Shown here: positions 1-64,000 of the stretch, piece after piece
Layout of the letters: each line of letters opens with the position of its first letter
Numbering within the stretch: position 1 is the first letter of the stretch
Source: an uncultured Lachnospiraceae bacterium
GTDB taxonomy: Bacteria > Bacillota > Clostridia > Lachnospirales > Lachnospiraceae
Reading direction: 5' to 3'
NCBI GenBank assembly: GCA_951801955.1
Contig: CATOOV010000002.1
Location: 62,001-126,000, forward strand
Length of the DNA stretch: 64,000 bases
Translations under genes and position numbers: made by a program
The notes under the pieces: generated by a model
Database searches by the model: none
What the model saw: only the letters and a program-made list of their open reading frames with translations
Told to the model about the DNA's origin: nothing

Positions 1-1
1 A

Positions 2-820
2 AGGATTGAAAACGGGGTGCAGATGCCAGGAAAAAAGATTTTAGAAGGTTTGCTGCAAAGATTAGGGATTACGGATCAGATTTGTGATATTTACCACAGC
101 CGGGAGGAATTAGAACGGTATGAAATGGAGCAGAATCTGGTTCGGTGCCTAGGGAAAAAACAATTTGCAGAGGCAGAAAGGCTTGCCGACCTTTTGGAAG
201 ACAAAATACAAAAAGTTCAAAATAAAGAATACAGCCGAAAAATGGAAGATCAGTATCTGAAATTTGCCAGAATATTGATTCGAAAACATCAGGGGGAAAG
301 TACCCAGAACATATTAAGACAACTATTGGAAGTGATTCACATGACCATTCCTGATTTTGACGGTGTGCATATTAAGACAAGGCTTTTGACCTACCATGAG
401 ATCAGTATTTTGAACAATATTGGATGCTGTTACCATACGATTGGGAGGAAGTGGGACGCCTTCCAGCTTTTATTAGAATTGAAAGAATATATGGAAAAAT
501 ATCTGTTGAACGGGCAGGAATTGTCGGTGAAGTATCCAATGATCTTACAGAACTTGTCCTCTTGGATGGGACAGGAAGGATATTATGAAGACGCCCTCGA
601 ACTCTGCCAGAAGGGAATCGAGTTCTGCATTGAATATGGAAAAATGCATACCTTTCCAATGCTCTTGTGCAATAAAGCATGTGCACTGGCAGAGCTGGGA
701 CAATATGAGATGTCTAAAGAGATTTTCTATCAGAGTTCTGCCGTATTTCAGGCAATGGGCCAGCAAGAACGTGCGGACCAGGTGAGAAAATATGCCGAGA
801 ATTATGGCATTTCAGAGTAA
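2..820 (+). CDS. XRE-family HTH regulator with TPR-like C-terminal region, 5'-truncated by window edge
   Basis: Reading frame is open to the window start (RIENGVQMPGKKILEGLLQRLGI), which looks like the end of an XRE HTH domain; rest is helical/TPR-like. Confidence 0.7.
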   Translation, partial: RIENGVQMPGKKILEGLLQRLGITDQICDIYHSREELERYEMEQNLVRCLGKKQFAEAERLADLLEDKIQKVQNKEYSRKMEDQYLKFARILIRKHQGESTQNILRQLLEVIHMTIPDFDGVHIKTRLLTYHEISILNNIGCCYHTIGRKWDAFQLLLELKEYMEKYLLNGQELSVKYPMILQNLSSWMGQEGYYEDALELCQKGIEFCIEYGKMHTFPMLLCNKACALAELGQYEMSKEIFYQSSAVFQAMGQQERADQVRKYAENYGISE

Positions 821-832
821 ACGATTGTTGTG

Positions 833-979
833 TTAAAAGGTTTCTTCCACATCATCCAGAAAAAAACGGTTGGCTATGTTTTTTTCTGGGTGTGGATTCC
901 ATGTATTAACACGAACACCTAATCTGGAAGATTTACCAGTAAATCTAGAATATGAAACGAATCTTTTTGGTCTTTCCAT
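833..979 (-). CDS. candidate 48-aa small protein (not in ORF track)
   Basis: Manual minus-strand translation MERPKRFVSYSRFTGKSSRLGVRVNTWNPHPEKNIANRFFLDDVEETF*; strong SD GGGGAGGTGG 6 nt before ATG. Confidence 0.35.
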   Translation of the reverse strand: MERPKRFVSYSRFTGKSSRLGVRVNTWNPHPEKNIANRFFLDDVEETF

Positions 980-1162
980 AAATTACCACCTCCCCTCTAC
1001 TCCTAAAATGATAGTGGAAAATAACAATTTTTGCCATGTGATAAGGAACAAAAAAATATTTGCACCAGATCATATGAAACTTGTCATGCGATGCATGACG
1101 TGCGCTTCGCATAAGCACGCTGGCAGCGGTCTTGAACAGATGAAAATGGCTTTTGAATCCTC

Positions 1163-1199
1163 TGAAAGCAGATATAAGCGCTTGCTTTCGGGGTTTTTT
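1163..1199 (+). terminator. putative rho-independent terminator
   Basis: GAAAGCA...TGCTTTC stem followed by GGGGTTTTTT. Confidence 0.4.
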
Positions 1200-1456
1200 A
1201 TCATATAGGATTTGGGTGTCAAAAGGTAGTTCCAGAAAACCTTCTTGAAAAATTGCATAAAGAAATTGGTCGCGGGAGTGCGTAAAACGCACATTTGTTC
1301 TGGGGGGGGGTAACTGACAATAAATACCAAAAAAAATGCAAACCGTGCCAAGCATATATGTTTGGAGCATATAGTCTGATATAATAAAATGGTACTTACT
1401 GTGAATATTCGTGATCTGAACGGAAGGTTATCGGGTTTGGCTGTTTTAAATACAGA

Positions 1457-2779
1457 TTGGGGGTATGGAAAGAAATGTTAGGCGGTTCTGTGTATATTGC
1501 ATTGATTCGGTTTGTCATAAGCATTGCAGGCGTAATGATATTATTCTTTTTGATGAGTGAACTGAAGTTTGGAAGAAAAAAGTCAATTATTTTGTATAGC
1601 TGTTTTAATATTATATTGCTTATATTTGCCTGCACTTGGTATATGATTGACTGGGAAAGTTGTGTGAAGATGGTGGCTTTTGTGATCTATCTGTCCTTTG
1701 CTGTTTTCTCCATATTTATGAGCAGGGATAAGGTTTTCTTGTCCGTGTATAAGCTTGCGCTGGTATTTTATCTGCTTGCAGTATTCTTAATTACAGGAAT
1801 TGAGGTTGCAATTCTTTTTTTTGACAGGAATGTCTGGGCGGATATTGTCACTAGGATCGTGCTGATTATATTAATGTCTGTGTTTATCGAAAAAAAGATA
1901 AAAAAAGTAATTTTTGGGTTCGCAAATTATGTGGAGACTGAACTTGACCGGTTTAGCATTGTGGTAATGGTTATCAGCATTTTGTTTGGCATAGGGTTTA
2001 TTTTAAATCCAAACAGTCATGACCAGACGCCCTATCGCCTGTATCAAGTTATTATGAACTTTTTTTTGACAGGCGCCCTTCAGATTTTAGTATTCCGCCT
2101 GTATCTGCATATTGGAAAGGAGAAGGAATACCAGAAGGAATATCAGTTGATGGAAATGAATCACCGGTTGTTAGAGCGGAATATGGAGCTTTTAGAAGAG
2201 TCTGCAGAGTCAGGAAGAAGGATCCGCCATGACGCCAGGCACCATAATGTGGTGATCGCTGAGTATGTCCGAAGAGGGCAAAATGAAGAGTTGCTGCAGT
2301 ATTTGAAAGAATATGAGAAGGGGATGGCTGTGGATGTGCCAGAAGCAATATGTGCCAATACAGCCGTCAACAACCTTCTTTCAGCATATACCAGGAATGC
2401 CAAGAAAGAACAGATAAAAGTTACGCTGGATGTGGAATTGGGGAAGGTTCTGCCGATTCCAAATATTGATTTGGTTACAATTTTGGCTAATGCTTATGAA
2501 AATGCCATTTATGGATGTATGGAGGTAAAAAAACAGTCAAAAGGGATGGAGTGTTTTATCCATTTAATGCTTAAGAGAAAAAAGAACAAGTTGGTGATTT
2601 GCTGCAGCAATACCTGCAGAATCGAGACTGAGATTAAAAATGGGTTGCCAAAACCAGAATTTACAGGCGGGGTTGGTGTGTTAAGCATTGTTAAAACGGC
2701 AGAAAAATTTGATGGGGAATACGATTTTAAAAATGATAACGGCGTATTTGTCTTTCGGTTGATTATGAATATCCCCTAG
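1457..2779 (+). CDS. agr-like sensor histidine kinase (multi-TM, GHKL ATPase)
   Basis: Multiple hydrophobic segments, then RRIRHDARHHNVVIAEY phosphoacceptor-type motif and GHKL ATPase region (NAYENAI, GGVGVLSI). Start could be ATG at 1475. Confidence 0.85.
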   Translation: MGVWKEMLGGSVYIALIRFVISIAGVMILFFLMSELKFGRKKSIILYSCFNIILLIFACTWYMIDWESCVKMVAFVIYLSFAVFSIFMSRDKVFLSVYKLALVFYLLAVFLITGIEVAILFFDRNVWADIVTRIVLIILMSVFIEKKIKKVIFGFANYVETELDRFSIVVMVISILFGIGFILNPNSHDQTPYRLYQVIMNFFLTGALQILVFRLYLHIGKEKEYQKEYQLMEMNHRLLERNMELLEESAESGRRIRHDARHHNVVIAEYVRRGQNEELLQYLKEYEKGMAVDVPEAICANTAVNNLLSAYTRNAKKEQIKVTLDVELGKVLPIPNIDLVTILANAYENAIYGCMEVKKQSKGMECFIHLMLKRKKNKLVICCSNTCRIETEIKNGLPKPEFTGGVGVLSIVKTAEKFDGEYDFKNDNGVFVFRLIMNIP

Positions 2780-2887
2780 ATTTTTCTCATACGCCGATGG
2801 GATTGGGCTTCCATATTTGATCTGTGCCCTGCTTTTACTTTGCAGGGGGAAAAACAATAAAGCCATAAAGAGAGAAAGAGGTGCAGT

Positions 2888-3616
2888 ATGTATCTGATCG
2901 CACTCTGTGATGATGAGACGGCAGAATTGAATAAAACAGAAGAAATGCTCAATGGCTATAAAAAAAGGCATCCTCAGATAGAGCTTTTCATAGAATGCTT
3001 TGAAGATGCAGATGAATTACTCTATATGGTCAGGGAAGAAAATTATATGCCAGATTTGATGTTGATGGATATTTATATGCCAGAAAAGCTGGGGATTGAA
3101 GTTGCAAAAGAACTGCGTGACATGGGAAATAACAGTATCATTGTGTTTCTTACCACATCCAGGGAACATGCGCTTCAGGCTTTTGGTGTGGACGCAGCAC
3201 AGTATTTGGTAAAACCTGTGTCAGAAGAACGGTTATTTCCAGTCCTGGATAAATTTTTTGCCAGCGCGGCAGAGGAACGCAAAAAATATCTTGTTCTGCG
3301 TGTCAATGGAAGGATCCAGCGGGTGGCAGTGAGTGATATTATATATTGTGAGGCACAGGGAAAAAACCAATGCCTGTATCTTGAAGACGGCACACAATGC
3401 CTGCTGCGCATGACTATGACAGAGATTTATGAGATGCTCTCTGCGTACCAGGAGTTTGTAAGGGTTGGGGTTGCCTTTATCTTAAATATGGACCATATTG
3501 ACAACCTGAACGCCAAAGATATCTGTTTAAGCACCGGAAAGAAAATTTATCTGCCGAGGGGGGCATACAAAACGTTAAAGGAACAGTATTTTCAATATTA
3601 CTGTGGGGAGGAGTGA
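2888..3616 (+). CDS. LytTR-family response regulator (AgrA-like)
   Basis: Receiver domain (CDDE, LMDIYMP, K in YLVKPVS) plus LytTR domain. Confidence 0.9.
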   Translation: MYLIALCDDETAELNKTEEMLNGYKKRHPQIELFIECFEDADELLYMVREENYMPDLMLMDIYMPEKLGIEVAKELRDMGNNSIIVFLTTSREHALQAFGVDAAQYLVKPVSEERLFPVLDKFFASAAEERKKYLVLRVNGRIQRVAVSDIIYCEAQGKNQCLYLEDGTQCLLRMTMTEIYEMLSAYQEFVRVGVAFILNMDHIDNLNAKDICLSTGKKIYLPRGAYKTLKEQYFQYYCGEE

Positions 3617-3765
3617 GAAGTGTAAGTGGATATTATGTTATGTGGGATTTTTATTATTATAAAAGGAGGGAAAAATTAGTTGAAGGAAATATTATGAAGT
3701 GTTAAGATTTTTATAAACCATACCATGTATTTAAGTGAATAGAAAATTAAATTTGGAGGAGAGAG

Positions 3766-5424
3766 ATGGATATAAATGATTATGAAACAGGAAAGTTAAA
3801 CAATGATGTGCAACAATATGATGATCTTGACGATTTTAAAAGGGATATACTGAATCATCTACGTACTGAAAAAGAAAGCTGGAAGGAAAAAATTAATCAT
3901 ATTATTAATTCAAATGGATATACAAAAGTAGCATTTGCGGAACTTTGTGAAGTGAGTCGAATTTCCGTAGGAAAATGGTGTAAAGGTTCTATTCCCAAAA
4001 GTAGGGAAATGTTTATAAAAATTGGATTTGCAGCACACTATAACTTAGATCAAATGAATAAGTTTTTAATGAGATATGGAAAATATACAGCCCTGTATGC
4101 AAAGTCTTTGGAAGATAGCGTATATATCTTTGTGTTAAATTCTAATCATATTCCCCATAATTATAATGTATGCAAAAAGATTTTGGAAAAAATACATTTT
4201 AAGATGCAGGGACAGGAAATAATAGGGGGCTCCTGTTATGATACTTCTGATCTTTTGGAAGAAATATTAAATTTATCAGAAGAATCGGAACTAGTGGAAT
4301 TTATTCAAAATAATAGCGAGGCTTATAAAGAACCTTATAGAAAGTTTTATGCATATGTAGAAGACTTTCTAATAGCAAATTGTATAGGTTTTAAAAGTGG
4401 TGAAGTATTTAATAACTGTTTGGCGCCAAAAGGTAACTGGTCTTCTTCACTCCGTAAATGCGTATATGCAATACGAAAAAAGCAATGGTTTCCAATGCGG
4501 AGAAAAGTAATTTCTTTAGGTTTGCATTTGAATATGAATTTGAAACAGATTAATGATATGCTTCAATTAGCACAAATGGAAACTTTATGTGCAAAAAATC
4601 CGGTGGAGCTTGCAATTATATATGCCTTGGTGGATGCGGACTTGAATAATGTAATTTCTTGTGATGGAACTAATGAATTATGTATCTATATAAAAGAAAT
4701 TCTTTCGGAATTAGAAATAGATGATACAGAAGATTTTCTTTCGGAATTAGAAATAGATGATACAGAAGATTTAGCAGTTGGTGGACCAATTTTGGTATTG
4801 CTTGAAATGGAAACAGTCAAGAGTTTTTCCTTAAATTCCCAGACACAATGGACAATTGGAAGAAGTTGTCCAGAGAACTTCCCAGACATTCCATTACAAT
4901 CACCCATTGCAGGAAGAAATCAAGGTCAATTTCAGCGTATCGAAGGGCAGTGGTTTTATGTGGATGGCAAAAGCCGTAATGGTACATTTTATAATGGACA
5001 AAAAATAGTGACTGGATTAAATGGTAAGCTTCAATCAGTAGCATTGAGTAATGGAGATATACTCCGTGTGGACAATAGTAATCTTACTACACCAGATCCC
5101 AGAGGTGTCTGGATGTTATTTACTGAAGATTATATCAACGGGGAGTGGGTAATGTATTCACTTGAAAAAAACACTACAATTATTGGACGAGATCCCGAAA
5201 GGTGTCAAATTGTACAGCCACTTCCTTATATTTCATCCCAACATGTGAAAATTACATATTTGAATGGAAATTACTATATTTCAGACTGTAATAGTAAATC
5301 AGGAACTTGGCTGAATGGGGAAAGGGTGGAAGGCTCTAAAATACTCCAGGAAAAAGACAAGATTTCATTGTGTGATTGCTTTTTTATTTTTACAGGGAAC
5401 AGTCTTCTTTATCATAAACAATAG
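3766..5424 (+). CDS. HTH-like protein with two C-terminal FHA domains
   Basis: SD ggaggagag before ATG; two HTH-like modules in the N-terminal half; FHA motifs TIGRS...SRNGTFYNG and IIGRD...SSQH...SKSGTWLNG. Confidence 0.85.
   Translation: MDINDYETGKLNNDVQQYDDLDDFKRDILNHLRTEKESWKEKINHIINSNGYTKVAFAELCEVSRISVGKWCKGSIPKSREMFIKIGFAAHYNLDQMNKFLMRYGKYTALYAKSLEDSVYIFVLNSNHIPHNYNVCKKILEKIHFKMQGQEIIGGSCYDTSDLLEEILNLSEESELVEFIQNNSEAYKEPYRKFYAYVEDFLIANCIGFKSGEVFNNCLAPKGNWSSSLRKCVYAIRKKQWFPMRRKVISLGLHLNMNLKQINDMLQLAQMETLCAKNPVELAIIYALVDADLNNVISCDGTNELCIYIKEILSELEIDDTEDFLSELEIDDTEDLAVGGPILVLLEMETVKSFSLNSQTQWTIGRSCPENFPDIPLQSPIAGRNQGQFQRIEGQWFYVDGKSRNGTFYNGQKIVTGLNGKLQSVALSNGDILRVDNSNLTTPDPRGVWMLFTEDYINGEWVMYSLEKNTTIIGRDPERCQIVQPLPYISSQHVKITYLNGNYYISDCNSKSGTWLNGERVEGSKILQEKDKISLCDCFFIFTGNSLLYHKQ
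4701..4772 (+). repeat. 36-bp tandem duplication (LSELEIDDTEDF x2)
   Basis: tctttcggaattagaaatagatgatacagaagattt occurs at 4701 and 4737. Confidence 0.9.
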
Positions 5425-5860
5425 AAAGGTATTACATTATCCAAATGAAAAAAGGGGTATTTTAAAAATTAGATATACAAGGTAGCTAAAAGTAATTCAG
5501 CTACCTGGATTACAGGGGAGTAAGAAACATTTTAATAAAAATTATAAGTGTGTGAAGTTGCAGGAAGCCTATAAATTAGACTTCCTGTTTTGCGTACATG
5601 GAGAATGTGATAACTATAGGTGCAAATAGAAAAAATAATATTTATTATAATATATCTAGAAATTGAGAACACTAGATTAATTTACATGATAAAAAAATAA
5701 ACAGAAACCTATTATGCGTTGTCAAGATAATTTAAGTTATATTCGTCGATATTAGTTATTACTCATTAGAGTGACTACCAATAATTAATTATTTTATTCT
5801 TTCTATAGTGTAAAGTCAATTTTTTAATATTTTAAATAATGGGAAATAGGAGGGCAAAAG

Positions 5861-6106
5861 ATGAAGAACAAAGTTACAGTTATGAAAGGCGAAAGATCAA
5901 GACTGCATTTTTATCTGCAGTCTGAAAAAGGGAAGTATTATTTGTTTTCACAGTCATATACCAATGGGGTCTATGAATTTTTCAAGTCAGGGAGATCCGA
6001 AAGGGAGGTGCGCAATTATCGTAAATGGAATCGTAATCCCAAACTTGACAAAACCATTGAGAAGATCCCCATGTATATAAAATACATAGTCTGGGAGGTG
6101 GTTTAA
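5861..6106 (+). CDS. small conserved-looking protein, 81 aa
   Basis: SD taggagggcaaaag-ATG; coherent basic/aromatic composition; same strand as the locus. Confidence 0.6.
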   Translation: MKNKVTVMKGERSRLHFYLQSEKGKYYLFSQSYTNGVYEFFKSGRSEREVRNYRKWNRNPKLDKTIEKIPMYIKYIVWEVV

Positions 6107-6222
6107 CAAAAGGGAATTTTTATTTTTTTACCGTTTCGAATGATGCCATATTATAGTAGCCAAAAATTTTGGGAAGGAGTCTAAATCGTTTCTTTTCCAA
6201 GCAAAAGAAAGGGTGGTATAGG

Positions 6223-9200
6223 ATGAAAAATAAAAAACAGCATCCAAATGGATATAGAAAAATTTCAATATGGAAAAACTTTTGGATTTTATTGGTGGTT
6301 ATGCTTTTATTTACAACGTTTTTAGGTGGAAGGATAAATGTAAAGGCAGCTGCTAAGACGTTCACATCCTCGGAGGTTGCAGATTATTTTAACAAGCAGG
6401 TAGGAAAAAGTTACCCTTCTGGAATGTGTTTAAAATTTGTGGCAGATTCCTTTGGAAATTTGGGAGCTGATAGAAGCAGTACTTGTTGTGCATACAAATA
6501 TGGGAGTAGCCATATTACTTCTAAAAATATAGATAATATTCCAGTTGGGGCGGATGTTTTTTTCGGGGCATGCGGAGGAGGACCTTGTAAAACGTGCAAA
6601 TCCAGTTATTATGGACATATAGGGGTTTATGTAGGAGATGGATATTTTGTACATGCGACAGGAGGGAAAGTCCAAAAAACATCCTTAAAAGGTACCAATT
6701 GGAAAAATAAATACCGTGGATGGGGATATCATGGAAACGTAAATATTTCCCAATCTACATCTGGTAATAATAAACCAGAATCGGGTCAACAGCCTATTCT
6801 CTCTTGTCTTGATTTTCCAGAAGATGGAAGGGCTTATAGCGAAACAGACAAGATAGTTATTCAAGGGTGGTTTATAACGCCAGATGGGGTTGCGTGTGTA
6901 AATGCAGGCAAAGCCGAGGGTTCTGATTTAGTGCAGTGCAGTATGTATTCCAGACCGGATGTGTCTAACTTATACCCTGGTTATCCTACAGGCAGCGAGG
7001 GGTTTCGGGTGGAAGCCACGCCGGCGCAATTGCAACTAACCCCTGGCAGCAATACAATCGTTATTAGGGGATATTCGAAAAATGGACAAGTTGTTGAGAT
7101 AGGGAAACGGACAATCAATTATGAACCAAATTTTTTCCATATAGATACGCCTGCCAAGGATCTCAACAGCATTTCAACAACATCGGATATATATGGCTGG
7201 GTCATTTCAAAAAAAGGGATCTCCAAACTTGTTATTGTGCTCAATGATGTGGAATACGAAATAACAAACCGGTTCCAGCGTCCCGACGTCGCCCAATACC
7301 ATCCGGGATATGATGTTTCCAAGGCAGGATTTTCTTACCAGATAGATCCCACCAAGTTCCGTAACGGCATGAACAGCCTGAAAGTCAGAGCTTACACCTC
7401 ATCCAAAGATTATTTTGAAATATACAATGGGATGTTTGAAGGGATCAAGATGTGGGAGGGGTATTTTGACTCCGATTATTATTACGCCCGATATAAGGAC
7501 AGTGACGTGGACGTAAGGAATATTGGTCAAAACGAGGAGAAACTGAAATACCATTATTACACGGCTGGGATTGAAAAAGGGTACAGCCCCTGTATTTCCT
7601 TTGATGCAAAATACTATAAAGAAAATAATGGGGATCTTCGTGACAAGAGTTATAAATTTGTATATGAACATTTTGTAAGGTTTGTCTTGGGGAATGGTGA
7701 AATACGCCCGTTAAGCCCGTGGCTGCATTTGGGATTTTACCGCGACCATTATAGGGACGAGCTTGGTTCGATGGATTCTAAAACGCTGGTGACCCACCAT
7801 AAGGTGTATGGTTCGCGGGAAGGGCGGCTGGGAGCGCCCACACAGGAAGCAGAGGCGTTTTGTAAGTTGTATAATCCCATTCGATATGCAGGCTGTAAAG
7901 GGAATGAGGATGTGAGGAATGCATTTGGTGATGGTTCTACAAATGAGAGCAGGGATTTGCTTTGGTTCCATTTTTGGTATTATGTGCTGGGAGGAAGCGA
8001 TGAACATCAGGCATCAGACGAGTTTTGTTTCAATTATGTGAAGAAAACCTATAACTTAAAAACCAATATGGATGCGTTCTGGTGGTATATGGATACAGGG
8101 TATTCCCAGAAGTTAGATACTGTACAAAAAACAGAGGTATCGCATGTCCATACGCTGGAAAAGACTGAGGCACAGCCTGCGTCCTGCGTCAAATCTGGAA
8201 ATAGGGAGTATTGGACCTGTACAAATACAGATTGTAATAAGGTCTATGCCGATGCCGATGCGGTCATTGATGCAACTGTAGAAATGATGTCAATACCTAA
8301 AACGGAACATACCTGGGATGAAGGGATTGTAACAAAGGAACCATTGGGGATGAAAACAGGCATTAAGACTTATACCTGTTCAGAATGCGGCAAGATTCGG
8401 ACAGAGGAAATTGCTGCAACAGGGAAACATATGTTGGTCAAGGTAGAGGAACAGCCAGCAGGATGTATCGAAAATGGAACTAGGGAGCACTGGCGCTGTA
8501 CAGACTGTGGCATATTGTTTGCGGATAAAGATGCAAGTACAGAAACCACAGTAGAAGAATTGGAAATCTCCTGTACAGGGCATGTCTGGGACGAAGGCGA
8601 GGTGTCGATGGAACCTGCTGCCGATCAGGCAGGTATGAAAGTATATACCTGTACCGTGTGCGGGTCTTCCAGGTTGGAAGAAGTGTCTCTTCCAGGGGAA
8701 ACACATAAGCTGTCTAAGGTGGAAAAAAAGGCGGCTAATTGTACAAATCCAGGACACGAAGCGTACTGGATTTGTACGGATTGCGGCAAGGTATTTGAAG
8801 ATGCGGAGGGCAAAAAAGAAACAAGCACCGGAGCCATGGAGATCCCAAAGACAGCACATGCCTGGGATGGAGGCAAAGTGATTAAGGAACCATCTATCAG
8901 CACCCTATATACTTGTATACAATGTGGAACAACAAAAAAACAAGAAATACCTCCTTCTGGAGGAGGACATATACTGTCCAAGGTGGCTGCCAAAAAAGAA
9001 AGCTGTTTGGAAAACGGGAACAAGGAGCACTGGAGCTGCACGGACTGCGGTATGTTGTTTGCGGATAAAGATGCAAGGACAGAAACCACGGCGGAAGCTG
9101 TTACAATTCCGCAAAAGCCACACAATTGGGATAAGGGCGAGGTACTAAAAGAGCCGACATCAACAGAGAAGGGGATAAAAATTCTTCGGTGTACAATCTG

Positions 9201-10125
9201 TGGTTGGACTGAGGTGGAAAAAATATCATCAACGGGAGGGGAAGGACATAACCATAAATTAGTAAAAGTTGAGGAAAAAGACGCAGAATGCCTGACACCT
9301 GGAAACAAGGCATATTGGTTATGTGAAGATTGTGGTAAAATGTTCAAAGATAAGGATGCAGGAAGGGAAACCACAGCAGAAGCTGTAACCGTTCGTGAGA
9401 CTGGGCATGCCTGGGATAAAGGCAAAGTAACCAAGGAACCCACCGCCAAAAAGAAGGGAGAGAAAACGTTTCACTGCGTGGTGTGCGGAGGCATAAAAAC
9501 AGAAACCATACCAGAATTGGATGAAGAGGATGATATGCCAGAAGTTGGTGACAGGCTTATTGATGAGGATACCAATAACATTTATTTGGTAACCCATATG
9601 GGTCCCCAAAAAAAGGAAGTATCTTATTTCAAGCCAGGCAAAAAGTCGGCAAGTACAGTCAAAATTCCTTCTGTTGTTACGATTGGCGGATGCACTTACA
9701 AGGTGGTATCCATAGCTCCCAAAGCATTTGCAAATAACAAAAAATTGAAAAAGGCAGTGATCCAGGGGAATGTGGAAACAATTGGCAAACAGGCATTTTC
9801 TGGTTGTACAAAACTCAAGTCTGTGACGCTTGGGACAAAGATCCATAGCATTGGGGACAAAGCATTTTTCCAATGTACAGCATTAGAAAAATTTACAATT
9901 CCATCTAAGGTGTCAACAATTGGCAAACAGGCATTTTATAAATGTAAGAAGATGAAGTCAGTTACAATCAAGACGGCAAAATTGACAAGTAAAAAAATTG
10001 GGTACCAGGCTTTTAAAGGGCTTCCTTCCAAGGTAGTGGTAAAAGTGCCCAAGGGAAAATTGAACACCTACAAAAAAATATTGATAGCAAAAGGCCTTAG
10101 TAAAAAAGCAAAAATTAAAAGGTAA
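6223..10125 (+). CDS. large secreted NlpC/P60-like (cysteine peptidase/amidase-type) surface protein with Cys-rich repeats and BspA-like leucine-rich repeats
   Basis: Signal-peptide-like N-terminus; CLKFVADSFG and YYGHIGVYVGDGYFVHA Cys/His context; five ~90-aa repeats with CxxC pairs; C-terminal LRR_5-type AFxxCxxLxxVxI repeats. Confidence 0.8.
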   Translation: MKNKKQHPNGYRKISIWKNFWILLVVMLLFTTFLGGRINVKAAAKTFTSSEVADYFNKQVGKSYPSGMCLKFVADSFGNLGADRSSTCCAYKYGSSHITSKNIDNIPVGADVFFGACGGGPCKTCKSSYYGHIGVYVGDGYFVHATGGKVQKTSLKGTNWKNKYRGWGYHGNVNISQSTSGNNKPESGQQPILSCLDFPEDGRAYSETDKIVIQGWFITPDGVACVNAGKAEGSDLVQCSMYSRPDVSNLYPGYPTGSEGFRVEATPAQLQLTPGSNTIVIRGYSKNGQVVEIGKRTINYEPNFFHIDTPAKDLNSISTTSDIYGWVISKKGISKLVIVLNDVEYEITNRFQRPDVAQYHPGYDVSKAGFSYQIDPTKFRNGMNSLKVRAYTSSKDYFEIYNGMFEGIKMWEGYFDSDYYYARYKDSDVDVRNIGQNEEKLKYHYYTAGIEKGYSPCISFDAKYYKENNGDLRDKSYKFVYEHFVRFVLGNGEIRPLSPWLHLGFYRDHYRDELGSMDSKTLVTHHKVYGSREGRLGAPTQEAEAFCKLYNPIRYAGCKGNEDVRNAFGDGSTNESRDLLWFHFWYYVLGGSDEHQASDEFCFNYVKKTYNLKTNMDAFWWYMDTGYSQKLDTVQKTEVSHVHTLEKTEAQPASCVKSGNREYWTCTNTDCNKVYADADAVIDATVEMMSIPKTEHTWDEGIVTKEPLGMKTGIKTYTCSECGKIRTEEIAATGKHMLVKVEEQPAGCIENGTREHWRCTDCGILFADKDASTETTVEELEISCTGHVWDEGEVSMEPAADQAGMKVYTCTVCGSSRLEEVSLPGETHKLSKVEKKAANCTNPGHEAYWICTDCGKVFEDAEGKKETSTGAMEIPKTAHAWDGGKVIKEPSISTLYTCIQCGTTKKQEIPPSGGGHILSKVAAKKESCLENGNKEHWSCTDCGMLFADKDARTETTAEAVTIPQKPHNWDKGEVLKEPTSTEKGIKILRCTICGWTEVEKISSTGGEGHNHKLVKVEEKDAECLTPGNKAYWLCEDCGKMFKDKDAGRETTAEAVTVRETGHAWDKGKVTKEPTAKKKGEKTFHCVVCGGIKTETIPELDEEDDMPEVGDRLIDEDTNNIYLVTHMGPQKKEVSYFKPGKKSASTVKIPSVVTIGGCTYKVVSIAPKAFANNKKLKKAVIQGNVETIGKQAFSGCTKLKSVTLGTKIHSIGDKAFFQCTALEKFTIPSKVSTIGKQAFYKCKKMKSVTIKTAKLTSKKIGYQAFKGLPSKVVVKVPKGKLNTYKKILIAKGLSKKAKIKR
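8146..9525 (+). repeat. five ~90-aa Cys-rich repeats within the secreted protein
   Basis: H.L.KVE...C...G..E.W.C.DCG..F.D.DA..ETT...(I)...H.WD.G.V.KEP.....YTC..CG recurs five times. Confidence 0.85.
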
Positions 10126-10134
10126 AATTGTAGA

Positions 10135-10165
10135 ATGGAAACCGCTGGTTTTATGCGGTTTCCAT
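10135..10165. terminator. hairpin downstream of the secreted protein gene
   Basis: ATGGAAACCGC...GCGGTTTCCAT perfect stem; no clear U-tract. Confidence 0.4.
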
Positions 10166-10355
10166 AATGGAACATGATGCAAGTTATCTTGACTATGAAA
10201 TAAAACTATGTGAAACCGATTCAATTGTTTTATAGCAAATATTTTATTTACTTGCTTTGTTTCCACCAGTTATAAAAGCACTTTTCACAGCAGATTTCGC
10301 AGGCATATGTATTTGCATTTATGATTGCTTTCAAGAGAAAAAAGTGGATGAAAAT

Positions 10356-10568
10356 ATGGTGATTTTAATGGTGGTGTTCCTTGTTCTATTGGCAATATTG
10401 TTTTTTATCATTGCTGGGACAGATGAGAAATATTCAGGAATCTTGTCAATGTTTTTTGGAAGCTTGCTGGAAGGAGCGCTTAATCTTTTGATGTTGTGTG
10501 CATGTATGACGGTGATACTTTTCCCACTGGGGGCTTTGATATGGAATCGGAATGACAGGTACAGATGA
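10356..10568 (+). CDS. small membrane protein
   Basis: ORF track 10257..10568; internal ATG at 10356 gives a two-TM protein MVILMVVFLVLLAILFFII...; start uncertain. Confidence 0.45.
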   Translation: MVILMVVFLVLLAILFFIIAGTDEKYSGILSMFFGSLLEGALNLLMLCACMTVILFPLGALIWNRNDRYR

Positions 10569-10893
10569 ATGACAGGATTGTTTGAAAATATCAAAACTTA
10601 CATCCAATATTGGAAAATATCAGAACTGTCTCTGGAGATACTTCTTACGAGTGGTTTTGTGGTAACATGATTTTTAGAGATTTTGATTGAGTAAAAATGC
10701 AATTTTTCATTTCCAAATGTATAGATCTATTATAAAATTAAATTAAACCACTACTGATATCTTGCTGGGGAGTGCGGGGTGTTTCATATTCTTTGCTCCA
10801 TGTGCCTATCACATGCTGGAAATTATATCAGTTTTTGGAATTAAAATTGATTTTGAGAAAAAGTTTAAAAAAATTTTACCAGGAGGAAGAAAT

Positions 10894-12456
10894 ATGTCAA
10901 TTGGTACAAGGACAAAACAAGGTGGAATGGTGTTTGGTGATTGGAAGATCTATCAACATGTGGGCAGTGGGTCAGGAGGAAGAACTGCAGTATTTCAGAT
11001 AAAGCGTTCCAATTTTGATTGGGAAGAGACAAGTGCGCTAAAGGTAGTAAACATTATTGAGGAAGAAGGACAATTATCTCAACTATCAAAAACATATAAA
11101 AACACTTATGAAGAAGAATGTAAGCGACTGTGTCGGGAAGCGCAGATGGAAGTCCGGTTGATGTATCAAATGCAGGGGAGTATGAACGTTGTCAATTACC
11201 TTGATTATAAATTTTCAGACTGGGAGGAGGAGAATTTTTTTGGATGTGACCTGTTGATTCGAATGGAGTTTTTGGGTTGCCTGAAGCATCTTGTAAAACA
11301 GAAAGACCAATACTCCGAAGGAGAAGTGATACATATTGGTAAAGATATCTGCAAGGCGCTAGTCAGTTGCCATAAGAATAATATTATCCACCGAGACATC
11401 AAACCAGGAAATATTTTTCGAAACAGCCAAGGGTGTTATAAACTAGGAGATTTTGGGATTGCCAGGATATTAGACTTTACAGGAAATGCCAGTACAATAA
11501 AGGGAACCTATGCATACGCAGCCCCTGAACAATTTAGAGGAAATGGTAGGGAAAAGTATGATAATCGTGTAGATATTTACAGTTTGGGACTTACCTTGTA
11601 TGAACTGTTAAATGGCAATCGATTGCCATTTGCACAGTCAAGTTATGTCAGACAGGAGGATATAGAACTTCGTATAGGTGGTAAGCAGATACCTGCCCCT
11701 TCAAATGTGGGAAACGAATTAGCGAAAGTAATTTTGAAAGCTTGTGCTTTTGAACGAGAGGAACGCTTCCAATCCGCACAGGAGTTTCTGAGTGCATTGG
11801 AGAAAATAGAAAATCAGACAAACTATAGACAAATAATCAGGGAAAAGGAAATAGAGCCAGATCCATATGATACAGTTCCAGCAACAGCAGGAAATAAAGT
11901 AGAGCAAAATCCATATGATACAGTTCCAGCAACGGTAGGAAATAAAGAACAGAACACATCGGTTAAGCAGGGAAATGCAGAAGCCCAGTGTAATTTAGGA
12001 AATTGTTATTACAATGGAACAGGAGTAGAACAGGATTTTAAGGAAGCAGTGAAATGGTACCAAAAGTCAGCCGAACAGGGAAATGCAGAAGCACAAAATT
12101 GTTTGGGAGATTGTTACTATCATGGAAAAGGAGTAGAACAAGATTATAAGGAAGCGGTAAAATGGTACCGAAAGTCAGCTGAACAGAAAAATGCAAAAGC
12201 CCAGTGTAATTTAGGAGATTGCTATTGTTATGGAGAGGGGATAGAACAGGATCTTAAGGAGGCAGTCAAGTGGTGGATTAAGTCAGCCGAACAGAAAAAT
12301 GCAGAAGCCCAGTATAAATTGGGAAATTGTTATTATTATGGAAAAGGGGTAGAACAGAATTTTGGGAAGGCAGTAAAATGGTACCAAAAGTCAGCTGAAC
12401 AGGGATATATGAAAGCTCAAAATAGGGTTGGATTTTGGAGAAAGATTGTTAAATAG
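10894..12456 (+). CDS. Ser/Thr protein kinase with C-terminal Sel1 repeats
   Basis: SD aggaggaagaaat-ATG at 10894 (in frame with the track ORF); SALKVV Lys, IIHRDIKPGN, KLGDFGIA, APE motifs; ~4 Sel1 repeats (GNAEAQ.NLG.CYY.G.GVEQD.KEAVKWY.KSAEQ). Confidence 0.93.
   Translation: MSIGTRTKQGGMVFGDWKIYQHVGSGSGGRTAVFQIKRSNFDWEETSALKVVNIIEEEGQLSQLSKTYKNTYEEECKRLCREAQMEVRLMYQMQGSMNVVNYLDYKFSDWEEENFFGCDLLIRMEFLGCLKHLVKQKDQYSEGEVIHIGKDICKALVSCHKNNIIHRDIKPGNIFRNSQGCYKLGDFGIARILDFTGNASTIKGTYAYAAPEQFRGNGREKYDNRVDIYSLGLTLYELLNGNRLPFAQSSYVRQEDIELRIGGKQIPAPSNVGNELAKVILKACAFEREERFQSAQEFLSALEKIENQTNYRQIIREKEIEPDPYDTVPATAGNKVEQNPYDTVPATVGNKEQNTSVKQGNAEAQCNLGNCYYNGTGVEQDFKEAVKWYQKSAEQGNAEAQNCLGDCYYHGKGVEQDYKEAVKWYRKSAEQKNAKAQCNLGDCYCYGEGIEQDLKEAVKWWIKSAEQKNAEAQYKLGNCYYYGKGVEQNFGKAVKWYQKSAEQGYMKAQNRVGFWRKIVK
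11862..11952 (+). repeat. 48-bp tandem duplication encoding (D/N)PYDTVPAT linker motif
   Basis: tccatatgatacagttccagcaac repeated at 11862 and 11910. Confidence 0.85.
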
Positions 12457-12556
12457 AAGAAAGGAGCTATCATGGATTGGGTTTATCTAAAAACATTTAT
12501 TTGTAAAAAGAAAGTATTTGCAGATAAACAAATGTAGAAAACATAAAGGAGACAAA

Positions 12557-13438
12557 ATGGAAAAAAGCAAGTATTATCATGAAAATGATGTAGAAAGTAA
12601 ACATATGCAAGAGACGCCAGCCTATATTTTTCACGGATATGTGGCAAGTAATGTAGGATTAAAGAGGATGAATAATGAAGATAATTTTTTACTGGACGAA
12701 ATATGGAATAGAGAATCAGCATTGGATAAATCAGAAGACATGACAATTGCAAATAAACAGAAAGCATGGTGTAATGTTGCAGTATTTGATGGAATGGGAG
12801 GGGGAGAGAATGGAGAACTTGCTTCTATGATTGCGGCAGAAGAGTTCCAAAAAGTTTTTAATAAAATTGATGTTAATACTGTTGAGACAGATATTGAAAC
12901 TATGTCTCGTAGAGGTTTTTTGAACGCAAACAGAAGAATTATTGAAGAACAGCAGTACCATGCCATGTATGGTACAACAGGAACAATAATTTGTACAAAT
13001 GGTGTAAAATTTAAGGTATTTCATTTAGGAGATAGTCGTGCATATTTATTTCGGAATGGAGAGCTGTACCAGCTTACCAAAGACCAGACATTAGCAGCAA
13101 TGAAGATTTCTCTTGGGTTTTATGAGGAAAATGATCCGCTGGTAGAGAAAGAAAAACATCAGTTGACAGAATATATTGGTTGTGATCAAACTTTGGAAAA
13201 TTTAAGACCACTTGAAAGCCAGTGGATGGATTTGCTGTCTGGGGATAAGTTGTTGATTTGTAGTGATGGTTTGTATGATATGTGTTCGAATGCGCAAATT
13301 ATTGAAATTATGAAAAACGAGGAACAGCCAGAAAAAATAGCTCAGAAATTATTGCAGCGTGCACTGGAGAACGGCGGATTTGATAATATTACCTGTTTAG
13401 TGTTAGAAAGGGGTATTTGTATGGATAATTGCAATTAA
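12557..13438 (+). CDS. PP2C-family (PPM) protein phosphatase
   Basis: RMNNEDNF, VFDGMGGGENGE, LGDSRAYL, LICSDGLYD, GGFDNITCL motifs; SD aaaggagac-aaa-ATG. Confidence 0.93.
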   Translation: MEKSKYYHENDVESKHMQETPAYIFHGYVASNVGLKRMNNEDNFLLDEIWNRESALDKSEDMTIANKQKAWCNVAVFDGMGGGENGELASMIAAEEFQKVFNKIDVNTVETDIETMSRRGFLNANRRIIEEQQYHAMYGTTGTIICTNGVKFKVFHLGDSRAYLFRNGELYQLTKDQTLAAMKISLGFYEENDPLVEKEKHQLTEYIGCDQTLENLRPLESQWMDLLSGDKLLICSDGLYDMCSNAQIIEIMKNEEQPEKIAQKLLQRALENGGFDNITCLVLERGICMDNCN

Positions 13439-13722
13439 AAAGGTGCGATGAAAAATAATAACACTGATTTGTTAAGAAGATACTCTGGGGAGGAATGAGA
13501 AAACGGATAAGGGGGCAGAAGGGCAAGGGAAAAAATAGGCATTGCAAGACCACATATCTTAGTGGGCTTGTGATGCCTGTTTTGCTTCTATTAGGAAATA
13601 CCTTGCTATGTGAAAGCACGAAAAAAATATCAACACTTTGTTCTATACAGGAAAACACTCCTTTTGCCCCCGTTTATGTTGAATTTCTATGAACTTGTGA
13701 CCTTTGGAATCTAGAATCCCTT

Positions 13723-14286
13723 TTACATGTCCAGCAATTTTGCAATATTGGAAAAATCAACATACAAATCATCATAGATGCCAGCTTTTACAGAATCCGC
13801 AAAAGTATAATCTCCGGTATCCTCCGACTCGAAGTTGTAAATAAGAATCCGGTTTTTTTCTAAATCAACAATCCAGTATTCCCGAACTCCGGCAGTACGG
13901 TATTTAAATAGTTTTGTAAAATAATCCATTCTCCTGCTGCCTGGGGATACAATTTCGATGATCCAGTCAGGTGCACCATAACAGCCGCTGTCTGTGAGCT
14001 TGTTACTATCACAGATCACACAGATATCTGGTTCAACATAATTTTTATCATCTTCATTCAAAAATACTGCAAATGGAGCAAAAAATGGTTCACAGGAACC
14101 GTCTTTTGACCGGATATAGGAATCTATGGAGGAGAAGAGTTCCCTGGCGATTGTCTGGTGTTTGCGGTTGGGTGGAGCCATCATATAAAGTTGTCCATCA
14201 ATCAGTTCTGCACGTTCTCCTTCTGGCAGGGAATAGATATCATCCATCGTGCCAAGTTTTTTGCGGGCTAATTCAGCCATGGGCAA
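13723..14286 (-). CDS. Uma2-family (DUF820) putative endonuclease
   Basis: ERAELIDGQLYMMAPP..H, VEPDICVICD, PDWIIEIVSPGSRRMD motifs. Confidence 0.85.
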   Translation of the reverse strand: MPMAELARKKLGTMDDIYSLPEGERAELIDGQLYMMAPPNRKHQTIARELFSSIDSYIRSKDGSCEPFFAPFAVFLNEDDKNYVEPDICVICDSNKLTDSGCYGAPDWIIEIVSPGSRRMDYFTKLFKYRTAGVREYWIVDLEKNRILIYNFESEDTGDYTFADSVKAGIYDDLYVDFSNIAKLLDM

Positions 14287-14570
14287 TCCTTCCTTTCTTG
14301 GGTATTTTGTATGGTTTTACCTAGGTGAGGGATTCTATCACCTATTAATATGTTATTTATTCTCGCGGATAATGAGCCAAGCAGCCGCACGAAATACCAT
14401 GATGAGGTACACGCTGGTCTTATATATTATATACTAAAATATTGGTTATTGGTACCCCATCTAAGATAGAAAATCATTCTTTATCAAGAAAAATAGGAAT
14501 AATTCCATCCTTGTCCTCATATATTTGAAATCAGGTACAGGCAATAGCGGGTCTTCAAGGAGGCGAGTTT

Positions 14571-15509
14571 ATGGAGGAAATCATCAATGTATTTCCAAGC
14601 GCCTTAAGGCAGGTCTGCCGGGCGGGATTCCAGGGAGGAGTGGAACCAGAGGAAATCCGCCTTCGAATCGGACGTCCTGTAATGCTGCTTGGAAAGGGGA
14701 GGGAATATTTTTGGAACCAGAAAGAACACATACTTCAGAAAAATCGTGAACAAGCCTATATCTGGAATGAAAGGGACATGAAAGAGACATTGTCAAGGAT
14801 GAGCCAGTATTCCATGTATGCATTGGAAGAAGAGCTGCGCAATGGATTTTTTACGATACAGGGAGGGCATCGAATCGGCGTGGCAGGGCGGACCGTTTGT
14901 GAACAAGGAAAAATTCGTTCTTTTCGTAATATATGCAGTTTAAATATTCGGATTGCAAGGCAGAAACGGGGATGTGCAAAAGAAGTGCTGCCTTGGATGA
15001 TAAAAGGGGATACCATATATAATACCTTAATTCTTTCAGCGCCTGGAGTGGGGAAAACTACCATGCTCAGGGATTGTATCCGACTGTTGTCGGAGGGGGC
15101 GGAAGGATTTGCTGGCAAAAAGATTGGTGTTGTGGATGAGCGAAGTGAGATTGCGGCAAGTTTTTTTGGAGTACCCCAAAATGACTTAGGGGATCGAACG
15201 GATGTTTTGGATTCCTGTCCAAAAGCAGAGGGAATGCGGCTGTTAGTGCGCAGCATGTCCCCTCAGATTATTGCGGTAGACGAGCTGGGAAGTAAAGAGG
15301 ATTGTATCGCAGTGGAGGAAATCCTCCACTGCGGCTGCCAGATCTTGGGAACCATGCACGCACAGGATGCGGAAGAATTACAGGAAAAAATATACCTGTC
15401 CAGATGGCTGGAAAAAGGGTTTTTCGGGAGGTTTGTTTTTTTAAGCCTTGGGCGAGACGGGGGACGCAGCTTCTCTGTGTATGATGGAGGGATGCACAAA
15501 TTATGCTGA
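14571..15509 (+). CDS. spoIIIAA: stage III sporulation protein AA (ATPase)
   Basis: Walker A APGVGKTTMLRD, EIRLRIGRP; first gene of an 8-gene spoIIIA-like run. Confidence 0.95.
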   Translation: MEEIINVFPSALRQVCRAGFQGGVEPEEIRLRIGRPVMLLGKGREYFWNQKEHILQKNREQAYIWNERDMKETLSRMSQYSMYALEEELRNGFFTIQGGHRIGVAGRTVCEQGKIRSFRNICSLNIRIARQKRGCAKEVLPWMIKGDTIYNTLILSAPGVGKTTMLRDCIRLLSEGAEGFAGKKIGVVDERSEIAASFFGVPQNDLGDRTDVLDSCPKAEGMRLLVRSMSPQIIAVDELGSKEDCIAVEEILHCGCQILGTMHAQDAEELQEKIYLSRWLEKGFFGRFVFLSLGRDGGRSFSVYDGGMHKLC

Positions 15510-16018
15510 AATTAGTGGGAAGTATATGGATTATAACGATATCCATATTGTATGCTTGGAAAGTGAGGAGGGAGCTGAAAGAACATGTGGAACAGCTTGT
15601 GGGTATGAAAGAAATGTTCCTGATGTTGTGGGGGGAAATTTCTTATACCCGAACTCCTTTGAAGGAGGCATTTTTGCAGATTGCATCCCAGAATAAAGAA
15701 CCGTTTTCTTCTTTTTTAGAACTTGTAGCAGAAAAAATGGAGGAAAATGAGGAGTGTATGGGAACCTTCTGGCATCATTTGGTGGAACAGGAAGCGGATA
15801 AATTTTTGTTTCATGAAGAGGAACGGGCGCTCTTACAGAGGGCAGGAGAAAACTTTGGTTATCTGGATGGGAAGATGCAGTTAAAAAATTTGGAGTTGTA
15901 TATGGAACAGGTGGAGGTATTGATTCAAACAGCACAGAAGGAATTGAAAGACAAGCAGAAAGTGTCTGGGGTATTGAGCCTGATGTGCGGGCTGTTTTTG
16001 ATTATTCTTCTGATATAG
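15503..16018 (+). CDS. spoIIIAB: stage III sporulation protein AB
   Basis: Size and position in spoIIIA operon; terminal TM segments. Confidence 0.9.
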   Translation: MLKLVGSIWIITISILYAWKVRRELKEHVEQLVGMKEMFLMLWGEISYTRTPLKEAFLQIASQNKEPFSSFLELVAEKMEENEECMGTFWHHLVEQEADKFLFHEEERALLQRAGENFGYLDGKMQLKNLELYMEQVEVLIQTAQKELKDKQKVSGVLSLMCGLFLIILLI

Positions 16019-16034
16019 GGATACGGAGGAAGTT

Positions 16035-16229
16035 ATGAGTATAAGTTTAATTTTTAAAATTGCGGCAGTAGGCATTTTGGTGACCGTGTTAAGCCAGGTA
16101 TTAAAGCACAGCGGAAGGGAGGAACATGCATTTTTGACCAGCCTTGCCGGGCTTTTGATTGTACTGTTTTGGATTGTTCCCTACATATATGAGCTGTTTG
16201 AGACAATGAAAAATCTGTTTGCACTTTGA
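16035..16229 (+). CDS. spoIIIAC: stage III sporulation protein AC
   Basis: 64 aa, two TMs, operon position. Confidence 0.93.
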   Translation: MSISLIFKIAAVGILVTVLSQVLKHSGREEHAFLTSLAGLLIVLFWIVPYIYELFETMKNLFAL

Positions 16230-16258
16230 TAAACTGGCTGAACAAAATGGAGGTAACG

Positions 16259-16645
16259 ATGGACATTATAAAAATCGCGGTTCTGGGAATTGTGGGCGCC
16301 CTGATCGGAATTATGCTTAAGGGGCAGAAGAAAGAATATGAATTGTTTGTAACGCTTGGCGTATCCCTTTGTATCTTTTATTTTATTATGTCAAAGCTCC
16401 ATCTTGTTATTTCCGTAATCAACCGTATGCAGGATTATGTGACGCTGGATACCAGTTATATTGCAATATTAATTAAAATGATCGGGATTACATATGTATC
16501 AGAATTTTCGGCAAATCTCTGTAAAGATGCCGGATACCATGCTGTGGCAGGGCAGATTGAAATGTTTGGAAAACTCACCATTTTAGTGATCAGTATGCCA
16601 GTGATTCTAGTACTGTTGGAGACAATCGAAGAGTTTTTGAGCTGA
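16259..16645 (+). CDS. spoIIIAD: stage III sporulation protein AD
   Basis: MDIIKIAVLGIVGALIGIMLKGQKKEYEL; operon position; ATG at 16259 after SD ggaggtaac. Confidence 0.93.
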   Translation: MDIIKIAVLGIVGALIGIMLKGQKKEYELFVTLGVSLCIFYFIMSKLHLVISVINRMQDYVTLDTSYIAILIKMIGITYVSEFSANLCKDAGYHAVAGQIEMFGKLTILVISMPVILVLLETIEEFLS

Positions 16646-16719
16646 AAACTCATCTATGTATCAATATGCCAGTGATTCTGGTGCTGTTGGAAATCATCGG
16701 AGAATTTTTGAGCGGAAAA
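16589..16719 (+). repeat. 60-bp direct repeat: spoIIIAD 3' end and a divergent copy
   Basis: 16589-16648 and 16660-16719; both copies can encode MPVILVLLE.I.EFLS. Confidence 0.85.
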
Positions 16720-16748
16720 ATGCCAAATTAAGGCAGGGAGGGCTTTCC

Positions 16749-18314
16749 ATGGGAGGGAAAACAGAGAGGTGGAAAAAGTCCATGTTTAATTTTAAAAGTG
16801 GAGGCGCACTTTTCATGGCAGGGAAAATAGGAGAGTGGAAAAAAGCCAAATGGGGTTTACTGGCTGTAGGCATCCTATTTTGTTGTTGGACGGTACCAGC
16901 AGAAGCCCAGGTTCAGTTGGAAACAATGTTGCTGTCTGAAACAGAAGACATAAATAATTTTGGACGGGAACAGCACAAGGGGTTCGGGCAGGAATGGCTG
17001 GAACAACAGCAGGAAGAAGAAGGGATTAGTCAGGAGGTTAGGGAGACGATGGACAATAACCTTGGAAACAAAGAGGAAATTGACCAGGAGATAAAGGAGA
17101 CGATGGACAATAACCTTGGAAACAAAAAGGAAATTGACCAGGGGGTTAGGGAGACGATGGACAATAACCTTGGAAACAAAAAGGAAATTGACCAGGGGGT
17201 TAGGGAGATGATGGACAATAACCTTGGAAACAAAGAGGAAATTGACCAGGAGATAAAGGAGACGATGGACAACTACCTGGAAGAATTAGATTTTTCTGAA
17301 ATTGACAGCCTGCTGGGGGAACAGGAGAACACTTCAGAATTGGATTTTAGGGAGATTGTGGAATTACTGGTAAATGGGGAGGGGATTGACAAGGGCTGGC
17401 TGTTTGAAAATCTGCTTTCCTTGATTTTTTCAGAGGTTCGTGCATTTCGGGGAACCCTGGTCCAAATGGTATTGCTGTGTATTGTTTTTGCAATTCTCTA
17501 TAACTTTGCTAATGTTTTTGAAAATCCTGCTGTGACAGAGATTAGTTTCTATATGGTATATATGCTGTTGATGGTACTTTTGATGAAATCCTTTTTCATT
17601 CTTCGGGATGTGTCGGTTGGCGTGATCTCCCAGGTGATGACCTTTCTGAAGGTTTTAATTCCAACCTTTACGGCAAGTATGGCGTTCTCAGGACAAATTA
17701 CCACTGCGGCTGGCTTTTATGACCTTACATTCCTCTTGATTTACAGTTTGGAATGGCTGATGCAGTATTTGATTATTCCTGCCGTTCAAATTTATGTGGT
17801 TTTGGAACTTATGAATTATCTGACAGAGGAGGAGATACTGTCTCGAATGACAGCATTGATAAAATCAGGGATTTTGTGGTGTATGAAATTTCTGTTCACC
17901 ATTGTCATTGGGATTAATGTGGTGCAGAATCTTTTGACCCCGGTCATTGATACTTTTAAATCTAGTTTGATTGCGAAAACGGCAGGGATGGTGCCAGGGC
18001 TTGGCACTTCCATCAATGCCGTTACAGAGATTATGGTAGGTTCCGGGATTGTGATAAAAAATGGGATTGGACTAGCCGCTATTTTGGTTTTATTGGTCTT
18101 ATGTGCCGGACCATTGATCAAAGTATGGGTGATGGCATTTTTATATAAATTGCTGGAGGCTGTCATTCAGCCTGTAGCAGACAAGCGGATGATTGGCTGT
18201 ATTGGCAGTACAGGAGAAGGCGGGAGGCTTTTGGGAAAGGTGGTGGTGACTACAACCGTAATGTTTTTGGTTACAATCGCTATGGTTACAGCGGCAACTA
18301 CATTTCACCGCTGA
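16749..18314 (+). CDS. spoIIIAE: stage III sporulation protein AE
   Basis: Polytopic C-terminal half, operon position; plausible starts at 16749 or 16815 (track ORF begins 16656). Confidence 0.9.
   Translation: MGGKTERWKKSMFNFKSGGALFMAGKIGEWKKAKWGLLAVGILFCCWTVPAEAQVQLETMLLSETEDINNFGREQHKGFGQEWLEQQQEEEGISQEVRETMDNNLGNKEEIDQEIKETMDNNLGNKKEIDQGVRETMDNNLGNKKEIDQGVREMMDNNLGNKEEIDQEIKETMDNYLEELDFSEIDSLLGEQENTSELDFREIVELLVNGEGIDKGWLFENLLSLIFSEVRAFRGTLVQMVLLCIVFAILYNFANVFENPAVTEISFYMVYMLLMVLLMKSFFILRDVSVGVISQVMTFLKVLIPTFTASMAFSGQITTAAGFYDLTFLLIYSLEWLMQYLIIPAVQIYVVLELMNYLTEEEILSRMTALIKSGILWCMKFLFTIVIGINVVQNLLTPVIDTFKSSLIAKTAGMVPGLGTSINAVTEIMVGSGIVIKNGIGLAAILVLLVLCAGPLIKVWVMAFLYKLLEAVIQPVADKRMIGCIGSTGEGGRLLGKVVVTTTVMFLVTIAMVTAATTFHR
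17031..17277 (+). repeat. 54-bp tandem repeat (4 full + 1 partial units) in spoIIIAE
   Basis: Units at 17031, 17085, 17139, 17193, 17247 encode Q(E/G)(V/I)(R/K)E(T/M)MDNNLGNK(E/K)EID. Confidence 0.95.
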
Positions 18315-18327
18315 GGGAGGGGGAATC

Positions 18328-18876
18328 ATGAGTTACATCTATGGCTGGGTAAGAAATTTGGTGTGCTTTTATATTCTGCTTACGGTGGTTTTACATTTGC
18401 TGCCAAAGGAAAATTATCAAAAATATGTCCGTTTCTTTTCTGGAATTTTGCTGACGATTTTGGTGGTGTCGCCGGTATTGTCACTTATAGGGCAGGAAGA
18501 GGAAATTTGCCAAAAAATCAGCCAAGCAGAATTTTTCCAGGGAATGGACAATCTGAGACTGGATACGGAGCATTTGGAATATAGGCAAAAGGAACTTTAT
18601 TTAAAAGAGTACGAGCGTGCATTGGGCATGGATGTGAGCCGGATGGCTAAGGAAAAGAGCCTTGTCCCACAACAGGTGGATGTGAGCCTGTCAGACGACT
18701 ATCAGGTAGAATCTATTGCGCTTACCATAACTTTTGGTGAGGATGAGGGGATATTTGTACCAAAAGCATCTTTTGCGGACAACAGTCAAGAATATCCAGA
18801 TGTTTATGAGTTAAAACAGGAACTTATGGAATTCTATCAGTTAAAAGAGGAGCAAATTAGTATTGGGATTGTGTAA
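18328..18876 (+). CDS. spoIIIAF: stage III sporulation protein AF
   Basis: Two N-terminal TMs (YVRFFSGILLTILVVSPVLSL), operon position. Confidence 0.9.
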   Translation: MSYIYGWVRNLVCFYILLTVVLHLLPKENYQKYVRFFSGILLTILVVSPVLSLIGQEEEICQKISQAEFFQGMDNLRLDTEHLEYRQKELYLKEYERALGMDVSRMAKEKSLVPQQVDVSLSDDYQVESIALTITFGEDEGIFVPKASFADNSQEYPDVYELKQELMEFYQLKEEQISIGIV

Positions 18877-18893
18877 GGAGAGGAAGGGAAAGA

Positions 18894-19481
18894 ATGAAAA
18901 AGCAAGGATTTTTCCTGGATAAGCTCAAAAACATATCCAAAAACCAGCTTTTGATTGGTGGGCTTGCCGGGATTTTGCTGTTGGTAATTGCAATTCCGGT
19001 AGAGCAGCGGGACAAAAACCAGCAGACAAACCAGCAGACAAACCAGCAGGAAGAGGCAAAAGAACAGCCTTCTTACAAAGAAACTGGAGATTATGGAAAG
19101 CGGCTGGAGCGTAAACTGGAGCAGGTACTGGCAACTGTGGAAGGGGTAGGCAAAGTGGAGGTGATGATTACGCTCAAAGATCAGGGTGAGTATGTGGTGG
19201 AGAAAGACCGAACCAAAAATAGCCAGGAAATTTCGGAGGAAGATGGAACGGTAAAGAGAAGTACCATGGAGCGCCAATCCCAGGAAGCGACCGTTTATGT
19301 CCAGGAAAGCGGAAGTAATGGGGAACCTTTTGTGACGAAGGAGGTGACGCCGAAAGTAGAGGGGGTTCTGGTTGTTGCAGAGGGAGGTGGAAATGCAAAA
19401 GTGGCAAAAAATATTTCTGATGCGGTTTTGGCATTATTTCCAGTGGAAATACATAAAATTAAGGTAGTTAAGATGAATTAA
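18894..19481 (+). CDS. spoIIIAG: stage III sporulation protein AG
   Basis: Single TM then RLEQVLATVEGVGKVEVMITL ring-building motif; operon position. Confidence 0.93.
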   Translation: MKKQGFFLDKLKNISKNQLLIGGLAGILLLVIAIPVEQRDKNQQTNQQTNQQEEAKEQPSYKETGDYGKRLERKLEQVLATVEGVGKVEVMITLKDQGEYVVEKDRTKNSQEISEEDGTVKRSTMERQSQEATVYVQESGSNGEPFVTKEVTPKVEGVLVVAEGGGNAKVAKNISDAVLALFPVEIHKIKVVKMN

Positions 19482-19496
19482 CAGGAGGGCATCAAT

Positions 19497-20360
19497 TTGA
19501 GAAAAGTTTTCAAGAAAAATCAGATCATTATTACGGCTTTGGCTCTTATGATCGCCGTGGCAGGTTATCTGCAATATACGGGGAGCCAAAGCGACAGTGA
19601 CCTGGCAAAAGAGGCAAGCGCAGATACCAACGAGAGTACATACGAAATTTCTGATGAGGATATGTACAGTGCAGAAGATATTTTTACAGATACAGAGGAA
19701 AGCCAGGAGACAGCAGATACCACTGAGACTGGAACAGAGGCGTTAGGGGTTCAGACTGGAGAAGAGATTGCAAAGGCGCAGAATGGTGATACAGAAAACC
19801 CAGGAGAAGCAGTCCTTACCAGTACAAGTGTAAATGGTGTGGATTTTGTTTCAGAAGTAAAGTTGAATCGGGAGCAGATCCGTTCACAGAATAAAGCGTC
19901 TTTGCTTGAAATGATCAACAATGCTAATATTTCTGAGGAACAGAAACAGGATGCAATCAATGCCATGATTGACATGACAGACATTGCGGAACGAGAGGCG
20001 GCCGCAGAGATGTTGCTGCAGGCAAAAGGGTTTACCGATGTGGTAGTGAGCATTACAGACAACAATGCAGATGTAGTGCTGAATATGGGAGAAGTGACAG
20101 ATGCCAAACGTGCCCAGGTGGAGGATATTGTAAAACGTAAAACCAATGTGGAAGCCCAAAATATTGTAATTACACCTATTGCATCCACGGAATCAGGAGA
20201 TACTGCTGGAGAAGCAGAAGGAAACAGTAATGGAGAGACAGCTCCTGATGGCGCGGCAGACGGGACAGATAACACAGATGGGACGACTGCTGAAGATACA
20301 GCAGGAAATGATGCCGCTGCCGATGGCAGCACAACAGCGGAAGACACGTCTGTAGAATAA
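19497..20360 (+). CDS. spoIIIAH: stage III sporulation protein AH
   Basis: TTG start after aggagg; single TM; SpoIIIAH/YscJ-like C-terminal region; low-complexity acidic tail. Confidence 0.9.
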   Translation: MRKVFKKNQIIITALALMIAVAGYLQYTGSQSDSDLAKEASADTNESTYEISDEDMYSAEDIFTDTEESQETADTTETGTEALGVQTGEEIAKAQNGDTENPGEAVLTSTSVNGVDFVSEVKLNREQIRSQNKASLLEMINNANISEEQKQDAINAMIDMTDIAEREAAAEMLLQAKGFTDVVVSITDNNADVVLNMGEVTDAKRAQVEDIVKRKTNVEAQNIVITPIASTESGDTAGEAEGNSNGETAPDGAADGTDNTDGTTAEDTAGNDAAADGSTTAEDTSVE

Positions 20361-20597
20361 TAGGAATGCAGGCATACATACATAATAGGAATGTAGTCAT
20401 TGGGGAACCGGAGACGGCTCCCCTGGGTGCGTTTGTCCAAAATTGAAAAAATGGCGTCTGCACTATCCATTGGCAAAAACAGTATCACGATGGAAAAAAC
20501 AAAATTTGACAGAATATCTGGTACAGGATTATAATGGGATAGAAGCAGATGGAAAATCAATTTTATGGATGAATATTAGAACAAAGGAGAGGGATCT

Positions 20598-21575
20598 ATG
20601 AAGAACAGGAAAATGTTATTACCAGTTATTTTCATGATGTTTGCATTTTTGTTTTCTGGCTGTGGTGTGGAACAGAACATGCAGATTAATCGTGATTTGT
20701 CCTCAAAGAACACAATGAAGATTTATACAACCAAAGAGGAAGAAGCGCAGATTGAGAAAGAATTGGCAGGAGAGGTATACGGTTCTTATCAGGAAATGAT
20801 GAAGCAAATAGGGTTTGCCTACAAGGGAACTGAAAAACGCAGTGGCGTGGTACATAATGTATACCAAACGTCCCAAAGGATGTCTGCAAAGGATACCAAA
20901 GAAGAATTTGTAGTTCTGAACAAAAATCAGGCAGTTTTGGATCTCTCGGAGCTTTCCGAGATGATAAAGGAAGAAGTGGAGCCGATACAAAAGCTGGATG
21001 AAAAGGCGCTTTCATTTTATATCAAATATCCTTTCAAGGTATATAAGGCAAATGGAAAGATCCAAAAGGATCACTATACTGTGCAGTATTCTTTAAAGGA
21101 TATTCGTAAAAATGTCCGCCTTTATGCGGTTAGCAGCGCAAAATATGCCAATGATAGGAATTGTGAAATCAGCGGTGTAAAAAATAATGCATATTATCGG
21201 AAGAATAAGGCAATTAAGCTAAAATCAGATGGTGTGATCACAAATTTCCAGGTGAATAAAGTAAGCCAGGTTACGAATACTTATACCGCAAAAAAAGAAG
21301 GGGTTTACCGTATCAAAGTGAAGATGCTTGCCGGAAATACAAAGTCTGTGAAATTTACGATAGATAAGACTAAGCCTGTGACAAATATTGAATCGAAAAC
21401 ATATAAAAATAGAGTAAAGATCAATTTCCGCGATCGGCTTTCTGGAGTGAAACATGCTTTGCTGAATGGAAAAAGTATCAAAAATGGAAAGGTTGTATCC
21501 AAAAAAGGAAGTTATGTCCTGAAAATCAGTGACAAAGCAGGAAATGTAAAGACCGTCCGCTTTTCTATAAAATAG
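20598..21575 (+). CDS. lipoprotein with Ig-like C-terminal repeats
   Basis: Lipobox FLFSGCG; two IDK(T)KP.T/DKAGNVK.V.FSI-type Ig-like segments. Confidence 0.75.
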   Translation: MKNRKMLLPVIFMMFAFLFSGCGVEQNMQINRDLSSKNTMKIYTTKEEEAQIEKELAGEVYGSYQEMMKQIGFAYKGTEKRSGVVHNVYQTSQRMSAKDTKEEFVVLNKNQAVLDLSELSEMIKEEVEPIQKLDEKALSFYIKYPFKVYKANGKIQKDHYTVQYSLKDIRKNVRLYAVSSAKYANDRNCEISGVKNNAYYRKNKAIKLKSDGVITNFQVNKVSQVTNTYTAKKEGVYRIKVKMLAGNTKSVKFTIDKTKPVTNIESKTYKNRVKINFRDRLSGVKHALLNGKSIKNGKVVSKKGSYVLKISDKAGNVKTVRFSIK

Positions 21576-21583
21576 CATGGATT

Positions 21584-21718
21584 ACAAGGATGGGACCTTG
21601 TAAACGAAAGCTCTAACGCCAACACTCTCAAGAGAATCTTGAAAATGGGGTGCCCGTAGGGGATGGTTTTAGAAATGGAGGATAGGAAGCTGTTATTGGG
21701 GAACCTTTTGCAGCTTCC
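21584..21718 (+). promoter_or_regulatory. candidate structured leader of the MATE transporter gene
   Basis: Three hairpins: ACAAGG/CCTTGT (21584-21601), CAAGA/TCTTG (21629-21641), GGAAGCTG/CAGCTTCC (21685-21718). Confidence 0.3.
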
Positions 21719-21725
21719 TAATTAA

Positions 21726-23087
21726 GTGCAAATGAAAACAAAATCTTATGAAATAGATATGTGTAATGGAGCGTTATTTCCTAAAATTCTTGCATTTTCC
21801 ATTCCGCTGATGATTTCTAGTATTCTACAGCTTTTGTTTAATGCAGCAGATATGGTGGTGGTAGGAAGATTTGCAGGCAGTACCTCGTTGGCAGCGGTTG
21901 GCGCAAATGCATCCCTGATTAACTTGCTGACAAATCTGTTTATTGGATTTTCAGTTGGTGCAAATGTGATGACAGCACAGTTTTATGGAGCAAAAAAAGA
22001 ACGGGAAATGAATGAAACTGTGCACAGCGCCATTGTGCTTAGCTTGTTATGTGGCAGTGTTTTATTAGTCCTGGGTATTTTGGTGGCTCCTCAGATTCTT
22101 ATTTTAATGGGAACTCCAAACGATGTGTTAGGTCATGCAGTACTTTATATCCGCATCTATTTTGTGGGAATGCCTGTAATTTTGCTGTATAACTTTGGCA
22201 GTTCGATTTTGCGTGCTGTGGGAGATACCAAGCGCCCCCTGTATTATCTTCTGGCGGCTGGTATTATCAATATTCTTTTAAATCTACTTTTTGTGATTGG
22301 CTTTCAGCTTGGTGTGGCAGGGGTGGCTTTGGCAACTGTGATTTCCCAGCTTGTATCTGCTGCCTTGATTTTGCGCTGTATGATGCATATGGAAGGGGGC
22401 TGCAGGGTGGAATTTTCCAAGCTTCACATGAACCGGAACAAGGTGATGCAGATGATGCGGATTGGATTGCCGGCAGGGCTTCAGGGAACCGTATTTTCAC
22501 TGTCTAATGTGTTGATACAGTCTTCCGTCAATTCCTTTGGTTCTATTGCTATGGCAGGAAATACGGCGGCATCTAACATTGAAGGATTTATCTATATGGC
22601 GATGAATTCTTATCATCAGACGGCACTCAGTTTTTCCAGCCAGAATTTTGGGGCAGGCAATTATAAGAGGATTGGCAAGGTGCTGTTGGAATGTCTTGCT
22701 ATGGTGACGGCAGTGGGGCTTATCTTTGGATGGGCGGCTTATCTGTTGGGGGATCAGCTTCTTGGAATTTATTCTTCTGACCCAAGGGTCATACAAGTGG
22801 GGATGCTGCGGCTCTCTGTAATTTGTACCACCTACTGTTTGTGTGGAATTATGGATGTATTGGTAGGGGAACTGCGGGGAATTGGCTGCGCAGTGCTTCC
22901 TATGGTGGTGTCACTCCTGGGTGCCTGTGGGTTCCGTATTTTATGGATATTTACGATATTCAAGCAGCACCATAGTCTATGGATACTGTATCTGTCGTAT
23001 CCAGTATCTTGGATCTTGACAGCGGTGGTACATGCAGGATGTTTTGTGTTAATCAGAAGAAGACAAAAGCAGAGGATGATGCAATAA
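21726..23087 (+). CDS. MATE family efflux transporter
   Basis: 12-TM type; PLMISSILQLLFNAADMVVVGRFAG MATE signature. Confidence 0.93.
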   Translation: MQMKTKSYEIDMCNGALFPKILAFSIPLMISSILQLLFNAADMVVVGRFAGSTSLAAVGANASLINLLTNLFIGFSVGANVMTAQFYGAKKEREMNETVHSAIVLSLLCGSVLLVLGILVAPQILILMGTPNDVLGHAVLYIRIYFVGMPVILLYNFGSSILRAVGDTKRPLYYLLAAGIINILLNLLFVIGFQLGVAGVALATVISQLVSAALILRCMMHMEGGCRVEFSKLHMNRNKVMQMMRIGLPAGLQGTVFSLSNVLIQSSVNSFGSIAMAGNTAASNIEGFIYMAMNSYHQTALSFSSQNFGAGNYKRIGKVLLECLAMVTAVGLIFGWAAYLLGDQLLGIYSSDPRVIQVGMLRLSVICTTYCLCGIMDVLVGELRGIGCAVLPMVVSLLGACGFRILWIFTIFKQHHSLWILYLSYPVSWILTAVVHAGCFVLIRRRQKQRMMQ

Positions 23088-23241
23088 CCTTAGGTTCCCT
23101 TGTATCAAAGTTTCCTTTCCTGTAAGTTTCCTTTTCTGTTGGCAGGGTGACAAACCAGTTTTGTCATGATATAATATCCCAGGTATTGCTGTTTGAGGAA
23201 GAAATGGCATCAGAAGAATAATGGAAAGTGAGGAATAGGCT

Positions 23242-24831
23242 TTGGCAGATTTACAAAAAGAAATAGAAAAGCGCAGGACGTTTGCAATCATATCTCATCC
23301 AGATGCTGGAAAGACCACCTTGACAGAAAAATTTCTGTTGTATGGAGGAGCCATTAACCTTGCAGGTTCTGTAAAGGGCAAGGCAACTGCAAGACATGCA
23401 GTATCTGACTGGATGGAGATTGAGAAAGAGAGAGGTATTTCTGTTACTTCATCGGTGCTGCAGTTTAATTATAATGGTTATTGTATCAATATTTTAGATA
23501 CTCCTGGGCATCAGGATTTTTCAGAAGATACTTACCGTACCCTGATGGCGGCAGATTCTGCTGTGATGGTGATTGACGGTTCTAAGGGTGTGGAAGCACA
23601 GACTAGAAAGCTATTTAAGGTATGTGTGATGCGCCATATTCCCATCTTTACTTTTATTAATAAGATGGACCGTGATGCCAATGATACGTTTGATTTGCTG
23701 GATGAGATCGAAAAAGAGCTTGGAATTGCTACTTGCCCCATCAATTGGCCCATAGGATCCGGAAAGAATTTTAAGGGTGTCTATGACCGAAATTCCAAAA
23801 AAGTAATGACTTTTGCTGATACCTTAAAAGGGACAAAAGAAGGGTTGGAAAAAGATATTGCAATTGATGACCCTGATCTTGCAGCAGAGATCGGGGAAGA
23901 GTATAAGGACGCACTGCTGGAGGAAGTGGAACTGTTAGACGGGGCAAGCGCAGAATTTGATATGGATTTGGTGGCAAAGGGAGAGCTGTCACCCGTATTT
24001 TTTGGTTCTGCACTGACAAATTTTGGTGTGGAAACTTTTTTGCAGCATTTTTTGCAGATGACCAGTTCACCGTTGCCAAGAAATGCCGATGTAGGTGAGA
24101 TTAACCCATTTTCATCCGATTTTTCTGCTTTTGTCTTTAAGATTCAGGCAAATATGAATAAGGCACACCGGGATCGTATTGCATTTATGCGGATTTGTTC
24201 CGGGAAATTTGAGGCAGGCATGGAAGTGACCCATATCCAGGGAGAGCGGAAAATACGCCTGTCCCAGCCCCAGCAGATGATGGCGCAGGAACGTAAAATC
24301 ATTGAGGAAGCTTATGCGGGCGATATTATCGGTGTGTTTGACCCAGGTATTTTTTCAATTGGGGATACCATTACAACGGCGTCTGAGAAGTTCGCTTTTG
24401 AAGGGATTCCGACCTTTGCGCCAGAGCATTTTGCAAGAGTGCGTCAGATGGATACCATGAAGCGGAAACAGTTTGTAAAAGGAATCAGCCAGATTGCACA
24501 AGAAGGCGCCATCCAGATCTTTCAGGAATATCATACAGGTATGGAAGAGATTATTGTGGGAGTGGTAGGCGTTCTTCAATTTGATGTATTAAAATATCGC
24601 CTGGAAAATGAGTACAATGTGGATATCCGTCTGGAAAAACTGCCTTATGAACATATCCGCTGGATTGAAAATAAGGATTTGGACATGGATAAACTGACAG
24701 GAACTTCAGATATGAAAAAAATCCAGGATCTAAAAGGAAATCCTCTGCTTTTGTTTGTTAATAGCTGGAGTGTTGGAATGACTCTGGATCGAAACGAGGG
24801 GCTGGTGCTTTCAGAATTTGGTCGAAATTGA
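23242..24831 (+). CDS. prfC: peptide chain release factor 3
   Basis: GTPase motifs ISHPDAGKTTLTEK, DTPGHQDFSEDTYRTL, NKMDR; RF3 C-terminal domain. Confidence 0.97.
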   Translation: MADLQKEIEKRRTFAIISHPDAGKTTLTEKFLLYGGAINLAGSVKGKATARHAVSDWMEIEKERGISVTSSVLQFNYNGYCINILDTPGHQDFSEDTYRTLMAADSAVMVIDGSKGVEAQTRKLFKVCVMRHIPIFTFINKMDRDANDTFDLLDEIEKELGIATCPINWPIGSGKNFKGVYDRNSKKVMTFADTLKGTKEGLEKDIAIDDPDLAAEIGEEYKDALLEEVELLDGASAEFDMDLVAKGELSPVFFGSALTNFGVETFLQHFLQMTSSPLPRNADVGEINPFSSDFSAFVFKIQANMNKAHRDRIAFMRICSGKFEAGMEVTHIQGERKIRLSQPQQMMAQERKIIEEAYAGDIIGVFDPGIFSIGDTITTASEKFAFEGIPTFAPEHFARVRQMDTMKRKQFVKGISQIAQEGAIQIFQEYHTGMEEIIVGVVGVLQFDVLKYRLENEYNVDIRLEKLPYEHIRWIENKDLDMDKLTGTSDMKKIQDLKGNPLLLFVNSWSVGMTLDRNEGLVLSEFGRN

Positions 24832-24877
24832 TTTAAGTCATTGATATAGGTTTGTTGCCCGGCAGCGGACAAAAAAC

Positions 24878-24975
24878 GGGATTGTCACAAAATGTAGGGA
24901 TTCCGCAATTATAGTACAGATATTTGCCATATTGTTACTATATATTGCGGAGTCCTTACATTTTGGAACAGTCCC
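24878..24975. repeat. 98-bp imperfect palindrome, family member 1
   Basis: Left arm CAAAATGTAGGGATTCCGCAATTATAGTA pairs with right arm TACTATATATTGCGGAGTCCTTACATTTTG. Confidence 0.8.
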
Positions 24976-25035
24976 TGCATGAAGGTTCCAGATTTAATGA
25001 GTAAAAAAGTAATTGACCGCAAAAATGCCTGAATT

Positions 25036-25058
25036 CAAGAACGCCATCGGCGTTCTTG
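25036..25058. repeat. perfect 10-bp-stem hairpin CAAGAACGCCatcGGCGTTCTTG
   Basis: Direct reading; related sequences at 30856, 32872 and 52463. Confidence 0.7.
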
Positions 25059-25123
25059 CTGTGGGGTGCGCACTCGTGCGAAGAGAAGATGTCGCTGCGT
25101 GACCGCGCTCGGCGCGTCAAAAT

Positions 25124-25222
25124 GGGGATGTTGCAAAATGCAGGGATTCCACAACATATAGTAACAATACTACAAATATCCATACTATATGTTGTGGAAA
25201 TTTCTCATTTTGCGACACCACC
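25124..25222. repeat. 99-bp imperfect palindrome, family member 2
   Basis: GGGGATGTTGCAAAATGCAGGGATTCCACAACATATAGTA... with ...ACTATATGTTGTGGAAATTTCTCATTTTGCGACACCACC. Confidence 0.8.
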
Positions 25223-25239
25223 ATTTTGTTCTTATTATT

Positions 25240-26364
25240 TTATTCAAATACTTTGAACTCATAACCCTGGGCTCTTGCCTGGTCAATAAAATCTCCTAAT
25301 ATCTGGGTATTTGTCTCCGATTCAGCGTGTAGTAAATAGATCGCGCCTGGATGCAGCTTGTCCATAATCTTTTGAAGGCTCTCTGCAGGATCAGGCTGAT
25401 TATTCACATCGTAATCTAGATATGCAAAACTCCAAAATACACTTTTGTAATTCAGGTTGTTTAAAAGGGCAACAGATTGTTCGTTGAATTTTCCGGCAGG
25501 ATAGCGGAACAGGTGCATATCGTAGCCAAACTGTTCTTTGATATAATCATGGTTCCCCATTACTTCGTTGGTCTGCTGTTCTATGGTCTGGGAAGGAAGA
25601 CCTGCCGCTGGATGGGTTACGCTGTGATTGCCAACTTCGTGCCCTTCATCAATCATACGCTGCACCAGGTCAGGATCTTGTTTGGCATAGGAGTGTGTAA
25701 CAAAAAAGACTACGTGGACATTTTTTTCTTTTAAGGTATCTAAAATCCTAGGGGTGCAGCCATACTCATAACCTTCATCAAGTGTTAAATAGATTACTTT
25801 TTTCTCTGGTTCATCTGAGATAAAATAAGCATTATATTTTCCGTACTTTTCTTGATACTGCAAACAGCCGGCAGGGCGGTTCCACTGATCTAAGTCTCCG
25901 CCTTGTCCCCAGTCCAGGCATGTGGTATCTAATCCATTTAAGTCAATCTGCTCATTCTGCAGGACAAATCCGTTCTCCGCAGGTCGTTCATCAAACCCTT
26001 CTGGATTGTCAAGATCTGCAAGGGAAAAAGAGTCTTTTTTCTCTTCTGTCTCTGGCAAATCGGTTTCTTCTGTGCTGTCTGGAGTGAGTTCCTTGTCATC
26101 TTTGTTATCTTCTTTGGAATCTTTTGATTCTTCTTGTTCGTCTTTCGAATCAGTTCCGTCTTCAGGCAGGTCTTTTGTCTGAAGCTCCTTGTCTGAAGCG
26201 ATATCCTGCTGGTATTCTTTGTTTTCTTTTTCCTTTGACGACTTGTTTACCGTACTGGTAATTCCAATACCAACAAGGATAATGGCGACTACTGGGATCA
26301 CATAGACCATTACACGTGCCGTATTGTTTTTCTTTCTTCTTCTTTTCCTTCGTCTCTTATCCAT
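25240..26364 (-). CDS. polysaccharide deacetylase (PdaA-like), membrane-anchored
   Basis: N-terminal TM, acidic linker, LTLDEGYEYGCTPRIL, GHEVGNHSVTHP, LFRYPAGKF motifs. Confidence 0.88.
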   Translation of the reverse strand: MDKRRRKRRRKKNNTARVMVYVIPVVAIILVGIGITSTVNKSSKEKENKEYQQDIASDKELQTKDLPEDGTDSKDEQEESKDSKEDNKDDKELTPDSTEETDLPETEEKKDSFSLADLDNPEGFDERPAENGFVLQNEQIDLNGLDTTCLDWGQGGDLDQWNRPAGCLQYQEKYGKYNAYFISDEPEKKVIYLTLDEGYEYGCTPRILDTLKEKNVHVVFFVTHSYAKQDPDLVQRMIDEGHEVGNHSVTHPAAGLPSQTIEQQTNEVMGNHDYIKEQFGYDMHLFRYPAGKFNEQSVALLNNLNYKSVFWSFAYLDYDVNNQPDPAESLQKIMDKLHPGAIYLLHAESETNTQILGDFIDQARAQGYEFKVFE

Positions 26365-26517
26365 ATTTTTCTGCCTTTCCTTTCGATTTTTAACGGTTTG
26401 AAAAAGCCGTTAATTCCAAATATCATTATACACGATAATTGATCTTTTTGTAATAAAAATATGAAAAGAATCAATTGAAATTTTCTTAAGGTTTTTTGTG
26501 TATTTTTACAAAAATAA

Positions 26518-26546
26518 TTGACAATATTCCAAAAACATGTTATATA
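26518..26546 (+). promoter_or_regulatory. sigma-A-type promoter of the ptsG-remnant/ptsI unit
   Basis: TTGACA, 17-nt spacer, TATATA. Confidence 0.65.
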
Positions 26547-26555
26547 TTTAATACA

Positions 26556-26637
26556 TAGTATGTAACTTTTCGGGAGGCATTAACTATACAAAAAACCTAA
26601 TTATGGGTGTATTTTGTGTATGTTAATGTCTTTTTTT
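26556..26637 (+). promoter_or_regulatory. antitermination-type leader (LicT/GlcT/SacY-like): candidate RAT hairpin overlapping an intrinsic terminator
   Basis: Terminator arms ggcattaactatacaaaaaacc / ggtgtattttgtgtatgttaatgtc then TTTTTTT; upstream hairpin TAGT..TAA/TTAACTA overlaps the left arm. Confidence 0.5.
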
Positions 26638-26711
26638 GTATGGAATGGGTCCACCAGCAAATCAGGACAAACTATGAAAACATCCAAAGGCTATACTGTA
26701 TGGAGGGAGGA

Positions 26712-26780
26712 GTGAAGGAATTCACAAATTCTTTTATTAACTACCTGTGTGTGCTGAAAAACGCATAGAATGGAGGAACT
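26712..26780 (+). repeat. dispersed two-hairpin leader element, copy A
   Basis: gtgaaggaattcacaaattcttttattaactacctgtgtgtgctgaaaaacgcatagaatggaggaact then ATG. Confidence 0.75.
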
Positions 26781-27079
26781 ATGAAAGAAAAAATATTTAG
26801 TATTTTACAACGAGTGGGAAGAAGTTTTTGCATATTGGGATTGATACTGTAAAATTAGACGGAAAAGGATTTGAAGTTTTTGTCGAAAACGGGCAACGGG
26901 TAAAGAAAGGTGAGCCAATGATGAAGCTGGATTTGGATTATATCCAAAAGAACGCTCCCTCTATCGTATCTCCAATTCTTTGTACAGAATTGGAGGATAA
27001 CCAGAAGATACGGTTGCTGGCAGAAGGGAAAATTAAAGCAGGGCAGCCATTGTTTGCAGTAGAGACTTTTGATGATTAG
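26781..27079 (+). pseudogene. ptsG (glucose-type IICBA) remnant: first ~16 codons joined to last ~82 codons
   Basis: MKEKIFSILQRVGRSF resembles a IIC(Glc) N-terminus, then out of frame HIGIDTVKLDGKGFEVFVENGQRVKKGEPMMKLDLDYI... = C-terminal half of IIA(Glc). Confidence 0.7.
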
Positions 27080-27231
27080 TACACAAAAGCAATTACAGGC
27101 GAAAAGTTAAAAGTAAATATGAATGACTATATGTCTGTAAAATTTCCAAAATCCTTTCACATTGCAAAGGCTGTATGTGGGCAGGTTGCAAAAAATATGA
27201 ATGTGAAACATAAAAATGAGGAGGTACTGAA

Positions 27232-28863
27232 ATGCTGAAATTATCTGGAAAGGCGGTATACAAGGGGATTGTGCTTGGTCCTGCTGTTGTGCTTAAAAAA
27301 AAAGACCAGCAGGTAAAAAGAACTAAAATTGAAGATGTAAATAAAGAGATTTCCAGGCTTGAAATGGCAGAAAAAAAGTCTGCAGAACAATTGCAGAAAT
27401 TGTATGAGAAAGCAGAAAAAGAGGTGGGGGAGGCAAGTGCGGCAATCTTTGAAGTGCACCAGATGATGCTGGAAGATGATGATTACCAGGAGGCAATCCG
27501 AAATATGATTTGTACCGAGATGGTAAATGCAGAGTATGCCGTTGCTGTTACTGGAGATAACTTTTGTGAAATGTTTGCCAGTATGGAAGATGATTATATG
27601 AAAGCAAGGGCGGCAGATGTCAAGGATATTTCCAATCGTCTGATCAAAAATCTGACAGGGGAGGAAGATGTGGATTTTGCATCTATGGAACCTTCGGTTA
27701 TCGTGGCAGATGACTTGACACCAAGTGAGACAGTCCAGATGGATAAGGAAAAAATATTGGCATTTGTGACCATTCATGGATCTGCAAATTCCCATACATC
27801 CATTCTTGCAAGAATGATGAATATTCCTGCGTTGATCGGCGTTTCTGTAGATTTGAAACAAATTCATTCTGGTGTGCAGGTTGTGGTAGACGGGTTTCAT
27901 GGAGAAGTAATCTTTGAACCTTCCCAAGAAGTATGTGCAGATGCAGAGCAAAGAATGAAAGAGGAGCAGGAAAAACTTACTTTGCTCCAAACATTGAAAG
28001 GAAAAGAAAATGTCACACTGGATGGGAAAACAATCAAAATTTGTGCAAATATCGGCAGTGTGGGTGATGTTGGGTATGCATTGGAGAATGATGCCGGAGG
28101 CATTGGATTATTCCGAAGTGAGTTCTTATATTTAGGAAAAACAGATTATCCCACAGAGGAAGAACAATTTCAGGCATATAAACAGGTGGTACAGACAATG
28201 GCTGGAAAAAAAGTTATCATTCGTACTTTAGATATTGGTGCCGATAAACAGGTGGATTATTTTCATCTGGGAAAAGAAGATAACCCTGCCATGGGATACC
28301 GCGCCATCCGTATTTGCCTCAAAGAGCAGGATATTTTTAAGACACAGCTTCGCGCTTTATTCCGAACCGCTATGTTTGGCAGCTTGTCCATTATGTATCC
28401 AATGATTACATCTGTAGAAGAAGTAAAGAAAATATACCATATTGTAGAAAGTGTAAAGGCAGAGTTGGATGCAGACGGGATTCCATACAAGGTTCCTGAG
28501 CAGGGAATTATGATTGAGACGCCAGCCGCTGTCATGGTAAGTGATGATTTGGCTGAAATGGTAGATTTTTTCAGCATCGGAACCAATGACCTGACACAGT
28601 ACACATTGGCTGTCGACCGGCAGAATGAAAAGCTGGATGGGTTTTATAATCCACATCATAAAGCAATTTTAAGAATGATTCAAATGGTGGTGGACAATGC
28701 CCATAAGGCTGGAAAATGGGCGGGAATCTGCGGCGAATTGGGCGCGGATCTTGACCTTACAGAAACATTTATCCGTATGGGATTGGATGAACTTTCGGTA
28801 GCTCCTTCTATGGTGTTAAAAATCAGAAAAAAGGTACGAGATCTAGATATTTCAAAGGAATAG
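27232..28863 (+). CDS. ptsI: phosphoenolpyruvate-protein phosphotransferase (Enzyme I)
   Basis: HGSANSHTSILARMMNIPALIG active-site region; GGIGLFRSEFLYLG. Confidence 0.97.
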   Translation: MLKLSGKAVYKGIVLGPAVVLKKKDQQVKRTKIEDVNKEISRLEMAEKKSAEQLQKLYEKAEKEVGEASAAIFEVHQMMLEDDDYQEAIRNMICTEMVNAEYAVAVTGDNFCEMFASMEDDYMKARAADVKDISNRLIKNLTGEEDVDFASMEPSVIVADDLTPSETVQMDKEKILAFVTIHGSANSHTSILARMMNIPALIGVSVDLKQIHSGVQVVVDGFHGEVIFEPSQEVCADAEQRMKEEQEKLTLLQTLKGKENVTLDGKTIKICANIGSVGDVGYALENDAGGIGLFRSEFLYLGKTDYPTEEEQFQAYKQVVQTMAGKKVIIRTLDIGADKQVDYFHLGKEDNPAMGYRAIRICLKEQDIFKTQLRALFRTAMFGSLSIMYPMITSVEEVKKIYHIVESVKAELDADGIPYKVPEQGIMIETPAAVMVSDDLAEMVDFFSIGTNDLTQYTLAVDRQNEKLDGFYNPHHKAILRMIQMVVDNAHKAGKWAGICGELGADLDLTETFIRMGLDELSVAPSMVLKIRKKVRDLDISKE

Positions 28864-28907
28864 TAAGAAAAATTTTTTTAGGCAGCAGGATGTGTTACAT
28901 AGATTCA

Positions 28908-29005
28908 GGGGTTGTCGCAAAATCAGAAGTCTCTATAATATATAGTAAATATATTGTCTGTATTTTACTATATATTGTGGAACCTATTCGTTTTGCAACA
29001 TCCCC
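28908..29005. repeat. 98-bp imperfect palindrome, family member 3
   Basis: GGGGTTGTCGCAAAATCAGAAGTCTCTATAATATATAGTA... with ...TTACTATATATTGTGGAACCTATTCGTTTTGCAACATCCCC. Confidence 0.8.
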
Positions 29006-29027
29006 ATTTGTTTTTTATAGGAAAATT

Positions 29028-29738
29028 TTACTCGTTGTCTTCATCATCTGCCATCCGATAGCCCACACCTACCTCTGTGAATATATAGACAGGCTCTGCG
29101 GGATTTATTTCTAATTTTCTCCGAATGTTTGCCATATTTACCCGCAGAATTTTATTGTCTGATTCTGCGTAGGGTCCCCAGACATTGTTCATGACGGCAG
29201 AATAAGTCATCACTTTTCCAGAGTTCTGTGCAAGAAAGGCAACGATTTTGTATTCGATAGGGGTTAGATGGACGGGTTCTCCTTGTATGGTGATAATGCG
29301 TTTAAAGAAATCAATTTTCAGATCTTTTGCGTGGTACGGATGTAACGGCAGCCCATGGTCATTATGAAGGCGGCTGCTGTTGCGCAGCGAAGCGCGTATT
29401 CTTGCCATCAGCTCCGAGGTGCCGAAGGGTTTTGTCAGGTAATCATCTGCCCCTGCGTCCAGGGCACGCACTTTGTCATCCTCCTGGGTGCGGGCAGAAA
29501 CCACAATGATCGGGCGTCCAGACCAACTGCGGATTTGCTTTATAATCTCCATGCCATCCATATCCGGCAGACCAAGATCTAACAGAAAAATGTCTGGGCA
29601 GAGGGAGGAAGCAAGGGATAAAGCTTCTTTTCCTGTATATGCACAGCATACACGGTACCCCTGGTATGTTAAAGATTTTGAAATAAAGTCGCTGATATTT
29701 TTCTCGTCTTCTATCACTAATATGGTAAATTTATTCAT
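29028..29738 (-). CDS. OmpR-family response regulator, KdpE-like
   Basis: Receiver (LLDLGLPDMDG) plus winged helix; KdpE-like LTPIEYKIVAFLAQNSGKVMTY. Confidence 0.88.
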   Translation of the reverse strand: MNKFTILVIEDEKNISDFISKSLTYQGYRVCCAYTGKEALSLASSLCPDIFLLDLGLPDMDGMEIIKQIRSWSGRPIIVVSARTQEDDKVRALDAGADDYLTKPFGTSELMARIRASLRNSSRLHNDHGLPLHPYHAKDLKIDFFKRIITIQGEPVHLTPIEYKIVAFLAQNSGKVMTYSAVMNNVWGPYAESDNKILRVNMANIRRKLEINPAEPVYIFTEVGVGYRMADDEDNE

Positions 29739-30810
29739 GGTTATTCTCCTTCGGCAATGTAAATGTAAATTCTGCTCCTGCAGAGTGGTTTTTTGCAGTA
29801 ATTGTGCCGTGATGTGCAGTAATTATGCTTTGGCAGATCGAAAGCCCAATGCCAAATCCTTTATGGACATCGGAGGAAGCTGCCAGAGAGTAAGTTCCAT
29901 CAAAGATATGGTCTAAGTAATTTTCATTCAGTCCTATGCCATAATCAATAATCCGAAACTGAACATGTTCATTCTGATCTTCTACAATAAGTTCCACAGC
30001 ATGTTTTGTATTGGCATGGATCAGGGCATTTTCCATAAGGTTAATTAACACTTGTTCTATTAACATTGCATCCATAGGGATCATTAGAATTTCTGTTGGA
30101 AGTGTTACATGGATTTCAGAATCCGGCAATCTTTTTTTCAGCCTTGTTACAGATTCAGCCACAACTTCATCCACGATTTCTGGTGTGGTTTTGAGTTTGG
30201 AACCTTCAGTCTGGATATGGGTTACGGAGAGAAGGTTTTCCACCATATTTAAAAGCCAGCTTGCATCATCGTGAATATGGCGAATTAGTTCCTGGTGTTC
30301 CGTATTATCATAATTATTCCAGTGTTCGTCCATTGCTGCACTTGCACCTAGGATACTAGTTAATGGTGTGCGCAGGTCGTGGGAAATTGCACGAAGAAGA
30401 TTTGCACGCATTTTTTCTTTTTCCGCCTCAAGCAGTTGTTTTTCATGGGCGGCAAGAGCTTTGGTCTGTCGTTTCATATGGGAGGTAGTAGTACTGGTGA
30501 TGAGGGAAAGGGTTAGCATACACAAAAAACTAAATGGATAATCTGGCAGTGAAAAGTCTATATTAAAATAGGGATATGTAAAAAAGCAATTAATTAAAAT
30601 AATGCCAAAGACAGATGCAAAGATGCCAAAAAAATATCCATTGGTGTATCTTGCAATCGTGATAATGCCAACAATATAAAATAATGCAATATTGATGGGA
30701 TTGTCAGAAACGCGGAAAAAAAGAAGGAATGTGAGTATGGTGGTTAAAAGCAGTAGGCCTGCCGTGGCAGTTAAATCGTGTAATAATTGTTGTATGGTAT
30801 CTTTTTTCAT
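29731..30810 (-). CDS. sensor histidine kinase, KdpD-like lacking the N-terminal KdpD/USP domains
   Basis: Starts at DUF4118-type TM region; HisKA SHDLRTPLTSILG; HATPase GIGLSICQSI. Confidence 0.87.
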   Translation of the reverse strand: MKKDTIQQLLHDLTATAGLLLLTTILTFLLFFRVSDNPINIALFYIVGIITIARYTNGYFFGIFASVFGIILINCFFTYPYFNIDFSLPDYPFSFLCMLTLSLITSTTTSHMKRQTKALAAHEKQLLEAEKEKMRANLLRAISHDLRTPLTSILGASAAMDEHWNNYDNTEHQELIRHIHDDASWLLNMVENLLSVTHIQTEGSKLKTTPEIVDEVVAESVTRLKKRLPDSEIHVTLPTEILMIPMDAMLIEQVLINLMENALIHANTKHAVELIVEDQNEHVQFRIIDYGIGLNENYLDHIFDGTYSLAASSDVHKGFGIGLSICQSIITAHHGTITAKNHSAGAEFTFTLPKENNHE

Positions 30811-31088
30811 TGGTAAACCTCAGTATAAAAATTTTTAGCGAGATCCAAACAAAACTTCAAGAACGCCATTATATGTCTGATAAAGCCGCCTTATTTGGGA
30901 CCGCCCTTTCGTGGAAAACTGCAAACTATAAAAAGGGCTTAAAATTTCCACGATAAAATAAATGTACCATGAAGAAAGAGGTGATTCAAGGAAGAAAGAA
31001 AATTTTAACATTATTTTAGCAAAAAATACTATTTGAATTGGAGAAATATGGTATACTAAAGGAAGTTTCAGAATAGGAGGAAATTGAT

Positions 31089-31400
31089 ATGGCAACAGTA
31101 AAGATTACAGTAGAAAATTTTGAAGAAGAAGTGGTAAAGAGCGATGTGCCAGTGCTTGTGGATTTCTGGGCGCCCTGGTGTGGACCATGCCAAATGCAGG
31201 GTCCTGTCATTGACAAGGCGGCAGAGGAATTTTCCGGTAAAGTAAAGGTTGGAAAATTAAACGTAGATGAAGAAGGGGATTTGGCGCAGAAATATGGGGT
31301 AATGAGTATTCCTATGCTGATTTTGTTTCAAGATGGGCAGGCAGTAAAAAAAGAAGTTGGTTTTCACACCCTGGAAGGAATTAAGTCAATCATTGCTTGA
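31089..31400 (+). CDS. trxA: thioredoxin
   Basis: FWAPWCGPC active site; size. Confidence 0.95.
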   Translation: MATVKITVENFEEEVVKSDVPVLVDFWAPWCGPCQMQGPVIDKAAEEFSGKVKVGKLNVDEEGDLAQKYGVMSIPMLILFQDGQAVKKEVGFHTLEGIKSIIA

Positions 31401-31428
31401 CGAATTATTTGGAAGATATTATAATAAA

Positions 31429-31460
31429 GGGCAGTTACCATGTGTAGCTGTTCTTTTTTC
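31429..31460 (+). terminator. rho-independent terminator after trxA
   Basis: GGCAGTTACcatgtGTAGCTGTTC followed by a T-rich tract. Confidence 0.65.
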
Positions 31461-31557
31461 TTTTCCAACAGGATAAGAGTTCAAACATTGCTGTTTACAG
31501 TGTAAGCGGCAATGTCCGATTACCTATCAAAAATCAGAGGAAATTTCCACAAAACAA

Positions 31558-31586
31558 TTGACAATCCGATGAAAGTATATTACTAT
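31558..31586 (+). promoter_or_regulatory. recA promoter
   Basis: TTGACA, 17-nt spacer, TACTAT (overlapping TATAAT). Confidence 0.6.
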
Positions 31587-31597
31587 ATAATAAAACA

Positions 31598-31611
31598 CGA
31601 ACATAGGTTCG
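31598..31611. promoter_or_regulatory. LexA (Gram-positive SOS) box
   Basis: CGAACATAGGTTCG matches the CGAACNNNNGTTCG consensus, just upstream of recA. Confidence 0.9.
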
Positions 31612-31624
31612 CAAATAAAGGAGA

Positions 31625-32806
31625 ATGAGTATGGCAAAAGAAGATAAATCAAAAATTTTAGAGATTCCAGCGACAAGAGAGGAAAAATTAAAGGCATTGG
31701 ACGCGGCAATTGCTAAGATTGAGAAAGATTATGGCAAAGGCTCTGTGATGAAACTTGGAGAATCAGCAAAGAATATGAATGTAGAGGCAATTCCTACTGG
31801 CTGTCTGAGTCTGGATTTGGCGTTGGGAGTTGGCGGGGTGCCAAAAGGAAGAATTATTGAAGTATTTGGACCGGAATCCAGCGGCAAGACCACGGTGGCA
31901 TTACATATGGTGTCAGAGGTACAGAAAAATGGGGGTATTGCTGGATTTATCGATGCAGAACATGCGCTGGATCCAGTGTATGCAAAAAACATTGGCGTGG
32001 ATATTGACAATCTCTATATTTCACAACCAGACAATGGGGAGCAGGCACTGGAAATCACAGAAACTATGGTGCGTTCTGGCGCTGTAGACATTGTAATCGT
32101 GGATTCTGTGGCAGCATTGGTACCCAAGGCAGAGATCGACGGGGATATGGGGGATTCACATGTGGGGCTGCAGGCACGTTTGATGTCCCAAGCACTGCGG
32201 AAATTAACGGCGCTTATCAGTAAAACGAATTGTATTGTAATCTTTATCAACCAACTCCGTGAGAAAGTTGGCGTAATGTTTGGAAATCCTGAGACTACTA
32301 CCGGAGGACGTGCCTTGAAGTTTTATTCTTCTGTGCGTCTGGATGTCAGGAGGATTGAGACCTTGAAGCAGGCAGGTGAATTTACTGGGAACCGTACCAG
32401 GGTGAAAGTAGTGAAAAATAAAGTGGCGCCGCCATTTAAGGAGGCAGAATTTGATATCATGTTTGGGCAGGGAATATCCAGAGAAGGTGATATTTTGGAT
32501 ATCGCTGTAGATCTTGGTATTATCAATAAATCTGGAGCGTGGTTTGCTTACAACAATGTTAAGATTGGACAAGGCAGGGAAAATGCGAAACAGTTTCTTA
32601 AGGAACATGAAGATGTCTGCCAGGAAGTAGAAGAAAAGGTTCGTACCCAGGTATTGGCAAAGGAAGATTTGGAAGAAACTCAAAAAGAGGCTGAAAATTT
32701 AGGAAAACAGGGTCAAAAAGAGGAAGAGAAACCCAAAAAACAGGAGACAAAAGAGACAGAGAAAACTGGGATATCAGACAAAAAAGAAATTGCCAGCGGA
32801 AATTGA
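31625..32806 (+). CDS. recA: recombinase RecA
   Basis: [35 protein letters not shown]; extended charged C-terminal tail. Confidence 0.98.
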
Positions 32807-32871
32807 GAAAACTCATAGGTCAAAGCTGGTTTTAGACAATGGGCGGTCCGCGATTGGATTTATATGGTGGA

Positions 32872-32894
32872 GAGAACGCGGGTGCGTTCTTGAA
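32872..32894. repeat. hairpin related to the CAAGAACGC family
   Basis: gagaacgcgggtgcgttcttgaa. Confidence 0.4.
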
Positions 32895-32926
32895 ATTGAG
32901 ATAAGTGTGTCAGAAAGGATATCGAA

Positions 32927-33532
32927 ATGCAGATTATGCAGATTACCGAATTAGACAAAAAAAGAGTAAAGATTATGTTGGAAGACAGGACGTTTTTTGT
33001 GTTGTATAAGGGTGAAAAAAGGCAGTATGACCTATCAGAAGGAGGAGATTTGTCAGAGGAGCAGTTTCAGGAAATCAGGCAGGAAATTCTCATAAAACGG
33101 GCACGAAGAAGAGCACTACACCTGTTGGAAAGGATGGATCGGACAGAAAGCCAGCTAAGAATCAAACTGACACAAGGATATTATCCAGAAGATGTAGTTG
33201 AAGACGCCATTGGGTATGTGAAGGGATATCACTATCTGGATGATTTGCGTTATGCCCAGAACTATGTGGGATGCCAAAAAGAGCGAAAGAGCAGGAGAAG
33301 GATTCAGACGGAACTTTTGGGAAAAGGGGTCGCGATGGAGTTGGTCCAGCAGGCGATTGAGGAAGAATTCCAACAAGAAAATGAACAGGAATTGATCTCC
33401 AAATGGGTAGAAAAAAAGGGTTATTCTACTGAGAAGGCGGATTTAAAAGAAAAACAGAGAATGTATCAGTTTTTGCTGCGGAAAGGTTTTCATTCAGATG
33501 ATATTTTGCATGTATTAGAACACTTGACATAA
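32927..33532 (+). CDS. recX: regulatory protein RecX
   Basis: Downstream of recA; RAxHLLERMDRTESQLRIKL, YHYLDDLRYAQNYV. Confidence 0.92.
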   Translation: MQIMQITELDKKRVKIMLEDRTFFVLYKGEKRQYDLSEGGDLSEEQFQEIRQEILIKRARRRALHLLERMDRTESQLRIKLTQGYYPEDVVEDAIGYVKGYHYLDDLRYAQNYVGCQKERKSRRRIQTELLGKGVAMELVQQAIEEEFQQENEQELISKWVEKKGYSTEKADLKEKQRMYQFLLRKGFHSDDILHVLEHLT

Positions 33533-33675
33533 AGCAGAAAAAAGTATAAAATCAAGTATGTTGTTATTCATGTCCTTAGATTGCATGTTATAATTGCGGT
33601 TTATTGTATATGACATATTAGAAACAAAAATGTTTTGCTATATGTACAATGAAAACGAAATAAGGAGGTGCTCCT

Positions 33676-35232
33676 GTGCCAGGAATTTTAATCGCTGTAG
33701 TTGCCGTAGTCGTCACGTTAATTATCGCGGTGCCTGTTACGTATCTGTCCACGATTGAATATCGCAAGCGTATTGCAGATTCAAAGGTTGGAAGTGCGGA
33801 GGAAAAGGCAAGAGAGATAATAGATGAGGCTGTAAAGGCTGCTGAGAACAAAAAGCGGGAATCTTTGCTGGAGATCAAGGAAGAGTCCATTCGTACAAAG
33901 AATGAACTTGATAAAGAAATCAAAGAACGCCGGAATGAGATTCAGCGCAACGAGCGACGCATTATCCAGAAAGAAGAAAATCTGGATCGAAAATTAGAGT
34001 CTATCGAGAAAAAGGAAGCAGGTTTTGCGGCAAAAGAAGAAGAGATTAACAGACAGAAGGCAGAAGTTAGTAAGCTACACGAAGAACGCGTACAGGAACT
34101 AGAAAGAATCTCAGGATTAACCTCTGAACAGGCAAAAGATTATCTTTTGAAAATGATTGAAGATGATGTGAAGCTTGATACTGCAAAATTGATTAAAGAA
34201 ATGGAAATCAAAGCAAAAGAGGAAGCAGGGAAGAAGGCAAAGGAATATATTGTAACTGCCATTCAAAAATGCGCAGCAGATCATGTGGCAGAAACAACAA
34301 TTTCTGTAGTGCAGCTTCCCAATGACGAAATGAAAGGAAGGATTATCGGAAGGGAAGGAAGAAATATTAGGACCCTGGAAACGATGACAGGTGTGGATTT
34401 AATTATTGATGATACACCAGAAGCAGTAATACTTTCTGGATTTGATCCAGTTCGTCGGGAAGTAGCTCGGATTGCTTTGGAAAAACTGATCGTAGATGGA
34501 CGTATCCATCCGGCACGAATTGAAGAAATGGTAGAAAAAGCCCAAAGGGAAGTGGAAACTATGATTCGGGAGGAGGGAGAAGCTGCAACGCTGGAAGTTG
34601 GTGTGCATGGAATTCATCCAGAGCTTGTGCGGTTGCTTGGTAAGATGAAGTTTCGGACAAGTTATGGTCAGAATGCATTGAAACATTCTGTAGAAGTAGC
34701 CCAACTCTCAGGATTGTTGGCAGCAGAGATCGGCGTTGATGTAAGGCTGGCAAAGCGTGCTGGGTTGTTACACGATGTTGGGAAATCTGTTGACCATGAA
34801 GTGGAAGGATCTCATATTCAGATTGGTGTGGACTTATGCAGAAAATATAAAGAAGGTCCAGTAGTCATTAATGCAGTTGAAGCACATCACGGAGATGTGG
34901 AACCAGAATCTCTGATTGCATGTCTGGTACAGGCAGCGGATGCAATTTCGGCAGCAAGACCGGGAGCAAGAAGAGAGACATTAGAAACATATTCAAACAG
35001 ATTAAAACAGTTAGAAGACATAGCCAATAATTTCAAAGGTGTTGATAAGTCATTTGCTATTCAGGCAGGTAGGGAGATTCGAATTATGGTAGTTCCTGAA
35101 CAAATTAGCGATGCTGATATGGTTTTGTTAGCGCGTGATGTTTCCAAACAGATTGAAAATGAATTGGAATATCCAGGACAAATCAAAATAAACGTGATTC
35201 GTGAATCTCGTGTAACTGATTACGCTAAGTAA
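33676..35232 (+). CDS. rny: ribonuclease Y
   Basis: N-terminal TM, coiled coil, KH ([15 protein letters not shown]), HD ([12 protein letters not shown]). Confidence 0.97.
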
Positions 35233-35298
35233 AAGATACACAACCTTAACCACAGACAGCCGATTAAATCGGCACATTCTGTATCATTTTAGGCATGT

Positions 35299-35332
35299 AA
35301 GACCGTCAACATTTTTATGTTGGCGGTCTTTA
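35299..35332 (+). terminator. rho-independent terminator after rny
   Basis: AAGACCGTCAACatttttatGTTGGCGGTCTTT. Confidence 0.75.
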
Positions 35333-35335
35333 ATT

Positions 35336-35371
35336 CTCATATAGGAAATTCCTCCAAATTTCCTATATGAG
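35336..35371. repeat. perfect 15-bp inverted repeat
   Basis: CTCATATAGGAAATT...AATTTCCTATATGAG. Confidence 0.8.
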
Positions 35372-35391
35372 AAAACTACCATGCGCACGCG

Positions 35392-35494
35392 CACAAGAAG
35401 AAAGAGTCACTTCGTGACTGTGCGCGGCGCGGAACAAAAGATGCGTTAGTAAAGGAAGTTGGTCGCGGAGGTGCGTGAAACGCACTTTTGTTCC
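35392..35494. repeat. GC-rich dispersed repeat segments, similar to 1259-1301 and 25067-25118
   Basis: AAAGGAAGTTGGTCGCGGAGGTGCGTGAAACGCACTTTTGTTC vs 1259; TGCGCACGCG...GTCACTTCGTGACTGTGCGCGGCGCG vs 25067. Confidence 0.6.
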
Positions 35495-35578
35495 ATAATT
35501 AGGAAAAGAGATAGCTTGAATTTGGCACCAAGACGCAAAATAGTGGGTCATGAATATTGTGAAAGAAGAGGAAATAAA

Positions 35579-36124
35579 ATGAAACAACCATTAGTCAAAC
35601 GGGTAAAAAGAGTATTAGAGCATGAAGGATCTATTTTGGATTTTTATTCTGATTATATGGAATTGCCAGATGGGAAAGTAGAGAAATGGGATTATGTGGA
35701 ACATCGAAAGGGGGCTGCCGCGGTGGTCCCAGTATTGCCGGATGGAAGAATACTGATGGTACGCCAATATCGAAATGCCCTGAACCGTTACACCATTGAG
35801 ATACCAGCAGGTTCCAGGGATTCTGTTACAGAACCTACGATTGAGTGTGCATCCAGGGAACTGGAAGAAGAAACAGGATATCGCTGTGACCATTTGGAAT
35901 TTCTTTTATCTCTGCGAACAACGGTTGCTTTTTGTAATGAAATGGTTGATGTCTATGTAGCTGCGGACTTGGTACCTACAGAACAACATCTGGATGAAGG
36001 CGAGTTTATTGAATTGGAAGCATATTCTCTGGAAGAATTGTGTGATTTGGTTTATCAGGGAGTGATTCAAGACTCAAAGACGGTGGCAGCACTCATGGCG
36101 TATAAGAATAAGTATCAGAAATGA
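35579..36124 (+). CDS. NUDIX hydrolase (ADP-ribose pyrophosphatase-like)
   Basis: NUDIX box GSRDSVTEPTIECASRELEEETGY; ATG 35579 after an aggaaat SD. Confidence 0.9.
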   Translation: MKQPLVKRVKRVLEHEGSILDFYSDYMELPDGKVEKWDYVEHRKGAAAVVPVLPDGRILMVRQYRNALNRYTIEIPAGSRDSVTEPTIECASRELEEETGYRCDHLEFLLSLRTTVAFCNEMVDVYVAADLVPTEQHLDEGEFIELEAYSLEELCDLVYQGVIQDSKTVAALMAYKNKYQK

Positions 36125-36327
36125 TCTCCATTACATAAGAATTAGAAAGGACTGCCACATTAAGAAAATAACAGATAGGAATTAGTATCCTTCCTCTTTG
36201 GAAACACCATGTCCTGTATGTTTCATTCTTATTGCGACAGTCCCTTCAAGTTTAGCTGGTATAATACCGCCAGGTTCAAAAGAACTAGTAGCTTGATTGT
36301 GCCTTAATTTTTGTGCTCTGTTGTCTG

Positions 36328-36543
36328 CTACATGGTAGTAGAATTACCAGCCATCTGTTTTTCCTGGGCCTCGATCATTTTCTTCACCATATATCCGCCG
36401 ACAGAACCATTCTGCTTGGAGGTTAAATCTCCGTTATAGCCGTCCTTTAAAGGTACACCAATTTCGTTTGCAACTTCAAATTTGAACTTATCCAATGCAC
36501 TTTTTGCTTCTGGTACTACTGCTTTGTTAGATGAATTAGACAT
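36328..36543 (-). CDS. small acid-soluble spore protein, alpha/beta type
   Basis: ALDKFKFEVANEIGVPLKDGYNGDLTSKQNGSVGGYMVKKMIE. Confidence 0.95.
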   Translation of the reverse strand: MSNSSNKAVVPEAKSALDKFKFEVANEIGVPLKDGYNGDLTSKQNGSVGGYMVKKMIEAQEKQMAGNSTTM

Positions 36544-36809
36544 ATCGTTCCCTCCTGTTGTCTTTCGTTATGCTATCTTTTGTCTGAGCGCTTTTTGCTC
36601 GTCAGGTAGGAAGTGGATTTTTACCCCTGCACGCCGAGCCGGGCACATGCCAGCTTTGCTGACATCCTTCCTTTGAGTGTTTGTGTGCGTACATAAGCGC
36701 CGTGTAACCCATCGGTTACAGTGATAGTATATGCACAGATTTTTGGATTAGACATGCAGTTCTTTCCGGTTTTAACAAAAAATGTAATTGTATGGCGTCT
36801 TGGACAGGC

Positions 36810-38549
36810 TTAATCGGATACCAGTGTTAATCCGCTGATGTCTGGGGAAGCTACCAGAGAATAGTTGGTATAGTAGACGACAAATCCTGGTTTGCTGCCC
36901 TTGGGTTTTTTTACGTTTTTCTTTTCCAGATAGTCTATTTCGACCTTGTCATTATCTCTTCCCTTAGAATAGTATGCCGCAAGCCTTCCAGCTTCCTCGA
37001 AGGCACGGTCTGGGAGTTCTTCCCCATTGGTTTTTACTACCACATGGGATCCAGGCATTCCTTTTGCGTGGAACCACCAATCGCATCCTACTGCAAATTT
37101 AAAGGTCAGATCGTCGTTTTGAAAATTGTTTTTTCCAATATAAATATGAAACCCATCCGAAGAAAGATAGTGGAAAGGCTTGCTTTTCATCTTTTGCTTT
37201 TTGTCCGTATGTTTTTTCTTGATATAGCCGAACTGTGTCAATTCTTCCTTAATCTGAGACAGGTCATCCTCTGATACAGCGATATCCAAAGAAGTAGAAA
37301 TAGATTCCAAATGTTCGATTTCTTCCTTTGTCTCCCTAGTTAAATCTGTCAAAGCTTCAAACGTACGTTTTAATTTATTGTATCTGTCAAAATATTTCTG
37401 AGCATTTTCCTGTGGCGTCAATTGGTTGTCCAGAGGTATCGTAATCGTTTCATTGGTATAGTAATTTAATGCGGAAAGGGTTTTTGCTCCTTCTTCCAGA
37501 TGATAACCATACGTATTGATCAGTTCCCCATAGATTCTATATTTTTCCCGTTTTTCAGTATCCTTCAGTTGTTTCAACTGCAGATCATATTTTTTGCGGT
37601 TCCGATCCAGTACAGTGGAGACAACTTTCCGCAGATCCGCTGATTTTTGGCGGATACGGGTATAAATATTTTTGTCTCCATAATAGGTTTCCAATACTTG
37701 GGAAATACTGGGATATTCCATGATTGTTAAGTCATGATATTGTGTCAATTCCACAGCAGCAAATTCCACAGGTTCTTTTCCTTTTTTGACAATGTTAGGG
37801 TAGAATTTTTTGCCCCGGATATCTTCCATCAGCCAGGAAAAGTGGTGGTAGAGATGATGTTTCTCATCCTCCGACAATGCACATGCTGGGCGGTCGCCTT
37901 CCAATCCAGCTCGATAACACAGTTCAGAAGCGATGACAGGGCTAATTCCCGTATAGGCAGTAAAAATGTTTTTTTGTAAATGATTGGGTTTGGAATATAC
38001 CTTCTCAAAAAATTCTTCTTCTGTTGTTTCCAGGGGATTAGATTTCTGCTGGGTCTCTGGAATAAAATAAGTTCTTCCTGGAAGCACCTCACGGACAGAA
38101 CTGACTTGGGCGGAAATATGTTTGATGCTGTCTATAATACGGAGATTTTCCTCACAGAAAATAATATTGCTGTGTTTTCCCATAATTTCCACAATCAGTA
38201 GTTTATGGCACAAATCTCCAAGTTCATTGAGGTGTTCAATTTCAAAATTGATGATGCGCTCCATATTTGGCTGGTAAATTTTTGTGATTCTGCCATTCGC
38301 AATATGTTTTCTTAAAAGCATACAGAAATTGGGCGCTGTCATAGGGCTTGGCTTGTTTTCCTTTGTCAGGTAGACCAGGGGAAGAGAAGCGCTCGCCGAC
38401 AAGACTAACCGTACTTGTCCATGGGTTCCCTTTAAAGTCAACAGAAGTTCATCGGTTTCTGGCTGTGCTATTTTGCTAATTCTGCCGTTTAGAACAGTTT
38501 CATTTAATTCTTTTACTAAGTTTGTTATTACAATTCCATCTAATGCCAT
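36810..38549 (-). CDS. rqcH: NFACT-family ribosome quality-control protein RqcH (FbpA-like)
   Basis: MALDGIVITNLVKEL start; NFACT-N, coiled coil and NFACT-R (DWWFHAKGMPGSHVVVK). Confidence 0.95.
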   Translation of the reverse strand: MALDGIVITNLVKELNETVLNGRISKIAQPETDELLLTLKGTHGQVRLVLSASASLPLVYLTKENKPSPMTAPNFCMLLRKHIANGRITKIYQPNMERIINFEIEHLNELGDLCHKLLIVEIMGKHSNIIFCEENLRIIDSIKHISAQVSSVREVLPGRTYFIPETQQKSNPLETTEEEFFEKVYSKPNHLQKNIFTAYTGISPVIASELCYRAGLEGDRPACALSEDEKHHLYHHFSWLMEDIRGKKFYPNIVKKGKEPVEFAAVELTQYHDLTIMEYPSISQVLETYYGDKNIYTRIRQKSADLRKVVSTVLDRNRKKYDLQLKQLKDTEKREKYRIYGELINTYGYHLEEGAKTLSALNYYTNETITIPLDNQLTPQENAQKYFDRYNKLKRTFEALTDLTRETKEEIEHLESISTSLDIAVSEDDLSQIKEELTQFGYIKKKHTDKKQKMKSKPFHYLSSDGFHIYIGKNNFQNDDLTFKFAVGCDWWFHAKGMPGSHVVVKTNGEELPDRAFEEAGRLAAYYSKGRDNDKVEIDYLEKKNVKKPKGSKPGFVVYYTNYSLVASPDISGLTLVSD

Positions 38550-38771
38550 TGTGGTTCTCCTTTTAGATTTCGGTATGTTATAGATAATTATGAAACTCAA
38601 TAATTTTGATCGTATTGTAATTTCATGATTGCCTAAATTACAATATGTTTAGTATATACTAACTTTTCTCAAAAAGAAAGTTTGACTATTTCCAGAATCT
38701 GTTTTATAATAAAAATATCTATGCATATAGATAGAGAAGGTTTCAGATGACCAAAACACAGGAGGCTCTGT

Positions 38772-39650
38772 ATGATAAAAAGTATGACCGGTTTTGGACG
38801 TTGTGAAGTTGGGAATGAAATGCAGAAGATCACGGCGGAAATAAAGTCGGTAAACCATCGGTATCAGGATATTGCAATTAAGATGCCGAAGAGATTGAAT
38901 TTTTTTGAAAGTAAAATTCGTAATCTGATAAAAAATTATATTCAAAGAGGAAAAGTAGATCTTTATATTACTTACGAAAATTGTATCGAAAATCAGGTGC
39001 AGCTAAAATATAACCAGCCTCTTGCCGCTGAATATGTAAAATATATGCGGCAGATGGCAGAAGATTTTCAATTGCCAATGGAGCTGACAGCGGCAAATCT
39101 ATCCCGATATCCTGATGTTATTACAATGGAAGAACAGGAAGTTGATGAAGAACAATTATGGCAGCTTTTGGAACAAGCAGTCTGCGGGGCAGCGGAACAG
39201 TTTGTAGATATGCGGCTTCGGGAAGGTGAGCAGCTTTGGAAAGATTTGATGGGAAAGCTGGACGTGATGTATCGTTATGTGGAACAGATTGAACAGCGTT
39301 CTCCTGGTATTCTGAAAGAATACCACAATAAACTTTTGGGTAAAGTGCAGGAGCTTTTTGCAGATACCCAGGTGGAGGAGAGCAGGCTAATAACAGAAGT
39401 CACTATTTTTGCCGATAAAATTTGTACAGATGAGGAAACTGTCCGTTTAAAAAGCCATATTATCAGTATGAAGAAAACATTGATGCAAGAAGAAAGTATT
39501 GGAAGGAATTTGGATTTTATTGCCCAGGAGATGAACCGGGAAGCGAACACCATTCTCTCCAAGGCAAATGACATGGAAATTTCCCAGATTGCCATTAATC
39601 TAAAAACTGACATTGAGAAGGTGCGAGAGCAAATTCAAAATATCGAATAG
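38772..39650 (+). CDS. YicC/YloC-family endoribonuclease
   Basis: MIKSMTGFGR start; upstream of gmk. Confidence 0.95.
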   Translation: MIKSMTGFGRCEVGNEMQKITAEIKSVNHRYQDIAIKMPKRLNFFESKIRNLIKNYIQRGKVDLYITYENCIENQVQLKYNQPLAAEYVKYMRQMAEDFQLPMELTAANLSRYPDVITMEEQEVDEEQLWQLLEQAVCGAAEQFVDMRLREGEQLWKDLMGKLDVMYRYVEQIEQRSPGILKEYHNKLLGKVQELFADTQVEESRLITEVTIFADKICTDEETVRLKSHIISMKKTLMQEESIGRNLDFIAQEMNREANTILSKANDMEISQIAINLKTDIEKVREQIQNIE

Positions 39651-39673
39651 AAGTCGGCAAAGGAAGGACGTAG

Positions 39674-40309
39674 ATGAAAGAAAAAGGGATTTTAGTTGTT
39701 GTTTCCGGTTTTTCCGGTTCTGGCAAAGGAACGATTATGAAACAGCTCTTAGAGGAGCATCCAAGCACATATGCACTTAGTATCTCCGCTACGACTCGGA
39801 TTCCCAGACCTGGCGAGTGCCATGGAAAAGAATATTTTTTCGTGTCCAGGGAGGAATTTGAACAAATGATTCATAAAAAGGCATTAATCGAATATGCCCA
39901 ATATGTAGATAATTATTATGGGACACCCAAAGATTATGTGGTTGAAAAGCTGGAACAAGGCAAAGATGTTATCTTAGAAATTGAGATTCAAGGTGCCTTA
40001 AAGGTAAAAAAAGCTTATCCAGATACACTTTTGCTGTTTGTGTCCCCGCCCAGTGCCCAGGAGCTGAAAAACCGCCTTATAAACAGGGGAACGGAGGAAG
40101 AAGCTGTAATTGCCTCCCGTCTAAGCCGTGCCTGGCAGGAAGCACAAGGGATCGAACAATATGATTATTTTGTAATTAATGATGATTTGGAAGAATGTGT
40201 ACAGGAAGTACATTCTATTATACAAAATGAACATGCCCGTGCGGCAAGGAATTGTGAATTAATTGAAACTATTAGGGCAGAGTTAAAAAGCTTTGCGAAA
40301 GGAGAATGA
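39674..40309 (+). CDS. gmk: guanylate kinase
   Basis: SGFSGSGKGTIMKQLL, SATTRIPRPGE. Confidence 0.97.
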   Translation: MKEKGILVVVSGFSGSGKGTIMKQLLEEHPSTYALSISATTRIPRPGECHGKEYFFVSREEFEQMIHKKALIEYAQYVDNYYGTPKDYVVEKLEQGKDVILEIEIQGALKVKKAYPDTLLLFVSPPSAQELKNRLINRGTEEEAVIASRLSRAWQEAQGIEQYDYFVINDDLEECVQEVHSIIQNEHARAARNCELIETIRAELKSFAKGE

Positions 40310-40314
40310 TTATT

Positions 40315-40584
40315 ATGATGTTACATCCCTCTTACACAGATTTGATGAAAGTGGCAAACAGTGGTGTTGAAATTGGTGAAGAGCCAGTGGTAAACAGCCG
40401 TTACTCTATTGTGTTGGCGACTGCCAAGAGGGCACGCCAGATTATTGGAGGAGAGGAACCAATGATAGATAATCCTTCCAACAAAAAACCTCTGTCTATT
40501 GCAGTGGAAGAGGTATATAACAGCAAAGTGACGATTGTGGGGGAAGAATTGGAAGAAACTGAGGATGCCCTGGAAGAGGCATAA
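40315..40584 (+). CDS. rpoZ: DNA-directed RNA polymerase subunit omega
   Basis: MLHPSYTDLMK...SRYSIVLATAKRARQI...PLSIAVEE. Confidence 0.95.
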   Translation: MMLHPSYTDLMKVANSGVEIGEEPVVNSRYSIVLATAKRARQIIGGEEPMIDNPSNKKPLSIAVEEVYNSKVTIVGEELEETEDALEEA

Positions 40585-40593
40585 GATTATGTT

Positions 40594-40657
40594 ATACCAC
40601 ATCATTCCACACAGCATATACAAGTATTTGTTTGCGCTGTGTGGAATGATGTGGTAT
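40594..40657. repeat. perfect 22-bp inverted repeat between rpoZ and rimO
   Basis: ATACCACATCATTCCACACAGC (40594-40615) / GCTGTGTGGAATGATGTGGTAT (40636-40657). Confidence 0.95.
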
Positions 40658-40733
40658 TCTTAATCGTGGTAATCTATTTTTCCCATATGGAAAAATAAAA
40701 TGTGTACTCACACAAGAATCAGTGGAGGAAATC

Positions 40734-42059
40734 ATGAAAATTTTATTCGTTTCTCTTGGATGTGATAAAAATCTGGTAGATACAGAATTTATGATAGGGA
40801 CTTTAAAAGCGGCAGGCCATACATTTACCAATGAGGAACAACAAGCAAACGCCATTATTATCAATAGCTGCTGTTTTATCAATGATGCCAAGGAAGAAAG
40901 TATTCAAACGATTCTCGAAATGGCTGAATATAAGGAGCGTGGAAGCTGTCAGGCTTTGATTGTGGCAGGCTGTCTGGCACAGCGGTATCAGGAGGAGATT
41001 CGAAAAGAAATTCCCCAGGTAGACGCTGTATTAGGCACCAACTCTTATGAGGAAATAGCAAAGGCATTGGAAGAAGTCCAAAAAGGTAATATTTATGAAC
41101 AATATCACACCTTGGAGACACTTCCAGTTCCGAAAATCAGACGTACCCTGACAACAGGAGGACATTATGCCCATCTGAAAATTGCAGAGGGATGCAATAA
41201 AAATTGTACTTACTGTATTATTCCTAAGATCCGGGGACCTTATCGAAGCGTGCCTATGGAGAGCCTCATTGCACAGGCAAAACAGCTTGCAGGGCAGGGC
41301 GTGAGGGAGTTGATTCTGGTTGCACAGGAAACTACCAGATACGGTGTGGATCTATATGGAAAAAAATCACTTCATACGTTGCTGGACCAATTAAATAAAA
41401 TTCCTGGAATTTATTGGATCCGGATTATGTATTGTTATCCAGAAGAGATCTATGAGGAACTGGTACAGTCTATAAAAAGAAATCAAAAGGTGTGCCATTA
41501 TCTTGACATGCCCATCCAGCATATAAACGACACGATCTTGAAACGGATGGGCAGGCGGACGACGAAGAAGGAATTGACAGAACAAATTCGGCGCTTAAAA
41601 AAAGCAATCCCAGATCTTGCGCTGCGCACCACATTGATTGCTGGATTTCCAGGGGAAACCCAACAAATGCATGAAGAATTGATGTATTTTCTAAATGAGA
41701 CGGAATTTGACCGTTTGGGAGCCTTTCCTTATTCTCAGGAGGAAGGAACGCCAGCGGCTGAATTTCCAGACCAGGTGGAAGAACAGCAGAAAATTCAGTG
41801 GCAGGAAGAAATTATGGAGCTTCAGGAGGAAATCATCTTTGATAAAAATGAAGATATGAAGGGCAAAGAATTCCTAGTGATGATTGAAGGAAGGGTAGAT
41901 GGTGAAAACGCTTATGTAGGCAGAACCTATCGGGATGCACCAGAGGTTGATGGTTATATTTTTGTCAATACGGATGTACCTCTGATGACCGGTGATTTTG
42001 TAAAAGTATGTGTTACTGGAGCTTATGAATATGATTTAATAGGAGAAATGGTATCATGA
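40734..42059 (+). CDS. rimO: ribosomal protein S12 methylthiotransferase RimO
   Basis: CNKNCTYCIIPKIRGPYRS radical SAM motif; MTTase N-terminal domain; TRAM. Confidence 0.96.
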   Translation: MKILFVSLGCDKNLVDTEFMIGTLKAAGHTFTNEEQQANAIIINSCCFINDAKEESIQTILEMAEYKERGSCQALIVAGCLAQRYQEEIRKEIPQVDAVLGTNSYEEIAKALEEVQKGNIYEQYHTLETLPVPKIRRTLTTGGHYAHLKIAEGCNKNCTYCIIPKIRGPYRSVPMESLIAQAKQLAGQGVRELILVAQETTRYGVDLYGKKSLHTLLDQLNKIPGIYWIRIMYCYPEEIYEELVQSIKRNQKVCHYLDMPIQHINDTILKRMGRRTTKKELTEQIRRLKKAIPDLALRTTLIAGFPGETQQMHEELMYFLNETEFDRLGAFPYSQEEGTPAAEFPDQVEEQQKIQWQEEIMELQEEIIFDKNEDMKGKEFLVMIEGRVDGENAYVGRTYRDAPEVDGYIFVNTDVPLMTGDFVKVCVTGAYEYDLIGEMVS

Positions 42060-42598
42060 ATTTACCAAATAAACTGACCATCTTACGAGTCGTCTTAATT
42101 GTCCCTTTTGTAATTTGTATGCTTCTTCCTGAATTGGGCGATGCAGGGATGTATGCCGCTGTTGCAATTTTTATCATTGCCAGCCTGACAGATCTGCTGG
42201 ACGGAAAAATTGCAAGAAAATACAACCTTGTTACCAATTTTGGAAAATTTATGGATCCCCTTGCGGATAAACTGCTGGTGGCTTCCGCCTTGATTTGTCT
42301 TACCGCAAATGGTAGGCTTGCTCCATGGATCTCCATTATCATTATCAGCCGTGAATTTATTATCAGCGGTTTCCGCCTGGTAGCGTCTGATAATGGTATT
42401 GTGATCGCGGCAAGTTATTGGGGAAAGTTTAAGACTACATTCCAAATGCTTATGATACTCATGCTGATTCTAGATTTTGATCATAATGTATATCAAATCT
42501 GTGCAGAACTTATTACTTATGTTGCGCTGATTTTGACGCTGATTTCCCTGATTGATTATATTGTCAAGAATAAAGCTGTTTTAAAAGAGCAAAAATAA
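42056..42598 (+). CDS. pgsA: CDP-diacylglycerol-glycerol-3-phosphate 3-phosphatidyltransferase
   Basis: CDP-alcohol phosphotransferase motif DLLDGKIARKYNLVTNFGKFMDPLADK. Confidence 0.95.
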   Translation: MNLPNKLTILRVVLIVPFVICMLLPELGDAGMYAAVAIFIIASLTDLLDGKIARKYNLVTNFGKFMDPLADKLLVASALICLTANGRLAPWISIIIISREFIISGFRLVASDNGIVIAASYWGKFKTTFQMLMILMLILDFDHNVYQICAELITYVALILTLISLIDYIVKNKAVLKEQK

Positions 42599-42691
42599 TT
42601 CAATGATACAGAAACCATATGGATGATAACGGCAGTAGTTCTTATGGGTTTTAAGATGTTTTAAATTTAAATCAGTGAAAAGGATGATGAA

Positions 42692-43942
42692 ATGATGACA
42701 GTTGAGTTGATTTGTGTAGGGACAGAACTGCTTTTGGGCAATATTGTAAACACCAATGCGGCTTTTATCTCCGAAAAGTGTGCTATGCTGGGACTTTCCA
42801 TGTATTATCAGAGCGTGGTAGGAGATAATCCTGGTCGTTTGGAAAAACTGTTTGAAACAGCAATCGGACGTTCTGACATAATTATTTTGTCTGGTGGATT
42901 AGGGCCCACGCAAGATGATCTGACCAAGGAGACGGCAGCAAAAGTAATGGGAAAAACTTTGTTAGAAGACCAAAAAGCAAGAGAGGCAGTCAAGACGTTT
43001 ATGGAACGGCGTGACCGCACCATTTCAGATAATAATTGGAAACAAGCGATGGTACCGGAAGGATGTAAGGTACTGTACAATTCTAACGGCACGGCGCCAG
43101 GAATTATTATGGAGGAAGGAAATACAAGGGTAATCCTTCTGCCAGGTCCCCCAAACGAGTTAATTCCCATGTTTGAAGAGCAAGTATATCCTTATCTCCA
43201 TCAATTGCAGCCAGAAATTATCTGTTCCAAAATGATAAAATTATGCGGCATTGGAGAAAGTTTGGCAGAGACAAAAATTATAGATTTAATCGAGGAACAG
43301 TCCAATCCAACGGTGGCGCCTTATGCCAAGACAGGGGAAGTCCATCTGAGGATTACGGCAAGTGCAGAGAGTGAAGAAAAAGCATATCAACTGATCAGAC
43401 CCATGGAAGAAGAATTGAGACAGCGGTTTGGAACGCTGATTTACACAAATGATTCATCAGTGACATTGGAAATTGCTGTGTATCAGTTGTTAAAGGAATA
43501 CCATCTCACAGTAACCACTGCAGAATCCTGCACAGGAGGGCTCCTTGCAGGAAGGTTGGTCAATGTGCCAGGAATTTCAGAATATTTAAAAGAAGGATAT
43601 ATTACCTATTCCAATGAGGCAAAAGAGAAGCTTTTGGGAGTTCCGGCAGAAATATTGAAAGAATATGGGGCTGTCAGCGCACAGACCGCAGAGGCAATGG
43701 CAATGGGAGGTGCAAACGCAGCGGGTGCAGATTTATGTGTGTCTGTTACCGGAATTGCAGGACCAGATGGAGGGACAGAAGAAAAACCTGTTGGACTTGT
43801 ATATATTAGTTGTTTTTATAAGGGCAGAACCTATACAGAAAAAAACCAATACACTGGGAGCCGCAGCAGAATTCGGGAATATTCTGTGGCAAGTGCGCTG
43901 ACGTTGTTACGGAAAGTAATTTTAGACGAGATGGAAGAGTGA
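42692..43942 (+). CDS. cinA: CinA family competence/damage-inducible protein
   Basis: VGTELLLGNIVNTNAAFI; C-terminal TAESCTGGLLAGRL...GIAGPDGG. Confidence 0.96.
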   Translation: MMTVELICVGTELLLGNIVNTNAAFISEKCAMLGLSMYYQSVVGDNPGRLEKLFETAIGRSDIIILSGGLGPTQDDLTKETAAKVMGKTLLEDQKAREAVKTFMERRDRTISDNNWKQAMVPEGCKVLYNSNGTAPGIIMEEGNTRVILLPGPPNELIPMFEEQVYPYLHQLQPEIICSKMIKLCGIGESLAETKIIDLIEEQSNPTVAPYAKTGEVHLRITASAESEEKAYQLIRPMEEELRQRFGTLIYTNDSSVTLEIAVYQLLKEYHLTVTTAESCTGGLLAGRLVNVPGISEYLKEGYITYSNEAKEKLLGVPAEILKEYGAVSAQTAEAMAMGGANAAGADLCVSVTGIAGPDGGTEEKPVGLVYISCFYKGRTYTEKNQYTGSRSRIREYSVASALTLLRKVILDEMEE

Positions 43943-44026
43943 AAGAATTTGTTAATCTTTCCACTAACTACCTGTTTGTACCCATAGGGCATGATGTGCT
44001 GAAAAACATACAGAATGGAGGAAACC
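43939..44026 (+). repeat. dispersed two-hairpin leader element, copy B (with ~16-nt insertion)
   Basis: gtgaaagaatttgttaatctttccactaactacctgtttgt...gtgctgaaaaacatacagaatggaggaaacc then ATG of rsmD. Confidence 0.75.
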
Positions 44027-44578
44027 ATGAGAATCATAGCAGGAACGGCTAGAAGCCTGCCACTCAAGACGATTCCGGGAATGGAAACCAGACCCACCAC
44101 AGACCGGATAAAAGAGACATTATTTAATATATTGAATCCCTATCTCTTGGACTGCCAATTTCTGGACTTGTTCGCCGGAAGTGGACAGATAGGGCTGGAA
44201 GCAGTCAGCAGGGGCGCCTCAAAAGCAGTGTTTGTGGAAAACAACAAAAAAGCGGCAGCCTGTATCGAAGAAAATATAAATTTTACGAAATTTACAGATA
44301 ACTGCACCCTGCTTGTCAGGGATGCAGTGACTGCCATCTATCAGATGGAAGGAAGGGAACCGTTTGATCTGGTGTTTCTAGATCCTCCATATGGGAAAGG
44401 GTTGGAGGCAGATGTTTTACAGGCGTTAGCTGCAGCCAGCCTGCTTCATAAAGACAGCCTTATAGTAGTGGAAACTTCCCTGGATACGGATTTGTCATAT
44501 ACCCAGGAGTTGGGATATCAGATTACAAGAGAAAAAACTTATAAAAAAAATCAACATATATTTTTACGGTTACTATAA
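44027..44578 (+). CDS. rsmD: 16S rRNA (guanine(966)-N(2))-methyltransferase RsmD
   Basis: MRIIAGTARSLPL, DLFAGSGQIGLEAVSRGA, FLDPPYG. Confidence 0.95.
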   Translation: MRIIAGTARSLPLKTIPGMETRPTTDRIKETLFNILNPYLLDCQFLDLFAGSGQIGLEAVSRGASKAVFVENNKKAAACIEENINFTKFTDNCTLLVRDAVTAIYQMEGREPFDLVFLDPPYGKGLEADVLQALAAASLLHKDSLIVVETSLDTDLSYTQELGYQITREKTYKKNQHIFLRLL

Positions 44579-44580
44579 AG

Positions 44581-44642
44581 CCTCCGTTTTGGGGTACGAA
44601 TTCGTGCAGTTTAAAATACTGCAGTCAGGGTACGACAGGAGG
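44581..44642 (+). promoter_or_regulatory. hairpin structure with terminal GGAGG upstream of coaD
   Basis: CCTCC...TGCAGTttaaaatACTGCA...GGAGG. Confidence 0.35.
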
Positions 44643-44672
44643 TTATTTCAGTAAGCCACATGAGGGCGACAT

Positions 44673-45152
44673 ATGAAGAGAGCGATTTATCCGGGCAGCT
44701 TTGATCCTGTGACATTTGGACATATTGATATGATTGAGCGTTCCGCTAGAATAGTAGATGAACTGGTAGTTGCAGTCTTAAATAATAGTGCAAAAAATCC
44801 ATTGTTTTCTGTAAAAGAACGTGTTAGTATGTTAGAGGAAATAACCCGTCATCTTCCAAATGTAAAGATTACGTTTTTCGATGGTCTTCTAATTGATTAT
44901 GCAAGGAAGATTGAAGCTACTATTATTATCCGCGGGCTTCGGGCGGTAACGGATTTTGAATATGAACTGCAGATTGCCCAGACCAATCGGATTATTAGTG
45001 CGCAGGTAGATACGATATTCCTGACTACCAGTTTGGAATATGCATATTTGAGTTCGACGATTGTGAAGGAGGTTGCATCCTACGGAGGAGACATTTCTCG
45101 TTTTGTACCAAGACAGTTGATGGAAAGAATTTATGAAAAATATAAGAATTAA
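44673..45152 (+). CDS. coaD: phosphopantetheine adenylyltransferase
   Basis: [36 protein letters not shown]. Confidence 0.97.
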
Positions 45153-45165
45153 GGAGTAGTTGTTT

Positions 45166-45783
45166 ATGAGTAGCAGAATCGAGCAGGCAATTGATGAAAT
45201 TGAAGACTTCATTGAGAACTGTAAATATCAGCCGCTTTCCAATACGAAAATTGTTGTAAACAAAGATGAACTGGGAGATTTATTAGCAGAACTTCGACGA
45301 CGGACACCGGATGAGATCAAGCGTTATCAAAAGATGATCAGCAATAAGGAAGCGATTCTCGCAGACGCAAAGGCAAAGGCAGACGCCATTATCTCACAGG
45401 CAGAAGCTAAGACAAAAAACCTGGTCAATGAACATGAGATTATGATGCAGGCTTATGCCCAGGCGAATGAGGTGGTAATGATTGCCAGAGACCAGGCACA
45501 GGAAATTTTGGATAATGCGGCAAATGATGCGCATGAAATCCGAATGGGCGCCATTCAGTATACAGATAACATGTTAGCGAATATAGAAGAAATTATTGCA
45601 AATGCCATGGAAACCAGTAGGGCAAGGACAGAAAATTTATTAAATTCCCTTCAGGGTTGTTATGAAGAGATAGATATTAATCGCAGAGGGCTTCCCACAG
45701 ATTACGACGAAGCAGCCCCGACACAGAAAGAAGAAGCTGCTCCAGAAGAATCCATGTTACATAATATAGATAACCAATATTGA
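45166..45783 (+). CDS. coiled-coil ATPase-subunit-H-like / DivIVA-like protein
   Basis: Long Ala/Glu coiled coil; located directly after coaD. Confidence 0.65.
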   Translation: MSSRIEQAIDEIEDFIENCKYQPLSNTKIVVNKDELGDLLAELRRRTPDEIKRYQKMISNKEAILADAKAKADAIISQAEAKTKNLVNEHEIMMQAYAQANEVVMIARDQAQEILDNAANDAHEIRMGAIQYTDNMLANIEEIIANAMETSRARTENLLNSLQGCYEEIDINRRGLPTDYDEAAPTQKEEAAPEESMLHNIDNQY

Positions 45784-45784
45784 T

Positions 45785-46699
45785 TTAATTTACCAGCAGA
45801 ACAGCCAGAAGAACAGAGACGGCTGTTCCCATAACCTTTATCTTAAGATAGGGGAACATGGAAAAACCTGTGTCTTTTACCATGGAAGCAGTTTGAGCAA
45901 AGCCGGATAGCCCACCAAATGCTGTAAATGCTATCATCAGTGGATAGGAAAGCCGAAATCCCAATGCCTGGTTCGCAGTATAAGAAATTCCATTGGTAAT
46001 TTCTGTAAATCCAATGATTAGGCACTTTAACACAGGGCTTTTTATGGGAAGCAGCGTAGTCATTTGTGCAAGTATGGCAAATATCATGATATAACCGCCC
46101 AGCTTTGCCAGTGTCTCAAATCCGTTCATAATGCCGGCATCTATGAGTTGAAAGTTCATGGATGTCGCTTTTTTTTCTGACTCTTCCATTGGAGCAATAA
46201 AACGCTTGTTTCGATTCCAGAGCATATAGAACACCAATGGAGGGACATACAGGATTAGATATGTAGCGATCCGTATTTGCGGCATATTAAGGCTTTCATT
46301 TAATATAAAACTTCCAATAAATATGGGGCTGATATTATTGCAGACACAGAACAGCCTCTGTCCCTCTTCTTTGGACATTTTTCCAGACAGGACCAAATCT
46401 GCTGTAATCTTGCTTCCCATGGGAAATCCAAAAAGCAGCCCTGCAGTAAGGGGAAAGATGCCAGCGCTGCTGATTGGGAATAGATGCTTTAAAATACGAT
46501 GTACAGCAAGGGCAAAGCGGTCTAAAATCCCAGACTGGATGAAGATATAGGAAAGTATGGAAAAAGGCAGCAATGTTGGAAGCATTTTTTCATACCAGAG
46601 ATTTAAACCTATGGAAGCCGCCTGAACGGATTCAGCAGGAAATCCCAGAATATAAAACAAAAATCCGATTAAAATAATAAGGTACATGATTTTTTTCAT
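45785..46699 (-). CDS. ylbJ: sporulation integral membrane protein YlbJ-like
   Basis: Polytopic, nucleoside-recognition-domain-like (GLLFGFPMGSKITADLV); next to coaD. Confidence 0.8.
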   Translation of the reverse strand: MKKIMYLIILIGFLFYILGFPAESVQAASIGLNLWYEKMLPTLLPFSILSYIFIQSGILDRFALAVHRILKHLFPISSAGIFPLTAGLLFGFPMGSKITADLVLSGKMSKEEGQRLFCVCNNISPIFIGSFILNESLNMPQIRIATYLILYVPPLVFYMLWNRNKRFIAPMEESEKKATSMNFQLIDAGIMNGFETLAKLGGYIMIFAILAQMTTLLPIKSPVLKCLIIGFTEITNGISYTANQALGFRLSYPLMIAFTAFGGLSGFAQTASMVKDTGFSMFPYLKIKVMGTAVSVLLAVLLVN

Positions 46700-46749
46700 A
46701 GTTTATTTTATGAACCAGTCACATAAATATACCAATATAGGAGGTTATC

Positions 46750-48204
46750 ATGAAAATTTGTGAACAATTAGAACCACAAAAAGTATTTTCATTTTTTGAG
46801 GAAATTTGCCAGATCCCCCATGGCTCACGAAATACTAAGGAGATCAGCGACTACTGTGTTGCATTTGCCAAGTCCCGTGGTTTGAAGTATATTCAGGACG
46901 AGAATAATAATGTGATTATTTTTAAAGATGCTTCCCCAGGGTATGAAAATGCAAAACCGGTAATTATCCAAGGGCATATGGATATGGTATGTGAAAAAGA
47001 ACCAGATGTGGAGATTGATTTTGAGAAAGATGGGCTTATGTTATATGTAGATGGGGATTTTTTGAAGGCACGTGGAACGACTCTTGGAGGAGATGATGGA
47101 ATTGCACTTTCTTATGCCTTTGCCATATTAGATGATGATTCCCTGTGCCATCCTCCTCTTGAAGTAGTGATTACAGTAGATGAAGAAATTGGGATGCTGG
47201 GGGCTGAAGCCATTGACATTTCCATGTTAAAGGGAAAAAAACTTTTGAATATTGATTCTGAGGAGGAAGGCATTTTTCTTACAAGCTGTGCTGGGGGGCT
47301 GCAGGCAGATTGCCGTCTTCCGGTATCAAGGATAGAAGCAGAAGGAATTTGTTATGAAATCCAAGTCACAGGACTGCAAGGAGGGCATTCTGGCGTTGAG
47401 ATTCATAAAGAACGCGGAAATGCCATTGTACTATTAGGAAGGGTGTTGGATTCCCTGAGCAGTGAAATCCCATTTGCGATAGACCATTTAGAAGGCGGAT
47501 TAAAAGATAATGCGATTCCAAGGGAGACAAAGGCAGTTATTCTTCTGGAGTCTGACGAATTGGAAGCAAAACTGGCACAGCAAATCAGTAAATTGGAACA
47601 GGAATTGAAAAAAGAATTTCAGACTTCTGATCCAGAGATAGCCCTTTTATGTAAAAAGTTAGGGCAGGGTAAGAAGTCTGTCTTGCACAGGTCCTCCGCT
47701 GTCAAAACTTTGTTCCTGCTGCGCACAATGCCCAATGGCGTACAGCACATGAGCATGGACGTGGAGGGATTGGTGGAAACCTCTTTGAATGTTGGAATTA
47801 TGAAGATGTCACAGGATATGTTGCTTTTGTGTTTTTCCGTGAGGAGCAGTGTCACCAGCCGAAAATATGAGTTGGCAAACCGCCTCAAATTCCTTTTTGA
47901 ATTTTTGGGCGGCGAGGCTGTAATTGGCGGAGATTATCCGGCGTGGGAGTATCATGCAAATTCCCCGTTGCGGGAACTGATAACAGGGACATATCGTGAC
48001 TTATTTGGCAAAGAGCCAAAGATAGAGGCAATCCACGCTGGTTTGGAATGTGGAATTTTATCAGGAAAAATTTCAGAATTGGACTGCATCTCTTTTGGAC
48101 CAGATATTTTCGATATTCATACACCAAAAGAGCGGTTAAGCATTTCCTCTACAGAAAGAGTCTGGAAACTTCTTGTAGAATTTTTGAAACGATCTAACGA
48201 ATAA
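46750..48204 (+). CDS. pepD: aminoacyl-histidine dipeptidase (M20 family, PepD)
   Basis: QGHMDMVCEK, GTTLGGDDGIALSYAFAILDD, EEIGMLGA. Confidence 0.93.
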   Translation: MKICEQLEPQKVFSFFEEICQIPHGSRNTKEISDYCVAFAKSRGLKYIQDENNNVIIFKDASPGYENAKPVIIQGHMDMVCEKEPDVEIDFEKDGLMLYVDGDFLKARGTTLGGDDGIALSYAFAILDDDSLCHPPLEVVITVDEEIGMLGAEAIDISMLKGKKLLNIDSEEEGIFLTSCAGGLQADCRLPVSRIEAEGICYEIQVTGLQGGHSGVEIHKERGNAIVLLGRVLDSLSSEIPFAIDHLEGGLKDNAIPRETKAVILLESDELEAKLAQQISKLEQELKKEFQTSDPEIALLCKKLGQGKKSVLHRSSAVKTLFLLRTMPNGVQHMSMDVEGLVETSLNVGIMKMSQDMLLLCFSVRSSVTSRKYELANRLKFLFEFLGGEAVIGGDYPAWEYHANSPLRELITGTYRDLFGKEPKIEAIHAGLECGILSGKISELDCISFGPDIFDIHTPKERLSISSTERVWKLLVEFLKRSNE

Positions 48205-48215
48205 AAAAGGGGCTT

Positions 48216-49055
48216 ATGAAATTTTGTAAAAAGGCAGTGATCCATTTATTGGCTATTACCGCAATCCTCTGTTTTATTACCACGCTGACCGGGCATATAC
48301 AGGAGATTGCAAAGATCACCCACCTTTTGGATGAAGAAGATACCATAGGACTTTTGCGCCAACAGCAAGTTCCAACAGAACAATATAAGGAATTTCAGAA
48401 ATATGAGAAAAAATCTGATTTTTCCAGATATGATTACCTTGTTGCGCATATTTTAACGGAAAAAACAAAAAAAAAGGAATTGGATGAATACCTGCAACTG
48501 TTATACCAATATCATTCCCAGGGGATTCGAAATATGAAAAAGCTGGAATATGCTGTTTGGAAAGACCTGGAATACTTTCCAATTCCGCTTTCCAAATCAG
48601 AGAATGGTTTGACCACTTCATTTGAAAATTCATGGCTGTTTGATCGAAATTTTGGTGGAAACCGGGGGCATGAAGGCACTGATATTATGGCTTCCCAGAA
48701 TGAACGGGGACGCTATCCAGTGATCAGTATGACAGAAGGTGTAATCGAAAAGGTTGGATGGCTGGAACTGGGAGGCTACCGTATTGGCGTCCGTTCTCCC
48801 AACGGAGGTTATTTTTACTATGCACATCTGTATGATTATGCCAAAGATTTTCAGGTAGGAGACGAAATAAAAGCTGGAGAGCTGCTTGGTTTTATGGGAG
48901 ACAGCGGATATGGGGCAGAAGGAACAGTAGGAAAATTTGCAGTCCATTTGCATGTTGGAATTTATATCAATGATGAGGCAGGCAAGGAGATTAGTGTCAA
49001 CCCCTATTGGGTATTAAAGTGGATGCAGCCGAAGCGATTGTATTATAACTATTGA
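48216..49055 (+). CDS. M23-family metallopeptidase
   Basis: N-terminal TM; RGHEGTDIMA...FYYAHLYDY...HLHVGI LytM-type motifs. Confidence 0.88.
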   Translation: MKFCKKAVIHLLAITAILCFITTLTGHIQEIAKITHLLDEEDTIGLLRQQQVPTEQYKEFQKYEKKSDFSRYDYLVAHILTEKTKKKELDEYLQLLYQYHSQGIRNMKKLEYAVWKDLEYFPIPLSKSENGLTTSFENSWLFDRNFGGNRGHEGTDIMASQNERGRYPVISMTEGVIEKVGWLELGGYRIGVRSPNGGYFYYAHLYDYAKDFQVGDEIKAGELLGFMGDSGYGAEGTVGKFAVHLHVGIYINDEAGKEISVNPYWVLKWMQPKRLYYNY

Positions 49056-49149
49056 AATTTTGCGTTATTTGATTTTGCCAGCATAGCAAAGCCGTGCCTT
49101 GCAGCAAGGACTCTGTCTTGAATATAAGCAAAAATGGGAAGGAAGAGAG

Positions 49150-49905
49150 ATGCAGTTACGATTGGATAAGTACCTGGCAGATATGGGGATTGGAACCCGC
49201 AGTGAAGTAAAACAGTACATACGCAAAAAATTGATTCAGGTTAATGGGCAATTACCCTGTGGTCCAGAACAGAAAGTGGTTCCTGGACAGGACCATATTA
49301 TTTTCCAGGGCAAAGAAATCATATACTTGGATTATGAGTATTTTATGTTCCATAAGCCCCAAGGCTGTGTCTGTGCAACTATGGATCCAAAGTATCCAAC
49401 GGTGCTGGATTACATTACAGAGAAAAACCGGAAGGATTTATTTCCGGTAGGCAGGCTGGATCTAGATACGGAAGGGCTTTTGCTGATTACAAATGACGGT
49501 GCTTTATCCCATAACCTGCTGGCGCCGGGCAGGCACGTGCCCAAGACTTATTATGCAAGAGTGGAAGGAAATGTGACCCAGGAAGATGTAAAGTGTTTTC
49601 AAGATGGAGTGGATATTGGGGAAAAACGTAATACCCTGCCTGCACAACTGCATATTTTATCTTCCATCCAACAACCTCCAGACACAGAAAATTGGATTTC
49701 AGAAATACAACTGACCCTTACAGAAGGCAAATATCATCAGGTAAAGCGGATGTTTGAAGCTGTGGGAAAGAAAGTTCTTTATCTAAAGCGAATTTCTATG
49801 GGGAAATTAAAACTGGACGATTCTCTTCAGCCTGGAGATTATCGGAGGCTTACCGAAGAAGAAATTTATTTGTTAAAAAACCATTTTGAAAGGAGAAGGC
49901 TATGA
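49150..49905 (+). CDS. RsuA-family 16S rRNA pseudouridine synthase
   Basis: S4 domain RLDKYLADMG; PVGRLDLDTEGLLLITNDG. Confidence 0.93.
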   Translation: MQLRLDKYLADMGIGTRSEVKQYIRKKLIQVNGQLPCGPEQKVVPGQDHIIFQGKEIIYLDYEYFMFHKPQGCVCATMDPKYPTVLDYITEKNRKDLFPVGRLDLDTEGLLLITNDGALSHNLLAPGRHVPKTYYARVEGNVTQEDVKCFQDGVDIGEKRNTLPAQLHILSSIQQPPDTENWISEIQLTLTEGKYHQVKRMFEAVGKKVLYLKRISMGKLKLDDSLQPGDYRRLTEEEIYLLKNHFERRRL

Positions 49906-50780
49906 AAAAAGTTGGAATTATTACGGACAGCCACAGCGGTATTACGCAGAAACAGGCTGAGGAGCTTGGAATATTTGTCCTTCCTATGCCCTTTTATTTT
50001 GGGGAAGAATGTTACTATGAAGATGTCACGTTAAGCCGGGAGGAATTTTTTGAAAAACTCAATTCTGGCATAAGAGTTTCAACCTCACAGCCTTCTCCCG
50101 CAGATGTAATGAAGATATGGGATGATGGATTGAAACAATTTGAGCAGATTGTATATATTCCAATCAGCAGTGGCCTTAGCGGTTCTTGTGCCAGTGCATC
50201 CAGTCTTGCACAAGAGGAACCCTATAAAGATAAAGTATTTGTGGTAGACAATGGGAGGGTATCTAGCCCATTGCACCGCTCAGTTCTGGATGCTCTGGAG
50301 CTTGCCGACGAGGGGTATCAGGGGGCAGAAATTCAGGAAATTTTAGAAGCTGCACGAGATAAAATGGTAATTTATGTAGCGGTAGAGACATTGGCACATC
50401 TAAAAAATGGAGGGAGGATTTCCCCAACTACAGCCGCATTGGGAACTGTATTGAACATAAAACCTGTCTTAAAATTCGATGTGGGAACGCTGGACGCTTT
50501 TAAAAAATGCCGTGGCTTTGCCAATGCCAGAAAGACTATGCTCGCGGCTATGCGCCACGACCTGGAAACTACATTTCATGAATGGTATGAAAAAGGAGAA
50601 GTGTCTCTTTTGGCTGCTTCCAGCTCTTCGCCAATGGTTACGCAAGAATGGCTTGCAGAAATTCAGGAGGCTTTCCCAGATATGGAGGTTATGTGTGACA
50701 ACCTTTCCCTTGGGGTTTCCTGCCATATCGGACCAGGAGGTCTTGGAATTGGATGTAGCTGCCGTCCAAAAAGAAAGTGA
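49902..50780 (+). CDS. DegV family fatty-acid-binding protein
   Basis: ITDSHSGI, STSQPSP, GPGGLGIGC C-terminus. Confidence 0.93.
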   Translation: MKKVGIITDSHSGITQKQAEELGIFVLPMPFYFGEECYYEDVTLSREEFFEKLNSGIRVSTSQPSPADVMKIWDDGLKQFEQIVYIPISSGLSGSCASASSLAQEEPYKDKVFVVDNGRVSSPLHRSVLDALELADEGYQGAEIQEILEAARDKMVIYVAVETLAHLKNGGRISPTTAALGTVLNIKPVLKFDVGTLDAFKKCRGFANARKTMLAAMRHDLETTFHEWYEKGEVSLLAASSSSPMVTQEWLAEIQEAFPDMEVMCDNLSLGVSCHIGPGGLGIGCSCRPKRK

Positions 50781-50974
50781 AGAAGGAATTCCTTTTCACC
50801 GATATAAATATTATACAAGACACAAGTACAGGACGCTAGGAATTATAAAAGCAGAGTGTATCTCATATGAGGATCCTGGCACACCACAGATATAAATTTG
50901 TTTACCCATCACCCTATGGAAGCGGGGCATATCTTATCTGAGATACCTAAAATAAGTTTTAGGGAGGTGCAAAT

Positions 50975-51793
50975 ATGTTACCAGTAATCGGAACGGTCCA
51001 TAATGCTGTGAAATTGGCAAAGCTGGATCGGGAATGGCAGCAAAAGAAGGAAAAAGAAGAGAAGAAGAAATTAGTAGAAATGACTCCCCAGGAAAGGGAA
51101 CTCCATCGTTATCAGGAAGACCTGGCAAAAATGCGTGAGAGTAACCAGATGTCAGGGATTGATGCCAAAGTAAAATCAGGTGCAGACTTATCTCCAGAGG
51201 AACTGAAATATCTAAAAGAAAAAAAGCCGGAAGCTTATCGGGAATATCAGGAATTAAAACAGGAACAGGAGGCATATAAGGAAAAGTTGAAATCCTGCAG
51301 AACGAAAGACGAAGTAGACGAATTAAAATTTACAAAGTTAGGGGAATTTATGTCTTCTGCAAAAAAGATCAGCAGCAATCCCAATATTCCAAAAGCAAAA
51401 AAACTGGCGTTGATGGAGAAACTTTTGAAAAGAGCTGCAGGGATAGAAAAAATCCATATTGAGTTTACAAAGACAGTGCAATATCAGGAACTTCCCACAG
51501 AGGAGGAACTGACAGAGAAGGTGACAAAGAAAGCTCTTTTTGACGCTGTCCAACAGGAAGAACCAGTGGATATCAAACAGCAAGAAGTAGAATCGGAACC
51601 CGATTCGGACGCTGAGATGGGAGAGGATTTGAACATTGTCTTAAAACCTGAGCCTAAGAAGGAAAACAAAGAAACGAAAGATTTGAAGATAGATTTCAAA
51701 GCAGATTTTGATGAAGTATATTCATTTTTGAAAGATTATCTTACAAAAGACAGACCAATTGGATATGGTCTCGAATATCAAATGGAGCGATAA
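50975..51793 (+). CDS. hypothetical charged coiled-coil protein
   Basis: Long ORF with SD gggaggtgc; no recognised domain. Confidence 0.75.
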   Translation: MLPVIGTVHNAVKLAKLDREWQQKKEKEEKKKLVEMTPQERELHRYQEDLAKMRESNQMSGIDAKVKSGADLSPEELKYLKEKKPEAYREYQELKQEQEAYKEKLKSCRTKDEVDELKFTKLGEFMSSAKKISSNPNIPKAKKLALMEKLLKRAAGIEKIHIEFTKTVQYQELPTEEELTEKVTKKALFDAVQQEEPVDIKQQEVESEPDSDAEMGEDLNIVLKPEPKKENKETKDLKIDFKADFDEVYSFLKDYLTKDRPIGYGLEYQMER

Positions 51794-51798
51794 AAGTT

Positions 51799-52464
51799 AT
51801 GTTAAACAATATAGAATCCATTATTTTCGATTTGGATGGAACACTGGTGGACTCCATGTGGCTGTGGCACGACATTGATGTGGAATTTTTGGAAAAACGA
51901 GGATTGTCGCTTCCCCAAACGTATCAGCATGAGATCGAAGGTATGAGTTTTACAGAAACGGCTGTCTATACCAAAGAGTTGTTTCATTTAGAGGATAGCG
52001 TGGAAGAGTTAAAATCCATCTGGAATCGAATGGCAATTGAAAAATATATGAATGAAGTGCCTTTTAAACCTGGAGCACAGGAATTTCTGCACTATTGCAG
52101 AAAACAAAATATTACGTTAGGCATCGCCACAAGTAATTCCAGAGAACTGGTAGACGCCGTGGTGTCGGCGCTTGATTTTGGAGACTGTATTCAGGAGATT
52201 GTGACCTCATGCGAAGTGGAACATGGAAAGCCAGCTCCTGATGTCTATTTGGAAGCAGCAAAAAGACTTTCTGTCCTGCCAGATCGCTGTCTGGTATTTG
52301 AAGATGTTCCTATGGGAATCCGTGCGGGGAAAAATGCAGGGATGCAGGTGTGCGCAGTGGAAGATCCTTTTTCTATGCCTCAGACAGAGGAAAAGCGCAG
52401 GCTTGCAGATTACTATATTACGAGCTATGAACAAGTATTAAACAATACATATGAAGTTCTGTAA
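51799..52464 (+). CDS. HAD-family hydrolase (beta-phosphoglucomutase-like)
   Basis: IFDLDGTLVDSMWLW, GIATSNSRE, EDVPMGIRAGKNAGM. Confidence 0.92.
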   Translation: MLNNIESIIFDLDGTLVDSMWLWHDIDVEFLEKRGLSLPQTYQHEIEGMSFTETAVYTKELFHLEDSVEELKSIWNRMAIEKYMNEVPFKPGAQEFLHYCRKQNITLGIATSNSRELVDAVVSALDFGDCIQEIVTSCEVEHGKPAPDVYLEAAKRLSVLPDRCLVFEDVPMGIRAGKNAGMQVCAVEDPFSMPQTEEKRRLADYYITSYEQVLNNTYEVL

Positions 52465-52490
52465 TTCAAAACGCCATCAGCGTTCCTGCG
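52463..52490. repeat. hairpin related to the CAAGAACGC family
   Basis: aattcaaaacgccatcagcgttcctgcg. Confidence 0.4.
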
Positions 52491-52603
52491 GCGGCACACA
52501 TGTTGGTTTTGCAGCATCTGTAAACATATAAAGGGAAAGATTTTAAGATTTGACGCAGAATATGCGTGACTTCAATCTGAAATAAACAGAACAGGAGACT
52601 GCC

Positions 52604-54601
52604 ATGGAGACAAATTTTTTGCCGATTTGCCGGGAGGACATGGAAAAAAGGAAGATAGGACAATTTGATTTTGTGTATGTAATCGGGGATGCCTACGTGG
52701 ACCATCCTTCTTTTGGACATGCAATTATCAGCCGACTGTTGGAAGCACATGGTTATACTGTGGGCATTATTTCCCAGCCGGATTGGAGGCAAAAGGAAAG
52801 TATTGCGATCTATGGGGAACCTCGGCTTGGATTTTTAGTCAGCGGTGGAAATATGGACTCTATGGTAAACCATTACAGCGTGTCAAAACGGCTTAGGGAA
52901 AGGGATGCATTTACCCCTGGAGGAGTGATGGGAAAACGTCCAGACTATGCCACTGTGGTTTATAGCAATTTAATCCGGCAGACTTACAAGAAGACGCCCA
53001 TTCTGATCGGAGGCGTGGAGGCAAGCCTTAGACGTCTTGCACACTATGACTATTGGAGTAATAAAGTAAAGCGTTCTATTTTGCTGGACAGTGGGGCAGA
53101 CATCCTGATGTATGGCATGGGGGAACGCAGTATCCTTGCATTGGCAGAGTCATTGGACAGCGGACTTTGTGTTTCAGATATTACCTTTGTACCTGGGACA
53201 GTCTATAGGACTCAACAAAAAGAGGATATTTATGATGCCTTGTATCTTCCAGGATTTGAGTTCGTAAAAACAGAAAAACAAGCCTATGCGAAAAGTTTTT
53301 ATCTGCAGTACTGCAACACAGATCCTTTTAGCGGGAGACGTTTGGTGGAGAGCTATCCCAACCATATTTTTGTTGTGCAGAATCCCCCTTCTAAGCCTTT
53401 GACCCAGCAGGAAATGGACGATGTATATGCGCTGCCCTATACACGTACCTATCACCCTTCTTATGAGGCTTTAGGAGGCGTTCCAGCCATTTCAGAAGTA
53501 AAGTTCAGCCTTACCAGCAACCGGGGCTGTTTTGGCGGCTGCAGCTTTTGTGCGCTCACCTTTCATCAAGGACGGATTATTCAATCCAGAAGCCATGATT
53601 CCATTGTGCAGGAAGCAGAGCTTTTGACAAAAGAAAAAGATTTTAAAGGATATATCCACGATGTAGGAGGACCTACTGCAAATTTCCGTTTTCCTGCATG
53701 TGAAAAACAGCTTTCCAAAGGGGCGTGTCCCCAAAAACAATGCCTGTTCCCAAAACCTTGCAGACAGTTAAAGGTGGACCACAAAGATTATTTAAAGTTG
53801 TTGAGAAAACTGCGGAGCCTGCCTGGAGTAAAAAAAGTATTTATCCGATCTGGAATCCGGTTTGATTATGTGCTGGCAGATTCGGACCATACGTTTCTGC
53901 AAGAACTGTGTAAGTATCATGTCAGCGGGCAGCTTAAAGTGGCGCCGGAACATATTTCAGATCAAGTATTGGAAAAAATGGGAAAGCCGAAGGCAGATAT
54001 ATATCATCAATTTGTGCGGGAGTATCAGAAGATCAATGAGAAATTAGGGAAAAAGCAGTATTTGGTTCCCTACCTGATGTCCTCCCATCCTGGCTCTACA
54101 TTGCAGGATGCCGTAAATCTTGCGGAATTTTTGCGAGATCTAGGTTATATGCCAGAACAAGTACAGGATTTTTATCCAACACCTTCTACAATTTCTACCT
54201 GTATGTATTATACTGGTTTAGATCCCCGTACCATGGAACCGGTATATGTAGCTCATAACCCACATGAAAAAGCCATGCAGCGCGCTTTAATCCAATACCG
54301 GGATCCCAAGAATTATGATTTGGTAAAAGAAGCGTTACAAAAAATAGGACGGATCGATTTGATCGGTTATGACAAGAATTGCCTGATACCTCCCAGGAGA
54401 AAAAATAACGGGTCAACCCATGTGCAGGACTATTATGACAGGAATGTAAAAGGACGGAGCAAATCAAAAAAGGTTCTTGGCACAAAAGAAAATTCTGGAA
54501 ATCCGAATAAAAAGAATGAAACATACCAGAATAGGGCTCTTGGCGGCGAGTGGCAGCCCAAAAAGAAAAAGACAATCCGAAATGTCCATAAAAAGAAATA
54601 A
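52604..54601 (+). CDS. YgiQ-family radical SAM protein
   Basis: TSNRGCFGGCSFCALTFHQGR; YgiQ-type N- and C-terminal regions; 665 aa. Confidence 0.95.
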   Translation: METNFLPICREDMEKRKIGQFDFVYVIGDAYVDHPSFGHAIISRLLEAHGYTVGIISQPDWRQKESIAIYGEPRLGFLVSGGNMDSMVNHYSVSKRLRERDAFTPGGVMGKRPDYATVVYSNLIRQTYKKTPILIGGVEASLRRLAHYDYWSNKVKRSILLDSGADILMYGMGERSILALAESLDSGLCVSDITFVPGTVYRTQQKEDIYDALYLPGFEFVKTEKQAYAKSFYLQYCNTDPFSGRRLVESYPNHIFVVQNPPSKPLTQQEMDDVYALPYTRTYHPSYEALGGVPAISEVKFSLTSNRGCFGGCSFCALTFHQGRIIQSRSHDSIVQEAELLTKEKDFKGYIHDVGGPTANFRFPACEKQLSKGACPQKQCLFPKPCRQLKVDHKDYLKLLRKLRSLPGVKKVFIRSGIRFDYVLADSDHTFLQELCKYHVSGQLKVAPEHISDQVLEKMGKPKADIYHQFVREYQKINEKLGKKQYLVPYLMSSHPGSTLQDAVNLAEFLRDLGYMPEQVQDFYPTPSTISTCMYYTGLDPRTMEPVYVAHNPHEKAMQRALIQYRDPKNYDLVKEALQKIGRIDLIGYDKNCLIPPRRKNNGSTHVQDYYDRNVKGRSKSKKVLGTKENSGNPNKKNETYQNRALGGEWQPKKKKTIRNVHKKK

Positions 54602-54701
54602 ATTTCCCCGATAAGAGCCAAATACCAAGCAGCAAGCCGAGGCATGATTTCATTTGTTTTTACTTTCGTGCGAATAAAGGAACTGATACAGGGAGGAACG
54701 A

Positions 54702-55790
54702 ATGCAAAAGTTTCAGATAGGCAAAAATGAGGCGGGACAAAGGTTTGACAAATACTTAAAAAAACTTTTGTCCAAAGCTCCTGGCAGCTTTATTTACAAG
54801 ATGCTCCGCAAAAAAAATATCAAACTAAATGGAAAAAAAGCGGATGGTTCTGAAAAACTGAATATCAAAGATACCGTGGAATTGTTTTTGTCCGAGGATA
54901 CCTTTTCAAAATTTGCGTCCCCCATGTTGGAATCTGATGAAATCTCTTCTGGTGGACAGCAGGAAAACAGCCAGGATTACCCTTATATCCCTTTGGATAT
55001 TATCTATGAGGATGAAGATATTTTAGTAATCAATAAACCTTCTGGGATGTTATCCCAAAAGGCGAAACCAGATGATCTTTCAGCAAATGAATATATCATT
55101 GGTTATCTTTTGAATCAGCATACGATCTCTAAGAAGGATTTGGCAACTTTCCGCCCGTCCATCTGCAACCGCTTAGACCGGAATACTTCTGGGCTTTTAA
55201 TTGCAGGAAAAAGTCTGAAAGGGCTTCAGGATATGGCAGGGCAGTTAAATAACCGTTCTGTTGAGAAATATTATTGTTGTCTTGTAAAAGGACAAGTTAC
55301 GAAATATCAGGTGATAGAAGGGTGGCTGCAAAAAGAAAATGCCAGCAACCAAGTAAAGATATTCGGCTCCAAAATGCCAGGGAGCAAATATATTAAAACA
55401 GCATATACCGCATTGAGTTGCTTTTTGCGCTCTGATTTAAACGGTATGAATAAACAAGGGGCTGCCGATGGAAGTGTAAGCAAAAAAGAGAGGGAACTGG
55501 AATCTTATACTTTATTGGAGGTACACCTGGTCACAGGGCGTTCCCATCAGATCAGGGCGCATCTCGCCTCAATCGGGCACCCTATTGTGGGAGATTCAAA
55601 ATATGGAGACAAAACAGTAAATGACTGGTTCTATCAGCATTATCAAATCCGTTCCCAGATGCTTCACGCATACCGCATGAAAATGCAGGATGGCAGGGAG
55701 CTGCGGGCTCCAATGGGAGAAGAATTTCAACGGGTGATTCCGTTAGGCAAAGAGGAGGACATATGGCAACATGGAATTCACGAGGACTGA
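54702..55790 (+). CDS. RluA-family pseudouridine synthase
   Basis: S4-like N-terminus; NRLDRNTSGLLIAGKS; VTGRSHQIRAHLASIGHPIVGDSKYG. Confidence 0.95.
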   Translation: MQKFQIGKNEAGQRFDKYLKKLLSKAPGSFIYKMLRKKNIKLNGKKADGSEKLNIKDTVELFLSEDTFSKFASPMLESDEISSGGQQENSQDYPYIPLDIIYEDEDILVINKPSGMLSQKAKPDDLSANEYIIGYLLNQHTISKKDLATFRPSICNRLDRNTSGLLIAGKSLKGLQDMAGQLNNRSVEKYYCCLVKGQVTKYQVIEGWLQKENASNQVKIFGSKMPGSKYIKTAYTALSCFLRSDLNGMNKQGAADGSVSKKERELESYTLLEVHLVTGRSHQIRAHLASIGHPIVGDSKYGDKTVNDWFYQHYQIRSQMLHAYRMKMQDGRELRAPMGEEFQRVIPLGKEEDIWQHGIHED

Positions 55791-56296
55791 GAGGTTCCAC
55801 ACTGGAAGAATTTATAAATCTTACCAATGAAAAGTACGAGGAACATGGGCTTGCGCTGATTCAAAAGGTTCCAACGCCTATTACCCCTATCAATATTGAC
55901 AAGGACAATCATCATATTACACTTGCCTATTTTGACCAAAAGAGTACCGTAGATTATATTGGCGCTGTACAGGGGATTCCCATATGTTTTGATGCAAAAG
56001 AATGTCATACTGATACGTTTCCCCTGCAAAATATACATCCTCACCAAGTACATTTTATGGAGAAATTTGAAAAACAGCAGGGAGTGGCATTTCTGCTGAT
56101 TTTTTATTCCCACCGAAATGAGAGTTACTATCTTCGCTTTCAAAAAATGATGGAATTTTGGAATCGTGCTGCGGAGGGCGGCAGAAAAAGTTTTCGATAT
56201 GAGGAACTGGAAGGGGAATATTTTTTGAAATCAAAAGGAGGTATTTTAGTTCCATATCTGGATGCCATACAAAAGGATCTGGAAATGCGGGAATAA
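55763..56296 (+). CDS. recU: Holliday junction resolvase RecU
   Basis: SRGLRGSTLEEFINLTNEKYEEHGLALIQKVPTPI, STVDYIGAVQGIPICFDAKE, FPLQNIHPHQ match RecU catalytic motifs. Confidence 0.9.
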   Translation: MATWNSRGLRGSTLEEFINLTNEKYEEHGLALIQKVPTPITPINIDKDNHHITLAYFDQKSTVDYIGAVQGIPICFDAKECHTDTFPLQNIHPHQVHFMEKFEKQQGVAFLLIFYSHRNESYYLRFQKMMEFWNRAAEGGRKSFRYEELEGEYFLKSKGGILVPYLDAIQKDLEMRE

Positions 56297-56647
56297 ACAT
56301 GAGAATCTATGTTTGTTTCCAGGAACTATTGATAAACGTTGATATAAGGAATATAATTACATTACAAACACTTGGAATGCTGGATTCAATCCCCTGGAAA
56401 ACTTTTCGGGAGCCATTCAAAAAAGGTTGACTTTTTTATCTTTCTCCTATATAATATGCGTGTTTTAACTAGACAATTTAATATGGTAGCGTGATAAAGT
56501 ATCGTTTGGATTTTATTGCGTAAATTTATGAGACACTCTGCGAGGATGGGGAAGGGGTTCGTGCATGTACCATGCCAGCGAATGTTGAGCCAAATCCCAT
56601 GGCAAGAATCGCAGGGGTGAGTTTGGAATCAGAAAGGATATTTACAT

Positions 56648-57835
56648 ATGGAACGCAAATTACTACACACACCAGAAGGTGTCCGGGATATCTATAACAT
56701 GGAATGTGCAAGAAAGCTTATTTTGCAGGATAATCTGCATGATTTGCTGAAAAAGTATGGTTATCATGCAATTGAGACGCCCACATTTGAATTTTTTGAT
56801 ATTTTTAGCCGGGAAATTGGTACAACCCCATCGAAAGATTTATATAAATTTTTTGACCGTGAAGGAAATACGTTGGTGCTCCGTCCTGATATGACCCCTT
56901 CCATTGCAAGGTGTGTGGCTAAATATTATGGAGATGAAGAATTTCCTGTGCGTCTTTGTTATATGGGAAATACCTTTATTAATAACAGCAGCTACCAGGG
57001 CAGGTTAAAGGAAAATACTCAGCTTGGGGCAGAATTGGTGGGAGACAATTCTGTCGCTGCTGATGCAGAAATTCTTGCCCTTGTTGTAAATGCGCTGAAA
57101 ACAGCCGGATTAAAGGAATTTCAGATTGGCGTAGGGCATGTGGATTTTTTCCGTGGACTGGTACATGCCGCGGAGTTAAAAGAAGATCTGGAAAATGAAT
57201 TGATTACACTGATTTCCAATAAAAATTTTTTCGGAGTGGAAGAACTGATGGATTCCCTTCATCTTCCAAAACCTTTAAAAGAACTGTTTTCTATGCTCGG
57301 CAGTCTGAGTATGACAGAGGATATGCTGAAACGGGCAAAAGAATTATCAGAAGGATTTCCATTGATTCTAAAGGCTTTGAGACGTTTGGAGGAGCTGATG
57401 CAGGTTTTATCTTGCTATGGGGTGCAGCATTATGTTTCCATCGAACCTGGAATGCTCAGCAGTTATCATTATTATACAGGGATTATCTTTGCAGGGTATA
57501 CATTTGGCAGCGGAGAACCAATTGTAAAAGGCGGTCGTTATGATCATCTTATAGATTATTTTGGAAAACATGCGCCTTCTATTGGGTTTGCAGTAGTAAT
57601 TGACCAGCTTTTAGCCGCATTATCCAGACAAAAAATTGAGATTCCAACAGACAGCAGCCAGACTTTAATTGTATATTCGAAAGAAAAACAGGACGATGCC
57701 ATTCAAAAAGCGGTATCTTTGCGGGAGCAGGGAAGAGGTGCATCTTTAGTGCTGCGGCAGGAAGGCAGGACAAATGAAGAATATCACTCTTATGCAGGAC
57801 GTATGCATATGCAGGAGGTTGTTTTTCTTTCTTAA
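56648..57835 (+). CDS. hisZ: ATP phosphoribosyltransferase regulatory subunit
   Basis: HisRS-like: TPEGVRDIY, VLRPDMTPSIAR; immediately upstream of hisG. Confidence 0.93.
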   Translation: MERKLLHTPEGVRDIYNMECARKLILQDNLHDLLKKYGYHAIETPTFEFFDIFSREIGTTPSKDLYKFFDREGNTLVLRPDMTPSIARCVAKYYGDEEFPVRLCYMGNTFINNSSYQGRLKENTQLGAELVGDNSVAADAEILALVVNALKTAGLKEFQIGVGHVDFFRGLVHAAELKEDLENELITLISNKNFFGVEELMDSLHLPKPLKELFSMLGSLSMTEDMLKRAKELSEGFPLILKALRRLEELMQVLSCYGVQHYVSIEPGMLSSYHYYTGIIFAGYTFGSGEPIVKGGRYDHLIDYFGKHAPSIGFAVVIDQLLAALSRQKIEIPTDSSQTLIVYSKEKQDDAIQKAVSLREQGRGASLVLRQEGRTNEEYHSYAGRMHMQEVVFLS

Positions 57836-57895
57836 GAACGTTGGGTACACTGGTGCAATCATATCGAGCATAGATGGCGGAAAGAGTGAAAGAAT

Positions 57896-57955
57896 TTGTT
57901 AATCCTTTCACTAATTACCTGTATGTGCTGAAAAACGTACAGAATGGAGGAAAAC
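57896..57955 (+). repeat. dispersed two-hairpin leader element, copy C
   Basis: GTGAAAG...CTTTCAC and CTGTATGTgctgaaaaACGTACAG stems then aatggaggaaaac-ATG of hisG. Confidence 0.8.
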
Positions 57956-58594
57956 ATGAGATATTTAACATTTGCATTGGGGAAAGGGCGTCTGGCAAGA
58001 CAAACCCTGGAAACTTTTGAAAAAATAGGAATTACCTGTCAGGAAATGAAAGATAAGGATACAAGAAAACTAATTTTTGTAAACGAAGAATTGAAATTAA
58101 AATTTTTTCTTGCAAAAGGTCCAGATGTTCCCACATATGTGGAATATGGGGCGGCAGATATCGGTGTGGTAGGAAAAGACACAATTTTAGAGGAGGCACG
58201 CAATATCTATGAGGTTTTGGATTTGGGATTTGGCAAATGCCGGATGTGCGTCTGCGGTCCCAAGAAAGCACAGGAATTGTTGCAGCATCATGAATTGATT
58301 CGGGTTGCCACTAAGTATCCCAGAATTGCCAAAGATTATTTTTACAATAAAAAGCATCAAACAGTAGAAATCATCAAATTAAACGGCTCCATTGAGCTTG
58401 CGCCGATTGTCGGCCTATCTGAGGTGATTGTAGATATCGTAGAGACAGGTTCTACCCTGCGGGAAAATGGATTGGGTGTGCTGGAAGAGGTTTGCCCTCT
58501 TTCCGCTCGGATGGTGGTAAACCAAGTCAGTATGAAAATGGAAAATGAACGTATTACAAAATTGATTCGGGATCTCAAAGAAGTCCTTTTGTAA
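57956..58594 (+). CDS. hisG: ATP phosphoribosyltransferase catalytic subunit (short form)
   Basis: [33 protein letters not shown]. Confidence 0.97.
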
Positions 58595-58670
58595 TATTCA
58601 AAATGCTGCCCATGATATAATCGGGAGCCATCTCCCAACTGATATACCAAAACAGATAAGGAGAAAACCT

Positions 58671-59966
58671 ATGAGAATATTAAAATTAACAGAGGGTTCC
58701 AGAAATAACCTTTTGGAAGATCTTTTAAAACGAAGCCCAAACAGCTATAAACAATATGAGGAACGTGTACATACCATTATTGAAAAGGTGCGCAGTGAAC
58801 GTGACCAGGCTGTTTTTCAATATACCAAACAATTTGATGGCGCACAGGTCAATGCGCAAAATATTCAAGTGGCCAGGGAAGAAATTGGCGAGGCATACCG
58901 CCTGGTAGATGGCAAATTGATCACAGTTATGAAAAAATCCCTGGAAAATATCAAAGCGTACCATGAAAAACAAAAGCAATACAGTTGGTTTGACAGCAGA
59001 CCAGATGGTGTAATGCTGGGACAGAAAGTTACCCCTATTGCTCGTGTGGGAGTGTATGTGCCAGGAGGAAAAGCTGCTTATCCATCTTCTGTATTGATGA
59101 ACGTACTTCCGGCAAAGGTAGCAGGGGTGGAAAAGATTGTAATGACTACTCCCTGTAACAAAGAAGGAAAGGTAAATCCAGCAACTCTCGTGGCTGCAGA
59201 TCTTGCCGGTGTGGATGAGATCTATAAAGTGGGAGGCGCCCATGCCATCGCGGCACTTGCCTTTGGAACAGAGAGTATTCCAAAGGTTGATAAAATTGTA
59301 GGACCTGGAAATATTTATGTGGCTCTTGCTAAGAAAGCAGTGTTTGGACACGTAAGTATTGATTCCATTGCAGGACCAAGTGAAATTCTGGTTCTGGCAG
59401 ATGAAACGGCAAATCCAAGGTACGCAGCGGCAGATCTGTTATCCCAGGCAGAGCATGATGAATTGGCAAGTGCAATTTTAATTACCACCAGCCTGCAGTT
59501 TGCCCAGCAGGTATCCCAAGAGATAGACAAATTTACGGCAGAGCTTTCACGAAAAGAAATTATAGAAAAATCTCTGGAAAATTATGGTTATATTTTAGTG
59601 GCAGAAAATCTGGATGAGGCAATTGATACATGCAATGAAATTGCATCCGAACATTTGGAAATTTTAACGGCAAATCCTTTTGAAGTTATGATGAAGATAA
59701 AAAATGCGGGCGCTATATTTTTGGGAGAATATTCCAGCGAACCATTGGGTGATTATTTTGCAGGACCTAACCATGTGCTTCCAACCAATGGGACAGCGAA
59801 ATTTTTCTCTCCATTAGGGGTAGATGATTTTATTAAGAAATCTAGCATTATTTCTTATTCCAAAGAGGCTCTAGAGCCCATTTGCCAGGATATTATACAG
59901 TTTGCTTCCTCAGAACAGTTGACGGCACATGCAAATTCCATTAAAGTAAGATTTGAAGAATCATAA
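58671..59966 (+). CDS. hisD: histidinol dehydrogenase
   Basis: VGVYVPGGKAAYPSSVLMN, KVDKIVGPGNIYVALAKK, DHVLPT-like motif. Confidence 0.98.
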   Translation: MRILKLTEGSRNNLLEDLLKRSPNSYKQYEERVHTIIEKVRSERDQAVFQYTKQFDGAQVNAQNIQVAREEIGEAYRLVDGKLITVMKKSLENIKAYHEKQKQYSWFDSRPDGVMLGQKVTPIARVGVYVPGGKAAYPSSVLMNVLPAKVAGVEKIVMTTPCNKEGKVNPATLVAADLAGVDEIYKVGGAHAIAALAFGTESIPKVDKIVGPGNIYVALAKKAVFGHVSIDSIAGPSEILVLADETANPRYAAADLLSQAEHDELASAILITTSLQFAQQVSQEIDKFTAELSRKEIIEKSLENYGYILVAENLDEAIDTCNEIASEHLEILTANPFEVMMKIKNAGAIFLGEYSSEPLGDYFAGPNHVLPTNGTAKFFSPLGVDDFIKKSSIISYSKEALEPICQDIIQFASSEQLTAHANSIKVRFEES

Positions 59967-60013
59967 AACCAGGACTCTGGTTTATCTTCATGGCAAATAA
60001 GGCAAGTATGCAG

Positions 60014-60065
60014 AAGTGCACCTGACATGCCGAATGGCATGACAGGGCGCCCTTTAGGTGTACTT
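60014..60065. promoter_or_regulatory. three-way-junction-like structure between hisD and hisB
   Basis: AAGTGCACCT/AGGTGTACTT outer stem enclosing CATGCCgaatGGCATG and AGGGCGCCCT. Confidence 0.55.
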
Positions 60066-60104
60066 TAATTACGCAAAAGAATAAGTAGGAAATGAGGAAT
60101 CATA

Positions 60105-60698
60105 ATGTCAGCAGAAAGAATTGCCAGGCAGCACCGAAAGACAAAAGAAACAGATATCAGCCTGACCTTAAATTTGGATGGGAGTGGAAATACAGAGCTG
60201 AATACAGGGATCGGTTTTTTTGACCATATGCTGGACGGATTTGCACGTCATGGCTTTTTTGACCTTAAGGTCCAAGTGGAGGGGGATCTGATTGTAGATA
60301 CGCATCATTCCATTGAAGATACAGGAATTGTCATGGGAAATGCCATTCGGTTTGCTGCAAGGGATAAAAGAGGATTAAAGCGTTATGGAAGCTGTATTCT
60401 GCCTATGGATGAAACTTTGGTGCTCTGTGCTATTGATCTGGGCGGAAGACCATATTTTTCTTTTGAAGGTGAATTTACCGCTGAAAGGATTGGATATATG
60501 GAAACAGAGATGGTGCGGGAATTTTTTTATGCAATATCCTATAGTGCAGGAATGAATCTCCATATGAAAATTTTATCTGGAACCAACAACCATCATATGG
60601 TGGAAGCTCTCTTTAAGGCATTCGGGCGCGCTTTGGATGAGGCAACCGGAAAAGATCCCAGAACAACAGATATTATGTCAACGAAAGGTAGTTTATAG
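60105..60698 (+). CDS. hisB: imidazoleglycerol-phosphate dehydratase
   Basis: GIGFFDHMLDGFARHG, DTHHSIEDTGIV. Confidence 0.98.
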   Translation: MSAERIARQHRKTKETDISLTLNLDGSGNTELNTGIGFFDHMLDGFARHGFFDLKVQVEGDLIVDTHHSIEDTGIVMGNAIRFAARDKRGLKRYGSCILPMDETLVLCAIDLGGRPYFSFEGEFTAERIGYMETEMVREFFYAISYSAGMNLHMKILSGTNNHHMVEALFKAFGRALDEATGKDPRTTDIMSTKGSL

Positions 60699-60706
60699 GT
60701 GAAATT

Positions 60707-61987
60707 ATGGAATACAAAAACCTAATTGCCACGATTTATTTAAAAAACGGCGTGGCAGTAAAAGGACGGGGGAATATGGAAAGCGCCGGAGACTGGAAAG
60801 AACTGGCGAAGGTGTATAATGACAGCGGTGTTGATAAATTGTATGTGTTTGACCTTGCTGATACGGAAAAAGAACACGACATCAATCTGCATGCCCTCAA
60901 GGAATTGTGCCATATCATCGAAATACCGATTTATGGCGCTGGACGTATTGAACATCTGGAAGATATCAAAAAAATACTTTATGCTGGCTGCAAAGGCGTG
61001 ATTTTGGATAGTTCCAGACATGATATTATTCGGTTGGCAGAAGAAGGTGCAAGAAGGTTTGGAAAAGAAAAAATTTTGATCTCTATGGAAACCGTAGATC
61101 TGATCTTTAAACATAAAAAAGAAGTACAGGAACACATTCACAAATTGGTAGTGTTAAATGAGGATATTGTAGAATCACTGGAAAATATCACAAATCTTCC
61201 CTTTAGCGTAATTATTTCCAGTGATAATAAAAAGCACTGGATACAGATTTTGAAAAAAGAATGTGTGACGGGTATGGGAGGGGATTATGTCAGCAATCCC
61301 AATACAGATGTGATGAATTTAAAAATTCTTCTTGCCCAGCAAGGGATTGAGACACGGAAATTCAAATCTTCTATGCAGTGGTCAGAGTTCAAATTGAATG
61401 GAGATGGTATGATTCCTGTAATTGTGCAGGATTATCAAACTTGCGAAGTGTTAATGCTCGCCTATATGAATGAGGAAGCATACCACACGACCCTTGCATT
61501 GGGAAAAATGGCATATTACAGCCGAAGCCGGAAGAAATTGTGGATAAAAGGAGAAACTTCTGGTCATTACCAGTACGTCAAATCCTTGACCATTGACTGT
61601 GACAAAGATACCATTCTTGCCAAAGTATCTCAAGTAGGCGTGGCATGCCATACAGGAAACCCTACTTGTTTCTTTCAGGAATTAGTAAAAAAAGAGTATT
61701 CCAGCAAAAATCCATTAAATATATTCCAGGATATTTTTCATGTTATTTCTGAAAGAAAACTGAATCCCAGGGATGGTTCTTATACAAATTATCTCTTTGA
61801 CAAAGGCTTGGATAAAATTTTGAAAAAGATTGGTGAAGAAGCCACAGAGATTGTGATTGCCTCAAAAAATCCAGAACTGGAAGAGGTTAAATATGAGATT
61901 TCTGACTTGCTGTATCACTTGATTGTCTTGATGGTTGAAACAGGCATTACCTGGGAGGATATTGTAGAGGAATTAAATAGAAGATAA
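60707..61987 (+). CDS. hisIE: HisIE bifunctional enzyme with N-terminal HisA/HisF-like domain
   Basis: C-terminal HisI (YYSRSRKKLWIKGETSGHYQ, CDKDTILAKVSQ) and HisE (KKIGEEATEIVIA); N-terminal ~227 aa TIM-barrel-like. Confidence 0.92.
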   Translation: MEYKNLIATIYLKNGVAVKGRGNMESAGDWKELAKVYNDSGVDKLYVFDLADTEKEHDINLHALKELCHIIEIPIYGAGRIEHLEDIKKILYAGCKGVILDSSRHDIIRLAEEGARRFGKEKILISMETVDLIFKHKKEVQEHIHKLVVLNEDIVESLENITNLPFSVIISSDNKKHWIQILKKECVTGMGGDYVSNPNTDVMNLKILLAQQGIETRKFKSSMQWSEFKLNGDGMIPVIVQDYQTCEVLMLAYMNEEAYHTTLALGKMAYYSRSRKKLWIKGETSGHYQYVKSLTIDCDKDTILAKVSQVGVACHTGNPTCFFQELVKKEYSSKNPLNIFQDIFHVISERKLNPRDGSYTNYLFDKGLDKILKKIGEEATEIVIASKNPELEEVKYEISDLLYHLIVLMVETGITWEDIVEELNRR

Positions 61988-62008
61988 AGATGTTTTTCTG
62001 ACCTTTAA

Positions 62009-62060
62009 AGCCTCGGACTGTTTACATAATTTTATTATGTAAACAGTCCGAAGCTTTTTT
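62009..62060. terminator. strong rho-independent terminator after hisIE
   Basis: CGGACTGTTTACATAATtttattATGTAAACAGTCCG stem followed by a T-tract. Confidence 0.9.
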
Positions 62061-62160
62061 CTCTTATCGGAAATTTCGTAAAATTTCCTATTTGCCTATT
62101 TCAACGTAGCGTTTATTGATATTATACAGCTTATGGTATTATAAAAGCAGAAAACGGGAG

Positions 62161-63051
62161 TTACTTGATAAATCTCCAAATATCTTCTGTAAGTAAAACA
62201 TCAAGAGATCGAATTTGCGATGATAAAATATCATCTATCAGCATATTGGGTCTTAAATCACAATAATAAACTCCATCTAACGGATTCAATTTGATAGTAT
62301 ATCCTTTGAAGTGTCCAGTCAAAAATGTGGTATTCACACCAAAATGAGGCTCCCTTCCTTTTCGCTGAACATCATTGAGGAATACTGCAAAATGTGGTGT
62401 GGCTGCGTTCGTTAAACGATTGTACAAAAATTTATCAATAAATATTTTGTCTATCCGATCTTTGCTTGAAGTCTTTACAGAACCAATAGCCCTTACTTCA
62501 CCGCTTTCTTCAACTATAATATCATGTTGATAAGACATTTTAAACAATTCCTGATCGTCCACAATAACTGGGACTGATACAACCCCATCATGAACAGGAA
62601 TTCCAATATTTTGCAAAATCAATCTTATGTAACGCTCAAATAGGTCTCCATTAATTTTTCGTGCTTTGTTGCTTTTTCCCGCTGGAAGCGCATCTAATGC
62701 CGCACCAATCATTTGTTGGCATGTATATATGAATTTGTTTATCAATTCTCTAAGATGAGGCTCCTCTTTAATTTCTTGTATATGTTGCATTGCATAATTA
62801 AAATCTTGCTTTGCTGAATGGAAATTCTCAATAGAAATCATAAGATTACTGTTTATTGGACGAGAAACGTTAAAATTTCCATCCTCACGATATTGAAAGA
62901 AATGATAATGATTTTCATTCTGAGAGACAATAACAGCTTGTAAACCATCAAAAATAAAAGATAAATATTCTTCGCAAAACGAAGAATAATCGTCAATCGT
63001 TTGAAAGCGGTTTTTGGTTTTTGCCCATTCTACTAATTGTAACAAAGTCAT
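62161..63051 (-). CDS. candidate Type II restriction endonuclease
   Basis: Start overlaps the methyltransferase stop; HDIIVEESGEVRAIGSVKTSSKDR resembles a PD-(D/E)xK-type core. Confidence 0.7.
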   Translation of the reverse strand: MTLLQLVEWAKTKNRFQTIDDYSSFCEEYLSFIFDGLQAVIVSQNENHYHFFQYREDGNFNVSRPINSNLMISIENFHSAKQDFNYAMQHIQEIKEEPHLRELINKFIYTCQQMIGAALDALPAGKSNKARKINGDLFERYIRLILQNIGIPVHDGVVSVPVIVDDQELFKMSYQHDIIVEESGEVRAIGSVKTSSKDRIDKIFIDKFLYNRLTNAATPHFAVFLNDVQRKGREPHFGVNTTFLTGHFKGYTIKLNPLDGVYYCDLRPNMLIDDILSSQIRSLDVLLTEDIWRFIK

Positions 63052-63980
63052 CGTATTGATTCTCTCCTTTTTGCATTTTCTTTATCATATTCAATCCATT
63101 TTTCTATTGGTTGTGGAAACACATGATCTATTCTTTTGATTGCCCAAGAATTATATTCTTCATTCATTTCACATCCAATCCAGAGCCGCTGTAATTGTTC
63201 AGAAACCACCAATGTTGTTCCTGACCCAGAAAAGGGATCGAGTACAACATCACCTACTTTGCTTGAAGCTAGTATAAGTTTGCGAAGCAATTCTTCGGGC
63301 TTTTGGGTGGGATGCTTTGTCTTTTCCCCCATTCCATTACAAGTGGTAGGAATTTCAAATACATCTTTCGGTTTAGCTCCTAATGGATTTGGCGTCCATA
63401 TCGGAGCTGCCTTTTTCCCGTTTGAATACTGGCTGCTTTCTGCTTGTGGGTGCGAAGGATATTTTAAAGTATGATTTCCATAAGGAATTCTAATTTCATC
63501 TACATTTAAATTAAATTTTTTAGTTTTCCTAAAATGCAAAATACTTTCATGGGATCTTCCCCAATCATTTCCAAGGTTGGCTTTATTTCTGTAATGCCAA
63601 ATGAGCCATTTACATCCTGAAAAATAGCGCATTGCTGGGTGTTTTAAATCTGCTAAAATTTCACTAAACCCACAAATGTATAAGCTGCCTGTAGGTTTAA
63701 GGATTCGAGCAGCTTCACTTATCCATTGCAATGACCATTCAATATACTCTTCTTGTGAATCGAATTTATCCCAATCTGCTTTTTTTATGTTATAAGGCGG
63801 ATCTGCAAAAATTAAATCAACGGATTCATCTTGCAATGTTTTCAGCCATTGTAAACTGTTATCTGTAAAAATTATCCCGTTCTTCCTAATATGGGCGGGT
63901 TGATACATTGCTTCTGTTTGGAAAATGTGCAAATCAAAAAGTTTTGATTCCGCAAAAGAGCAACTTTTTATAGATTCCAT
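63048..63980 (-). CDS. site-specific DNA methyltransferase (DPPY, beta-class order)
   Basis: Motif IV ADPPYN precedes motif I VLDPFSGSGTT; HPTQKPEEL. Confidence 0.93.
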   Translation of the reverse strand: MESIKSCSFAESKLFDLHIFQTEAMYQPAHIRKNGIIFTDNSLQWLKTLQDESVDLIFADPPYNIKKADWDKFDSQEEYIEWSLQWISEAARILKPTGSLYICGFSEILADLKHPAMRYFSGCKWLIWHYRNKANLGNDWGRSHESILHFRKTKKFNLNVDEIRIPYGNHTLKYPSHPQAESSQYSNGKKAAPIWTPNPLGAKPKDVFEIPTTCNGMGEKTKHPTQKPEELLRKLILASSKVGDVVLDPFSGSGTTLVVSEQLQRLWIGCEMNEEYNSWAIKRIDHVFPQPIEKWIEYDKENAKRRESIR

Positions 63981-64000
63981 TTCTAAAAAAAGTTGCTCCG

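Follow-up and report, generated by a model that had tools for sequence, protein, structure and literature searches.

A run of co-directional genes in an uncultured Lachnospiraceae bacterium probably encodes a kinase-FHA-HTH phospho-switch, in which a Ser/Thr kinase (STK) would set a phosphorylation state, FHA domains fused to a tandem helix-turn-helix (HTH) would read it and a PP2C phosphatase would reset it. The locus lies at 3766–13438 of the window (the whole stretch of 64,000 nucleotides that was analysed), with all of its genes on the + strand according to the ORF list and the domain matches. The original prediction held that the state set by kinase and phosphatase is read by the HTH-FHA protein, and this stands as the best explanation because HTH, FHA and STK genes occur together in other genomes, joined by PP2C in a subset of them.

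The proposed phospho-reader and transcription regulator is a protein of 552 aa (3766..5424, + strand) whose ATG start codon is found just after GGAGGAGAG. Pfam recognises two FHA domains in it (E 8e-29) and HTH_3 only below threshold. The first HTH repeat, of the lambda-repressor/Xre-like type, lies approximately at 3877..4035 (+) and gives local Foldseek matches to the HTHs of DdrO, P22 C2 and C.AhdI (target-normalised TM 0.7–0.8, E about 1). AlphaFold models the N-terminal part of the protein as all-helical with a lambda-repressor-like HTH at its N-terminus (pLDDT 79), and the global fold of this model has no significant match in the PDB (best E 0.26); the full-length model, of low confidence at FHA2, was left out of the analysis. 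The second HTH-like repeat (approximately 4438..4575, +; about aa 225–270) is more divergent than the first, with P243, R245 and G252 invariant in an alignment with 14 homologues. Between the HTH and FHA1, a tandem 36-bp duplication (4688..4759, +; direct repeat D6) encodes LSELEIDDTEDF and LSELEIDDTEDL, which contain candidate threonine sites. FHA1 (4849..5067, +; PF00498) keeps R and N of the FHA signature and has lost S and H, reading GRNQG where most homologues have SRKHG, and FHA2 (5176..5370, +; PF00498) keeps GR and SxxH, i.e., R, S and H, with S in place of N in the NG loop (SKSGT). The description of an HTH-like protein with two FHA domains is therefore right as to the domain matches and the modelled first HTH, but both FHA domains have altered signature residues; with FHA1 lacking Ser/His and FHA2 the loop Asn, two canonical phosphothreonine readers are not to be assumed, and to judge from the alignment it is doubtful that both are functional. 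The FHA region has no match among PDB sequences at E 1e-5.

Upstream of 18 HTH genes, no shared operator rose above shuffled sequences. The sequence ACCATACCA precedes the HTH gene by about 50 bp both in the window (3717–3725) and in a second locus, L055 (7661–7668); limited to these two, it is not general and is probably a coincidence. A rather improbable alternative to a DNA-binding regulator is that the tandem HTH acts as a protein-protein adaptor, the FHA-HTH protein scaffolding or sequestering the kinase or another regulator. It would account for the near-invariance of recognition-helix residues W71, S64 and R80 among genera that have no upstream operator in common, as well as for the degenerate second HTH repeat, but repeat 1 matches DNA-binding lambda-repressor-like HTHs by model and by profile, and EmbR is a precedent for an FHA domain joined to a DNA-binding domain (PMC4601284).

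The gene set itself was described correctly: the genes are co-directional, the kinase is complete in its motifs (G-loop, K, HRD, DFG and APE) and has neither PASTA domains nor a hydrophobic segment, and the PP2C is complete (ORFs, Pfam). The cytosolic kinase (10894..12456, +; Pfam Pkinase 5e-38, Sel1 6e-50) carries four Sel1 repeats, which suggest a protein-protein input, and differs from the PrkC/Stk1 class of PASTA kinases also in scoring 144 bits with NF033483 against a cut-off of 450. A 48-bp duplication in its linker (11844..11939, +; direct repeat D5) yields two PYDTVPAT motifs, candidate autophosphorylation or FHA docking sites; among related loci (cited here by L numbers), the L149 kinase linker has DPYET once and the L148 linker none. 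The PP2C gene follows (12557..13438, +; PF00481 2e-18), and the best NCBIfam match of its product is Stp1 (NF033484, 1e-46). The same genome encodes a separate PASTA kinase and PrpC on contig C88, and the locus PP2C is therefore a second, local phosphatase.

The association of HTH, FHA and STK is real and conserved. The N-terminal half of the reader defines a tandem-HTH family of proteins of about 340–370 aa, which at E 1e-6 has members in 26 of 396 family genomes and at E below 1e-60 comprises 15 loci. At 14 of these 15 loci there is a same-strand STK no more than about 6 kb away (expected 0.42, P about 1e-21) and an FHA gene is near nine (expected 0.21, P about 5e-14), the expected numbers being derived from the STK and FHA counts of each genome. 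In the gene maps of the first loci, FHA and then STK come right after HTH in seven; others have HTH and STK without FHA, and one has FHA without STK. Held-out loci found later by profile showed HTH-FHA-STK in three of three, and HTH-FHA-STK(-STK) is the dominant order among 39 loci with organism names found with an alignment of FHA-linked HTHs (a few of which were already in the earlier set). The gene-neighbourhood check proposed for this locus, run for HTH, FHA and STK, thus gave co-occurrence that greatly exceeds chance, both in many genera and among the held-out loci, and the trio is found as adjoining genes in dozens of related species. Gaps of 100–440 bp between the genes of the locus, and the presence of the exact set in one genome, might be read as a chance neighbourhood of unrelated genes; we give this almost no credence, since HTH/FHA/STK and FHA/STK-Sel1/PP2C recur independently, and for the HTH/FHA/STK core the held-out loci refute it. 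A scan of the locus for terminators and promoters, not decisive for transcription units, found no strong terminator.

PP2C, listed in the prediction as a member of the module, holds that place in a subset of the sets, L149 (FHA-FHA-ABC, STK-Sel1, PP2C), L180 (HTH-FHA-PP2C-STK-secreted) and L135 (PP2C-HTH-vWA-STK), but is not significantly enriched across the tandem-HTH loci overall. L180, where HTH, FHA, PP2C and STK are followed by a gene for a large secreted protein in one run, is nearest to the full set first proposed. L135 (genome G1056), of a more distant family, has PP2C, tandem HTH, a kinase-like protein, vWA and STK one after another plus a divergent FHA gene, and may be a bridge between the HTH/FHA/STK sets and TerY-P-like triads. 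Several other arrangements were observed around these genes. A single-copy HTH relative of about 145–155 aa lies beside an STK, often divergently, in L004, L007, L008, L009, L011, L012, L020, L022, L136 and L137, the last two being held-out cases, and most of the kinases concerned form their own clade (99/94). GrpE-like (about 163 aa) and Hsp70/DnaK-like (about 551–553 aa) proteins are encoded downstream of the kinase pair in L155, L168, L169, L189 and L190 and on the upstream side in L059, which suggests that a chaperone is linked to the HTH-FHA-STK-STK module in several species. In L016 and L019, putative macro-domain-like proteins (a domain assigned by eye) have a similar HTH fused at the C-terminus.

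In the relatives, the FHA-adjacent kinase carries a linker motif, DxxTETYRE, C-terminal to its catalytic domain. Five first kinases have T-x-T-[YF]-[RH]-[DE] in common about 20 residues past the catalytic domain (shuffling 0.0002–0.0006 each), and the motif, defined on these five loci, then held in 21 of 25 new first kinases. At the named loci its relaxed form TxT[YF] is present in 26 of 32 FHA-adjacent first kinases against none of 26 second kinases, and the strict form in 19 of the 32; these counts are not all independent because some rows are close relatives. Strict matches in 157,591 aa numbered 21, of which 20 were in FHA-adjacent first kinases and the remaining one in the first kinase of L162. 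When linkers are aligned on the motif, T-E-T-Y-R-E reaches 3.0–4.3 bits and the D three positions before it 3.4, with flanks mostly at 0.7–1.8, the linker being otherwise unconserved. From this pattern DxxTETYRE is a strong candidate for an FHA-docking site. The window kinase has no TxT[YF][RH][DE] motif, which is common and not defining, and has the duplicated PYDT instead.

Tree placement and identities separate the window locus into parts of two origins. Its HTH falls inside the clade of FHA-linked tandem HTHs (100/99), whereas its FHA region lies outside the clade of HTH-neighbour FHA proteins (100/100) and has its closest matches among FHA-FHA-ABC proteins (identities of 45% and 42%). For its STK, the closest relatives are STK-Sel1 kinases from the FHA-ABC loci L148 and L149 (50% and 47% identity; support 97/79), within a clade that holds most tandem-HTH-linked kinases (99/96) and is apart from PASTA kinases, those of L053, L056, L098 and L099 being in other clades. 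The PP2C is 45% identical to the one adjoining STK-Sel1 in L149. Both L148 and L149 have an FHA-FHA-ABC ATPase, an ABC-2 permease and STK-Sel1, and L149 additionally has PP2C. On these sequence affinities the window locus is a chimera, combining the HTH of the HTH/FHA/STK family with the double-FHA/STK-Sel1/PP2C cassette of FHA-FHA-ABC loci. The output borne by the FHA domains would therefore have been exchanged, being an exporter in L148/L149 and a tandem HTH in the window, and the swap between ABC exporter and HTH may have gone in either direction. The absence of TETYRE, the duplication of PYDT and the loss of FHA1 Ser/His, which the HTH-neighbour FHA proteins for the most part retain, are consistent with a changed contact between kinase and FHA. 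HTH and FHA in one protein were found in the window only, i.e., in a single draft genome, and this fusion links the HTH to the FHA part.

In the switch that we propose, STK-Sel1, for which the Sel1 repeats probably provide a scaffold or a trigger, would phosphorylate threonines. The most likely sites are in its linker, at the duplicated PYDTVPAT, and the DDTED repeat of the reader is a possible further one. Phosphothreonine would be bound by the FHA module, mainly by FHA2, and binding would alter the fused tandem HTH, most likely changing how it binds DNA and how local genes are transcribed, until PP2C takes the phosphate off.

The reader gene and the kinase gene are separated by 5.5 kb, with the gene of a secreted protein of 1300 aa in between (6223..10125, +). 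This protein has a hydrophobic segment at its N-terminus, an NlpC/P60-like N-terminal part, Cys-rich repeats and a C-terminal LRR_5 region; it had been presented as a secreted NlpC/P60-like repeat protein, which is correct for its secretion and for a weak NLPC_P60 match (2e-5) but overlooked the strong LRR_5/BspA match (2e-26). That the switch specifically controls this protein, and hence the cell surface, is a tentative reading, favoured by the position of the gene within the locus and by an LRR_5 enrichment near tandem-HTH loci (P about 0.01). Near related modules, large secreted proteins of LRR_5 or Ig-like type are found repeatedly, and large secreted proteins lie beside those of L006, L052, L057, L061, L148, L160, L172, L180, L186 and L188. 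However, LRR_5 genes are so abundant, with 58 matches in this genome, that the enrichment is no stronger, an operator was not found, and no NlpC/P60 orthologue linked to related modules was seen elsewhere; given the abundance of LRR_5 proteins and their modest enrichment, the secreted neighbour is a candidate target only. As a fixed member of the module, the NlpC/P60 protein was rejected, only its common LRR_5 tail matching the secreted proteins of the neighbours. Fixed membership found no support either for two small ORFs. The 81-aa ORF (5861..6106, +), without a Pfam or NCBIfam match, is probably incidental; a stretch of an unannotated faecal phage record (MT835511.1) shares 45% identity with it across 60 aa. 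The small membrane protein of the prediction does correspond to a hydrophobic ORF of about 70 aa (10356..10568, +), but it is known only from the ORF list, has no homology support and is doubtful as a gene.

The locus is flanked by a GHKL/LytTR two-component pair upstream and by the spoIIIA operon on the other side. The upstream pair (1475–3616), a GHKL histidine kinase and a LytTR response regulator, is agr-like, with no recognised peptide gene, and a putative Uma2-type-like ORF (13723–14280, - strand) separates the locus from spoIIIA. Within the genus, the site 5' of spoIIIAA is highly variable, with LRR_5 surface proteins there in some genomes. In 27 same-genus genomes, the 1.5 kb preceding spoIIIAA contained none of HTH, FHA, STK and PP2C, the HTH half was found in 0 of 28 same-genus genomes, and G+C falls to 0.32 near the reader gene, from about 0.40. 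A scan of genome contigs for close relatives with the full reader protein as pattern gave no match, nor did a plasmid search. The locus is accessory and occupies a variable site. Patchy distribution, the absence of the HTH half from those 28 genomes and matches of the kinase domain to the PADLOC PD-T4-6 and MAD6 models would also fit a kinase-based system for phage defence or some other conflict. We regard such a system as very unlikely: the matches are to a generic kinase domain and the other components have no PADLOC match, the module has no toxin-like or nuclease part, and the PP2C/FHA/ABC relatives point to physiology.

The phospho-switch resembles several known systems in part. TerY-P triads consist of vWA, PP2C and STK, and PrkC/PrpC pairs a PASTA kinase with a PP2C. 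The window shares STK and PP2C with both, but Pfam found no vWA among its locus proteins and no PASTA in its kinase, and the prediction that it is neither a TerY triad nor a PASTA kinase with PrpC was borne out. In Mycobacterium tuberculosis, EmbR is phosphorylated by PknH in an FHA-dependent manner that MstP reverses, and its FHA domain is required for it to interact with the kinase (PMC4601284). As in the window, a DNA-binding domain and a C-terminal FHA domain share one protein with STK and PP2C partners (PMC4601284). EmbR is however of the SARP type (OmpR-type DNA-binding domain, BTA and FHA), whereas the window has a tandem Xre-like HTH, a double FHA and a cytosolic STK-Sel1; Pfam gave no match to an OmpR-type DNA-binding domain or a BTA domain in the reader, whose modelled HTH is lambda-repressor-like. 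Also in M. tuberculosis, the interaction of Rv1747 and PknF, encoded in a two-gene operon, is FHA-dependent (PMC3908365), and two FHA domains with a neighbouring STK are a likeness to the window (PMC3908365). That type, to which L148 also belongs, has an FHA-fused ABC ATPase, whereas the window has neither ABC_tran nor permease, its FHA-borne output being the tandem HTH. Closest are the Lachnospiraceae HTH/FHA/STK(/STK) sets, e.g., those of [Clostridium] aminophilum KH1P1 (L184), Lachnospiraceae bacterium MC2017 (L190) and XBB2008 (L152), with orthologous tandem HTH, FHA and kinases of the same broad clade. The window belongs with this family by its HTH in the 100/99 clade, its fused FHA and its same-strand STK in the 99/96 clade. 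In the relatives, HTH and FHA are separate genes and the kinases are mostly membrane-bound, often paired and usually with TETYRE, unlike the fused HTH-FHA and the Sel1 kinase of the window, which is without TETYRE.

A search of the open-access literature (subscription papers being outside it) found no description of the HTH/FHA/STK set. Each component belongs to a known kind; what is new is their combination, together with the candidate docking motif and the exchange of output. There is about an even chance that these loci represent an undescribed Lachnospiraceae phospho-transcription system: the DxxTETYRE of a membrane kinase would be read by a dedicated FHA protein acting together with a tandem-HTH regulator, the window showing a portable FHA/STK/PP2C core whose output was exchanged between ABC exporter and HTH, with docking motif and FHA signature changed to match. 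The short motif would predict the docking threonine, and it, the natural domain exchange between exporter and HTH and the gene set can all be tested using peptides and domains in purified form. A defined route to transcription exists for few bacterial Ser/Thr kinases, and the examples in the reviews consulted come mainly from pathogens, e.g., mycobacteria; the finding is of a recurring compact set of kinase, reader and regulator in gut and rumen anaerobes.
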